Shown piece after piece: positions 1 through 64,000 of a stretch of 64,000 nucleotides of DNA; the stretch's first letter is position 1, and each line of letters opens with the position of its first letter. This stretch comes from Datisca glomerata. Its lineage: Eukaryota; Streptophyta; Magnoliopsida; Cucurbitales; Datiscaceae. Made by a program: the position numbers and the translations under genes. Location: NCBI GenBank assembly GCA_003255025.1, contig QANY01003934.1:1302001-1366000 (forward strand). Reading direction: 5' to 3'. The notes beneath the pieces are model-generated. The model was not told where the DNA came from. It ran no database searches and saw only the letters and a program-made list of their open reading frames with translations.

Positions 1-80
1 GAGCTTTGTCTAAGCTCTTGGGTACTGTCTATGCGTCTGAGATTGAGAAAATGTTGAAAATTAAAGGGTGAAATGAGTGT

Positions 81-1560
81 GTGCCGTTGGATTACCTCTT
101 AGATCTCACCCAAAATTTCTTGAAGGAGGATAAGGGCATGACTCTTTATGCTCTGTGTATTTATGGCACCGTGTTATTTCCAAAGATCCAAGGTTATATG
201 GATGATAAAGTGATAAAATTTTTCATTCAAGTCGAACATGGTGTTAACCCTGTTATCTCAATTCTCACTGAGACTATCAGTTCTTTGAATCCATCCGTGT
301 TTGGGAAAGGAAAGTTCATCGGCTCTTCAACTCTTTTATGTATTTGGATTCTCCGCTAGATTTCAAATGTCCTCAAGTTAAGTTCTCAAGTTCATGGATG
401 AAGACGAGGATCCCTATTGCAGAATTTGGAATGGCCAAATGGAACCCGTAGTTTCCTTCAAAAGGTACTTGGCTCTCATACCTATCCAAGTTGAAAAATG
501 AAGATGTTATTTGAAAAGCCCATTGGATGCCGTTAACACCAATGATCTACAGATGTGGTGATTTTCAATGGGTTCCGCTCCCGAGATCATGGAGTTGTAC
601 TATTTATGCTCTGCGAATGGCACTCCGTCAATTATACATGAGATAGTTTGTCCCCACCACGCATGCATTGAAGGATATTGAAGTTAGTTACGATTCTCAA
701 GAAATTGAACAAAAGCTGCAGCAGCTGATTGGAGCTTAGAAAATAACAAGAAGGATACGAAATGAGAAGAATCGCATGAACTGCACAAAGGAGTATGAAG
801 CATGGCTTGAGAGTAGAAACAAAGTAATTATTGCCTTACCAGTTGAGGATGTACCATCAGCCAAATCACTGGAAGCTCATCAAAAGATTGCTAAAAAGGA
901 GGAGCTAGATGAATTATAAGAGGAGCGGCAAAAAGTTCTAGCCCTCTTGGAAGAAAACAGACGACTAGCAGTCGAGGCGAATTTGTCTGAGAAACACAGA
1001 ATCGAAGCTGAAGAACGACTCAAAGAGTTGAGAAATAAGATTGAGGATCAGGCATATCTGAAGTGAAAAAACTCAGAGTTGGGAACTGGCACTCGCCAAT
1101 TGAGCAACAAAATTAGAAAAATGGCAGAAGACAATGAGAACTTGTGAGGGGTAATCTACGAACAAGAAGATCAAATCATGAAGTTAGAGAGGAAAAATAA
1201 ACTGGTACGAGAAATTTTAGAAGAGGTGAAGGGAACTATTGATAAGAAAAATGCGTACATCGTCGAGTTAGAAGAGCAATATGACGCATTACGACGAATC
1301 GTTGATAATTTGCAGGTTGATTTAGATAATCAAAAAGTTAAGAAGACTGAGTCAACAAATGATTCTGAAGAATTTTTGAAAGTCATCGCAAGCCTTGAGT
1401 ATAAGGTGATAGAACAACTTAATCGCTTACTTGCTCGCATATCTTTACTGTCACTCTTTCTGAATTCTGAACCACATCGCCAAGCATTATTGAAGATTTT
1501 GAATCAAGCATATGTCTGTCATGACATTACGGTGGAGAAGTTGAGTGGAATTATGGACCG
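81..1560 (+). pseudogene. Ogre ORF1 (DUF7745-like domain plus coiled coil), degenerate
   Basis: The reading frame from 81 to about 357 translates to a stretch with LYALCIYGTVLFPK, VNPVISILTE and GKGKFIGSSTLL, which matches the pattern of the plant retrotransposon ORF1 domain known as DUF7745. From about 700 to 1560 the surviving frames are rich in E, K, L and Q with heptad-like spacing, as in the coiled-coil tail of Ogre ORF1. Several stops and frameshifts break it (for example the TAG at 357). The function of ORF1 in Ogre elements is not established. The tail runs almost directly into the protease, so the gag region expected between them is missing. Confidence 0.7.
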
Positions 1561-1562
1561 CA

Positions 1563-2222
1563 CCAAATTTTATCACTTTCACAGATGATGAAATCACTGT
1601 CGATGGTACCGGACACACCAGAGCTCTACATATATCCGTGAAATGTGGGGATTATGTTGTCGCAAAAGTATTGATTGATAATGGATCGTCTCTAAATGTA
1701 ATGCCAAGATCCACACTAGCAAAGCTCCTTGTGGACGCAACATATATGCGACCGAGCATGATGATAGTAAGAGCATTCGATAATACCCGAAGAGAAGTAG
1801 TCGGAGACAGAGAGATACAAATTCGAATCGGGCCATGCCTATTCAATATTATTTTTCAAGTGATGGACATAAATCCAGCATACCATTTTCTTTTAGGTCG
1901 ACCATGGATTCACTCTGCCGGGGTAGTACCGTCTCCATTACATCAGAAGCTGAAATTTATAATGGATCATAAACTCATTTGTATATATAGGGAAGAATAT
2001 TTACTGGTATCTAAGCTGGCTACCGTGCCGTATGTTGAGGTGGTAGAAGAAGCATTGAAGTGCTCATTTCGATCATTTGAGATTGCGAACACTACATTTA
2101 TTGCTAGTGGGAAACTCACTCCAACATCAAGCTTATCAAAAACATCTCAGATGGTGGCAAAGTTGATGATAAAAGGGGATACAAGCCAGGCAAAAGACTT
2201 GGGGCTAAGCATCAAGGCATAA
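1563..2222 (+). pseudogene. Gypsy aspartic protease domain (Tat/Ogre)
   Basis: An open frame carries FTDDEITVDGTGH followed by ALHISVKCGDY and the catalytic loop VLIDNGSSLNVM, then LLGRPWIHSAG. These are the hallmarks of the retropepsin domain of Tat elements, where D-[ST/N]-G holds the catalytic aspartate. Such proteases cleave the Gag-Pol precursor in the virus-like particle. The frame is open to 2222, then a second short frame (2236-2436) continues Tat-type linker sequence before the intron-like gap. The upstream gag, with its zinc knuckle, is absent, which points to an internal deletion near 1550. Confidence 0.8.
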
Positions 2223-2600
2223 ATAAGTTAATCGAGTGGACAAGAATGAACAAAGGTTTGAGCTTGGATATAGCCCGACCAAGGCTGATAGAAGGAGAGT
2301 GGAAGCTCAAAAGAAAGAAAAGAGGATTGCTAGGCTCGAAAATAGGGAATTCGATATGGAAATGACGATCATACCCCATATTTCTAAATCCTTTAGAAGT
2401 AGGAGAATTTCATTCGAAGAACTGGTTATATTATAGCAGTACAACCTTGAAGATGATATCGCCGAGCTTTCAATATCCACAATCTTGGGAAAATCATCAA
2501 GTGCAAGTACAGAGGACTTGGTTTCTCGATACGATTTGGATCATGAACTTAACAATTGGGACCTCACCAAGCTACCAGTGCTTCTCGACAATTTTCAAGA

Positions 2601-2811
2601 GTAATGTGTTCATGCCAAAATTTTAATGATTCTACCCAATGCCTTAGGAATTTCATTGTTATGGGCCTATGTTCTCGTCTATTTCATGTCATCTATTTCT
2701 TTTTTTTCTTCCTTTTATGTCTACATTTTCCATTTCTAAAATGTTGTTCATACTTATGCATTGTTTATTTATTTTTTTCTCGCATTCTTTTCATCCAATA
2801 ATCCGATTCAG
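2601..2811 (+). other. Probable Ogre intron between protease and reverse transcriptase
   Basis: The stretch is strongly T-rich, interrupts coding similarity and ends in a classic acceptor (polypyrimidine run then CAG at 2809-2811). The RT-side reading frame resumes directly at 2812. Ogre elements are known to carry a spliced intron at this place. The acceptor is clear. The donor is not: several GT dinucleotides near 2600-2612 are possible. Confidence 0.6.
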
Positions 2812-4640
2812 GTTCGAGAACGGTGATTTTGAAAACAAGAGCATAAGCAATAACTTTGACAATCCCATTCTTAGTGTACAGTCAGATGAAAGTGACAAGG
2901 ATAATTTCGAACCATCTTCGGAAGTGTTAAGAATGGCAGAGGAGGATGAAAAAATAACTCAACCATATCAAGAGTTAACGGAGATGATAAATTTAGGATT
3001 GGAGGGAGAGATGAAAAAGGTCCAAATCGGCACTTCTATGACAAGCCAAGGCCACCGAGAATTAATTGACTTACTCAAAGAGTTTATTGATGTCTTTGCA
3101 TGGTCTTACCAAGATATGCCAGGTCTAGACACTGATATCGTGGTTCATCATTTGTCACTTATGCCCGAAAGTAAACCAGTGCGACAAAAGTTACAAAAAA
3201 TGAAATCAGACATGCTGGTACATATCAATGAAGAAGTTAAAAAGTAAGTAGATGCGGGTTTTTTAGAAGTAGCAAAATACCCTGAATGGGTTGCTAACAT
3301 AGTCCCAGTGCTGAAGAAAAATGAGAAAGTAAGGTATTTAAATCGGGCAAGCCCTAAGGATAATTTTCCATTACCCCATATCGATGTCTTAGTAGATAAC
3401 ACTGCAAGACATTCAACATTCTCTTTCATGGATGGTTTTTCGGGGTATAACCAAATCAAAATGGATCCTGAAGACCGTGAAAAGATGACTTGTATAACTT
3501 TGTAGGGTACATTTTGTTATAAGGTCATGCCATTTGGTCTGAAGAATGCAGGGGCGACTTCAATGGTAACACTGTTTCATGATATGATGCATAAAAAAAT
3601 CGAAGTGTACGTTGATGATATGATCGCCAAATCTCGTCAAGGGAAGATCATACAGTCACTCTGCGAAAACTATTTGGACGGTTGAGAAAGTTCCAGTTAA
3701 AGCTTAACCCAACAAAGTGTACATTCACAACGTCTTCAGGGAAACTACTTGGTTTTGTCGTGAGCAAAGAAGGAATAAAAGTTGACCCTGACATGGTTCG
3801 AGCCATCATTGATATGCCGCCACCTCAAACTCAAAAGGAAGTTAGAGGTTTCTTGGAGAGATTAAATTACATAGCCCGGTTCATCTCACAGCTAACTACA
3901 ACTTGTGAAACTATCTTTAAACTTTTTCGCAAAAGTGATACAGAAGGATGGAATGATGATTGTCAAATTTCTTTTGAGAAGATCAAGCAATACTTGTTCC
4001 TCCAACTCTAGGGCGTCCACTCATTTTGTATCTTATAGTGACAGGAAAATCCATGAGTTGCGTACTTGGTCAACATGACGCCTCTGGAAGGAAAGAACAA
4101 GCAATATACTATTTAAGCAAAAGGTTCACAAATTATGAGGCTAGTTATTCGATGTTGGAGAAAACGTGTTGTGCATTAGCCTGGGTTGCTCATCGGCTTA
4201 GACACTACATGTTATACCACACCACTTGGTTAATTTCAAAGATGGATCTAATCAAATATATCTTTGAAAAGCCATCACTTTCTGGGTGAATCGTTAAAGG
4301 GCAAATGTTGCTCACGGAATATCATATTGTTTATGTCACGAGAAAATCAATAAAAGGAAGTGTACTTGCTGATTATCTTGCAGATCAACCAGTGCAATAT
4401 TATGAGCCTATGAAGTTTGATTTTCGTGATGAGAACATATCAATCATATTTAAAAATGAAGGAGAATCTATGGATCCAAAATTGTGGACAATGTTATTTG
4501 ATGGTGCGTCTAATGATGTAGATACGGAAGCTTCGAGTGTACGGAGATTCGTTATTGGTGATACGACAACTAAACGGGGAATGGAAGCTAGAGACTCCAA
4601 GTTGGTACCTTACAACAAACATGTAACTAAGCTAAGCTGA
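2812..4640 (+). pseudogene. Reverse transcriptase and RNase H (Tat/Ogre), stop-broken
   Basis: After the acceptor the frame reads through an acidic linker, then RT motifs: DAGFLEVAKYPEWVANIV, a PLPHIDVLVD block, FMDGFSGYNQIKM, the palm motif VYVDDMIAKSR near 3606-3640, and the LGFVVSKEGI and PPPQTQKEVRGFLERLNYIARFI thumb region to about 3895. RNase H similarity follows (AIYYLSKRF, YEASYSMLEKTCCALAWVAHRLRHYM; later DGASN). In-frame stops at about 3244, 3505, 4009 and 4287 make it non-functional. The intact YVDD and RNase H landmarks still place it in the Tat clade. Confidence 0.88.
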
Positions 4641-4649
4641 ACTTTTGAA

Positions 4650-6071
4650 GTGATTTCATTTGACCATATATCCAGAGAGAATAATCAAATTGTAGATGCA
4701 CTGGCAACTCTAGCATCCATGCTCACCGCAGACTTTAAGGAAGAAGTGCAACCCATAAAAATTGAGAAGCGAGATTTTTCTGCTCACTGTATGAGCATTG
4801 AAGAAGAGCCAGACACAAGACCGTGGTATTACGACATCAAGCAATATATAAAGAATGGAGAATATCCATCCAAAGCTTCTGAGAATGATAAACGCACTAT
4901 TAGAAGATTATCCATGGGTTTCTTCTTGAATTGTGAAATACTCTACAAAAGAAACCATGATATGGTGCTCTTAAGATGTGTTGATGCAAGGGAAGCGAAT
5001 CAAATCATAGAGGAAGTTCATGATGGAATTTGTGGAGTTCATGCTAATGGATATATGATGGCCAAACAAATCTTGAGAGTAGGATATTATTGGTTAACTC
5101 TAGAATCTGACTGCATCAAGTACGCTAGAAAATGTCATAAATGTCAAATTTATGCGGATAAAATTCATGTACACGCATCCCCTTTACATGTAATGGACGC
5201 GCCTTGGCCGTTCTCTATATGGGGCATAGACGTCATTGGTCCCATCACACCCAAAGCCTCTAACGGGCATCATTTCATTTTGGTATCTATAGATTATTTT
5301 ACCAAATGGGTGGAGGCAAGTTCTTATTCGAGTATAACCAGAAGTGCGGTTGTTAAGTTTATTAAAAAGGAGATAATTTATCGATATGGTCTACCTAGAA
5401 GGATCATCACAGATAATGGGATAAATTTAAATAATAAGATGATGAAAGAATTATGTAAGCAATTCAAAATTGAGCATCACGATTCATCTCATTATTGTTC
5501 GAAAATGAACGGAGCAGTGGAAGCAGCCAATAAGAACATAAAAATGATCATAGAGAAGATGATGGAGGTTTATAAAGATTGGCATGAGATGCTCCCGTTT
5601 GCACTGTATGGGTACCGCACATCAATCCGAACACCAACTGGGGCAATGCCATTCTCTTTGGTATATGGCATGGAAGCGGTCCTTCCAATTAAGGTGGAAA
5701 TTTCCTCTCTCAGAGTCTTAATGGAGGCGAAATTAGAAGAAGCAGAGTGGGTACAGACACGATATGAGTAGTTGAATTTCATCGAGGAAAAAAGATTGAC
5801 TGCATTAAGTAGAGGGCAATTATATCAAAGCAAAATGATGCACGCATTTGACAAAAAATTACGTCCCCGATGTTTTCGAGAAGGAGACTTGGTATTAAAA
5901 AAGATACTCCCATATCGAAAGGATCACCGAGGGAAGTGGACCCCAAATTATGAAGGTCCTTTCATTGTCAAGAAGGCTTTCTCGGGAGGAGCTCTCATGC
6001 TAACAAATATGGATGGAGAGGATTTACCGCACATGCTTAATTCTGATGCAGTCAAGAAGTACTTCGTTTGA
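4650..6071 (+). pseudogene. Gypsy integrase (Tat/Ogre), one in-frame stop
   Basis: The 373-residue open frame holds the HHCC zinc-binding region (VHDGICGVH ... KCHKCQIY), then the core with WGIDVIGPI (first D), RIITDNGIN (second D) and MNGAVEAANK (E), the DDE triad that joins retroelement DNA to the chromosome. A TAG at 5769-5771 splits off the C-terminal part, which continues in the same region to 6071 with RCFREGDLVLKKILP and GKWTPNYEGPF, the GPY-like tail. No chromodomain is seen, as usual for Tat elements. This is the best preserved part of the element. Confidence 0.9.
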
Positions 6072-6909
6072 CCGCTCTAAGTATGGGAAAAATAAAGTTA
6101 GGCAAAAAAAATGTTAGAAAAAAAATTGTCTCGAATACTGGAGAAATTCTTCCTCCATTTTTTTTTCTTTTTCCAAACCATCGTTTGTAAACATTGTTCA
6201 TCATCAATGAAGAGCCTTTTTTCTTTCTCAGTTGACAAATACATATACTTCTCTTCTCCTTATTTCCATTATTTCGTATTCCTCTCAGTTCTAAGATATC
6301 ATTAATTACTCTTAAAATAGCTCAGAAGCACAAACTTAGTAAGGTGAAAGCTAATTGAAAAAAAAAATTGGAACTAAGAAAGGTGATCTGAGTGCAAAGT
6401 AAAATCTAAAAAGTCATCACGAGAAAGGTCAATATGCGCATGACAAAAGCTAAAGCGCAATTGGAGGATTACCCAATTAAAAGTGCAGAAGAGAAGCAGA
6501 GAAATTATTCACAACTGACATGGAGCCAAATACTGGGGCATAAACTAATAAATAAAGATGTATCATTTTTTTAAAAGTATGCTCGATACTTCATTGCAAG
6601 TCCATGATCCGAGGCCAAGTGATTGTTCTAAAGGGTGTTGGATATGGCTAAAAAATCATCATATAATTTTTTTTATAAAGGTTCACAATCATGCATAGCA
6701 TGCATGCATTCAAAATCACTACTTTACATTTATGTTCAAGAATTACAATGCATAGACATGCACCACATTAGTTGTTCTGACAAATTCAGGTGCATGAATC
6801 ACTTAATGATATTCTTTCGAAATTCACACATGACTTTCCAACAAAGCATGCATTATTCTAGCTTTTGTTATCTTGAGACGTGCATAAGCCAACATCATCA
6901 TCAATTAAT
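6072..6909 (+). other. Unique part of the element's 3' untranslated region
   Basis: AT-rich sequence between the integrase stop and the minisatellite. No coding similarity was recognised, and the short open frames here are low-complexity. Long 3' UTRs are normal for Ogre-like elements. Confidence 0.5.
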
Positions 6910-7790
6910 AGGGTTAAATCGAACCTGAATTGAGTCGAGGTCGAAGCCCAGTGTCAGCACCTGGTCCATTTTTGTTTCAAATATCTTCAGTTAAATCGAA
7001 CCCGACTTGGTCTCGGTCGAAGCCTGGTGTCAACGCCTTATCCATTTCAATTAATATGATTAAATCGAACCCGCATTGAGTCGTGGTCAAAGCTTGTGTC
7101 TATCCAGGTCCATTTTCTTTTCAAATATCTTCGGTTAAATCGAACCCGAGGTCAAAGCCCGGTGTCAGCGCCTGGTCCATTTTAATTAATATGGTTAAAT
7201 TGAACCCGAATTAAGTCGAGGTCGAAGCCCGGTGTCAGCGCTTGGTCCATTTCAATTAATATGGTTAAATAAAACCCGAATTGAGTCAAGGTCGAAGCCA
7301 GGTGTCAGCACCTGGTCCATTTTTGTTTCAAATATCTACGGTTAAATCGAACCCGCACTGAGTCGAGGTCGAAGCCTGTGTCTATCCAGGTCCATTTTCC
7401 TTTCAAATATCTACAGTTAAATCGAACCCGCACTGATTCGAGGTCGAAGCCTGTGTCTATCCAGGTCTGTTTTCCTTTTAAATATCTTCAGTTAAATTAA
7501 ACACGACTTGGTCGCGGTCGAAGCTCGGTGTCAGCGCCTGGTCCATTTCAATTCATATGGTTAAATCGAACTCGAGTTGAGTCGAGGTCGAATTCCAGTG
7601 TCAATACCTGGTCCATTTCTGTTTCAAATATCTACGGTTAAATCGATCCCGCACTGAGTCAAGGTTGAAGCTTGCATCCATCCAGGTCTGTTTCCTTTCA
7701 CATATCTCGGTTAAATCGCCCCGCATTGAGCGAGGTCGAAGCCTGTGTCTATCCAGATCCATTTCACTCCCATTCCACTTCATAGAGCCT
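6910..7790 (+). repeat. Minisatellite array in the retrotransposon 3' UTR (about 12 copies, 60-78 bp)
   Basis: The phrase GTTAAATCGAACCCG recurs at about 6912, 6987, 7059, 7133, 7193, 7263, 7339, 7412, 7489, 7559, 7637 and 7710. Each copy is followed by GAGTCGAGGTCGAAGCC and then by one of two tails: GTGTCAGCGCCTGGTCCATTT or CTGTGTCTATCCAGGTCC. The two tails alternate irregularly, which shows higher-order rearrangement. Tat-lineage 3' UTRs are known to breed such arrays, some of which escape to become satellites. Confidence 0.9.
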
Positions 7791-7895
7791 TATTTAGTCG
7801 AGATTTCTATTCCCCAATTTCATATATTATTTTCTTGTACCGATCAAAATACTTATCTACACCTTTGTACACCTTCTGAAATCAGAAGTGTGCTC

Positions 7896-7908
7896 AAAGT
7901 GGGGCAGC
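7896..7908 (+). promoter_or_regulatory. Polypurine tract before the 3' LTR
   Basis: AAAGTGGGGCAGC lies immediately before the LTR start TGTAGATACC. This purine-rich run is where plus-strand DNA synthesis would be primed, and its position fixes the LTR start. Confidence 0.75.
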
Positions 7909-8102
7909 TGTAGATACCGTATTTTGTCCGGTCTAATACATTAAATATACATACTTTGTATTTTGACTCATATAATAGTCTAAGCCTATGTGTATAATTT
8001 GAAAACTAGTCTAATACTAAAATAAGAAAAATGATCCAAGGCCTAAAAAGTAAAAAGTGAGCAAAAAAGACTAAAAGTAAAAAGGTAAATCCTAATTTTG
8101 TC

Positions 8103-8110
8103 TATAAATA
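8103..8110 (+). promoter_or_regulatory. LTR TATA box
   Basis: TATAAATA followed by GAGGGGAGG, about 195 bp into the LTR, is a strong plant TATA element. It would place the element's transcription start near 8135. Confidence 0.6.
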
Positions 8111-8748
8111 GAGGGGAGGTCTTCACTTGAAATGGAAGATTTGGGGAGAGTGAGGAAGAGAAGAGATTTTAGAGAAAGAAATAGCAGTTTTGAGAAAATA
8201 GTGAAAAAGAGAAAAAAGATAAGTTTTCATTTCTATTCATCTTCCATATTCTCATTTTCCTTTTTATTAAAGTAGTTCAAATCTCTTACATTTTACTTAC
8301 AATATTTTTTGTTCATTCTAATTAATCATCTCTCTTTTTCATACTCATGTATTTGATATTTCATTGTTTCATCCTCCATATATAGGTTTGTTTGCTCATT
8401 CTTTATCATTTCTCCTACTTTTAATCTTAAGTTTTGATTTCATATATTGTTTATCTCTCTACAAGTTTGATGATGAGATTTTTTTTGTCATCAACTCAAT
8501 CAATGAGAATGAGGATAAAATTTTGAGAGGTGCAAAATTAACTCAATGTGAATCAACCATTTAATGGGTTGAAAGTGTATATTTGATGAAAAGATCTCCT
8601 ATGATAATTTTTCATACATAAAAATGTATAAAATAGACGGTAAAACCTCTATACAAGATTATGCACATATTTTAAGCTTTTGATTTTTTTTTTATGTTCT
8701 TACAAATCTTCTCTTCTTTTCTTTTTAATTTTTGACCATCACTTTTTG

Positions 8749-9480
8749 TGACACTTGTTTAAACTAGTTAGCATCCATAATCATTCCTAGCAATGAAGGA
8801 AGAAAAAAATGATAATTAGTGAACTAAGTAGTCCAATAAAAAATGGTATATTTATATCTCAAACAAAAGTTATTTTGTTTTGAAAGTTTTATGGATTTTC
8901 TTTAGTGACACTTGTTTAAACTAGTTACCATCCGTGATCATTCCTAGCAATAAAGGAAGAAAGGAAAAATAGTAATTAGTGAATTAAGTAGTCTAATAAA
9001 AAAATGGTATATTTATATCTCAAACAAAAATTATTTTATTTTGAAAGTTTTATGAATTTTCTGTAGTGATACTTGTTTAAACTAGTTACAATCCATGATC
9101 ATTCCTAGCAATGAAGAGAGAAAGGAAAAATGGTAATTAGTGAACTAAATAGTCCAATACAAAATGGTATATTTATATTCTAAACAAAAATTATTTTATT
9201 TTGAAAGTTTTATGGATTTTCTCTAGTGACACTTGTTTAAACTAGTTATCATCCATGATCATTCCTAGTAATGAAGGAAGAAATGAAAAATGATAATTAG
9301 TGAACTAAGTAATCTAAAAATAAAAAATGGTATATTTATATCCCAAATAAAATTATTTATTTATTTTTAGTGACACTTGTTTAAATTAATTACCATTCAT
9401 GATTATTCTTTTACTATTTGATTACCATTGAGTAAGGAAATAAAAATGATAATTAATAAACCATGTAATAAAAAAGGGCA
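8749..9480 (+). repeat. Five tandem units of about 145-161 bp inside the LTR
   Basis: GTGACACTTGTTTAAACTAG starts units at 8749, 8905, 9066, 9226 and 9370. Each continues with CATTCCTAGCAATGAAGG, an AATTAGTGAACTAAGTAG block and TGGTATATTTATAT. The last unit is shortened and the most diverged. They account for much of the unusual LTR length. Confidence 0.9.
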
Positions 9481-9608
9481 TGATCATGTATGAAATTAAA
9501 CATTTTTCTTCATAAATTAATTTCTTTTACACATAAAAAATTTATTATCAATTTATTTACTAAACAATTATATATATATAAAAAAATTCAAAATTAAAAA
9601 AAAAAGAT

Positions 9609-9658
9609 AGAGGGTGACGTCACCCTCTGTCACTTAACAGAGGGTGACTTCACCCTCT
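9609..9658 (+). repeat. Two 20-bp palindromes centred on TGACGTCA / TGACTTCA
   Basis: Positions 9609-9628 are a perfect 20-bp palindrome (AGAGGGTGACGTCACCCTCT). Positions 9639-9658 repeat it with a single central change (TGACTTCA), 30 bp downstream. The core of the first is the bZIP-binding TGACGTCA. Either a paired cis-element or a cruciform-forming sequence is plausible. Confidence 0.85.
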
Positions 9659-10676
9659 TCAAAAATAAAATTTTTTTTTACTTTATTTTTTTTTGTTTTT
9701 GTTGTTTATACATATTTTTTTATTTTTATGTTTGTTTATTTTTTCTATTTTTTAGTAGATATTATTAATTTGTTGTAATTTATTTTTAATTATTTCACGT
9801 CTTGTTTTGTTATTTTCATCATGCATATTTTTTTTTAAATTTATCTTACATATTTATCTTCTCTAACATTCATTTCAATTATTTTTTTAGTTGTTATCTC
9901 GTCTTATTTATTTATGTATTATTTTCATATGTCACACTTGTATGTAATTATTATTTTATTTTTTTATCATCAAAATTGAAGCTCGTAAATTAAAACCATA
10001 ACAATTTGATTTAAATTTTTGTAAATTTCTTTATTTAGTTTTCACTAAAAAATCCAACGATGGACTTTGAGATTTTCGGGATACCAAACTTCTCGAATTA
10101 CTGAGGTGAGTAGTTATTCTTGGGATACCGAAAATAACTCCAATAATGCTTTGATTTAAAAGGACATAAGTATACAAAAAATAGTTTTTCAATGGTTTTT
10201 GAACCACTCATTAAAAGTAATTTGTTTTGTTCATTTTTATGATATAAAATGCATCAAATGGGACATTCAAAAATAAATCTCTTTAACATTTGCCTTAAAA
10301 TAAAAAATTGGATAGCATTTGATTAAATTTGGTAACCATTTTATAATGGGTGTTGTGGGGTGCTAATACCTTCCCCACACACAAACGACTTCCAAACCAA
10401 CTTTGAGTTTTCTTAGACCAAAATTTCCATCTTAAAATTGGGTGACCAATCACACCCTAAAATGATTGGTGGCGACTCCAAATCTTTTTTTCCTTTAAAA
10501 AATGATTTTTTAATCGTCGCTCTGCGTTGCGCGCACGTTGCGACAACTATGTTATATTATTTGCCCAAAGAGAAATGTATAATGATGTGTCTTGGTTCTC
10601 ATTGATAATTCTTTTATCATATGTTGCTCATGTTTTAATCAAGTTATTTATTTTGGATCAATCAGTCTCTATTGTA

Positions 10677-11466
10677 ATGAACAACAACAATGCGACTATT
10701 CGAGTCTTCACTGGTTCAAGTTTTAAGAAATGGTGGCAAGATGTAGAGTTTTCCTTAGGAATAATGGACATGGACTTGTCTTTGCGTGAGGATGAGCCTG
10801 CACCACTCATGACAGAAAGTGAGGCTGATGAAAAGAGTTAATATACCAAGTGGGAGAAGTCCAATCGCTTTAGTGTCATAGCTATGAAAAGATCAATTGC
10901 TCAACCCTTCTAAGTAGTCTACCATAAACAAATAAGGCCAACGAATTTTTCACTATTGTTAGTCAAAGGTACCAGATATTAGATAAAGTTGAGGTTGGAA
11001 ACCTGATGAACGAACTTGTGGGTATCAAGTATGATGAAGCTAAGGGTATGAGAGATTTTATTATGAAAGTAGTACATGTTCAAACCGAACTGAAATCTCA
11101 CAATATTTCTCTTCATGATGACTTCATTATTCATCATGCTCTCAATTCTCTTCCATCATTGTTCAGTCAAATCAAAACTGCCGACAACGCTCATGACCTA
11201 ACATGGAGTGTTGCTGATGAGGACAAGCTGAAAAGAGAGAATAGTGAATCTGCTTATTTTGTTTCTCAACTAAAGGTTAATAATGAAGGAAAAGGGGAAA
11301 GGAAAAATTCAAAAGGTCAAAGAATTTTACTTCTAAGAAAGAATAGGATGTAAAAGGGCATGAAAATGGTCAGAAATGAGAGGATTTCAAAGGGAATGGA
11401 AGTAACCTATGGTGTTATTTTTGCAACAAGAAGGGACATAAGAAAGGTGATTGTCATAAATTTAAG
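10677..11466 (+). pseudogene. Copia gag polyprotein, broken
   Basis: A plausible start at 10677 (MNNNNATIRVFTGSSFKKW) opens a copia Gag of the UBN2 type, the structural protein that packages element RNA. A TAA at about 10839 interrupts it. Similarity resumes in another frame from 11006 (MNELVGIKYDEAKGMRDFIM; LKSHNISLHDDFIIHHALNSLP). Past the stop at about 11351 a CCHC knuckle, CYFCNKKGHKKGDC, lies at about 11410-11455. A K-rich tail follows. The frame breaks make it non-functional. Confidence 0.8.
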
Positions 11467-12915
11467 ATCTGGATAGAGAAGAAAAATAAGAAGCAATGGG
11501 TTAAGGGACATGAGGAAGCCAAGTGAAAGGGAGTCCAAACTTGAAGTTAGAAAGGATATAAAAGTTAAAGATTGCTATGTGGGAACAATTGTCTTAGATT
11601 TGGAGTTTACTTTCATTTCCTGTTTTTCCTTTTAATAAAATAATTATTTTCGCTTTTGTTACTTGACAAATATGAACTGTTTTTATTTTGAGAATAAACA
11701 TTAGACTTTTTTTGTTTAATTCTAAAAATGTTGGAAATTATTTTTACTCTAAAAGGCTTTACAAATTGTCATTGTATGCCATGATTTATCTTTTAATATC
11801 TGTATAAAGCACTAGGGACATATCTTATAAGAAAGTGTTGAAAATATTAGTTAAAGTATAGATTCTTTCTTCTCTAGATCTAGATGTTTTGAGAACTTAT
11901 GTGAATTGCGCAAGGCCTTATATTGCTCTCACTATAAAGATCTTTGGTGAACATTATCAAATCGTGGGTATGATTTTTTAGGTTGCAGCTAAGAAGATAA
12001 TGAGATATCTAGAGGACAATGACTTTTATACTTGTGTGTATATAAGCAAGTTGATAATCTCCAAATGATTAGGTATTCAAATTTTGATTTCAGTGGAGGC
12101 ACATATGACCTGAAGTTCAAATCAACAAACATTGTCTTGATGAGCTATTTCATGGAATATTAACTCTCAAACAGAGTTCTAATTAATAAAAAGTGGAAAT
12201 TTTGAGATAGAAATATAAAGCGTGGAGTCTTTTGTTTCTTTGAGTTAGTGGGAGTTTGATATGCTATTTTGAATTGTTTCAAGATTGATCTTGTTATCTA
12301 CAAATTTCTTGTTAATCTATATGTTTGATTAATATTGTTATTTATACTGATGATCATCATTGTTGTTAGCTATTTTGTGATGTCTTCAATGTTATATTTA
12401 TTTTTTAGATGTAACAATTGAAGGCATAAGGCTCGTTGGAGTCATATTATTTCACTTGCTAGGCATAAAAGTTATATGAGATTATACGATCTCATTGATA
12501 GGCATAAAGGTCATGTGAATTTGTTGATTATATTAGCCCGTTGGAGCTATGAATTTGACTTGCTTATTTGTTAAGCATAAAGGTATATGTGAAATTGAGG
12601 ACTGATAAGGAAGTGGTGATTATATTATGATCACATGTGAAATATCATTCCTTACTACACTACTAGACTTGTAATCCATGTCGATTTGATTGATAATATA
12701 TGTTATTGTGGACTAGTCACATGTCAATGAGAAAGATATATTGATTGCCATAGTCCAGTATTAAAGGTTGAAATGGACCAGATTGGTGGAGATGCTATCC
12801 AAGAACTATTATTTTAAATTGTGACCACATAAAGTATTTTTCATGTTATCAACCTGAGAGTCTTTTCAAAGTAACTAAATTATTTAAAAAAATTAATGTA
12901 GCCCAAGTGGGAGAA

Positions 12916-13390
12916 TGTTGGAAAATCTTAACGTGGACTTACATTATTGTTTTATTAGATTTGATTAAAACGGGTTTGATGGATAGTTCTTAGTCCGTTA
13001 AGGACCAGTTAAATAAGTGATCTCATGGTATTGGGCTTAACATCTCGTATTAAACAGTCTAGCTTGGCAGAGTAGTGTGGGCTATGTGTTTTACTGAAGC
13101 CCGTGATGGGAGGGCCCGGTAAAACCAAAGGTTAGCTAGACCCCCTTTCTAAACCCTATATATATATATGATGAATATGGAGGCTTTGCTTGCCTCATCA
13201 CAAGCTGCCATAAGGTAGATAAGAAGGTCTAGTCTTGTTGTATTGTATAACGATTATCGACGTCATGGATCAAACAGGTACACAATCATATTCTCTAATT
13301 TTATTTGGCGTTCTATTTTTATGTATGATTTAGTATGAATTATGTTTATAGGATTTCTTTGATTATTTAGAAATCTACGTAACTTTCTCA
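12916..13390 (+). repeat. 3' LTR of the copia relic
   Basis: It begins TGTTGGAAAA immediately after the tract AAGTGGGAGA. It contains a TATATATATATA promoter-like run near 13150 and ends, by a terminal CA, near 13390. The end is approximate. Confidence 0.6.
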
Positions 13391-13473
13391 ACCATTTAAT
13401 TTTTCCTGTAATAGATTTCAAGTAGGTACCAAAGTAGCCCTAAATTTAACCCACTTTAGTTAAGATGCGTTGG

Positions 13474-13753
13474 TGTTAAAGTCTTAGAGTCTAACTCAAC
13501 TCAAAAACTAACTTAAGAGTTGAGAGTTGCTATGAGCTTATATTCTTAACCCAATACTTATTCTCAGCCAATGTGTGATTATATGCCTGTCACGTGCATG
13601 CCGGTCTTTTGCCTGGTCTTTGTCACATGGAAAGGTAGTACGGCCCAGTCGTGCTTGAATTGGCTCTAATACCATGTTAACATCTTAGAACCTAACTCAA
13701 CTCAAAAGCTAACTTAAGAGTTCAAGATTGCTCTAACCTTATATTCGTAATCA
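13474..13753 (-). mobile_element. TRIM (terminal-repeat retrotransposon in miniature), 280 bp
   Basis: Two direct repeats of about 80 bp, 13474-13553 and 13675-13753, share TCTTAGA-CCTAACTCAACTCAAAA-CTAACTTAAGAG and ATATTC-TAA. Read on the minus strand, the right copy is the 5' LTR. It ends TTAACA and is followed at once by TGGTATTAGAGCCA (13674-13661), the initiator-Met tRNA primer site with one C-to-T change. A purine-rich stretch precedes the left copy. The internal domain is only about 120 bp and codes for nothing. No target-site duplication is evident. Confidence 0.8.
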
Positions 13754-13998
13754 AATATTTCTTCTGTGTGAGATTATTTCTTCAATAGTTGAAACTAATC
13801 AGCAATAAAGGAAGAATGACAGCAAAAAAATGTGAAACAACTCTATTATTTGGGAACTCATTGAGTTCGGAGCTGGAAGATAAAGTCATAAAGATATTAC
13901 ATATACTGCCAAACGAAGGGCAATTTATTCATTAGTACATGTACATCTTATATCATGTAAGAATGTACTTATGTATTTATATATACGTATATATGTAT

Positions 13999-16900
13999 CT
14001 AAAACGAAGGAAATTTTATCATTGGCTTACATCCATGACCAGACTTCATCTTGAACCATGGGCAACTAGTGAGTCTCAATCCCGATTTTTCCACACAGAA
14101 CCAAATCTCGTAGAGTTGATGATCACCATCCGTATTCTTATTGCAATAAATAATTGGAGCGTGCCCAATTTTATTGCTTACAACTCTTGTTATTTGGTCT
14201 ATTTCGTATAGATTGTCGTCTGGCCTGATTCCTGCAATGTTTTCTCAGAGTCAGTACGTATGGTAACAATCATTATTGAAAGCATATTAAGTAGCGTATA
14301 CATATATTTATGTTCAGTATTTTCTTGAGAACAAATATTTTTCATACATTAATTAAAGACTAGTATAAGAAATTGTAGTGCAGTGTACTACAGGAAATCA
14401 TAATGCAATATGAAGAATTCAAGAACTCAATTTTGTCTGGGTTATTAATGAGATTTGTGAATCTAGAATATATCATATCATAACAATATACGTAAACAGA
14501 TATCCAATTTGTATAACTGGAACTTGATCGCAAATTTTAAAGTCGAAGGTACAAAACTGCAGAAGAAGAATAACGGGTTTGATTACAACAACAGAAAAAA
14601 AATTAAGTCGATGGACCTTTTCAAAAACTAGCCTATAAATTATAAAAATTTATCACCAAGTGTTATTATAACATCTATGTTAAGCTCATGAATACAATAA
14701 TCCGAATTGATCATAATTAATTATGGTTGAAAATATTTACCTGCAACTTCGAGATTTTGAAGAAGTTTTATTTTAATTTTGAGGTCGAGAGCAGTCTTAA
14801 AGTATGCATACTGATCAAAATTAGAGCAAGTTCCAAATTTTGCCCAATTAGCCGACCAATTGGTTACACCATCATTGCTAGGGCAATCTAGTGATGGCCA
14901 ATGATCCACTAAACTGTCAGTTAGGTTAAATACCTATTACAAAGATAGGGTTAAGAATTATATGATTGAAATAATTGAGAAAATTTCTTGTTTATAAAAA
15001 ATACACAAAAATAGAATGTGTCAAAACGTCAGAATGTCTTAAAACATATGCTTCCGTCTACATAGACAAACCCTTTGTTTCTTCTTGGCGTGAGACCGTG
15101 TCCCAGATTGATGAACAGTGGGAATGACCTATGTTATAAATTTGGACAATATCTCCATTGGTACGAGACACTTTGGGTAGAGTTTGAAAGTAAAATAGTG
15201 TGGGCCTAGGCACAAAGCGCATAATATCATATTAATTACGTGTGGTACATTATCCCTACAAGTAGTATCAGAGCTATGATCAAGAGTTAGCCATGTGAAT
15301 GAAATCCACCAAAACCCAGTTGACTCCTGATAGATCTATGTTTTAGCTTAAAGTAGGTGGTGGTGCTCCAGTGCTTCAGGTAAGACGTGTCTCTCAATGC
15401 AATGGAGAGGAGTTGACCTGGATAGAACAAACTCTCAAGGATGATGGTGCTCTAGTGCTTCACTGAAGGCGTGTGGCCCAACGCAGTGAAGATGAGTTGG
15501 CCTCGATGTAAGGGGGATTCTTTCTAGTGTTATTTATTTTAGCAAGAATCCAACATTTCATCCGAGACCGAAGCATATTGATGCGAGATATCACTGGATA
15601 CGTGATAAATTAAATGAGAAGCAGTTCAAATTCAGAAAATCCATAATATGATAACGGGTTAGACATAATTACCAAAACTTTACCTAATTTCGGCTATGAT
15701 GTTTTGGACATTTAATGGCCCATCGGCAAGGGTTTTCACTCTATTTTCAAGTCATTCTCCTAATACATTCTTAGAAGAACACATTCTTGCTACCTAGTTG
15801 ACAACATATCTTGTTCTTATTGTCTCGATAATTTGAGGGTGTATCCATGGATTTATTGTGCTAATTTCTCAGCCATCTCTACAATTGTGATTTGATTACC
15901 CATTTATGTAGCGAGATTTATTTTAGTGTAACTTTAATTATTGGGGAGATAGATTAGTTATTAGAATCGGTGTAGTACCTCTAGTTTTATCAAGAGAAGT
16001 ACTTGTTGTAACTGGCCTATTACATTTATAATGGAAGATATTGCTATGAGTTTGTCTCGTCGATTTATGAGTTGAGACTTTCTCTCACACATATAAACTG
16101 ACCACCAGTTCCTTCCACAATCGATGTGAGATAACTCTGATAGTCTCTCCCGTCACATATCGGATCCAAAGTCGAATAACCATCGACTCGCTCTACCCAG
16201 ATTCACCATATATCAGGCCATCAGTCGAATGACCGTCGACTCGTTTTGTTCAGATTCAGCCCATGAGATGAATTACCGTGACTCGCTTCACCCAGATTAA
16301 CCAAGCATTAGGTCGTGAGTCAGAAATCCACCACTCACTTCACCTGAGTTTGGGCTGGAGACTCGTTGACTAAATCTGGACCTGACTGTAATACAAGTAT
16401 TGTCTAATATGAGGTTTTCTCAACCCCTCAAGCTAGCTTTCGGGTTTGTAAAGACTCAATACCACCCAATAGTGTTTAACTTGCACAGATAGTCTCTCTA
16501 GTTTCATTGTGATCAAATACACACATTCATTGTACATTTTTCCAAAATTCCCTATATTGCCCCTTGTTTTAGAAATTATACTAATAGATTATTATTTATC
16601 ATATTACTAATGTTTTGAAAGTGACCTCAGACTTTAATGGTTCTCTTGAAAAAACGATTGGTTTCTTAAGGATGAATATAATATCAAGCTTATTTTTACT
16701 ATAGATGACATTTTTAGGTGGTAAGACTATTACTTTTCAATAGAGTACTAATAATAACTAATTGGTTCTCTGTTTATACAAAAAAACAAAAAAAAAAGGT
16801 TATGGGTAGGGAAAGTACCTCAATTAAACTGAAAACGCTATTAGGATTACAATCGGTAGGATTTTCTCCATAATGACTCATAGGTTGAAATTTACTAATG

Positions 16901-17975
16901 ATAAAATCAGTTTTGGGTTTTCCTGTGAGGGGGTAGCAACAGTCTTCGGTTGTATTGGGACGTGACCCGGGCCACTATAATGAAAAACAAATTTTCATTT
17001 AACTAGTCAGTACATACCGTATTATATGTGTAAATGAATTTATTATATTTATAATTATAATTATTATTTATTTTTTATGTTGTGTTTATGTAATTTTAAA
17101 AAAATATTTAACACCATTTATATTTTGAATTTATATGAGTAAGATAAAAAAAATGTTATATTGATGTTATTTACTGATATATTATTATTCAACCAAGCTG
17201 TGTCACATGTATATTTTTAGAAAAATAAATAGAATATAGTAAAATGTGCTCTCAAAATTTAAAAGAAAAAGTGACGTCATTAGAATTAAATGATCCATTT
17301 CATGTTTTATTTTTTAACTTTTTAACTTTTCATTTATATTGTAAATTTTATTCGTAAATTTTGGGTAACTATATTTATGTAACATATTCATTACACTAAC
17401 ATATAAAATATAGCATAAACGAAGTTTCTTAATGTGTGTTATAGTTGAATTATATTTTAAATTCTATTATTTATGTTTTATAGAGATAATTTACTTTTAC
17501 TCTATATTAAAAAATATTTAGTACAAAGTTGAGTTTTCGCTATATAACTTCTCAATGATTTGCTACAATTCATTCAAATTATCAATTAAAATTAACTTAA
17601 AATTATATATTAATTAGTTTTTTTAATTCATTAAATGGATGAACAGATTTTGAAATTAATGCATACTTGATCACTTTTTTATAATTTTAAAAATAACAAA
17701 TTATTAAATTTTATAAATAACTTATAAGATTATTTTGGGTAATGTATAAATAATAGGTGAACAAAATTATTCAAAAGTGATTCTTATCCCCTCTCCACTT
17801 TTAATACATTATAGATATAGATTAATATTTAGTGACATAACAGGATCAATAAGAAAATTAATTGATCACAACGTACCTGTAGGCTGAAGTAAAAGGAATC
17901 AAAGTTCCCAAGACAATCTCTTATAAGACGATGTATGATCAGCAGTTGAATTAAAACCAAAAGGCCAGATTTCAT
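13999..17975 (-). CDS. Secreted T2 ribonuclease / S-RNase-like protein, catalytic residues lost (226 aa, 4 exons)
   Basis: Exons on the minus strand are 17975-17877, 16974-16819, 14933-14741 and 14231-13999. All introns are GT-AG, and the total of 681 nt gives 226 residues and a TAG. Residues 1-21 form a signal peptide (LLVLIQLLII core). The mature part has the T2 landmarks FDSFYFSLQWPGS, DCCYP, HWPSLDC, FGTCSNF, PIIYCN, EIWFCVEKSG and the closing IKFP, with the usual cysteines. Active-site block I (normally IHGLWP) reads ISKFQP, so the catalytic His is Ser60. Block II (normally HEWxKHGTC) reads ANWAKFGTC, with Ala113, Asn114 and Phe118 in place of His, Glu and His. RNA cleavage is therefore unlikely. 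N40-T-T and N88-L-T are possible glycosylation sites. The length fits class III (S-RNase) proteins. The role is unknown; binding of RNA, sugar or a partner protein is inference. Confidence 0.9.
15100..15530 (+). mobile_element. TRIM/copia LTR remnant within intron 2 of the RNase-like gene
   Basis: A sequence starting near GTGTCCCAGATTGATGAACAG leads to TAGTATCAGAGCT at 15263-15275, an initiator-Met tRNA primer site. Downstream, two diverged 83-bp units start at about 15361 and 15444 (GGTGCTC-AGTGCTTCA). They are followed by a tract GTAAGGGGGAT that looks like a polypurine tract. The order LTR, primer site, short internal part and purine tract fits a TRIM. A full 3' LTR was not made out. It lies inside the intron and does not touch an exon. 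Confidence 0.55.
16155..16335 (+). repeat. Diverged tandem repeats in intron 2 of the RNase-like gene
   Basis: The phrase CGA-TGACCGTCGACTCG followed by CAGATTCA or CAGATTAACC recurs about three times at roughly 60-bp spacing (near 16178, 16230 and 16277). No coding function was seen. It may be old retroelement debris in the intron. Confidence 0.5.
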
Positions 17976-18085
17976 CTTTCTTTTGTTTGCTTGGTTTAGC
18001 TATGAAGAAGTTTTGGAGATCTAGAAGTAACGTGATTTTTTTATTGAAACTAAAAGTAACGTGATTTGTATGTTGAATATTATTG

Positions 18086-18094
18086 TATTTATAG
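18086..18094 (-). promoter_or_regulatory. TATA box of the first T2 RNase-like gene
   Basis: CTATAAATA on the minus strand lies about 110 bp upstream of the start codon at 17975. The surrounding sequence (TATTTATAGG, AGAAT, TTAAAT on the + strand) resembles that at 57199-57220 upstream of the second paralog, which supports a shared promoter. Confidence 0.6.
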
Positions 18095-18099
18095 GGCAG

Positions 18100-19300
18100 A
18101 ATGTTAAATCATTTATTAAATAATAAAGAAGTGGTCCAATAGCATCGTTTACATACATGTAATTAGCCAATCATGATGCAGAATCGCGTATCTCATCTTC
18201 TGCTATTGCATGGGAATTGCGATTCTCTACATTTTATTTGGAAAAAGACCCCCTCCCAATAGGAAGGGATCTGTTGGGTTTCTTTTTGTCCTTTTGTTAA
18301 AGAATATATGTGAACCATCTATTTTTATAATAGATACTTTAGATTTAACAGAATTCTCTTCCGTTCACGAACAAACAAGAGAGAACCCTGATTCAATTTA
18401 TTTAACCTTTAATATTACCCCTTCATTTAATTGATGATAGTGCATTATAAAGACATCAAAGTTAAATTAATTGAGAAAGCATATTGATAAAGCAAAACTA
18501 TTGCTATATACGGAAGAAAATGAGAAATATCTTAGAGATTGCTTAAGTTAATTATTTAGCTCCTTCGACAGAAAAAATATATTTGGTTAGCTATTGCCTA
18601 CTGGTTTAATATATATATATATATAATTTTTTTTTAACTAATCAAAAGGTTTAGCGTGCTTGGTAATTTTCTGTATGTTTGTGTACGCTACATTTAGATC
18701 TACGAAATTAATAAGGAAAAAAAAGAGAGGAAATTTTACTATCAAGAAAACAAAGAAAATAAAGTTTCTCTTTATTAAAGGTAAATGTATTATCATTTAG
18801 AAAAAAATAAGTACAGAAAGCAAAGAATTCTCAGGTTCGAACAACTCCAAAGAGCAAAAGTTAGAAACGAGAAACCTAGAGACCAGAACATGAAGGTAGT
18901 ACTATTTCATGGCTACAACAAAATTAAACAACGGGTAGATTCCCAAGTGCAGCTTTATGTTTTTGCTTGCACTTAGGAAGAGGCTTCCTAGCAACGAGGG
19001 ATAATTATATACGGGGAGAAATATTTTTTAACGTAAATTTTTACATGAATATTATAGAACACTACTTGACATTTTTGGAAAGACAAGAGATAGGTAGTCT
19101 AGTCGTATCAACCTTGTGGAAATGGGTATTAGACCAGAATTAGCATCAAAAGTTGATGGAAAAAAGAGCAGTTCTACCCTCAGCTTGTTGCAAATTATCA
19201 TGAGCAGAGAAGAAGAAACTGTGCATTACATTGGCAAACATAAAACTTCCTGAAGAATACTGATCAAATTTTCAAAATCTGATTTCTTTGAAAGATCTTA
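18100..19300. other. Intergenic, nothing recognised
   Basis: AT-rich sequence with a short (TA)n run at about 18609-18624. Open frames at 18210-18434 and 18785-18976 are short and show no recognisable family. Confidence 0.4.
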
Positions 19301-19319
19301 ATCTGAATGGGCTGAAATC

Positions 19320-20720
19320 TCATGATTGTCATACATTAATACATCACATACTTCCCGTGACAATACATGGATTATTACCATATCATGTAAGGTAAACCAT
19401 CACCAAACTTTATTCATTCTTTAATATAATTTGTAGTAAGGTTATAGATGTTATACAACTAGATATGCTACAAAAAGAAATCATTGTGACTTTATTTATT
19501 CTTGAAAAAAATGTCCTCCCACATTCTTCACTATTATGGTTCATCTCACTGTGCACCTTGTTAGAGGGGTACACCTTTCTGGACCAGTTTACTTGTGGTG
19601 GATGTATCCATTTGAATGATATACGAAAGTGTTAAAGGGTTATGTAAAAAATCACAATCGTCCAGAGAGTTGCATTTGTGAGTGTTAAATTGTTGAAAAA
19701 GCTGTAGAGTTTTACACTGAATATCTGGGAGTTAAATCAATTGAAGTTCCATGCTCAGATGATGGTTTAAAAGATTGAAAGCATTTATCAAGTGGCCGTG
19801 TAGAAAGAATTGATCACAAACAATGGAAGCAAGCACATCATTACGTATGAGAAAATACCAATGAAGTTCAACTATATCTGGTAAGTAAAATAATATCAAT
19901 CTTTTATTTTTTATTATGCTCATTATTTTTTATAATGCTTCTTTATTTCATATTCTATTTGAATTTTTGTTTCTGGCTGTTATATATGCAACATATGAAT
20001 TTCATGAGGAAGAAGCATCCTAGCAGATCAAGGAGACATAAATAGCCACAAGATGATGAATACAACTGGACATTTATTTATTGGCTTTGTGATTAGGTAA
20101 CTTAAGTGATAACGATATATATTCAGACTTGTAAATTTATAAAATACTTAATCATGAGTTGTTACTGTAGGTTTCAAATGATATTGATGTCTCTATCAAT
20201 GTATCAAATACACGGAGGTGGATAGTACACGGCTCATCTAATGAGGTAGTCAAATGTTTTGATTTCACCATAAATGGCTATAGATGTCATACAAAATATC
20301 GTGATAACGATTGATATTGCCATAACAGTGGAGTTAGTGTAGTGGCAAATATAATGCAAATTGCAAGTGCTAAGAAGGATAACAATCTTATATATTCAGA
20401 TTTGCCTTTTTATGGTGTGTGATTCAAGAGAACTTGGAGCTTAATTACAATATGTTTAGGCTTTTGATATTTAAATGTGACTGAGTTGAGAACAGTAATG
20501 AGATCAAAGTTGATGATCTTGGATTTACATTAGTTGATCTTACGAGATTAGGTCACAAAAATGATCTTTTCATTTTCACTTCGCAAGTAAAATAATTTTT
20601 TATGTCGAAGATCCACAAGATCCAAGATGATCAGTTGTCTTATCTTCCACTCAAAGAGTCGTAAAAGTAGTAATGATGATGATTTAGGCGATACATTGTT
20701 AGATTATTATTTTTTTACAA
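19320..20720 (+). pseudogene. CACTA (En/Spm) transposase relic, TNP2-type with DUF4218 and DUF4216 regions
   Basis: Translated across frame breaks, 19300-19400 gives LKSHDCHTLIHHILPVTIHG, the well-known start of the DUF4218 region of plant CACTA transposases. About 19540-19780 gives GPVYLWWMYPFE and KVLKGYVKNHNRPESCI from the same region. About 20210-20600 gives WIVHGSSNEVVKCFDFTING and GYRCHTKYRDN, then a VVANIMQIASAKKD stretch, as in DUF4216. Stops and frameshifts are frequent, so it is long dead. The element would have been mobilised by binding of its transposase to terminal repeats. Confidence 0.75.
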
Positions 20721-21309
20721 AAAAAGGCCTACTATTGAAACATTCGACGTAGATGGTGAAAACGATGATACTTATGTTCTATCAAATGGTGAAGGCACTG
20801 TGATTATTGAAGGTAGTACATGTAATTATGTTTTATAGTAAGTATGATATTGGTGTGTTTATGTTTTGTTTAACTTTGTATTCTTTTATTCAGGAGTAAA
20901 ACTAACAATCTATAACACAACATATGAGTGGATAAAAGAAGTAGTAAATATCAAGTCACCGAACATGTACGTATGATAAATACTCTTTTACTTTACTTTA
21001 TAATTTAGTAAATTCATCGGTTAAATTTTGACTTTGTTTTTGTGCAGGTTCAACAACTAAGAAGAATAATATTGGAGAACCTAGAACAACGAAAAAGAAA
21101 GAATCAAAGTTCATTAGCTTCAAGGTTTTTATAATTAACTTCGGCATTTATTATTTTTAGTCTACAATGTTAAATTTTTAAAGATAATCATATTGTTTGT
21201 AATGAAGAATTATATTGTCTGTTGAGATATTTGTATTATTTTCTGTTTCGTTTATTGTGTAATTTCATTAGGTTGGCTTAATGATTCAGTAGTAAATTAA
21301 AAAATATTA

Positions 21310-21706
21310 CATGATATGGTGACGGTTCGTAGACCAACCGTCTTCAATAATGAATCATAAATAACGAAGGTAGTCTAGCCACCGTCGTCAATAAAGCTTG
21401 ATATAAAATCGTCATCCCCCAACTAATTCACGACAGGTGGACTAGCCACCGTGTCTTAAATCCATGACAATTATTCTAATAACAATCGTGTGTTTGCTCC
21501 TCTATGCACCCAATCCATAAAAATGTCACCCTTCGTCTATGTAAGGTAGGGACAGTGGTTCCTAGACCAACTGTCGTCTCCAACCCACCGTCATCAATAG
21601 TATTTTATTTTTTATGATGACCTTTAAGATGGCAGGTCGTGAACCGTCGTGTATAGTTTTTAACGATGGAAAATCTCCACAGTTAAAAAACAATTTTGTA
21701 GTAGTG
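21310..21706 (+). mobile_element. 3' end of the CACTA element: subterminal repeats and terminal inverted repeat
   Basis: TTTTGTAGTAGTG at 21694-21706 is the reverse complement of the CACTA terminus CACTACTACAAAA. The 390 bp before it hold repeated motifs of the form GACGGTT-GTAGACCAACCGTC (near 21322), GGTAGTCTAGCCACCGTCGTC (21369), GGTGGACTAGCCACCGTG (21436) and CAGTGGTTCCTAGACCAACTGTCG (21552). Several are inverted repeats. Such subterminal motifs bind transposase in En/Spm elements. The left terminus was not found. Confidence 0.75.
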
Positions 21707-22289
21707 ACCCTTACTAATTTATGCAATTTTTTACTTGTCCTTCATAGCAGTTAATGATATTAACAAATAAATTATTAACAAACAACTTTATACTTAAATT
21801 TAATTGTGACAAGATGTATGAAATGAATTACAAGTGGCGTGAGAAAAACCAAAAAAGAATCGAATGAAAATTTAGTTAAAACATTCATTCGTTTGAAGCA
21901 ACCACACATATTTTGAACAAAATCTATTATATTTTATGAATTAAACAAACAACAACGATGTCTTAATTTCTTTTTGTTCATATATTTAGTAATTTTCATC
22001 TTTTAGAATATTATATTAACATAATATTTACTGTTTAGTTTAGAGCGTGCAGTCTAACTTTTTAGAAATGATCATATTAAAAATATTTTTTCCAAGAATG
22101 TATCGTAATTATAATTTAATATGCCCATTAAAAATATAATTTATACTTTTTAGAAATCTACTTTATGTTTGATTGAAATCTAGTTCTGAAATCTAAATTA
22201 TGTTCTAGATAATTTTTGTTTCAAAATATATTTGGTTTAGATTTTCTGTATGATTTTTTTAAATATGGTTATTGACTATAAAATCTGGT
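21707..22289. other. Intergenic, AT-rich, nothing recognised
   Basis: The stretch between the CACTA terminus and the MULE fragment is very AT-rich and shows no coding similarity on either strand. Confidence 0.35.
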
Positions 22290-23330
22290 TGTAGGGTTAT
22301 GTGTTCTGATTTAATAGTTTTTATGTTTATGTGTTATGATGTAGTGATAGATTCAGAATCATTCTCAATATGTTTCCATTACAATGAGCATTTTGACTTG
22401 AATCATACTAAATACCTTGGGGGTGTGATTAAAACCATTGAGAATTGTGATCCAGATATAATGAGTGAGTTAGAGTTGGAGGATATCATGGATTTGGCAG
22501 CCATTTATGATCATTCAAGTTTATATGATATTGTCCCCGGTGAAGAATTTAATGGAGGTTTAGTTAAGATAGTTAATGATAGAAATGTGATTGATATGGT
22601 GAAATTAGTTGACACAGTTCAGTATCCTGAATTTATCGTTGAGCATGACATGTCAAATTTTGTATTCAAATTAGGGATGAAATCCAAAGATTGTACTGAT
22701 TTCAAAGATGCTATTAGAGCACATTCAAGATAAAGCGGCCATGATTTGATGTTTGATAGAAATGAGAAAAGTGAGTGTCTGTGAAGTGTAAGGGAAATGG
22801 TTGTAAATAGAGGATATGTGCTTCTACAATGCAGAATGAAAGTAGTACGCAAATCAAGACTTGCATTAATGAACATACTTGTGCTAGAGATCTCTACAAC
22901 AGACATATAACGTCTAAATGAATAGGGAAAGAGTATTTGGATAGCTTTAGAAGCCAAAGAAAATGGAGATTGACTAAGATTGTTGAAACGATCAGAAAGG
23001 ATCATTTGGTTTACATAACTAGAAGTCAAGTATATAGAGCAAAGCAATATATTTTTTTGTTGGTAGAGGGAAGTTCTAAAGAACAATATTACAGGCCGTG
23101 AGAGTTTTGTGAGAAATTGAAACAGTCCAACATCAATAGCAATGTTAAGATGAATGTTGAAAGACCGTGTCTTCAAGTGCAGCCAACATTTTAGAGGTTG
23201 TATGTCTATTTAGATTCTCACAAGAGGGTTTTTTTAAGTGGATGCAGGCCTATTATTGGCATAGATGCATGCCAATTGAAATGAATATGCCAAGGTCAAA
23301 TAGTATTTTTTTCACTAGTTATTTATCCTA
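22290..23330 (+). pseudogene. MULE (Mutator-like) transposase, N-terminal half, broken
   Basis: The open frame to 22733 has the PB1-like N-terminal region common in plant MULE transposases (FHYNEHF, KYLGGVI, ELELEDIMDLA, PGEEFNGGLVKIVNDRNVIDMV). Frame-broken sequence after it gives a zinc-finger-like CKGNGCK-RICAS with QIKTCINEHTC, then YLDSFRSQRKWRLTKIVETI. Near 23245 it gives GCRPIIGIDACQLK, which covers the first catalytic aspartate of the DDE core. Similarity stops at about 23330, so the rest of the catalytic core is absent. No terminal inverted repeats were recognised. Confidence 0.75.
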
Positions 23331-24748
23331 AATATAAACAAAACATTTGTTTTTCAAAAAATTTTAAAAATTAAAAAATATATCAAAACCCAAATTAAGA
23401 AGAAAAAAGAAAAAAAGTAATAAAATGATTAAGTAGAAGAAGAAAGGAAAATAAAAAATACATCTTGCTACCTTGTAGGAGATGATTAAATAGGAGAAGG
23501 AGAAATGAAAAAATTGAAGAATGAGGAGAAAAATACATCTTGTCATATTATGAGGTTCTTTTTGAACCTTAAACAATTTTGGGGAAGAAAATTGAATAAA
23601 ATAAAAAATTTATTGTACCACAACTTTACTGATGTGGCACACGTGTGTAAAAAAGTGTCTGCCATGCCAACAAACCGTTAAGTTTTTAACAGAATGTGGA
23701 TGGAGTGATCTAATTGAAATATCTTACAAACTTTGATGATGTAATTGAGAAAAATGAAACTATAGTGATGAAATTGAAACTTGGTTCAAACTATAATGAC
23801 CATACATGTAATTTTCTCAAAATATTATTCAAACTACATGAATGGTACGAGCAAGTGAACCTGTACAGTTAAATGAGGAATGATTCAATGAGTTTAGATT
23901 GTTTCTAGTGTACTAATGGTATAGAAATCAGTAAGAGCATTTGTTTTTTCATGCAAATTTTCTTGTGCTATATGACTGAGATTAGTTGTACTTTGTGAAC
24001 TGTCTTGCAATTGCTCCTCTTGGCAGCAACTGCTTCATTGGATATCCATCATCACACTAAGACCAAGGGATTTCAATCGACTATTTTGAATATTGTATTT
24101 AATGTTTTTGTTTATTGTGTTTGTACGAAAGAAATATTAGAGTTTTAAATGTAAGTTGAGAGAGTATTCTTTTTCAGTGAGAACCAATAAGGAGGGACTT
24201 TTGTATGCCAAAGCTTTTGTAAATTAAGATCTAAGTAGTAGGCTTAAAGGGCTTTGAGCTGCCGAGTCTCTTTTGGTGGGTAACTCTATAGATAGTAGTG
24301 AATCACTTACACAGATAGTTGAGTTTTAAATTAGGTTTAATTTGTCTTAGTTGTTACTGGGAATTTTTTATTTATTTATCTGAGCTATCTAACTTGTATA
24401 GTTATTCTTCTTTTGGTTAAAATAATATTTACTACAAATCAAATTAAGCAAAAAACAAGCAAGTTAAACCAAGGGGACAAGACTACGAACACAAGATATG
24501 ATGAGCTGCCAAAGGAGCTTTCAAAGCACCCATAAGGTGGTCGTCAACATTGACAATCTTGACAACTACCTTACGTTAAAAACAACAACGAAAGTAGGGC
24601 AATGAAAGATGAGAAAATACTTGACTTGATTAGCATTAGTTAGAGCCATGAATCCTTTTCTTCAACAACCATGCAATTCCCCTGTATTAATCTCGGTTGC
24701 TAAGTATCTCAGGGCAATAAACCAAAAGGAGCAAGAACCATGCTAGCA
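23331..24748. other. Intergenic, possible old DNA-transposon end
   Basis: From about 23610 to 23815 the wording (GATGTGGCACACGTGTG, GGATGGAGTGATCTAATTGAAA, ATGAAATTGAAACTTGG) resembles subterminal sequence of plant MULE or MITE families, but no paired terminus was found. The remainder shows no coding similarity. Confidence 0.3.
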
Positions 24749-25679
24749 ATGATTATGAGCTAAGGGGGTGTGATCACGGCGTCACGAGGTGTTGTTACAA
24801 GTGTGATCTTGTCTCAATAAACGATAACTATGGCTTGGGACTGTGGAGGTTGAGATTTGACGGTAAAGGACGAGTACTTTAAGCCAACATGTAGAAGGTG
24901 AGAAAATACTTTTGGAAAGATGAATTCAGAGAGAATTCTCCAAGTCTAATGACTAGAGAATTACAAAGTGAATTCAAAGTGCTAAAAAGTCCTTGACAAT
25001 AAGAGGGAAGACCTCTATTTATAGAGAGCTTTTAGGTGGCATCCATTTCAACTAATGCTTTGACTAGTTGGTAGTAGACCTTATGTGACGACACATCAAT
25101 TAGCTCATTGAGGTGGCGCATTAAGTCATCGCTCATTATAAGCACAGTCTAATGGGCCAGGGTGTCTAGAGGAAAGATTAACATGTGTGATACCTTTGAC
25201 ATCGCGCCATGTGTCACATATAGTGTTCTCAAGTCAAAGAAATAAAAATAGGAAGAACATGCCACATCAATGAAATAAGTGGCATTCATTCGGGACCCCG
25301 AGCAAGGGGTGTCCTAATAACTATGTCCCTTCCAAAAATAGGAACACGACACATCCACGATCCTCAAAGAGGCCATATTGGAGAATGAATGTCCTTTCTA
25401 ACACAGCATAACTTTATGCCAATCCTACAAGACCACAAACTTCATAAATGGACCCACTTAACTTAATGGTTACAAGGATATCAACAAAAGAGTAAATAAT
25501 ACAAGATACATTTTATATCAATCCGTCGCTGACATGGGTCAAGCAATCATATTAAAAAGTTAAAGCTGACACTTGACATTAGTTCATAGGAGTGACATGT
25601 GCCACCGTGACGAGTCAAAGTATTAGTGTCAATCATGCGAGTGCCCAACGGGGGGGGGGGGGNGGGGGGGGGGGGTACA
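24749..25679 (-). repeat. 3' LTR (left copy) of the LARD-like element
   Basis: It matches 32308-33193 along its length, for example TTTGACTAGTTGGTAGTAG against TTGACTAGTTGGTAGTGG, and CATGTGCCACCGTGACGAGTCAAAGT near its right end. It holds a run of about 26 G with one N at 25663, where the partner LTR has five G. Confidence 0.75.
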
Positions 25680-26689
25680 CCAATACAATAACCCCCTATG
25701 TAAGTTTAATGCGTAGCAAGTGAACTTGTACATCTTTTTTATGCCTGCCAATAAGCTTATTTGATGAAGCCTCTTTAAATCTTGAAAGGTACATTTGTAA
25801 TGGCAGGTATTACTTCTTGAAATTCTTATTTTTATTATTTGACCGGGAAGACTTGTATTATATTTATGATCGTGAAACTACTCGAATCAAGTAGGAACAT
25901 AACATGATTGTATAATGTAAGGATGTAATATGATTGTATGACATGGAGTAGGTGTCTGTGCTCTTTATGTTGGAAGTTTGTAATATGTTGCAATCATGAG
26001 ACTTTTCGAACCAAGCAGGAACATAAGGCGATCATTTGGCATAGTGATACAATATGATGATGACATATCATGATGGCATGCGATCGGGGTAAAATTGTCC
26101 AAAATCATAATTTTCTAATTTTCATGATGGCGACATTGGTGCCATTACCATCACGATGAGTTCTATTGGTGCCAAAATATGGCACCGACATGGGGTGCTT
26201 GTTTGATTTGCGTTGCGGAGAAAACCATCGAGGATGATATATTTTTTAGACTCTACTTCATTGTCAGAGTAGGAAAGAAATAGAATGAAATACATATGTT
26301 CAAATTTAACATCACTCTCATAAACTCACGTGGTGACTCCCAATCTCTCCTACTACTATTAACAGTCATACCAAAGTAGTGTCTGGGTGACGAGACTGGG
26401 AGAGCTAAATCTTTTTCATTTCTTCAAAGACACTACCACTTCGGCTAAAGAAGGAGTGAAGTAGTAGGAGTTACAGAACTGCCCATACTTTGGAAAGAGA
26501 AGGTGGAACCATCTACCTTTATTGAACTCTGGATGTCATAATACATGCTTCAAGGGAATGTCACTGCACGTTATGTTCATTGCACTGTTATTGTGCCATT
26601 TTGTGCATGAATAATCATCGTGTTATCGAACTTCCTCGTTGTATCTGTTTTTGTCATTTTGTTGCTTCTTACTTCAGATAACATGTGTT

Positions 26690-27090
26690 TGTTTCAACTT
26701 CAAAGGGTTTCCCTTCAAGATAATGAATATTCGCATGTTTATGATGGCATGTAGATTGGCATCAGGACGGAAAATTGCTTTAGCTCCTACATTCTTTGAC
26801 AATCTAAATTACCTCTTTGATTGGGTCCATCCCTATGTATGAAGCATCACAAATAAAAATTTCAACTTATCTAGAGTTTTATCACAGCCTCGACCGTGAT
26901 CATGAAGTTATACGATGACGCCTAAAGCAGTTGACTTTCTAATGAGCATTGACAGATTGGGGTACTTCAAGTATCGTTCTATATATCAGAGCTTTCTAAT
27001 TATATGCCCAAGAACCTATGGCTTGTGTTCGGTTATGACATTGACCTTTTTAGGAATGAAAAGGTAGTATCACTCTGGCGGGAAGAGAAA
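26690..27090 (+). pseudogene. Possible plant-mobile-domain-like fragment
   Basis: The frame around 26730-26800 reads MMACRLASGRKIALAPTFFDNL, which recalls the LAxGxxxALAP signature of the plant mobile (aminotransferase-like) domain found in several plant transposons and in MAIL/MAIN proteins. The following 250 bp keep short matching frames only. It lies on the + strand inside the minus-strand LARD-like element, so it may be captured or an older insertion. The call rests on one motif. Confidence 0.3.
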
Positions 27091-27190
27091 ATCATGATGG
27101 CTATTCTGACTCATTCGACACTTCTTGTCATTGTTGAACGTCAAGGAGGGAACGTGTTGTGTGGCATGTGTCTCTACGAAAGTGCACATA

Positions 27191-28660
27191 TTGTTTAACA
27201 AGTAATAAAGTACTAAGTACGAGTCGATCTCCACATGGACTAAGTGAGTATGCAATATATCTAAGAAAAACATGATTAGTTTGCAAGCAAAAGTGGTAAC
27301 AATAACGATTGGTTGTGGGAATTAGAATTAAAGTAGACTTTGTAAGAAATAAAGTGTGAAATAAAATGAAAAATGCAATGCAAGAAGCTACTAAATATAA
27401 GTGAGATATCCAATGAGAATGAGAGGGCTAGTATGGTCAATTCCCTTATCCTTTACTTTATCTACATTAATCATGCTCATGTTGCTACAACCTCTCAATA
27501 GTACTACCTTAGCTTTTAAGCACAATAAACTATCATTTATGAGTTTACAAATTATAACCTTACTAACTTATGTCTAAGCTTAGCTAGGTTAGCAATTGAT
27601 TTAGTAAGCTTCAGCCAACGGGTTGCAAAGAAAGCTCATATATCTATGTAACTCACAAAGTGTTTAAATCGACATGATTCCATATTTTCATTTTTTTTAT
27701 TTAACCACTCAAGCATCAACTAAGTCTATTCCATTAAACCTAATCCTTCCAGATCTAGATCTAACTTGTATTCTACTAAATATGGCCAACCAATGATAGA
27801 ATTAAGCATAAAGCACACTTAGCTAAAACACTAAAAAGTGCTTAAAAAAATGAGATTAACATGACAAAGCAAATTCTAAGTTTATATTACCATACTAGCC
27901 TAAAAGTGTTTAGCTCAAATAAGAAAACTGAATATCCCATTGCCATTGTTTTCCAGCGAAATAAGAAATAGAAAAGCTAGTAAGTACATAATAAATGAAG
28001 TAAACTAGAGAAAGAAAAGAAGAAGAATAAACGGGTTATTCTAAGCCTTTGTCTTCTTCCTCCAATGACTTCTTCCTTTCTGTCACCTTCTTCTTCGTTC
28101 TTTTTCTGAGCAAGTATTTTTTTCATAAAGCATTTGTCGGCTGCCTTTAGCTATCGTCCAACTCTCCTTCTATAAATGGTTGTACTTGCCTTTTATATCT
28201 TCCTTCAAATTAGGGCTTCTTTTTAGCACTAGGACACGTGTCAAGCTTCTAGGAGATGAAGGGACCACGAAGGGAAGGCGCTGCGGCACATGGATAACGG
28301 GTTTTTACGTAATGGAATCACCCTTTTTTGCTTTTAGTGCCATTTTGACCACGCGCTAGACCACTCACCAGACTACTCGCCAAGCTTGCATTGTATGGCA
28401 CAGCTATAGCAGCATCAGGAACTGCTACAGCAACAAATAATGTCAAGCTCTGCAAATAGCCCTACGCCAAAGAAACCTTAATGCGTAAAATTTCTTACAA
28501 CTACTAATAAGGCTAATATAAACATAGTTCTAAATATGAAATTAAAAAAATAGTAGATATCTAAACTAAGCATTAAAAACCCTAAACCACTTTAAAATAA
28601 GTGACAATTCAAGCCTAGAAATGCTAAGATAACTCTAAATTCTTAGACTTATCAAAACAC
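27191..28660. other. Non-coding insert, LTR-like in style
   Basis: The stretch begins TGTTTAACAAGTAATAAAGTAC with TACGAGTCGATCTCCACATGGAC shortly after, wording often seen at the edge of plant LTRs. It ends near TTATCAAAACA. It codes for nothing on either strand. A solo LTR nested in the LARD-like element is possible, but no flanking duplication was found. Confidence 0.3.
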
Positions 28661-29269
28661 TAGTAATCTTTCTATAGTACTTGTTACCAATGCAATAGAG
28701 TCACTTGCCAATATGGTTTCAATCAAGAAGTCCTAAAGTGTCACACCCTCCTACCTGAATGGAGATATTGGATGGTAAAGTTGCAATCCTTCATTGATTC
28801 GACATTGAATACTCCAACGGACATAGACATTTTTCAATGTGACTTGATTTTTTATGCCCCCAAAAATCATAGTGACATACCCAAACCGAAGTGGTCATGA
28901 AAATCAACAACAAAAAAATGAATCACAGAAGATGTCCTAGCGAAGCCTGTCCCTAAAATAGCTACCACTAACAAAGGAAAATTTTTTGACCTACCATGAT
29001 CATTTTGGTGTGAATCTAGTAGATCAATTATCATGTTTCTTGATTGTATTGTCTCTAGTTTATCAAAAAAATTGTAGCCTTTCCGAATTCACTTTGAATT
29101 TTTGGCCATGTAGTTGATCATCTTTTACCATTCTATGAACCATATTTTTTAGTACATCATTTTGTGTATGCACATAGTGTAGTAATAGATTATCAGGAGG
29201 AGGAAAGCAGCATCGTGTAATAACATGTGTGATAACATTGAACAATAACATTAGATTACGCTATCATGT
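28661..29269. other. Internal non-coding part of the LARD-like element
   Basis: No coding similarity or clear repeat structure was recognised on either strand. Confidence 0.3.
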
Positions 29270-29890
29270 AATAATGTATCGGCATGAAACTAGAATAGCA
29301 TGATAACATATTTTCCTATAGAAAAAATGTAACATCTAGTGATATTATCAAGCAGATGAAAGTAACATCGAGTAATAGATTTTTGTGATAACATTAAATG
29401 ATATGAAGTAATGATATCATAAAAGACATTATCATGTAAAGATAAGTAACATCATAAGATTACATCAAATGATAGTCATTGAAGGATAGCATACAACCAT
29501 GAAACTAGGATAATATGATAAAACATCACCAGATAAACATTAGGAATATCATGTAATTTACAAGTGATAGTCATTGAATGACAATGCCAAACAACATGTG
29601 AGTGTTAAGCTAGGATAACATGATAACACATCATCAGATAGAAGTTAGTAACATCATCCGAGAGAATTAATGATAACATTAATGATTGCATCAAGAATAA
29701 CATGTGAACCTGAAGCATTAGTTTTAGTAGGGAACATCATGTGATAACACAATTGAATGAATGATAACATCAACTAGTGGTATAAATGAGAGAACATCAA
29801 GTGATAGCATGAAGTTGGTAACAGTGCAGGATAACAGTAAATGATAAGATCAACAAGTGGCATCAATGCGTGAAAATTGGTAATGTTCAA
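29270..29890 (-). repeat. Cryptic repeats rich in GATAACAT / TAATGATAACAT
   Basis: Short phrases such as GATAACAT, CATCATGTGATAAC and AACATCAAGTGATAGCAT recur irregularly through 600 bp. The order is scrambled and no single period is visible, which suggests slippage and rearrangement of an older array. Confidence 0.6.
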
Positions 29891-30480
29891 GACCTAAGTC
29901 ATACCTATGGTAATTTTTCGTTACCTCGAATGCAATCAGAGTGATAGCTTAGACCTGAGCCAGCCCTCGTGGTAATTTACTCATTACCCCGGGTGTACTC
30001 AGAGAGATAAATGAGATACGTCTAGTCCCAGCCTACACCTAGTGATAATTTTTCGTTACCACAGGTGTACGTGAAAAAGTGAAACACCCATTCCGAGATG
30101 CGTGTGACGGGCATACTCAAGGTGTGATACTTTCAATCTTAGCCTACACCTCATGATATTTGTCGTTACCACGAATGTACCTCACAAAGTGAAACGGTCA
30201 TTCAAAGTGACATGTGATAGACATGCTAAGAGCTGAGATACCTCCAGTCCTAGCCTACACCTGTTGACAGACATGTGTATCAAAGAAGTGAAACGCTATT
30301 CTAAGCAACATGTGACAAGCACGCTTAGAAGTGAGAGATGCCCAGTCTGAGCCTACACCTCGTGATTAATTATCGTTATCACTAGGGTACCTGACAAAGT
30401 GAAACAATCATTCTAAATGACCTATGATATGTACACTTAGAGTTGATATATGTTCAGTCCTAAACAGGCTGTGACATGTG
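29891..30480 (-). repeat. Tandem array of about 100-bp units
   Basis: AGCCTACACCT recurs at about 30038, 30145, 30252 and 30349. Each is followed by GTGATAATT-TCGTTACCAC, GTGAAAC-CATTC and GACATGTGATAGACATGCT. Shorter related units (GGTAATTTTTCGTTACC and GGTAATTTACTCATTACC) precede them from about 29900. Confidence 0.8.
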
Positions 30481-30497
30481 TGTTTAGCGATATTTTT

Positions 30498-30884
30498 TCA
30501 TGAGTAAAACTTTTCATAAGTCATCAAGTTTCTAAATAAAGGGGTGGTCAAATGTATGCTTAGCAATGATTTGAAATCCATTTTTTTGTTATGATAGTTT
30601 GCATAGAAATGCAACCCCTCCTCTTCGTATTCGTTTGCACAATCTATAGCTTTGTCCTTGAACCGCTTCACATAAGTTGAAAACTCATCATTCAACCCTT
30701 GTGGTTCTCTCTCCAATTCTAGGATGCTCACTCTTTCTCTTGACGCAAAGAACTTAGTGCAGCAGATGAAGTCATCATAAACCAACGTTGTGTGGAAACC
30801 TTCATCCAAAGATATGATATGTGAACCATTAGTCAGGTAGATGTCATTAGCATGGGTATAGTAGCATGAAAGATTTTGGTGCAA
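30498..30884 (-). pseudogene. Gypsy (Tat-like) gag fragment
   Basis: The 128-residue open frame on the minus strand contains FFASRERVSILELEREPQG, then DEFSTYVKRFKDKAIDCANE and EYEEEGLHFYANY. This is the capsid pattern of gypsy Gag proteins (V-L-L-E-L, F-x-Y-hydrophobic-K-R-F-R-x-x-A-x-D-C). Gag builds the particle that packages element RNA. The fragment covers part of the capsid only, with no zinc knuckle and no pol after it. Its strand and its closeness to the right LTR set the orientation of the element. Confidence 0.7.
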
Positions 30885-30908
30885 GCTATGTGAGATGGCA
30901 CTGTAGGG

Positions 30909-31148
30909 TGCACCCGCAATGTGTCATGGGTGGCGTCCTTATAGCGTGTCACATGAGGCATCTCCATAGGCAGTACAAGGGTTCATCGTCTTAATATATG
31001 ATAACGACATCATTGGTGATTTGTAGCTTGCACCCTTAATATGTCACAGGAGGCATCATTGTAGGGTGTTGTAGGAGGCATCTTTTTAAAAAATGTCAGG
31101 GTGCATCATCTTAATGTATGATAACAGCATCATAGGTGAGTTACGACG
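30909..31148 (-). repeat. Two tandem units of 120 bp
   Basis: Units start TGCACCC at 30909 and 31029. They share ATGTGTCA or ATATGTCA, GGAGGCATC, TTCATCGTCTTAAT or TGCATCATCTTAAT, and ATGATAACGACATCAT or ATGATAACAGCATCAT, and end GGTGA(G/T)TT. Confidence 0.75.
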
Positions 31149-31214
31149 GAAGTTGTTGTGGATGTATTTTGGGAGGCTCCATCATTGGTGTGCTATAGGT
31201 GCGAAGTGGCATGT

Positions 31215-31530
31215 GTGTTACGGCGGTGTAGTGGGAAGTGAGTGGTGGCAGCGCAACTAAAGGTATGCTATGGCAGAGCAATCATAGGTACACTATGCAA
31301 TACAATGACACACGTGCTATGGTGATATAATAACAAGTGTATTATGGCAACATGGTGGCGGATGTGTTATGGTAGCGCATTTGTACGTGTGCTATGGAAG
31401 AGCATTCATATACGTGTTATGGCATCGTAGTAGCAGGTATGCTATGGTAGCACAATGCCAGGTGTGCAATGGCAGGGCAATCGCAGGTGTGTTGTGGCAA
31501 CATAATCGCATGGGTAGGGTGTAGCAGCAT
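31215..31530 (-). repeat. Minisatellite of about 30 bp, ten or so copies
   Basis: The phrase GGTGTGCTATGGCAGAGCAATC and variants (GTGTTATGGTAGCGCA, GTATGCTATGGTAGCACAAT, GTGTGCAATGGCAGGGCAATCGCA) recurs with about 30-bp spacing. It codes for no known protein. Confidence 0.8.
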
Positions 31531-31754
31531 AGCCTAATGTATGATAGGGTAGCATAGTTTCATGTTCCGTACCTCATAAATAAATATTTTTTTAGTGAGA
31601 ACGAGTAAATTGTGAAAAGAGCAATAATTAAATGAGCATATTTAAAGATTAGATATAATATTTTGATGACAACATTAAATATCTAAAGAATTCTAAAAAA
31701 TGATTCAATCATCAATGTGAAGGACATCGTCAGGCTTTTTCATTTGTGGCAGTA

Positions 31755-31920
31755 TGCTAGTGCGATAGACGCCATTACATAATGGGAGCAATGGCGTGTT
31801 AGGCACCATTGCATCGTTGGAGCAATGACGTGTTAGGCACCATTGCATCGTGGGAGCAATGGCGCCTAAGGAACAATTGCACAATGGGTGCAACAACACC
31901 TAAGGAGCCTTTGCACCCAA
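31755..31920 (-). repeat. Tandem units of about 36-45 bp with internal inverted symmetry
   Basis: GTTAGGCACCATTGCATCG-GGAGCAAT is repeated (about 31798-31860), with weaker copies either side (CGCCATTACATAATGGGAGCAATGGC; ACAATTGCACAATGGGTGCAAC). ATTGC and GCAAT pair within units, giving potential hairpins. Confidence 0.7.
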
Positions 31921-32288
31921 AGGAAATAATCCCCTATATGAAGTGACACATTTGCATTGAGGATACTTGAATTGTGGTAATGAATGGGGTGATGACAGGT
32001 GCGAGGTTGGACAGATTACCTATGTTCTTACTGATTGTCATGATGGGTCTTGGGACGTCATTGATGAAGGCAGGCGTAGGGAGGATGTGAGTGGTCTAAG
32101 TTGATACTTGTGGTTGTTCTAGGCTTGTTTACAATTGATCATTATGAATCGGGGGCGATCCATGAAGTGATTTTGTCTGTTTCATGAACTGTTAGATATA
32201 TCGGTAAGTTTGTGTCACCATCAATATGAGTGGAAGTTCTGATAGATTGTCTGCGCCAAACATAGTTATAGTTTCAGCGACATATCAC

Positions 32289-32306
32289 TCCCCAACAGAG
32301 TCGTCA
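32289..32306 (-). promoter_or_regulatory. Primer-binding site of the LARD-like element
   Basis: On the minus strand TGACGACTCTGTTGGGGA follows the 5' LTR by a base or two. It closely resembles TGGCGACTCTGCTGGGGA, the sequence usually found after the 5' LTR of Tat/Ogre elements. Confidence 0.6.
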
Positions 32307-32307
32307 A

Positions 32308-33193
32308 ATATTCAAGAGCTTAATGGTGTGACTGTGACATCACGTGGGTGCTACTGTAGGTGTGATTTAAAACATCAAACATGGCCTAGGAACGTGGAGG
32401 GTTGAGATCTGAAAGGTGAAGGACGAACACTTTAAGAAGTCCTGTTGAAGGTGACAAAATGCTCTCGGGAGGATGAATTTAGAGAGAATTCTTCAAGTCA
32501 AATGGGTAGGGAAATAAAAAGTGAATCCAAAGAAAGCTATCAGGCGGGGTTCACTTCAACTATTCTCTTGACTAGTTGGTAGTGGATCCTATGTAATAAC
32601 ACCTCAACAATCTCGTTTAGGTGGTGGCATTCAGTCATCGCTCAATATAACCATAGTCGCGTCTACTAGGGTATTTATAAGAAAGATTCTCATGTACGCT
32701 ACCATTGACATTACACCATGTGTCATATGTAGTGACCGTAAATCAATGGAGAAGAACGTGGAGAATGCGCCACATCAAAGAGATAAGCAGCATAAGACCC
32801 CTCTTGAGGGCGTGTCCTAACAACTAAGTCCCTTCCTAAAATGGGAAGACAAAAAATCCACTACTCTCAAAGAGGCCATATTGGTGAAGGGCCTTTTCAA
32901 TACACACTAATCTCGTCCCAATCCTGTCAGACCATAACCCCAGAAAGGTTTCCAGGCAAAAGACTCAATTAAGTATTTGTCACTTAACTTAATGGTTACA
33001 ATGATATCAACAAATATATAAAAAAGGAGTAAATAATACAAGATACATTTTGTGTCGATCTGTCACTGACGTGGATCAAGTAATCGTGTTGAAAAACCAA
33101 AGCTGATGCTTGACATTAGTTCATAGGAGTGGCATGTGCCACCGTGATGAGTCAAAGTCATAACTGTCAACCATGTGAGTGACCGGGGGTACA
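32308..33193 (-). repeat. 5' LTR (right copy) of the LARD-like element
   Basis: It aligns with 24749-25679, starting at the primer site on one side and ending GGGGGTACA on the other. Differences are many, including indels, which fits an old insertion. Confidence 0.75.
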
Positions 33194-33321
33194 CCCATGT
33201 GTAAAGGCTACAAACACTAAGCTAACAAGATATCATAACTAAAATTGGACAATCTCCATCTAACATACCACATAAAACAATAAAAGTGCAAGGACTAGTG
33301 GCTTATAGTAACTCCTAGCAG

Positions 33322-33430
33322 TCAAACCCTACTCCAAGCTCATACTCACTGGTTTCAAACCCTACTCCAAGCTCATACTCACTGGTTTCAAATCAAACCC
33401 TACTCCAAGCTCATACTCACTGGTTTCAAA
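33322..33430. repeat. Three near-identical tandem units (33-38 bp)
   Basis: TCAAACCCTACTCCAAGCTC plus ATACTCACTGGTT is present at 33322, 33355 and 33393. The second and third are separated by an extra TCAAA. Identity between units is essentially complete, so the array is young. Confidence 0.9.
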
Positions 33431-34544
33431 CACAAGCCAATCTGCTAGACTTCCACCACCAGCCTACTCATGTCAGTGACTTAGCCCAGAGTTACCTTCC
33501 TTATTGACGAGGAGAGAGACAGAGAAGGAACGTGGAAAAAAGGAAACAATTAACTTACCACCAAAGTTTAAGAAAAATCTAATACCGGATGCGTGGACGT
33601 CGTGGAGCTTGAACAATAGAACCAAGCTTAGTGATTGATGGATGATCAAGTAGTTACGCAACCACATCGATTTCTTCAGACACATCAAACTACTTCACTC
33701 AGATCACTCAATGATGCGAACCCATGAATAGACTTGGTCAAAGATATTTAATGAGTTACAATGCAATAAACACTCAAACATGGAGCCCTAGATCTATGTG
33801 AACTCTCCTTCAATGTCCCTCCACCAAATTTACATCTCAACTACGTCAAGAACATAAGAGCAAGATAAAATTACCCTGACATTCAACTCATGCATGATTG
33901 AGCTTGTAGAGATAGGAAAAGTAGCAAGAAGATTTTTTCCATCTCTAGAAGAAAGGGGAGAAAAGATACAGAAAATGAGAGGGAAAAGAGAGGGAGGGGA
34001 TGAGAAATGTAGCTTGAGGATAGCTTCAAATCTTTGTGAAGCTCTTCGAGGGACAATCAACGCAAGGGGGAGAATCTTGGGTTACAAGATTGAGAGAGAG
34101 AGAGAGATAGAGTTGGTGATGAAGTAAAAAAAATATCTATAACTATTACGAAGTTCATTATATTCAACTAAGCAATACATGTCGGGTTCGTCCAATCTTT
34201 TAACTTATTTACCATCTAAACTTGTTATGGTGCGTTTAATAGTATTTTCATTTAAAAGTTATTTATAAAGTTCAAACGAACTATGAAAGAATCTGGATCA
34301 ATGTTTGTTGAGTTTAGTGGTGCATTGTCACCAGTTAGTTATATAGCTCAACACTAGTTTTTACGCTCAATTCTATTTTTATAGTTTTTCGTTAACTATG
34401 GTTATATACAATGGATAGGTAAATAATCAACTCTATATAAATATCTATTGGATTTGTACGTAACTCTTCATGAATTTTGAATATGACAAATAGCTATATA
34501 ATGTGCATAAAATGTGAGAAACGTAGGTATTGTTAGCTACCACA
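33431..34544. other. Intergenic, no gene recognised; GA microsatellite
   Basis: A (GA)8 run lies at about 34092-34107. Open frames here (for example 33894-34127 +, 33473-33688 -) are low-complexity, and none shows a known family. Confidence 0.4.
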
Positions 34545-36335
34545 TGTTACGGACAACAATGTAATACCACCCATATTGCCACCCTAATCCAAGTAACCTT
34601 CTAGCCCAGCAACTATCTCAGCAAGCTTCACATGGAACAACACCAACTAAGCTTAGCAACAGTGCATGGCAACCTCAACATTTTGTTGAGATTTAGTTGG
34701 GAGAGTGTGTGTGTGAATTTTATTGTACATAAACAATATTTCATTGATTAGATCATTGATTACTATCTCTCTTGTTTACTCTATAAATATTTGGAGTGAT
34801 GTTATGGCTTAGTATCGGGAATTAGTATTAAGAAAATCATTTTATTTGTACAACTCATCTTCCCTAACTTGGATCAAAGCAAAATTGGTTCCGAAAGGCA
34901 TTCATCAAACTCTAAGCATAGATGTTTTGAAGACCTTTAGCCTACAATTTGTCACAGTAAGAGTCATGTTGACTTTTGTTGTTATAATACAATGGGGAAT
35001 AAGCCAGCTAGATGTCAACACAGTCTTTTTGCATGGTTCTCTCTTAGAAAACAATTTACATGGCACAATCTGAAGGCTTCACATATGCTTTCACCTCAAT
35101 ACTTTTATAAGCTAAATGAGGCTCTCTATTGGCTCAAACAAGCCCTACAAGCTTATTATGATAAAACTAAAAGCCACACTACTGCATAGGACATTCAAAC
35201 TCACAATATCATATCACTCACTCTTTTTACTGCACATCTCTCACAGATTAATGTTTCATCTTATATGTGTTGAGGTATATTGCTTACAAGGAGTGATGAT
35301 TTCTCATATCAAACTACACTCCACTTTTTTCTCTCAAGCACCTTGAACCACTTCATCACTTTACATGGATTGAAGTTACTGCCACGAGATTTCATCTCTC
35401 TAAAGCTAGGTATTTACCTGACTTGTTGCATAAGTATTATATTATGAGATTCAAGACCTATTCAACTCTTACAACTTACTCTACCAAATTGGCTAGGGAT
35501 GATAGATTGTTTTTGTCTGGCATCATTGAATACATGAGTTTAATTGAGGGACCTTTAGTATGTAACAATAGTAAGCTTAGCTAATATCGTCACATTCCCA
35601 ATTCACTCCATTGACAAGCATGCAAGAGATTACTCATATATCTTAATGGAATAATTCATCAAGGTCTCACTCTCAAGCATGCTATTATCTCTCTAGAAGC
35701 ATTTTCTGATACAAATTAGGTTAGTTGTCCTGGTGAAAGAAGATCCACCTATAGGGTTACATATATCTCAGACATAGTCTCATCTCTTGGCTTTCTAAGA
35801 AGCAGCATGTGGTTGCAAGATCAATCAATAAAAGTGAGTATAAAAAACTTAATGGCATAGCTGAAATTGCATGGATCCCATCCCTGATGCCAGAAATGCA
35901 TCCCACTTCCACAACACCTATCATATGGTGTGATAGTGAAGGCACATCATCCATAGCCTCAAATCATATCTCACATACTAGAACTAAGTACATAGAGATC
36001 GACATACACTTTGTAAGAGACAAAGTGCTAGCCAAGGAGTTGGATATGTTCCCTCAAAAGATCATTAAGTTACTAATCTAATTCTTACCAAACTTCTACC
36101 AAGAAACTAGTTTCAATACTTGAAGTCCAAGATTCATGTGGCTAACAACTTCAGAACTTGAGGGAGGCTGTTAAGGAAAGCAGTGTAATAACATCTCTAT
36201 TGCCACCCTAATGCAAGTCAACTTGTTTCTCAATAATTAAGTCAGTAAGCTTCACATGGAGCAACACAACCTAAGCTTGAATTCATGGCGATCTTCGCAT
36301 TATGTTGAGTTTTTATGCTGAGAGAGAATATTCTC
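34545..36335 (+). mobile_element. Internally deleted copia retrotransposon with both LTRs
   Basis: TGTTACGGACAACAATGTAA at 34545 and TGTTAAGGAAAGCAGTGTAA at 36169 open two diverged LTR copies that share ATTGCCACCCTAAT-CAAGT, CAGTAAGCTTCACATGGA and CAACACAAC-TAAGCTT. A purine tract (GAGGGAGGC) ends at 36168. A degenerate initiator-Met primer site (TTAGTATCGGGA) follows the left LTR at about 34809. Gag, protease and integrase are missing and RT begins about 40 bp inside. The right LTR is recognisable only to about 36335. Confidence 0.7.
34846..36081 (+). pseudogene. Copia reverse transcriptase and RNase H, decayed
   Basis: Translated across breaks this gives RT features: IKAKLVPKGIHQ, SQLDVNTVFLHGSL (with the palm aspartate) and YKLNEALYWLKQALQAYYDK. 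Then, after a scrambled middle, it gives the RNase H part VARSINKSEYKKL, IIWCDSEGTSSIASN and RTKYIEIDIHFVRDKV. This enzyme copies element RNA into DNA. The YVDD segment was not recovered. Several stops and shifts make it non-functional. Confidence 0.8.
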
Positions 36336-36490
36336 ACACCTAATCATAGGACAAAAGAGTGTTCATTCCATTTTTACCTAATCAATATTTCTTCTCTCGT
36401 CGGGGGTACCTTCATTTTATCATCTTTTTCTTCGTAAGTCATTCTTCTCTCATTTTCTTCTATTTCTTCTTCACTTTATCCTCCGTAGAA

Positions 36491-38331
36491 ATGGCTGAAC
36501 GAGTCTTCTCTCCTTCTACTCCTAAGGCTAGAAATCTCAGTGCATTCAGCAAATTTATGAGGGTTTATGCACATGCTTTTCCTCCTGGTGTTCACTGTGC
36601 TCTAGCAAGTGAAATAGTTATGGCCATGCCTTGTAGGCCACCCGCAGATATCACTTTTCACCCAATGTACATAGCTTCAGGATTCAGGTTTCCAATGCTG
36701 CCATAGTTTTAGGATTTTTTCAGTCACTATAATCTTGCCCCGTCTAAATTCACACTGAATACCTATAGAGTCTTGCTTTGTTTTGAGTCCATGAACATGC
36801 TTTTTTATTTAAATTTAGGTCTTACTGAGTTTAGGTTGACTTATTTAGTTAAGTCTAGGGGTAGCTACTACGTTTGCCCCAGAAACGATATTAGAGGGGG
36901 ATTGATTAGGAACCTCCCAAAAGGAGACAAAGGATGTCCTCCAAATCAAGGGAGAATGAGGCGGTGAAGGCCACTGGATAGTGCCTCGGCTTTGGGGAAC
37001 TTTTAGTATGTTACTATGCCTGAGCCTCATTCTCCCCTCTTATTTCTCTTTACTTTCTTTTTCCTTTATGCATTGTTTTTCTCTTGTGGTGCTAACCTTC
37101 ATTGTTTTTCTCTTGTCGCTGCTTATCACACTCCTATCAGAGATTGGAATCCCTTTTTGATCGGTCTAGAAGGGTTGTCTGTGAGGCCAAACTGGTTATA
37201 CTAGTAGATATTCCCATTTCGCGCTTCGTATATGACGTTGAGGAGACTTCTGCTGTCGAGATTTTGTAGCTGGTTCAGAAGATTCAACTGATAGCAGAAC
37301 CAATTTGATCACCTACTACGAATAAATGAGGGGACTTCGCACAATGGAAAGCAGCAGCAACGTCTGTCAGCGGATAGAGAATCCTCTGAGTTCCCGATCT
37401 GCCCCTCCTTTCACTTCATAAGAGGTAAACCTGTATGTTGCCCTTTCTTCTTCAAATTCTCCTCCTCCCATTATCATCATACCGGACACGGTTCCCGCTA
37501 GTCCTCTCGCTTCTTCCCTGGCAAGGAGGACTTCGCCCGTGAGAGAACGGGTAACGGATGAAGGAGCTTGGATCCCCAAGTTCATGGAAACCCCTATGCT
37601 TCCATCATCTCTCAATTTCCTCGAAGATCCGTCGGCATCTCACGTTTAGATTCGTGGGATCATTCTAGAGCGAGATTCATCCATTCTAAAACGGGATGAT
37701 ATTGCGGTTGTCCAAAATGCGATGAGCCATGACCTCGCCAAGGCAAGAGATTATTCTTTTTCCTCATACTTTAGAATGTTTTCCACTACTTATTTTTTTC
37801 TTCGTTACGCAGTTCATCGTGCGTTACAACGCTCTTTTGGAGTATATTACCAAATATGAGGGCGTAGTGGGAATATTTCTCTGAGAGCGGGATGATGCTC
37901 GAGCTAGAGTAGCTAAGCTTCAGATTGAGTTTGAAGTTGTGCAGATGAAGATCGAGACGTTGAAGCGCTCTGACATGGAGCTGTGGGCTACTTCTGGTAA
38001 GCAAGCGAGAGAGATTGAATATCTCAGGGTTGAAAACCTCAAGCTTGCTGAGGATTTAAAAAATCCTGCCGCGGAGAAGGAATTAGCTTTGAGGGAGAAG
38101 GAACTCGAAGCTGAAAAGTTTTATCAAGCAGAATTTGACGCGACAAAAGCTGAGGTTTATATCCTAGGCTACTGCAATGGCATGCGTAAAAAATCTCCTC
38201 GACATACCCTTACTAATCCTCGTGCTAGCCCAACTCTTCCCCCAGCTGAAATTTCGATGGATGTTCCGGTCATAACTCCTTCTACCAAAGTCACGACGGA
38301 TGCCATGGTCAGTACCCCTGTTGTTGAATAG
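36491..38331 (+). pseudogene. Tat-type accessory ORF (Transposase_28, 'putative gypsy type transposon'), fragmented
   Basis: An ATG at 36491 (MAERVFSPSTPKARNL) opens a frame with VYAHAFPPGVHCALASE and SGFRFPMLP. Further pieces to about 36960 read YRVLLCFESMN, LGLTEFRLTYLVKSRGSYY and NLPKGDKG. This matches the plant family annotated as putative gypsy-type transposon. From 37939 a 130-residue frame forms a charged coiled coil (IEYLRVENLKLAEDL, EKELALREKELEAEK) and a Pro/Thr-rich tail ending at 38331. Stops and shifts separate the parts. The function of this ORF in Tat elements is not known. It may be mistaken for a host gene. Confidence 0.65.
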
Positions 38332-39913
38332 TTCATTTATTTTTCTTCATGTAATTTCCATTTCTGCATTTACTCTATTTTTTATTTTCTTGTGCATTTT
38401 CGTTTCTATTCATTGTAATTTCCCCTCTATCAATGAAAAGAAATTTCCTTTTAGCTACTCAATTTTTCACTTTCTTCCATTGTCCTGTACTTGTGAATTT
38501 CCTTCTTATGGCTCAAAGTAAGTTTTTCTTTAATATTTTTCGAACAACGGACTTCAATATTCATCTTGGATTATTGTTGGAAGCTGCATAACTCTGTTTT
38601 GTCCAGACACTTGCTAGATGGTCCATTTAGAACATCATTATTTTTATTAGTTAAAACCTGGATATTTTTTTATTCGTCTCTCAGGGTCATTCCCGAAAAT
38701 TACCATCGTCGATCATTAGTATTTTATGAGAACTGTTGTCCGTTGCCTGTACATTTCCAAAGATTATGCGTTTCTTTTTTAGAACCGTTTGTCTGTTGAA
38801 CATTCATTTCCAATGACTTAAACTACAACAAATAAGACATTCATTTCCAATGACTTAAACTACAACAAATATGAGATTATTGGTTTCTTTAGAACATTGT
38901 TATTTTTCGTTTTTCTACATGGATTTTCGACTCTTATAGAATGTTGTTTAATAAGATTTTCTGACCTTCATCAAATACTTTTAACAGGTGCTTTTGACCC
39001 TTATAGAATTAATATTGACAAGTATTTTTTTATCCTATAAAAGGAGTTATTATTACATTCATTAAACCTTATGAATTGTTGTTTGGGTAATATAGAAACT
39101 TTTCCCAATTTTCTTTTGGTGGCATCTTATAAAATGCTATTTTTATCGTCAATATATAGATACTTGTTTTACATACTTATTTAAAATGCTTAAAATTATA
39201 TACAACACTAATGAAAAGGTTAGTAACATTAATATATCATTTCACTTAGACTAAAACGTATATCCAAAAGTAACGTCACTGAATTAGCCTAATTATCCAA
39301 ATATTATCACCATTTGTTCCAAAACACTGAAAGCCTCTAAAAGTTTCATAACTTCCAAATTTCACAAAAATATCATATAGACCCTAAAACCCAAATCTTC
39401 AAACTTTAGATGTTCATATTCTCAAGTAATTATAGGTGTTGTATTTTAAAGAAAACTCAGTCATATTTTCAAGTCATAAACTTTAATTTTGTTTCTCAAA
39501 AGTGATCCAAACAAAGAAGGATCTAAATTTCCCCCTATTAGATTGTACACTATCACTGCAGATGGATTACGAAATCCACTGATAAAAGTGACATGTTTCA
39601 ACTTTATAAGTCATTGTTTCTACAATTGTACAATATTTTAATGTTTAAACAGAACATATTCTACATTAAGGGTTTTAAACATCAATATCATGTAATCATT
39701 AGAAGATGAAAGCGTAAGGCTAGATCCTTTATCATGCATTACATTTTCCAAGAGAGACAATAAAGATTTTAAATGTCATGACTAGGCAAAGACCAACAAC
39801 TTAATCATCATAGCCAATGAATACTAGATGCCTAACAATACAACAAAAACCCACAACTGGGCAATCAGACTGCTCAACTATTTAAAACATGTGTATAAAT
39901 TTGTAGTTATTTT
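38332..39913. other. Non-coding retroelement debris
   Basis: Around 38690-38880 short repeats (GTTGTCCGTTG, CATTTCCAATGACTTAAACTACAACAAAT, the last twice in 38806-38871) resemble the 77-bp units at 48060-48720, so this is probably 3' UTR of a related Tat element. From about 38900 to 39500 a different AT-rich repeat resembles 60200-60760. No coding region was recognised. Confidence 0.5.
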
Positions 39914-40147
39914 TGTTGAATAAACATTAAATGTTATTTTTAGTGGATTTTAAATTTAAGAATTAAAAAACATAAAATGTCAAAAAATTTTGTAGATAAA
40001 AAGTCAAGAGGTGATAGATTTAATTATTTTTCAGTTTTTTTTTGGAAGAGTAGAGTCTATATAAAGGCCTTGGTGATTTCATTTGAAAATAGAACTAAGA
40101 GAAATACAAAAGTTAAAGTATTACAAGTGAGTTTATTTGAGTTCTCA
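39914..40147 (+). repeat. 5' LTR of the copia element
   Basis: It starts TGTTGAATAAAC and ends GAGTTCTCA. TATATAAA at 40058-40065 is a clear TATA box for element transcription. Confidence 0.88.
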
Positions 40148-40164
40148 AATTTGTATCAGAGCCA
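40148..40164 (+). promoter_or_regulatory. Primer-binding site (initiator-Met tRNA)
   Basis: TTGTATCAGAGCCA lies just after the LTR and matches the plant initiator-Met primer site TGGTATCAGAGCCA except for one base. The gag ATG follows at 40165. Confidence 0.8.
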
Positions 40165-41115
40165 ATGACGAATGTGACGGGTCAAATGCCGCTACCACGA
40201 CTAACGAAGGCGAACTACGAGAACTGGAGCATTCAAAGGAAAGCTCTTCTCGGCTCTCAAGATGCATGGGAGGTGGTCGAAGAAGGGTTCGAAGAACCAA
40301 CAAATACCACGGGATATACGGCGGCTCAAAACAAGACTTTGAAAGAGGCGCGAGCGAAGGATAAGACGGCATTATACATGTTGTTCCGAGCCGTTGATGA
40401 GTCGGGCTTTGAGAAGATTGCCGGTGCAACTACTTCAAAAGAAGCGTGGGACATTTTAGGAAAAGTGTTCAAAGGAGCCGACCGAGTCAAGCAAGTGCGT
40501 CTCCAAACTCTTCGTGGCGAGTTGGAGAGCATGAAGATGAAGGAGTCGGAAAGTGTATCTGACTACATCACGCGTGTACAAGCCGTGGTGAACCAACTCA
40601 TTCGTAATGGCGAAGCGTTAACCGATGCCCGAGTTGTGGAGAAGATTTTGAGATCATTAACCGACAATTTTGAGAATGTTGTGTGCGCAATAGAAGAGTC
40701 AAAGGACCTTGCGACGCTCACAGTCGACGAGCTTGCCGGTCTCTCGAGGCACACGAACAACGTAAGAAGAAAAAAAAGGAGGAGACACACGAGCAAGCAA
40801 TTCAAACCAAGGCGTCAATCAAAGACGAAAAGGTATTCTATTCTCAAAATTTCTGAGGTAGAGGGCGTGGCCGTGGAAGAGGACGGGGTCGAGGAAGAGG
40901 CGGTCGGTCGAACTATTCCAACATCGAGTGCTACAAGTGTTACAAGTATGGTCACTATGCGAAGGATTGCAACTCCGACAAATGTTATAATTGTGGTAAC
41001 ATGGGGCATTTTGCAAAAGATTGTCGAGCTGATAAAAAGGTGAAAGAAACAACCAACCTAGTCTTGGAAGACGAAGCGAATGAAGGCCTTCTCTTGATGG
41101 CTCAAAATGAAGTCA
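40165..41115 (+). pseudogene. Copia gag with two zinc knuckles, one frameshift
   Basis: The ATG at 40165 gives MTNVTGQMPLPRLTKANYEN, a typical copia Gag start, then ALLGSQDAWEVVEEGFEEP and KEAWDILGKVFKGADRVKQV. Near 40745 the frame shifts. In the correct frame there follow an [12 protein letters not shown] run at about 40855-40905 and two CCHC knuckles, [14 protein letters not shown] and [14 protein letters not shown] (about 40930-41025). These bind element RNA in the particle. Two knuckles are more than most copia Gags carry. Confidence 0.9.
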
Positions 41116-42328
41116 ACATCAACAATCACACTCTGTGGTACCTCAACTCGGGGGCAAGCAACCATATGTGCGGTCACGAGTACCTATTCAAAGAGATGCA
41201 AATGATTGAAGATGGTCATGTGTCATTTGGAGATGCATCAAAGGTGGAGGTCAAAGGCCGAGGTATGGTTTGTTACTTACAAAAGAATGGCTTAATAGGG
41301 TCAATCCAAGATGTTTATTATGTACCGGACCTCAAGACCAACATTTTAAGTATGGGGCAACTCACAGAGAAAGGTTACTCGATACTTTTAAAAGGCCGAG
41401 TACTACACTTGAAGGACAAGCAAGGGCGTCTGGTTGCTCTAGTCGAGATGGGAAGAAATCGGATGTACAAACTGAATTGAGAAGCGTGTGAGAAAAATGT
41501 TTGCGAGTCAACGTAGAAGACAAGGCGTCGTTGTGGCATCTCCGCTTTGGTCACCTACATCAAGGTGGTCTAAAAGAGTTAGCAAAGAAGAACATGGTGC
41601 ACGGGCTGCCGGACATGGACTATGAGGGCAAATTTTGTGAAGAATGTGTGCTTGGCAATAAACATACTCTCGAGTTGATTCATACCGACATATGTGGACC
41701 AATCACCCCTGAATCTTTCAGTGGTAAAAGGTACTTCATTACCTTTATCGATGATTTCTCACGAAAAACTTGGGTTTATTTTCTGAAAGAAAAATCCGAG
41801 GCATTCGAGGTGTTCAAAAAGTTCAAAGTGATGGTGGAGAAGGCAGCTGGTAGACACATCAAAGTCGTACGATCCGATAGAGGTGGCGAGTATACTTCAA
41901 CGACTTTCATGGAATATTGCGAGGAGCAAGGCATAAGGAGATTTCTAACCACATCATACTCTCCTCAACAAAACGGTGTGGCAGAGAGGAAGAACCGGAC
42001 TATTCTCGACATGGTTCGATCAATGCTCAAGAGCAAGAAGCTGCCGAAAGCATTCTGGGCAGAAGCTGGGCAATGTTCCATCTATGTACAAAATCGATGT
42101 CCACATGTGAAGTTAGATGATCAAACACCACAAGAGGCATGGAGCGGACAAAAGCTGACAGTTTCTCATTTCAAAGTGTTTGGTAGTGTGGCTTATGCAC
42201 ACATACTGGATCAACGAAGAATGAAGCTCGAAGACAAAAGCAAAAGGTATATTTTTATTGGGTATGATGAGAAGACAAGGGTACAAACTACTCGACCTGA
42301 TAAGCAAGAAGGTGATGGTGAGTCGTGA
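41070..42328 (+). pseudogene. Copia protease and integrase, broken
   Basis: The protease loop reads [13 protein letters not shown]. The family has WxxDSGAS here, so the catalytic Asp is replaced by Asn. A TGA at 41478-41480 ends that frame. From 41501 the integrase shows its zinc-binding part (LWHLRFGHLHQGGL ... CEECVLGNKH), then the DDE residues in LIHTDICGPI, VVRSDRGGEYTS and NGVAERKNRT. After about 42240 the frame shifts and the C-terminal region is lost. Integrase would insert the DNA copy into a chromosome. Confidence 0.9.
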
Positions 42329-42489
42329 TGTGCGAGTAAATGAAGCAAACGAGTGGGACTGGAACAATTCGATGGAGGTTATCATCGAAGTTGGAGAATC
42401 ATCAGTCGTTGCACCAACAAGTATACCAACAAACTCTGAAACTACCGATGATGAAGATGAACCACGAAAACCAAAAATGTGAAGTTTAC

Positions 42490-43583
42490 AAGATTTGTAT
42501 GACTCAACAAATGAGGTACACCTAGTATGTCTTTTAGCAGATGTTGAACATATCAGCTTTGAAGAGGCGATGCGAGACAAGAAGTGGCAAACTGCCATGA
42601 ACGAGGAGATTAAGGCGATTGACCACAACAACACTTGGGAGCTAGCAGAATTGCCGAAAGGCAGTCAGCCTATTAGTGTAAAGTGGGTGTTCAAGAAAAA
42701 GATGAATGCTCAAAGCGAGATAGAATGGTACAAGGTGAGACTTGTTGCAAAGGGATACAAGCAAAAGATAGGAATCGACTATGACGAGGTGTTTGCTCTT
42801 GTTGCAAGAATGGAGACAATCCGATTACTCATTTCACAAGCTGCTCAATTCAAATGGCCAATATTTCAAATGGATGTCAAGTCAGCATTCTTGAATGGTG
42901 TGCTCGAAGAATATGTCTACATCGAACAACCACCCGAGTACATGAAAGTCGGAGAAGAGAAGAAGGTGCTAAAATTGAAGAAGGCGTTTTACGGGTTGAA
43001 GCAAGCACCGCGGGCATGAAATACACGTATCGATACATATTTCAAGGAGAACGGGTTCAAGCAATGTCCCTACGAGCATGTCCTTTACGCAAAGAAGAAT
43101 GGAGGTAACGTGTTATTTGTTGCTCTTTATGTCGATGACCTCATTTTTATGGGAAACAATGATGAGATGATAGAAGAGTTTAAGGGTACAATGACACGAG
43201 AATTTGAGATGATAGATTTAGGCTTGATGAAGTTTTTCCTTGGTTTGGAGGCTAGGCAAGTAGAGACAGGTATTTTTGTATCACAGGAGACATATGCAAA
43301 AGAGATTTTAAAGAAGTACAAGATGGCAAATTGCAACCCGGTATCAACACCAATGGAACCAGGTGCAAAACTCCCAAAGTTCGATGGAGGAGAACGTGTT
43401 GATGCGAGTAGATACCGAAGTTTGGTAGGAAGCCTTCGCTATCTCACATGCACAAGGCCGGATCTTTCATTAAGTGTCGGTATTATAAGTCGGTTCATGG
43501 AGGAGCCGGTTTATTCACATTGGAAGGCGATGAAGCGAATCCTACGGTACATCCAAGGAACGGTGTCACTCGGGTTGTTCTAA
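42490..43583 (+). pseudogene. Copia reverse transcriptase, broken
   Basis: The frame from 42495 holds EEAMRDKKWQTAMNEEIKAI, VKWVFKKKMNAQSEIEWYK, VRLVAKGYKQKIGIDYDEVF, the palm motif FQMDVKSAFLNGVLEEYVYI and LKKAFYGLKQAPRA. A one-base slip near 43015 moves the end into another frame. From 43110 VALYVDDLIFMGNN gives the YVDD box, followed by FFLGLEARQ and LVGSLRYLTCTRPDL. Confidence 0.92.
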
Positions 43584-43601
43584 TCGAAAGCAGAAGATTA
43601 T

Positions 43602-44081
43602 ATGTTGGTCGGTTACTCCGACAGCGATGGGTGCGGAGACATAGACGATCAGAAAAGTACATCAGGATATGTGTTCTTTATGGGAGATACTGCATTTACT
43701 TGGCTTTCCAAGAAGCAACCAATCGTGATGCTCTCGACGTGTGAAGCTGAATATGTGGCAGCATCTTGGTGTGTATGTCATGCGATATGGCTTAGAAATT
43801 TGTTGAGCAAGATGGAGCTACAGCAACTAGCTGCAACCGTGATTCAAGTTGACAACAAATCAGCAATTGAGTTGGCAAAGAATCTAGTGAACCATGAAAG
43901 AAGCAAACACATTGACGTTCGTTTTCACTTTATCCGAGACCATGTGAAAGAAGGAAGTGTGGAATTGGTGCATGTGGCAAGTCAGGATCAAGTTGCGGAT
44001 ATCTTCACAAAACCACTACCGAAAGTACTTCTCGACAAATGCAAGAAAATAATTGGCATGACGGATGGTAGAAGCATTTAA
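43602..44081 (+). pseudogene. Copia RNase H, open frame
   Basis: The 159-residue frame carries GYSDSDGCGDIDDQKSTSGY, AFTWLSKKQPIVMLSTCEAE, VIQVDNKSAIELAKN, HIDVRFHFIRDHV and ADIFTKPLP. It is a nearly full-length copia RNase H with the D-E-D residues visible. It degrades the RNA strand during reverse transcription. It is out of frame with the upstream RT. Confidence 0.92.
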
Positions 44082-44097
44082 GTTTATGGGGGAGTTT

Positions 44098-44329
44098 TGT
44101 TGAATAAACATTAAATGACATTTTTTAGTGGGTTTTAAATTTAGGAGTTAGGAAACATAAAAGGTCAAGAGTCTTTGTAGATGAAAGGGCAATGGGTGAT
44201 AGATTCAATTGTTTTTCAGTTTTTTTAAAGAGTAGAGTCTATATAAAGGCCTTCGTGATTTTATTTGAAAATAGAACTAAGAGGAATACAAAAGTTAAAG
44301 TATTACAAGTGAGTTTATTTGAGTTCTCA
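44098..44329 (+). repeat. 3' LTR of the copia element
   Basis: It starts TGTTGAATAAAC after the purine tract ATGGGGGAG and ends TTCTCA, as in the left copy. It contains the same TATATAAAGGCC box. Confidence 0.88.
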
Positions 44330-44829
44330 TCTTTTACATAACCCAATCAACAAGAAGAACAATTCAAGTCCAAGGTAAAAGAAGACACAAAAATAAACTT
44401 AAAGAAATTCACTTTTGGAAGAGAGTTGACAGCTGAATGTAAATTCTCACCTCAAGTCCAAGATCAGCAAATTTTCTCCAAATTTCCTGACTTGAATGAA
44501 AAATATAAATCATGACAAAAGAAACTCACGAAAGAGAAAACGTGTAATAAAAAATCAGTTGTCAATTAATATAGATAACCTCTAGGAAATTAATCTAATC
44601 CAAAGCCAAGTTAGAGACACATGCCTTTTAAGCCCATTTAGAGCATCTTCAACGTTGACAAAGAGTAAAGCTTCAAACACTAACAATGAAGTTTTGAATT
44701 AACAAAGAAGTGAAGAAATTTAAAAAGTGTAGATAACAAGGGTTTCCCAGCTAATGGCCAACTGCAGAGAGGGAAAAAAAGAAAAATACATGCCTAAAAC
44801 CACTTTTGCCACTTCCCATAAAGCCTAGT

Positions 44830-44898
44830 AACTCATCTACAATCATTGTCACCATGATCATCATCTTCGGGCTCTTGGACTCTATAATTCTTTGTGGT
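44830..44898 (-). pseudogene. Unidentified C-terminal exon-like fragment
   Basis: On the minus strand an AG acceptor precedes a frame reading ELKRTTKNYRVQEPEDDDHG and ending DNDCR with a TGA. It has an acidic tail with coding character, but the family is not recognised. It may belong with the coiled-coil exon near 46105-46165 (ending EKLKSK), with the UPL3-like piece lying between them. Confidence 0.35.
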
Positions 44899-44949
44899 AC
44901 GTTTCAACTCCTAAAGAACAAAAATGAATTTTAAGTAATCCAACAGCAA

Positions 44950-45571
44950 CAGAGCTAAAGCATGTGATAATATGTCTTTAAGAATGCCACTGATTCCAAG
45001 AAGAAGCAGAGTTTTGGCTCCTAATGGGGAACCACATGCATAAGTGGATAGAAGTCGATTATACCTTGTAACAATTTCTAAAGTTACTGACAACTTAATA
45101 GTGTAGTTCAAGGATAAAGGTTGGCATTTGAGAGTGAAGCGCATGGCCTTGATTTTGTGTTAGTTAAGCAAACTTATTGTATAAGTAGGTGTGCTGAGAG
45201 ATGACTGTCCACCTCCAAAAGTGCTGGTGGATACAAGTGAGGCACCTTGTGTCACTATTCCATGATTACATAATACATCTAACTTATCAGAAGATGATGC
45301 AAATGATTCAGCAATTTGTGTTAAACAAATTGAAACATGCTCCAACACCTACCAACATATATATTATATGTGATGAAGGAAAAACTAAAGCAGATATTAA
45401 ATATATTCATATATCGTGAAACAATTACCAACCTTTGCATCATGATATTGAAGAAGGTTAGTCAACAGTGGAATAACTTTCATCACAAAATCAGCAGACA
45501 ACAACATCTGAAGGAAGTTTCTTGCACATATTTGCAGCAGTGGACAATGCTACTCGGTAAGGCACAATACT
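44950..45571 (-). pseudogene. UPL3/UPL4-like HECT ubiquitin ligase fragment (armadillo-repeat region)
   Basis: Three exon-like pieces on the minus strand match the plant UPL3 family. 45571-45433 gives RVALSTAANMCKKLPSD and, after a small frameshifting insertion, LLTNLLQYHDAK. 45348 to about 45183 gives LEHVSICLTQIAESFASSSD and LSTPTYT. About 45064-44955 gives RLLSTYACGSPLGAK and LLLLGISGILKDILS. Introns lie where coding similarity breaks, but the donor after TPTYT has lost its GT. UPL3 attaches ubiquitin to transcription factors. Here only about 120 residues of an about 1,900-residue protein remain, without the HECT domain, so this is a captured or duplicated fragment. Confidence 0.8.
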
Positions 45572-46099
45572 AATTGGTCATTACTAAAACATAGAATAGT
45601 TCTTAAGTGACTAATGAAGTTCCTCACCAAAATATAATTTCACTTTTTATAAAAGATACATGAACTCCTGTAGAGAAGAAATCCAAATATGATAGTACAG
45701 CCATGAGGGCACCAACATATGATACTTAGTAAGCCATTTCTCAATAACATATAATCGATGGCTTCTATAGGCCTGCATTTTTAATAGAATGAGCTCTATA
45801 ATTTAAGTTCAAATACTTTAATCCCATGATTAAATCAGGACATAGATATTCACTCTCAATTATTTCGCTTAAAATAAGTGTAAAAAAGGCATTCAAGACT
45901 CCAACAAAGGAAAGAAAACAAAAGGCAGCAAATTATCCTATACAAGCAATCAAAAGACGTAGTCCATTATTATCTCATCTATTAAAAAGACTAGATTAAA
46001 ATAAACAAGAAGCATCTACTTGTTTTGAAAGCTTGGAATTGCTTTCAAATTTAAGAAAGTTGATTAATTATTTTTTATTTTTAGTGTTTGTATGTACCT

Positions 46100-46170
46100 T
46101 AGATTTCAGCTTCTCGTTCTCCTTGTTTTCTGCCTCAAAGCTCTTCTCCAGCAGATGACTTAAAAATTAG
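46100..46170 (-). pseudogene. Unidentified coiled-coil exon-like fragment
   Basis: On the minus strand the frame reads SHLLEKSFEAENKENEKLKS and stops at a GT donor (AAG then GTACATAC). It is strongly charged and heptad-like. It has exon character but no family assignment. Confidence 0.35.
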
Positions 46171-46434
46171 CCAGAAAAGAGTTACAAAGAGAACCACAAG
46201 GTTTTTCAGTCAAATAAATCAGAATAAACAACTCCCATCATCATGATACCACACTATTAGGCTAAAGGGAATCAATAAATAAACAATGATTCTGAAGTGC
46301 ATAGTAAAACAATCAACAAAAAAATTTGCAAAGACTAAAAGAATGAGCCACATCTAGAAAATCAAAGCAAGAAGTGTATATTTGTGAGTGATAAACAGCA
46401 TGTGAGAGAGATTGATTAATAATGGAAGAAGATT

Positions 46435-47440
46435 AATGTTTCTTTTAGCTTCCAACTTCTGAGATGCTTTTAAGTCATATTGCCATGTTCTTGACTTTGT
46501 TGTACCATTGTTGTTGGTTGATTTACCTGTCCTCCTCTGTCTATTCTTTTCATGTTTTGTCGCTCGAAAGTATTTCCATCTTTCCTCTTTCAACATTCAA
46601 CAATCAAATGCAATTTATAGAATTAAAATTCATCTTATATTATATTGATAGTTTACAATAGTGTATCCAAACTTTATTTTAAGATTAAATATTTTTCAAC
46701 AACTGTCTTCATCCACATTTAAAAATTAAGTGTTCATTAGTTATGCTTGCTAATGAAAAATTAAGTATTCAACACTTATATTTTAGCACATTATTTAGAC
46801 AATTTTCAAGATCTTAAGCTAATTAACATAATCAAAACAGTTTGACTTTAAATAAACATGTCATTCGGATGCTGAAATCGATTTATTTCTACTGATTAAA
46901 TTATTAGAGATGAAAATATAATAACTGAAAATGGAAATAAACTGAAGAAAAGAGAAGCTCAACTGATTGATTTGCAGGTCAGAAGCATAAGATCTTTTTG
47001 TTGTTGCATCTGAATCCTTAACCAACTTCTCAGTCTTCTTCCCGTAAGAATCTAATTGGTTTTTCTTCATCTTCGCTTGTTCATTGCCACAACCCTTTCA
47101 TTATGTCAGAAAAATAAAACTTGTATCCCTAAATAAGAAAATTTCTGCTTCAAATCAATCATTACAATATATTTGTACCTCATAAATTAAAAAGGATAGG
47201 AAAGATGTATTCTTATATTCCATTTTTTTCTCTTCACATAAATGTTTCAAATGAAAATATAATTATACTCAGCAATTTAATCATGTGTTGACTCATAAGC
47301 AAAATTAGAAAGACAAGGACAACAAGAGTGTTAGTAAACACAAACCTTGAGTGGTGATGAGTCTATAAACTTGGTCAAGAATAAAGGTGTCAGTAGGGCG
47401 AAGAAGCTTGATGCGTGTGAACCAAACAGAACTAGATTAG
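46435..47440 (-). pseudogene. PADRE (DUF4228) domain gene, C-terminal exons, decayed
   Basis: On the minus strand three pieces in order match plant DUF4228 proteins. About 47440-47343 has FTRIKLLRPTDTFILDQVYR then LITTQ before a GT. About 47100-46965 has MKGLWQ then, after a frameshift, KMKKNQLDSYGKKTEK. About 46600-46440 has KHEKNRQRRTGKSTNNNG and KSRTWQYDLKAS, equivalent to the usual RSRSWQPSLQSIS end. The N-terminal half, where MGN and the PADRE core would lie, is not present. PADRE proteins respond to pathogens and stress; their biochemistry is little known. The frameshift makes this copy a pseudogene. Confidence 0.7.
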
Positions 47441-47671
47441 TTCTTCGGGAAGATTCAATCGATATCTTAGCCCTCTTTTCTTTGGCGTGGCTGAGGAGAG
47501 GGTTGGGAAACTCTCACTCCATTCTTCAACGAAAACCAGAGTACCAGAAAAATCTTCAATCTCAGAAGCCCTAATTTGTTCTCTATTTTTGAACAAGAGA
47601 GAGAAGCTAATCGAGAAGGAAAGATAAGTTAATCGAAGAGGCTCTGCTCTCTCTTCTTTGAGAAGGTCCAA
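47432..47671 (-). pseudogene. Exon-like segment with a second copy at 63855-64000
   Basis: The minus frame reads ASEIEDFSGTLVFVEEWSES and LSSATPKKRGLRYRLNL. The minus strand of 63855-64000 gives the alignable VEDYFGSLEFVEEE and TLASATSKNRGPDYRLKLFK with one stop. No family was recognised. The + strand upstream (47690-47880) is GA- and GGGTATCGA-rich, like a 5' UTR. The pair marks a local duplication. Confidence 0.45.
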
Positions 47672-48059
47672 CCCAAGGTTATGGGTTTGTATGTTGGGAG
47701 GGAGAAGCTGTGAGAGAGAAGGGCAATCAAGAGAGAGGTTTTGATTTGTGGTTTTGTATTTTGATCGACAAAAAAGGCTTGGGTATCGACGAAGAAGGCC
47801 TGGGTATCGAGAGAGATGGTTTTGTTTATGTTTATTTAGAGAGAGAGAAGGAAAATTGTGAGGGTATCGAGAGAAAAGAGGGTTGATGGATCTATTTATG
47901 TTTTGTATTTTTCAGAAAGAAGACAAAACTCTCGCTTCAAATTTTCAGTCACTCATTTTTTTTACATCTCAATAGCACTTTTTAAGAGGTCCATTTAAAG
48001 TCATGTTGTTTTAGGTAATTTATAGGAGATGACTATGAACCATATATTTAAAATCTGTA

Positions 48060-48720
48060 AAATCTCATATTTACACTTCTGCAAAGCTCAAAGGCCCTAT
48101 GGTTTCCTTTTGAGGACTTATGTCCGCTAGATATCATTCCCAATGACTTAAGCTTTTTGCATTGCTTAGGGTGCTATGATTTCCTTTTGAGAACTGATGT
48201 CCGTTAGACATCAATTCCTAATGACTTAAGCTTTTAACAAAACTCAGAGGCCCTGTGATTTTCTTTTGAGAACTAATATCCGCTGGACATATATTCCCAA
48301 TGACTTAAGCTTTTTGCAAAGCTCGGGGGTCATATGGTTTCCTTTTGAGAACTAATGTCCGCTGAACATATGTTCCTAATGACTTAGGCTTTTTGCAAAG
48401 CTCAGAGGCCCCATGGTTTCCTTCTGAGAATAGATATCCGTGAACATCCATTTCCAAATACTTAAGCTTTTGCAAAGCTTAGGGGCCGTATGGTTTCCTT
48501 ATAAGAACTGATGTCTGTTGGATATTTATTCCCAAGTACTTAAGCTTTTTACAAAGCTTAGGGGCCCTATGGTTTCTAACCAATGTCCGTTGAACAAATG
48601 TTCTCAAGGACATAAGCTTTTTGCAAAGCTCAAGGGCCCTTATGGTTTCCTTTTGAGAACGAATGCCATTTGGACTTCTGTTCCCAAAAACTTAAGTTTT
48701 TTACAAATCTTTCGCTTTAG
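48060..48720 (-). repeat. Tandem array of about eight 71-82 bp units
   Basis: Each unit has TATGGTTTCCTTTTGAGAAC, then a form of TGATGTCCGTTGGACAT, then TTCCCAATGACTTAAGCTTT, then TTGCAAAGCTCAGGGGCCC. Unit anchors lie near 48096, 48170, 48250, 48327, 48410, 48484, 48562 and 48633. GTCCG and GGACAT give partial inverted symmetry. It sits where the 3' UTR of the minus-strand Tat element would be. Confidence 0.9.
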
Positions 48721-48959
48721 TGATTTCCAGATATTCCTTCATGCACTTCGGCTAATACATATTTTGCTTCTGGTGGAGTGAGGCATTTGAGATACAGTCC
48801 AGAAAATGACCTTCAATACAACCTTCGATCTATCAGAGTATACCTCACACTTCACTGTTGAATCTTTCGGGCTTCCATCTTGTCAATTGGAAGATCTTCA
48901 TTGAGGAGGTAATGAACGATAGTTTCTTGCCAGTCTTGTCCATGACTTTCCATTGTTAC

Positions 48960-49807
48960 CTCAGCCTCCATTTGTACCGGCGTTTTTGTACTAGGTCCTC
49001 TTATGTTTTTTCAGAAACTCTCCTTTTGTACGGAATTGTACTGAAGAACCCAAGTTGGCAAGGGCATCTGCTCTTGAATTTTTTATCCTCGGTATATGTG
49101 TAACTTCGTAGTTTTTAAACAGTTGTAGAATTTCCTTCATACATTGCAAATATTCCAGCATTCTGGTATCTTTGGCATTGTATTTTCCTGAAACTTGGTT
49201 AGCAATTAACATCAAATCACAAAAAAAATTTAACATTTGTTACCCTTAATTCGTTTACCAGATGAAGTCCGGCTAGTAGTGCTTCATATTCTACCTCGTT
49301 GTTAGACGCTTTAAAACTGAAGGATAACGCTTGCTTGGAAGTTTCACCATGTGGAGCCTAGATGACAACTCCCGCTCCCGCTCCCTGATGATTGGAAGCT
49401 CCGTCAACATATAAGGTCCAAGCTTCTTTTTTGGGCTCTTCCGTCGCCGAGATAGGTTACGCGTCATCATAGCTAAATTCGGCAATGAAATATGCTAGAA
49501 CTTGTTCCTTGATTGGAGTTCGTGGAACATCGCAGATATCCTATCCTCCAAGTTCACCTACCCATTTCACGAGCCTTCTAATCATCTCCAGGGAATGTAA
49601 ATGTCTCATTATTGGGAGTTCCATCACTACATTGATCGTACGTGCTTGAAAATAATGTCTCAATTTTTTGGCATCTACGATTAAAGCTAGCACTAGCTTC
49701 TCCATCTTCTTGTATCTTGTTTCTGCAGCTACAAGGCTTTTATTGACAAAGTAGACTGGTTTATGTTGTCCACTGTCAAATCTGACTATTGTCGCACTGA
49801 CTGCCAC
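48960..49807 (-). pseudogene. Gypsy RNase H regions (RT-linked and additional archaeal-type)
   Basis: 49807-49541 gives KPVYFVNKSLVAAETRYKKM and ALIVDAKKLRHYFQ, the RNase H fused to gypsy RT. 49485-48991 gives pieces such as GPYMLTELPI (decayed DG motif), SNNEVEYEALLAGL in the frame near 49300, and LIANQVSGKYNAKD with THIPRIKNSRADALANLGS. This is the second, archaeal-type RNase H that Tat elements carry. It removes RNA during replication. All pieces are broken. Confidence 0.8.
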
Positions 49808-49849
49808 TTCTAAAATTGCTAGATATAGAAAAAACTCTTCATCTAGTAA

Positions 49850-50700
49850 CGGTTTGGACAGTAGTGGGGGAGACGCTAGATATTGCTTGAGTTTTTGTAG
49901 TGCATCTTTACATTCATCATCCCATTGCTGACCACAATTCTTCCTTAACTTTGTGAAAAATGGCCTACACTACATTTACGTGTTGATCTTGCCAAAAACT
50001 TATTCAATGTATCCATTTTCCTGTTCAACTTTGAATTTCTCTTTTCATTCGTAGTAACTTAATTTCCATGATTACCTTGACTTGGTCTAGGTTGACTTCA
50101 ATCCCCATGTGATTGATGAGATGTCCCAGGAGCTTTCCCCCTGCCACTCTAAAGGTGCATTTTTCTGGATTGAGCTTTATATTGCTTTTCCTCAAGGCTT
50201 GAAATGTTTCCTTCAAATTATGGATATGATCCATCCTCCTCTCGTTCATCCACGTACACTTCCATCGTTCTTCCGATATGATTTTCAAAGATCTTAATAA
50301 CCCATCTCTGATATGTTACCCCTGCATTTTTAAACCAAAAGGTAAATATGCCAAAATCAGTGATAAAATATGTCTTTTCTTAATCAGGTTGGAATATTTT
50401 TACCCAACTGTACCCCAAGTATGCGTCCATGAAGCTGAGGAGTTTGTACCCCCTATCTCGTCCACCATCTAGTCAATCCTTGGTAACGGGTAGTCATCTT
50501 TTGGGTAAGCTTTAGTTAAATCGGTGAAGTCCACATAAATTCTCCACTTCCCATTCTTCTTTTTAATCATCACTACATTTACCAGCCATTTTGGGTAGTT
50601 GACTTCTCTGATGAACCTGGCATCGAGCAATTTTTCCACTTCTTCCTTAATAGCTTCTTTTCTTTTGGCTGCAAAATTATGTCTTTCTATTTTACATGTT
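49850..50700 (-). pseudogene. Gypsy reverse transcriptase (Tat), broken
   Basis: On the minus strand 50700-50500 gives EAIKEEVEKLLDARFIREVN, YPKWLVNVVMIKKKNGKWRI and YVDFTDL. Further pieces include the LRKSNIKLNPEKCTFRVAGG and LLGHLINHMGIEVN thumb region at about 50200-50080. The palm YVDD motif was not recovered because of frame breaks near 50250. Confidence 0.8.
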
Positions 50701-50954
50701 TCATAAAAGGTTCAACATTCAACTTATGACATATTAGTTTTTCATCGATACTTGGCATTTTCGTCACTGTCGTGGCAAACATATCGTCGTTCTTTTGAGA
50801 AACTTCAAAAGCTCCACTTTTTATGCTTCGGTTAGTTCTGCCCTTATCTTCGTTATATTTCTGTTTCGAATGCCAATGGATTCAGTAATGCTCGCAGCTT
50901 CGTATCTCAGGCTGCTCTCTCATTGTTCAGCTTCGGCTAATTGCTATTTTTCAA

Positions 50955-51300
50955 CTACTTCCTTATTGTTACCAGAAATAGAATATCTCTCATTATGATA
51001 GAATCGAGCGTCGTTACAGTGCAACAACAGGTGGCTGCATGGTCTCCCTTTATGGTCCGAACTCCTTGCGGTGATGGATACTTCAACGTTTGATAGTATG
51101 TAGATGGAACGACATTCATCTTGTGGATATAGGTTCTTCCCAGTATTGCGTTGTATGGTGACGGCGCATCAATTATCTTGAAATTTATGATGTTGAACGG
51201 CTCAGCATGCATAGGAAACGCTCAACATGCATAGGAAACGCTCAACATGCATAGGAAACGATAAGATTCCCTTTAAATATGTTATGGTTTTGTTGAAACC
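50955..51300 (-). pseudogene. Gypsy protease-linker region (Tat)
   Basis: The minus frame reads NIINFKIIDAPSPYNAILGR, then HKMNVVPSTYYQTLKYPSPQ and IKGDHAATCC. This matches the sequence after the retropepsin active site in Tat elements (PSxYNAILGRxxLH). The D-S/T-G loop itself is not clear upstream, where a three-fold repeat of GGAAACGCTCAACATGCATA (51190-51260 on +) disturbs it. Confidence 0.7.
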
Positions 51301-51499
51301 AATCAATGGTTGCCCCGCATGATGGATTTCATTACATCTATGGACACCTTCTCAAGTGTTGACTGATGGAGTATGTTGACTGCCATTCCTCATAAATTAA
51401 GACCTTTCTTAGCAAGGAATTCCCGTCTTGAATAGTAATTACTAGTGCATCATTATGCGCATCGTCTTGCATGTTATCACAGTCATAAAAAAATGATCA

Positions 51500-52900
51500 G
51501 TATGTCATTGTTTGCTTCCCTCAGCATGTTGTTCCCCTCTAGGGTTGTTTTTTATAGTAGATCTTCCTTTATTTCCTCGAGGTTCCTTCAGATTCTGTGA
51601 GGGCGATAATCATATCCACGATCTTCAATTGTTCTTTTTCTTTAGGGCGTTCTTCATTTTTGTCCTTTCTTGGTTGATATTTTCTTGTCACAAATTCCTT
51701 CAAGTATCCTTCTTTTACCAGTTCTTCAATATAGTCCATCAACTGATAACAGTCCTTTATATAAGGACTCCGGTGATAGGAGCAATGCTTATTTTTGTCC
51801 CTCTCATTTGGCTCTCTAAAAAGCGGCGCTGGCCTCTTCAACCATGGCTTATCTCTTTATAGACTCAAGGATTTGACTGACTAGGAGAGTTAATGGTGTG
51901 TAGATTTTTTCCCTTGGGTGGACCCATTATGTTTGTTTGGGCTTCTTTTCCGTATTGTCCTTCATTTCTCCCGTCTTCTTGTTCTGTTCGTTCCATGTTT
52001 CCCTATTTTTGAATTTCCTAGATCCTGACGCTGGTTTGAATTTCGTTGTTTCGAGATCTTTTACTTATTTTCTTCCTCCAGGGTTATGTACATTTGTGCT
52101 CTCAGCAAAGTTTTTGCCATCATGAGTGTCTTGTTTTTTAACAGATCTTCGAACAAAGGTGAGTCTTATTCCAGTCCTCGTCTGAATGCTAGCCTTGCCA
52201 CCCGGTCATCATAGTTCTCTACCTTCGTCATCTCATCTTTAAAACGTGAGTGTAATCTCACAAAGATTCACCCTTCTTTATCGCAATTGTAAGCAGACAC
52301 TCTAAGTCCTCCTTGACCATTCGGTAGGTTGTAATACCGTTCCAAAAATAGAGATGACGTTCTAGCAAAATTATCAATTGAACATGTGGGTAGAGAATGA
52401 TTCTTCTTTAGTGTGTTTCCATCTAAGATCGTCGGGATCTTGTTAGAGTCTCCAGATCTGCTACTCTAGAGATGCCCAACTTTCGCATATTCGTCATCTT
52501 TCTCTCCAACATTTTTTCCACCACTCGTTCTGTCATTAATTTCACTGGACTGTTTTCACTCCCAGCCTATTTTCCGTAATCGCTAGACTGGACTTTCGAT
52601 TCCTCATGGCGGATGTTTTGGCTAGCGCCTAGATTAAGTTGCCTGGCAGATCGATCTTCCCGTTCTCTGTCTTAGGGGTTCACGTTTTCCCCCTCCCTTG
52701 CCATGATCCTCTAACTTGCTTGGGCCCTTGTTTTCACAACATCCAGTTGTAAAGCTACAATCTTTTCCTGCACTGTTTGCCAAGCGTTATGTAACGCTTT
52801 GCTGTTGCGGTTTTTCATGTTTTGCATTCCTATTAAGATGGTCTGGATCATCTCTTATACCCATGTGGGTCGTGCGGGCTAGTAATTGGGATTGTTGATG
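51500..52900 (-). pseudogene. Gypsy gag (Tat), broken
   Basis: The best piece, 51841-51569, reads CSYHRSPYIKDCYQLMDYIE and ELVKEGYLKEFV. It equals the C-x-x-H-x(4)-H-x(4)-C-like segment and the following helix of Tat Gag proteins (CxFHRDHGHDTEECxxLKxQIE). Here the last Cys is kept, but the pattern before it is shortened. Fragments between 51850 and 52700 are consistent with the capsid region but heavily shifted. Confidence 0.7.
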
Positions 52901-52984
52901 GCGTTGGCTTCGTTTCCCATTTCCCCCGCAACATGTGATCTTTGTTCAAGGCATTTTGTGTTACGAACTTGAGTTGATCCTCAA

Positions 52985-53460
52985 CTCTCAATGAAAACAC
53001 CAAATTGTAAAGGAAAAATTCCTTACAATCAATAATAAAGAATAATGAAGAGAGAGAATTCCTTACAATCAATAATAAAGAATAATGAAGAGAGAGAATC
53101 AACGAAGAATAATGAATATGGAAGTAATTGCCCAATTGTATCTAGAATACGTTTTGAGTCACATTAACCTCTATTTATAGGCCTTCAATTAGTTATACAT
53201 AATCTGATACAAATTATCTAATTTTTACTAAAAATGAGATTATTAGAATATTATGTAATGGTTCTATCAACATTAACAACCAATTTAATTTAGATTGTTG
53301 ATTTAATCTAACAATAATAATTGGACTCCTACGTTTGCCACATCGTCAAGTCACGTACTGTTATCTGATTGATTGATTTCTTCGTCTATCTTTAATGATG
53401 TGGCAGAAAGAGAGCTTATTCCCATTCAATAGTATTCATGGATTTGCTCATGATCAGTTT
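52985..53460 (-). repeat. 5' LTR and primer-site region of the minus-strand Tat element
   Basis: On the minus strand the LTR ends at about 53006. It is followed by TTTGGTGTTTTCATTGAGAG (53004-52985), the wording normally seen after the 5' LTR of this Tat group. CTATAAATAG at 53180-53171 is the LTR's TATA box. The far end is uncertain. Confidence 0.55.
53017..53096. repeat. Perfect 40-bp tandem duplication
   Basis: AATTCCTTACAATCAATAAT plus AAAGAATAATGAAGAGAGAG occurs at 53017-53056 and again, without a difference, at 53057-53096. It lies inside the LTR. Perfect identity in an otherwise decayed element means a recent event or an assembly artefact. Confidence 0.92.
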
Positions 53461-54801
53461 TTAAATAGATCTATTTTGTTGAAAAATGTAGGTTATGACA
53501 ATAAATCCAGTTTATTAATTGTAAAACATTTAATTACTCGAATGTATCAATAGAATCATTTGATTATTTTCAATAATGATTATAACCAAAATCTACTTTT
53601 TGGGTACAACAAAAATTTGGATTCTCCAATTCTATCAGAAGGGTTTGCACTCATTGTGAAAATTTCATTTTCCCTATGATTAGTATCTTCCTTAGAGAAA
53701 ATAAAAATAACAGAATCTTATAATTTAAGATCAATTCATTCAATATTTTCTAACTCCGCGTATCTTCAAATCAATATCAAAAGCTAAAAAGCAAAAAGGC
53801 ATCATTTGTGCATTTTGATTGTTTTCAATCATGTCTCTTTGCAGTATGTTGTGACATAATTTTTTTATTTGTAATTTTGTCAAAATTGTAAATTTTATGA
53901 ATACCTTTTGATACATTTCAACAATATCATTTAATGCAACGTACTGTATAACATTAATGTAATACTTCCATTACTCTTGCGAGAATCAAAGAGAATTGTG
54001 AACGCTATTTCAGTTCAATTGCATTTTCCATCATTCCTGTTTCACCCGCACGCTGCTTCAACTTCCCTTGCAATTTAACCTAAAAATTAGAAAAAAAGTT
54101 GTTAGCTTTCATTGACTACTGTAGTTGACTGCTATCCATTTCAAAATTTCAAAATTTTCTCTTTATTTCTAACGTTTTCAAATTTTAGTATTCTTTTCAG
54201 TTTATCCAATGAAGATATTTGGTCCCTTTTATGGTTTGAACTTAACAGAGTTGTGACAAAAGTTTTTGTACACTCATTGCAAATATTTTCAATGCAAATA
54301 TTTTCAATTTTATACAATGATTATGTATAAAAGTTTTTGTCACTTCGGCATCATTATGTATCAGCATCTCTTAACTGTTGTAAGAAGAGTCACTCTACCA
54401 ATGCGGGTGTACGGAGCATTTATTGAACCCCCAACATATTTGACACATATGTTGAATCTCTTATATGTTGAAACTCTCACAATATTTGTTGAACCTGTAT
54501 CAATACCGGAAAAAATCCCCCTTCTATTGTAAAATTTTCGAAGTAAAAACTAAATATGGTTCTTTGTACAAGTCCATTAAATGAACTTAACAGAAAATTA
54601 TGAAGAATTTCATTGACAGTGTGAAAAATAGAGGTACGATAACTTTATTGAAACTGATTGCAAAGTACATGGAGTTGGAATAAATTTTCATACAAAAAGT
54701 TCGCGCATGGCAACTTCGCATACGAATTTTATAAAGTGATGTAGCATAAACAGTATCTTTATATTCAAGTAGATGTTGTGTACACATTTATTTGTATATA
54801 G
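53461..54801. other. Intergenic, nothing recognised
   Basis: The stretch downstream of the second RNase-like gene is AT-rich. The open frames (54112-54330, 54266-54532) are low-complexity with no recognisable family. Confidence 0.35.
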
Positions 54802-57133
54802 CTAAAAGGTAGGGAAATTAATAGTTTCTCCACACTTTTTTCTTGACATTTTGATCTTGTGTTCAGGGCATCTGGTAAGATTTAAACCAGATTTTTCAAC
54901 GCAAAAGTGAATCTCATGGAGTTGCGTGTATCCATATGTGTCTTCATTGCAATAAATTATTGGAGTTAACCCAACTGCTTTGATTATGACTCTCCTGATA
55001 CTTTCATAATTGTAAGACTTTCCATTTGGTCTAATCCCTGCAACATTAATTGGTCCACATATGTTATTTTTCAGGCCATATATGTTAATTAAAAAGTTGG
55101 TTCAAAGGAATCAAATGTTTGAAATGATTAGGGGTCCATAGGAATCAAATGTTTGCAACCAATCAAGATTATGAAAGAAACTGTTGCAATGAATCAACAT
55201 TACGAAAGAAATTGCTGCATAAAACTATGATGTTAATTACCCCTGTAAGTTCGCAGTATTATGGTCACACATTACATGTGATAAATAAGTAAATAAGAAA
55301 AAATAAATCTTTACTAAAGACATAAATTTAGTCTATCATTATGTATGTTACTATGTCATAAAACGGTACTCTTATCACATTGCTCATTGTGAAAAGTATA
55401 AGATGAGAATAAAATTTACGATGTACCTTCGCTAATAAGAATATCGAGAAGATTCAATCTATTTTTCAGATTAAGAGTCATTTGAATGTATACTTCTTGT
55501 TCAAAGTTAGAACAAGTCCCGAACTTTTTCCAATTGTACGCGCAATTCATCGTTATACTCTTTGTAGGGCAAAGTAGGACGGGCCAATGCTCAATCAATT
55601 CTCTCATGAGATGTAGGATCTAAAAAATGAGGGAAAAGTAAGAATCTTAAATAATTTTCTCGTGACATGAATTTCTTAATTTTATCCTAGTACTCGAAAT
55701 ATAACTTTGCACTAACTCAAAGATAATAAAATGGAGTTACTGCCTGTTATTCGTGTTGAACAATCGACATGGTTGTATATCACAAAAATACAATATCAAA
55801 GTGAGAATAAATGAATTATGAAGATCATAAATACATCTCTGACAAATATAATTGGCAACTACATATAACAAGTTGGGGGCGAAGCATAGACAATCAAATT
55901 GTACAATAAAATGACAGTGAAACATTTTATTGCCCAACTTTTTATGAGGTTATATGAAATTAGAAGACTATAACAAAACATCTTACCAGTTTCACAAGGC
56001 TAGATATGTATATATAAGCATATTCAATCAAGTAATAATCAAACAATTTACTCACCAAAGTAGTTCCTACTGGTATTGCGAAGCTTGTTTATAAAGATTT
56101 GAATGTGTCCCCTTAAATATAGATTTATATGGTGCTCTATTGGTTTTCATACTCAAGTTAACATCAACAGGAGTATATATGGACAACAATTACAAACTAC
56201 ATTCTCTCTTTTTTTCACCATAGGTTTTTCAATAGGGTTTTCTTGCAATGTTTTAGTGAGCAAGTCTGATATATTTTTTTACATAAATACAAGAATAATG
56301 TATCTTTTTTCACTAGAAAGTTTTCTTAGTAAGATTTTAACGAGACATATTCTGTGAACGTTGAGGGGAAGTTTTATAAATGAACGAGTTATGGATACCC
56401 AATATTCTAAATCTGGCCATTAATATAAGTGAAATGAATAGAATCATATACATGTTGTAAGTTAGGTTATGTTGAGTCGTTCTTAGTTCATTTAATCTTA
56501 CCCTTAATATTGTCTATAAATTGAGCTAACAAATATGAATAAGATAGGTCATAAATGGATTCTCTTATTTTTTTTGTGTTCTGCGTCTTTCTACTTTATG
56601 TTTTGATATATACATTCAAACATTTCTTTCAATGATCAAAATTATATATAACAAAGATATTTTATTTAATTTAAGTAAGTTTTGATGTTGGAAGAATCTA
56701 AAGATCTCCATTAAAAAATTTCTCTTAAACTTAATTAATGTATATCCCAATAAAATCAAGTTGGCTTCACAATTACCTTAAACTTGTTGAAAGGGTCATC
56801 AGTACAGTGCACGGGATTCCTATGACCGAATTGGATAGGTTGAAACTTATTAATGATAAAATCTGATTTTGGCTTTCCGCTTGTCGGATAACAACAACCT
56901 AATTTTGTATTACATTCGGAGCCTGGCCACTATATCAGAGGAAAATAAGATCAATTAGTTTGTCTTCATTTGAATCATTTGACAGAATAAAAGAATCATT
57001 ACAGAAAACATTCATTCACCCATTTTACCTGCTGGCTAAAATAGAAGAAATCAAAATCAGTATGGCAATAGCCAAGGTGAAATTGAAATACTAAAAGTAG
57101 CTGAATTAAATTTACAAAGCCAGTCTTCCTCAT
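54802..57133 (-). CDS. Second secreted T2 ribonuclease / S-RNase-like protein, catalytic residues lost (228 aa, 4 exons)
   Basis: Exons on the minus strand are 57133-57029, 56929-56777, 55619-55427 and 55037-54802. All junctions are GT-AG, and 687 nt give 228 residues plus a stop. The start follows a signal peptide pattern (LIQLLLVFQFHLGYC). Mature landmarks are FDFFYFSQQWPGSEC, GCCYP, HWPVLLC, FGTCSNF, PIIYCN, FCVEKSG and INFP at the end. Block I reads IINKFQP, so the catalytic His is Asn62. Block II reads YNWKKFGTC, with Tyr114, Asn115 and Phe119 for His, Glu and His. Exon 3 is 193 nt, exactly as in the paralog at 13999-17975, and intron phases agree. By eye about half of exon 4 residues are identical. 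A three-codon upstream ORF (57138 to 57124) overlaps the start as ATGA. N203-L-T is a possible glycosylation site. Confidence 0.9.
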
Positions 57134-57198
57134 CTTCTTTCCATTGCCAAGAGAGAGAATTGAGTTCCAGTTAATGTCCTTTTAGTGTTGGTCATTAT

Positions 57199-57209
57199 GT
57201 ATTTATAGG
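57199..57209 (-). promoter_or_regulatory. TATA box of the second T2 RNase-like gene
   Basis: CTATAAATAC on the minus strand is about 67 bp upstream of the ATG at 57133. It implies a very short leader of some 35 nt. The flanks resemble the TATA region at 18085-18110. Confidence 0.65.
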
Positions 57210-58429
57210 AAGAATTTAAATGATAATGCGAGATATTATATTTTTATATGTTTTAAAGAAGTTATCATAATGATTGTGGTCATGTGACATTTCAAGCATC
57301 TTTTCATGTTATATAAGAGTAATTTGTCAGTCAAGTTATTCATTTTTTATTAATTTTTTGTAATTATGATTAAACCAAAATCACCGTTTGGTTCTTCCAC
57401 CTTTTGGCTTTTCTAAATGATACCCAGGTAGATATAAGCTGCTGCAAGTTTGTCAGCGAACTATATATTTATTTAATCTTAGGTGGAGATTGTTCTTATT
57501 GGTAAATTAGTTTGTACAATATTAATTCGCCAAAGGCAAATATAAATGTGTAAATTTAATATATTTATCTTATAATATTAATTGGTTTTTTAAAGCTAGT
57601 GAAACATGATTGCACCCAGATTAAGTTATTTTCTTCTGATTGCTTCGAATTTGCCACCAATTCATGGTCTAATCATGATAACACTAGCTATGTTTGGATA
57701 TTAATTAAAATTTAGTATGGGAAAAGTTCTTATTTTCAAAGATAATATTTTATATATTTTCATCTTTGTAAATAGTGAGTCACCTCATCATGTATGACGT
57801 GTCAGGATATACATGTGACATCTAAAAATTGGCCCAAATGATATCCACATGACATGGCAAGACAAATATAGCATAATAGTAAATATGTTTATAAGAGACA
57901 TCGTTTGAGTATAAAGGCGGCGTGCCCAATGATTATATTTGTAAGGAACGCCCTTAAACTTATAAAACTGGCGAGCCCATTGTTAAATTTTACATTAAGT
58001 GTGGTAACTCGCCTACAAGCTTAGTGACAATAAGGCTCGAAGGTCATTCCTTTCCTAGGGATGATCAAGGGATCATCACTTTCACACTCATCTAGGTCAA
58101 AATCAAAGATATTTCATACTTGAGTTCTCTTCAACCAAGAGCATTAAAGGTATTTTTCACCTTCTTGTGGTCCTCATAAGGTGCTTGTCATTCACCCTTT
58201 TAGTCATACAATTTCGCGTTCTCAAGCTTACTTGTCATATATTAGGTCATTCATCCACATCACACGAAAAATGTTGAAAACGCAGTGCTCGCGCGGCGGA
58301 AGCGTGGGGTTTTTAAAATTTATTAAAAATGAATCTTTTTCAATAAAAGAAAATAAACGCGGCGCAACGGTTTTCAAAATAAAAGTTTTTATTGAAAAAA
58401 TATTCAATGCCATACGGCACTGTAGCGTG
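57210..58429. other. Intergenic; a GC-rich patch near 58280-58430
   Basis: It is mostly AT-rich with no coding similarity. At 58284-58310 and 58350-58370 there are GC-rich phrases (GCTCGCGCGGCGGAAGCG; AAACGCGGCGCAACGG) of a kind found in copia LTRs, next to the copia relic that follows. Confidence 0.35.
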
Positions 58430-60160
58430 TCGTGAGGTATCACACTGTCTCACGGTATTGTGATTCACGACACTATGTGCCTCATTGGCTCTTTAGAATT
58501 AGCTACCGCCTCACTATTGTCACAGTATATGATCAGTGGTTTGTTCATATCTGTAACTACTTTCATATCAGTATAAAACTTTCTGAGCCATACCGCTTCT
58601 TTCGTAGCTTGCCAAGCCGTTATATATTCGGATTCCACAGTGAAATCTGCAATGCTGGATTGTTTAATACTTATCTAAACTACAGCTCATCCACCTATGG
58701 TAAATACTAATCCTGACGATGATTTTTTACTGTCTCTATCTAATTGAAAATCAGAATCAGTATATTCAGTTGGGTTTAAGTCTTCACTTGAATAAACAAG
58801 TATATAATTTCTCATTCTTTTAAGCTACTTGAGAATGTGCTTTACTGCAATCTAATGTTCTAAACCATGATTTGATTGATAACGACTGTGATTTTCATCG
58901 TATAACAGATGTTTGGTCTCGTACACAACACGACATATTTGAGACTACCAATAACTAAAGTATAAGGAACCTTTCTCATATAATCTTCCTCCTCAGATAT
59001 CTTAGGACATTGCTCCTTAGAAAGGACAATTCCATGTCTGGCCAGTAGTTGACATTTTTTTAAATTCTCCATAGAGAATCTTTGTTGCACCTTATTTATA
59101 TAAGATTCCTGAGAAAGTGTCAAAAGCCTATTCTTTCTATCCCTTAGGATTTGGATGCCTAGAACATAGCTCGCCTTTATCAAATATTTCATTTGAAATT
59201 TCTCAGGTGACCACTTCTTTACCTTTGACAAAGTTTCTGCATCATTCTCAATGAGTAGAATATCATCAACATAAAGAACTAATAAAACCATTATCTTGTT
59301 TTTTATGTATTTATAAACACAAGTTTTGTCAACATTTTGCTCGAAACCATATGATTTAATAATCTTATAAAAGGTAAGATTCCAAAATATAGATGCTTGC
59401 TTTAATCCTTAAATAGATTTAAGCAACTTGCACATTTTCTGATCTTTCCCCTATTTCATGAACCCTTCTGGTTGTATTATATAGATGCTTTCTTCAAAGA
59501 GCCATTCAGAAAAGATGCCTTGATGTTCATTTGCCATATTTTATAGTGTAAACTAGCGGCAATGGACAAAATGATGCAAATGAATTTTAGTATGGCAACA
59601 GGAGAGAATGTATCTTCATAATCGACTTATTCCCTTTGTATATAGCCATTGGCTACTAGTCGTGCCTTAAATGTCTCTACTTTCTCATTTGCACATCTTT
59701 TCTTCTTGAAGATTCATTTACATCCAATGGACTTGACATTTTCAGGTGGATCTACAAGTTTCCAGATGGAATTAGAATACATCGATTCCATTTCCTAGTT
59801 CATGACATCTTACCATTTCTCCTTTTTAGGATCTTTTGTCACATTTTTAAAGGTTAATGGATCCTTTTTATCAGTTTCAGACACTAGGACATGTGCCTTA
59901 AGTTCATAGCAAATAGGTTATCTTATAACCTTCCCTCTACGACATTGCACTGGGTTTTCTGAACAAGAACAGTGGTTTCTGTGGTTTGTCGTTTATCAAT
60001 TGATGATGAAGGTGGTATGATCTCATCAAACTCTCACTATGAGAAATATGATATTTTACAAGCGGCAGATATCCCCGTAAAAAGTAATTCACATGGATCA
60101 TACAGCGCCTGTGACAACCATTCATATTAAAAGTCCGCATTTTTTCGAGACGTAACACCT
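58430..60160 (-). pseudogene. Copia pol fragment (RT and RNase H), decayed
   Basis: The open frame 59291-58860 reads VLLVLYVDDILLIENDAETL, with the YVDD palm motif, then YVLGIQILRDRKNRLLTLSQ and SLKYVVLCTRPNICYTM. Downstream on the minus strand to about 58450 is RNase H-like sequence (a STTEAEY-like region near 58630 and SDRDSKKS near 58720). Upstream pieces to 60158 fit the RT N-terminus. The branch looks different from the element at 39914-44329. Stops are frequent, and no LTR pair was found. Confidence 0.8.
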
Positions 60161-60169
60161 CTTGTGAAG

Positions 60170-60770
60170 ACCCCTGTGGTATCTCATTTTTACAGCGTTT
60201 TTCCTCTCCTATAGTACGTTATTTAATAGAATTTCCATACCCTTGTTAAATGTGTTCAACAGATCTTTTCAATACTTATGAATTAACACATTCACAGGTA
60301 TTTTTATGTCCTATTAAATCAGATACCATAATATTTTTTGAATCTCATTGATATAATTTTTTTTATACATTATGCCTCTAACAAAGAGATTTTCCTGGCA
60401 TTTTATAAATATTTTTTTCAATAAAATTATATGCACCTGTTTACGTACCTATTTAAACATTCAAAATTAATACATTACTAGACTAAATGGTATTCAAATA
60501 TCATTTCATTTTCATAAAATATTATCCAAGTATCATCCATAAGTGTCATCTAAAAGTATTTTTACTTTGTCTACTAATACAACATTCATTTTGAAAAATA
60601 AAAAAACAACTAAAAGTTTCACAGACGGTACAAAATAATTTTAATTTTTCACTACTTAACTCTTCAAAATTTGATGTCATGCTGAAAATATTCAAGAGAT
60701 TGTAGCTTCTGCATTTTAAAGAATAAAACAATAATTTTAAGATAATTTCACATTGCTCACATCACCCTTT
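60170..60770. repeat. Diverged repeat also present at about 38900-39500
   Basis: Shared phrases in the same order include TTATAAA-T-TTTTT-ATC, TACCTATTTAAA or TACTTATTTAAAATG, CTAAAAGTTTCA, TTCAAAATTTGATGT or TTCAAACTTTAGATGT and GCATTTTAAAGAA. Both copies are AT-rich and non-coding. They are probably LTR or UTR pieces of one retroelement family. Confidence 0.55.
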
Positions 60771-61256
60771 TATACTTTGTGAAAATGGTTTTGTAGAATT
60801 GCATAGCTAAAATAGTACTAACCCACACAGTACCATAAAAATTGATCCAAATTATTCATCTCTATGTCTATCTACTATTTTTGGCTCCACCATTTATCCA
60901 ATAAAACAACCATTCCTGTCTCTTTCCATTTTACTACTTCTAACTATTCATAAATAGTCATGCTTCTAAAACCTTAATAATAATGTAATTACAAGGATAT
61001 ACTTGTAATAAAACCTTAATAAAAATGTAATATCTTACATTGGTAGATCTTATAAGACTAGAAGAGGTTGCCCCATGTAGTATCCCAACACTCGAAACAC
61101 AAAACCTGCAATTATACGATCGCTCGTCACATGTGAATACTATCGTTTAATGAACAAATAAGTATAATACAATTCTTCATTTGACATGTCATAATGAAAG
61201 CTCATAAAAGGTTTCCGTTTCAATAGAAAAAATTGAATTAGAATATAAAAGTGTAC
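60771..61256. other. No feature recognised
   Basis: This is where exon 2 of a BIG BROTHER-like gene would be expected. No matching coding sequence was seen on the minus strand. Confidence 0.35.
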
Positions 61257-61364
61257 CTGATCATGTACAGGCACATGTGCAATGTCGTCAAAGAAGTCCA
61301 TGAAGCTTTCAGTTACAGTGTAAGAAAAGCCAGTGTCTATGTAATGTATGTTATTGCCATTCAT
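61257..61364 (-). pseudogene. BIG BROTHER-like E3 ubiquitin ligase, first coding exon only
   Basis: On the minus strand an ATG at 61364 gives 36 codons, MNGNNIHYIDTGFSYTVTES then FMDFFDDIAHVPVHDQ, ending at a GT donor (CAG then GTACAC). This matches the N-terminus of plant BIG BROTHER RING E3 ligases (MNG...HY...TGF.Y...SFMDFF), which limit organ growth by ubiquitinating other proteins. The exon is open and its splice site good, but the following exons and the RING domain are not in the next kilobase downstream, where old retroelement sequence lies instead. It is either a truncated copy or a gene with a very large intron. Confidence 0.65.
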
Positions 61365-61370
61365 TTTGAG

Positions 61371-63260
61371 CCACTATTTATCTCTGAATCAGCTAAAATG
61401 GAGTTGATGTTTATCTTTGGACTGCGAAAGAACCGTAAGATATAAACACAAAGATTATCAAATGTTGTACATACAGTAAATATTTAATATCAACTAGACT
61501 ACAAAATAAGGGTTTTCCTTATCATTGCATTGCAAAAGAAATACCATCTTCGGCTTTATGGTTTGACAAAGAATAAACTAGTATGTGGCACTGAAAAGAA
61601 AGGCCCAGATGAACCACTATTTGAAAATCAGGATTTAACTAACTGCTACCTCCTTTTGTAGCTAGGCTGATGAATGCAATGCTATAAATCACAAGATAAA
61701 CACAGCATACCATAATTTGCAGAAGTTTTCCTACAAAACATTTGACAACTAACGCAGCACTTAACCGAAAGCTTGTGTAAATATACCCAGCTAAATAAAA
61801 TTAATGCCTTCATATCGTCTTTTATGTCAATCAATTAATATTTCTTGAGATGAGATCTCAAGATAGATGACAGAAGACAAGTACGAAAATATCAAACTTG
61901 TAAAGCATAAAAAAGGCAGTATACACTAGAAGAGGAATAGACTTTTCAAAGAAGGACTTGTGTGATTGCATGTGATTTCATGGAAAACCATGAGAAGAAA
62001 CATGGAGAATTCAGTGATAACTTTTAGCATCAGAGCATAATAATCTTAGATAGAATTTAAGGCTTTCAATTGCTTTGCATCTCTCAAGTAATTGAGTTAT
62101 CATTTGTTCTGATTTAGCATGTCATAAATAATCATTAGAAGCACTGAAATATATATGAGTACCAAAAGCTGAGGCAAGGCAAGACTCTTGCCATTAACTA
62201 TTTTCCTATAAATAAATAAATAAAAGCATGGCCTGGTAAGATTACAATAATACATGCCATTATGAAGATGCTAAAATCACCATTGGCCTAATTGGTGTTA
62301 TCATAAGCATCCTCTGGAGTCATCTGCTTGCGTTTTACCTACATAGCAAGCCAAGAGAACAGGTAATGGATGTCTAACCTATGATTTAAAGCAATTCATA
62401 TAAGCTCCTTCATAACCTACATAAAACAACCTATGGAGTCATCTTCTTGTACAGTATCATACATATAAACTTTAGCTAACCTCCAAGCTTACACAAACAT
62501 AGGGTCTGTGGTCAACTAACAATTAAAGGTTCAAACAAAAATCAGACACTACATGCCCAGCAATCAGGAACACAAACTCAAATTAACTCAGATAAAACTC
62601 AAAAATTACAAAAAGCACAAAAATCAAATAAGAATTTTGATAATGAAACCCTTACCTTTAGTTTTGATCTCTGAAATCGAAGTATGAGGTAATGAAACCC
62701 TTACCCTTGCATGTTTGTAAAAGATAGTATATAGGCATTGGGATATTATAGGAACCATAGAGTAATGTACCTGCTTTACAAAATCATATTACCTAGATGA
62801 TTTTCCATGATTCTTTTTGAAATCTTCTCTCTATCCAAACATACAAAAAAACTAGCTCAAATGATTAAAGAGAGCAAAAAAAAAAGATGAGACAGATGAA
62901 GAATCATCCACTGGCCGTTATTTTTCGCAAAACTTTTTCAGGAAAATAAAGAGGGTCAATCCAATCTAAAGGAAGAGAAGAAAATTTAAAGCATAACCAG
63001 AGGATTAGGGATTTACCCGAAATGGAGAGAATCTGCGACATGACAAAGTTCACGCTGGTAATAAAAAACCACAAAGTTATTATTCCTTTTCTACACCACC
63101 ACAATATATAAAAATTATAAACTGAAGATACTCCAACCATAATATAAATTTATAGGTTTTAATATTTGTTCATATCTAGATAGCTTACTGCTATACTCCT
63201 TATAGATAGAATAATAAAATAGGAAAGTCATGAATGAAGATGGAGTTAGTAAGTACATGT
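61371..63260. other. Non-coding or UTR-like sequence, nothing firm
   Basis: The sequence is AT-rich with no clear coding similarity. It could hold the 5' untranslated exons or an intron of the BIG BROTHER-like copy, but no splice pairs could be assigned. Confidence 0.3.
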
Positions 63261-63267
63261 CCCTACA

Positions 63268-63425
63268 TCAGCTGATGCTGCTGATCTTGGGTGATAGGAT
63301 AGGCTTGTGGTTGGGACATTCTATAGTAGGGCTCCTTGAGATTAAGTTTGCATGATGATGCCTGAAGTACTTCTCCTTGCTCAGCGCCAGGTCCCTAAAC
63401 TTTAGCTGTTCAAGTTGAGTAATAA
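63268..63425 (-). pseudogene. Unidentified exon-like fragment
   Basis: The minus frame reads TQLEQLKFRDLALSKEKYFR then HHHANLISRSPTIECPNHKP and ILSPK. It has strong coding character (charged helix, then Pro/Ser-rich tail) with a stop at 63268. No family was recognised. Confidence 0.35.
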
Positions 63426-63854
63426 AATTGTAAGAAAAATTAAGAGAACAAAACAAGAGTGCAAAATCAGCAACAAAAAAAGAGAAGATAACACCAACCT
63501 TCGAGGGTTAGATTAATGGTATAATTTTGAGCACTATGTGCAATCATGTTTAATCCTATAGTGATATTCAGTCGGTTGACTTCAACACTTAAATCCTTCA
63601 AAATTCAGAATGTGTCACATAAAATCCACAAAATCCCTTATTTTCTCTAAGCATCCTCTTTCTAGGCTACCAAACAGAAACAACTCCGTGAACAATTCTC
63701 TCTGCTATAGGTACCATATTTAGTAAAAGTTCCTTTTATGAAATAAGCATAACGCATAACGCATGATGTAATCATGTAAAAATGAATAATTGCCGAAACT
63801 CACCAAAAAGACAAAGAGACCAAACAACATAACCAAAACATCGGCTTTTGAAGA

Positions 63855-64000
63855 GCTTCAATCGGTAATCTGGACCTCTATTCTTTGATGTGGCTGATGC
63901 GAGGGTCGGGGCTCTCTCAATCTAGATGATCTCTTCTTCAACGAACTCCAAAGAACCAAAATAATCTTCAACTACGCAAGCCCTAGTTTATTCTTAATTG
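63855..64000 (-). pseudogene. Exon-like segment paralogous to 47432-47580, running off the window
   Basis: On the + strand the two loci share TTTGATGTGGCTGATGCGAG against TTTGGCGTGGCTGAGGAGAG, then TTCAACGAA, CCAAA-AA-CAAA-ATCTTCAA and AAGCCCTA-TTT. The minus frame has one stop. The family is unknown. The remainder lies beyond the right edge. Confidence 0.45.

What the first reader, a model, noticed from the sequence alone, without database searches (positions are those of the whole stretch)
54802..57133. Paralog 37 kb away shares the same loss of both active-site blocks
The second gene (228 residues, also intact) reads IINKFQP and YNWKKFGTC. The KFQP motif, the Glu-to-Asn change and the final His-to-Phe change are common to both copies, while the other positions differ (Ser/Asn, Ala/Tyr). 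So the catalytic site was lost before the duplication, and both copies have stayed open since. This points to an established pseudo-RNase family and not to one decaying gene.
Basis: partly seen in the sequence, partly recalled or inferred. Interest (0 to 1): 0.9.

Follow-up and report, generated by a model that had tools for sequence, protein, structure and literature searches.

The report
A plant's large non-cutting RNase family
This gene belongs to a large plant family of relatives of an RNA-cutting enzyme in which the cutting residues are mostly gone although selection has kept many of the genes intact, so the proteins likely do a job other than cutting RNA.

Summary
A four-exon minus-strand gene (57133-54802) encodes a 228-residue T2-RNase protein reading INKFQP and YNWKKFGTC; its paralog (17975-13999) reads ISKFQP and ANWAKFGTC. 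Both lack the four catalytic residues examined. The family is far larger than a pair. Of 32 full-length class I T2 models from this genome, two keep the whole active site; of the other 30, 24 are complete, and 19 of those lack one or both catalytic histidines. Selection holds them: nine open genes that all lack the second catalytic His give dN/dS 0.28 (2dlnL 231 against 1). The CAS II loss is older than the split of the two copies. A shared CAS I loss is not shown: the nearest relative of this copy keeps that His, the column changes often, and the copies are not sisters. KFQP occurs in these two alone of 30. Inactive class I clades are already known in grasses and Caryophyllales; the scale here is the unusual part. 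Function is untested. I favour a secreted binding protein, narrowly, over a storage protein.

The parts
57029..57133 (-). copy 2, exon 1: hydrophobic N-terminus (probable signal peptide) to ..FDFFYFSQQ
   Evidence: Met start, donor CAG|GTAAAA, phase 0
56777..56929 (-). copy 2, exon 2 with CAS I block
   Evidence: acceptor TAG|TGG, donor AAG|GTAATT, phase 0
56837..56857 (-). copy 2, CAS I block IINKFQP (xIHGLWP in the genes with the full site): catalytic His to Asn (AAT), Trp to Gln
   Evidence: sequence; aligned columns, codons
55427..55619 (-). copy 2, exon 3 with CAS II block
55512..55538 (-). copy 2, CAS II block YNWKKFGTC (HEWxKHGTC in the genes with the full site): His to Tyr, Glu to Asn, second catalytic His to Phe; Lys, Trp, Gly, Thr, Cys kept
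54802..55037 (-). copy 2, exon 4 and stop codon
   Evidence: phase 1 intron, stop 54804-54802
17877..17975 (-). copy 1 (paralog), exon 1
16819..16974 (-). copy 1, exon 2; CAS I block IISKFQP at 16902-16882; first mature Cys replaced by Pro
14741..14933 (-). copy 1, exon 3; CAS II block ANWAKFGTC at 14852-14826
13999..14231 (-). copy 1, exon 4 and stop codon

Best explanation
This is an intact class I T2-RNase gene with a predicted secretion signal that has lost its catalytic residues and belongs to a large family whose members stay under purifying selection, so its protein is predicted not to cut RNA and would likely work by binding. Shown: complete four-exon frames; the ten cysteines of the fold kept in nearly all members (all ten in this copy) while catalytic columns vary; CAS II altered before the two window copies split; dN/dS about 0.3 in a clade whose members all lack the second catalytic His; basic calculated pI in 29 of 30 family members, this copy included (8.83), against 4.81 in the two genes with the full active site; nine class I genes or pieces along 330 kb of this contig, beginning with those two genes. 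Inferred: no RNase activity; secretion; growth of the family from that array. Mechanism I commit to, at about 0.35 against its rivals: a disulphide-locked, mostly basic RNase fold in the cell wall space or vacuole that still binds RNA or another acidic ligand and competes with the plant's active class I RNases.
For: Gene models and homology. Of 32 full-length class I models, 2 keep the full active site (L002, L003). Of the 30 others, all without the Glu, 25 lack one or both catalytic His, 12 lack both, and 9 lack all four residues, the two window copies among them. 24 of the 30 are complete from Met to stop. Selection (fits made, read in 51, tested in 52): 9 open genes of the 12-row clade in which every member lacks the second catalytic His give omega 0.28, 2dlnL 231 against omega 1; 5 genes around copy 2 give 0.311, 2dlnL 89; 27 open Glu-less genes give 0.326, 2dlnL 498 (this set includes five that keep both catalytic His). 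Copy 2 against L009: NG86 dN 0.24, dS 0.77. A copy 2 frame under substitutions alone and no constraint stayed open in 54 of 5000 runs at 0.2 substitutions per site, 8 of 5000 at 0.385, 0 of 5000 at 0.77. Each of the ten mature Cys is kept in 27 to 30 rows. pI. Decoy precedent: passages of PMC9545236 say that overexpressed catalytically dead Arabidopsis RNS1 pushed cell death in nahG plants below the vector control, which its authors ascribe to competitive exclusion of the native enzyme from substrates.
Against: No expression, protein or activity data could be had; L002 and L003 too are called active by their residues alone. The paralog in this window is acidic (pI 5.94) and has lost one mature Cys (Pro). 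Five of the 30 Glu-less rows keep both catalytic His, and a solved S-RNase (SF11, 1ioo) has Gln at the Glu column and Tyr at the third-His column, so Glu loss alone does not prove inactivity. The columns of the two catalytic His and the Glu are only middling in variability (53rd to 68th percentile of 199), unlike the third His (95th). Dead RNS1 did not complement the mutant in the same paper. The decoy step has no test here. Side-chain nitrogen per residue also rises (0.279 and 0.318 in L002 and L003, 0.312-0.470 in the 30 others; 0.358 in NGR3), which fits storage as well.
Confidence: 0.75

Rival explanations
1. A vegetative or root storage protein: a stable, nitrogen-rich RNase fold without activity, kept in many copies for dosage.
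For: Two dead plant T2 proteins that were studied are called storage proteins: CalsepRRP, and ginseng GMP, which has no activity although it keeps its catalytic His (PMC5598434). Induction of inactive OsRNS4 in Zn-poor rice was read the same way (PMC5520845, passages). Side-chain nitrogen per residue is above that of L002 and L003 in 29 of 30 rows.
Against: CalsepRRP is class II in PMC5598434 and scores only 57.4 and 67.1 bits against 185 for RNase NW. Members are strongly diverged (window copies 49% identical) and fall into several subclades, which dosage alone does not ask for.
Confidence: 0.3
2. Genes in decay: recent pseudogenes that happen to be open still.
For: 18 of the 50 class I models are fragments or broken and 2 further full-length ones carry frameshifts, so decay does go on around them, also in the same array (L073, L053, L028). 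Copy 1 has lost one mature Cys. Constraint is looser than between L002 and L003 (NG86 0.08, dS near saturation).
Against: omega 0.28-0.353 with 2dlnL 59.8-497.7 against 1 in five sets; 24 complete genes; neutral frames rarely stay open.
Confidence: 0.05
3. A weakly active or re-specialised RNase: some members still cleave, slowly or on special substrates.
For: L007, L042, L043, L044 and L050 keep both catalytic His and Lys. Solved S-RNases lack the third His: S3-RNase has Lys, SF11 has Tyr, and SF11 has Gln for Glu (that these are active enzymes is recalled).
Against: The two window copies lack both catalytic His, so this can hold for other members, hardly for them.
Confidence: 0.1
4. A defence or recognition repertoire: secreted, mostly basic proteins that act on microbes or in pollen-pistil recognition, without catalysis.
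For: Several runs of linked genes, many diverged paralogs, hydrophobic N-termini, basic charge.
Against: Diversifying selection at single sites was not looked for; overall omega is low. Functional S-RNases of self-incompatibility are class III, not class I (PMC5598434).
Confidence: 0.2

Closest known systems
Class I S-like RNases: RNase NW (1iyb), RNase LE (1dix), NGR3 (1vcz), Arabidopsis RNS1
   Same: Sequence family; three introns as in the commonest class I pattern; ten mature cysteines in copy 2; the tree sets NW and NGR3 with L002 and L003 of this genome (94/77)
   Different: Window copies lack both catalytic His, the third His, the Glu and the Trp of HGLWP
Inactive class I homologs of grasses (37-sequence clade; OsRNS4) and a 14-sequence Caryophyllales clade (PMC5598434, sections 14, 15 and 20 read, other passages seen; PMC5520845, passages seen)
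   Same: Class I, lack one or both catalytic His; a basic shift with the loss is reported there too
   Different: Here at least 19 complete His-less genes sit in one genome beside 2 with the full site; whether they descend from either clade could not be tested
CalsepRRP (1jy5), storage protein of Calystegia rhizomes
   Same: T2 fold without activity
   Different: Class II in PMC5598434, one His replaced (PMC5520845 passage); weak sequence match (57.4 and 67.1 bits)
Ginseng main protein GMP
   Same: T2-like protein without RNase activity
   Different: Placed in class III and keeps the catalytic His (PMC5598434)

Membership tests
Plant class I T2 (S-like) RNase family, by descent | T2 domain (PF00445) above the curated cut-off | tested here: met
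   126.4 and 133.3 bits, cut-off 26
Plant class I T2 (S-like) RNase family, by descent | Three introns, the commonest class I pattern (I-D in PMC5598434) | tested here: met
   Three introns, phases 0, 0, 1, the same in L002 and L003; that they are positions 2, 5 and 9 of that paper is inferred
Plant class I T2 (S-like) RNase family, by descent | Closer to known class I enzymes than to other classes | tested here: met
   NW 185 bits against 57.4 and 67.1 for CalsepRRP and 33.6-42.2 for the S-RNases; the tree held two outgroup rows and no class III row
Active T2 RNase | CAS I His and second CAS II His present | tested here: not met
   Asn and Phe in copy 2, Ser and Phe in copy 1
Inactive class I T2 homologs (grass and Caryophyllales type) | Full-length class I gene lacking one or both catalytic His | tested here: met
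   Both window copies; 19 of 24 complete Glu-less genes
Inactive class I T2 homologs (grass and Caryophyllales type) | Basic isoelectric point | tested here: inconclusive
   Copy 2 pI 8.83 met; copy 1 pI 5.94 not met; 29 of 30 rows basic
Inactive class I T2 homologs (grass and Caryophyllales type) | Common descent with the published clades | not testable with these tools
   No plant sequence collection is held; the protein search with copy 1 scored none of 37 candidates
T2-type storage protein (CalsepRRP, GMP) | Abundant in a storage organ | not testable with these tools
   No expression or protein data
S-RNase of self-incompatibility | Class III, mostly with a single intron | tested here: not met
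   Three introns and only 33.6-42.2 bits to solved S-RNases against 185 to RNase NW; class III was not in the tree

The most novel reading that the evidence does not exclude
This plant has turned a secreted RNase into a repertoire of at least nineteen non-cutting binding proteins, grown out of a tandem array that starts with two active parents, and uses them as natural antagonists that occupy the targets of its own RNases.
Probability: 0.25. Interest if true: 0.78.

Novelty: new variant of a known kind. Interest (0 to 1): 0.52.

Why it matters
Dead copies of enzymes are often written off as pseudogenes. Here one genome holds a graded series from class I T2 genes with the full active site to genes without any of it, several steps of it along 330 kb, with a measurable signature of selection after the loss. 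That makes an open question testable: what plants do with T2 proteins that no longer cut. The published survey (PMC5598434, sections 14 and 20) lists 67 such class I sequences in nine clades and says of the Caryophyllales clade that virtually nothing is known about expression or function.

Tried and rejected
Rejected: KFQP as a family mark (2 of 30 rows). Rejected: the two copies as each other's closest kin (AU p 0.00087), the 7 His-less rows of the ten-row clade as one clade (p 9.7e-6), and all 19 rows without the CAS I His as one clade (p 2.9e-7). My own first reading that the Glu loss alone means a dead enzyme was dropped, where SF11 S-RNase has Gln there. My own first reading that the CAS I His was lost independently in the two copies was cut to unresolved after favoured loss with regain (the root was set to 'kept' in that fit). 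A possible new salt bridge (Tyr to Arg with Ala to Asp/Glu, together in 19 of 30 rows) did not pass the phylogenetic pair test and is left as a lead.

Led nowhere: the protein search among 5.8 billion sequences scored none of 37 candidates (only copy 1 was given). Naming the organism: the Rubisco and 5.8S rRNA searches did not complete; LigB gave two gene-like places that say little. Five paper searches listed no paper on this family in a named plant that I recognised; only open-licence papers are held and the species is unknown. The first omega script printed errors only; its log files were read and the tests run. Structure prediction was not asked for, since the spliced protein is not letter for letter in the window.

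Full report
The gene. On the minus strand, 57133 to 54802 is a four-exon gene with GT-AG introns of phase 0, 0 and 1. It encodes 228 residues with a hydrophobic N-terminus, all ten mature cysteines and a T2 RNase domain. Its closest solved structure by sequence is RNase NW, E 8.9e-54. Where the genes with the full site read IHGLWP and HEWxKHGTC, it reads INKFQP and YNWKKFGTC. The paralog at 17975 to 13999 reads ISKFQP and ANWAKFGTC and has Pro for its first mature Cys.

The source. That it is a plant is inferred from the class I T2 genes with their introns and from retrotransposon-like frames in the window; a two-intron T2 group recalls a pattern that PMC5598434 lists for some rosids. I could not name it further.

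The family. PF00445 gives 135 exon-level matches in the 678 Mb genome (150 of 207 candidates were scored, so this is a lower bound). The largest T2 count in a survey of 81 plant genomes was 28 genes (PMC9250077, section 5). I fetched stretches holding most class I places and built models with a spliced aligner. Three weak places, near C385:875 kb, C1288:948 kb and C690:126 kb, were not fetched, nor were all places of the other T2 groups. The 50 class I models divide as follows. Two keep the whole active site (L002, L003). Twenty-four others are complete from Met to stop. Four more are open over the domain but unsure at the 5' end, a splice site or the linkage of exons (L001, L017, L034 and the composite L010_11). 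Two are full length with frameshifts (L014, L018). Eighteen are fragments or broken. L012 is counted as complete with a shifted second intron, L049 with a longer C-terminus.

The active site. All 30 full-length rows other than L002 and L003 have replaced the Glu. Five of them keep both catalytic His, 13 keep one, 12 keep none. Nine lack all four residues, the window copies among them. Glu loss alone is not proof of inactivity: SF11 S-RNase has Gln there and S3-RNase has Lys at the third His (that these S-RNases are active is recalled). So I count as predicted inactive only the 25 of 30 rows (19 of the 24 complete ones) that lack a catalytic His.

History. A tree of 36 rows was built without the CAS columns. 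All 30 Glu-less rows form one clade (98/86) and the Glu changes once. Both window copies lie in a 12-row clade (95/92) in which every member lacks the second catalytic His, one loss. So CAS II was altered before the two copies split. The CAS I His is another matter: 9 changes on the tree, kept in L009 (sister of copy 2, 98/69), L017 and L025. A two-state model with regain fits better than loss alone (2dlnL 14.8), so the ancestor's state is open. The copies are not sisters (AU p 0.00087). The nearest full-length rows are L009 for copy 2 (63% identity) and L013 for copy 1 (60%).

Place. On this contig class I genes run over 330 kb: L002 and L003 with the full site first, then L035, L034, copy 1, copy 2, and then the broken L073, L053 and L028. 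In a 51-row tree with fragments, the members of this row other than L002 and L003 branch at successive depths of one lineage. This fits tandem growth followed by spread to other contigs. The order along the contig is not the branching order throughout: L028 lies at the far end but branches deepest, on 30% of the columns, and several of these forks are weak.

Selection. Within nine open genes of the 12-row clade, where all evolution follows the loss of the second catalytic His, omega is 0.28 and omega 1 is rejected with 2dlnL 231 (fits, read, tested). Five genes around copy 2 give 0.311 (2dlnL 89). Two other subclades give 0.306 and 0.353. Copy 2 against L009 gives NG86 dN 0.24, dS 0.77; among the closest Glu-less pairs printed the ratio runs from 0.31 to 0.52, and three pairs with L013 were saturated. 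A copy 2 frame under substitutions alone stayed open in 54 of 5000 runs at 0.2 per site, 8 of 5000 at 0.385 and 0 of 5000 at 0.77. The third-His column is more variable than 95% of 199 columns, the two catalytic His and the Glu lie at the 53rd to 68th percentile, and each mature cysteine is kept in 27 to 30 rows. Selection holds the fold more than the catalytic residues. Compared with L002 against L003 (NG86 0.08, dS near saturation) the constraint is looser.

Charge. L002 and L003 have a calculated pI of 4.81; 29 of 30 others have 7.66 to 9.31; copy 1 is the exception at 5.94. PMC5598434 reports basic shifts with catalytic loss in class I (section 20 and a passage of section 16).

Mechanism. 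Shown: intact genes, lost residues, selection, charge shift, linked genes. Inferred: no RNase activity and secretion. Most likely, in my judgement at about 0.35, the protein binds RNA or another acidic ligand and competes with active RNases; passages of PMC9545236 give a precedent with an artificially dead RNS1. Storage (0.3) and defence or recognition (0.2) are close behind. No call here separates them.

Known or new. Dead class I T2 proteins are known: a 37-sequence grass clade and a 14-sequence Caryophyllales clade (PMC5598434), and OsRNS4 (PMC5520845, passages seen). Unusual here are the number in one genome, the graded series and the estimate of selection after the loss.

Noticed in passing
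G000 contigs C774, C293, C841, C871, C888 and others; loci L005, L030-L033, L054-L061, L064-L072: A second T2 group, 22 models (10 of them with two introns of phases 0 and 1, others partial): third His replaced in 21 of 21 read, Glu kept in 17 of 21, CAS I His in 20 of 21, second catalytic His in 11 of 21. Probably class III by intron pattern; loss of the third His is also seen in solved S-RNases.
   Followed up: partly
aligned columns of NW Tyr17 and Ala80 (L003 residues 33 and 96): Tyr to Arg in 23 of 30 and Ala to Asp or Glu in 20 of 30 Glu-less rows, together in 19. That these line the base pocket is recalled, not tested; the phylogenetic pair test was not significant.
   Followed up: partly
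L007 (C610), L050 (C67), L042-L044 (C490): Glu-less class I genes that keep both catalytic His: halfway forms that may still cut RNA.
   Followed up: no
window 1545-5771, 40141-44081, 49541-49969, 58860-59408: Long open stretches that read like plant LTR-retrotransposon proteins by eye; described only.
   Followed up: no
L010 (C419:1005 kb) and L011 (C419:1016 kb): Exons 1-3 and exon 4 of one apparent family member lie about 10 kb apart, which would mean a very long third intron.
   Followed up: partly
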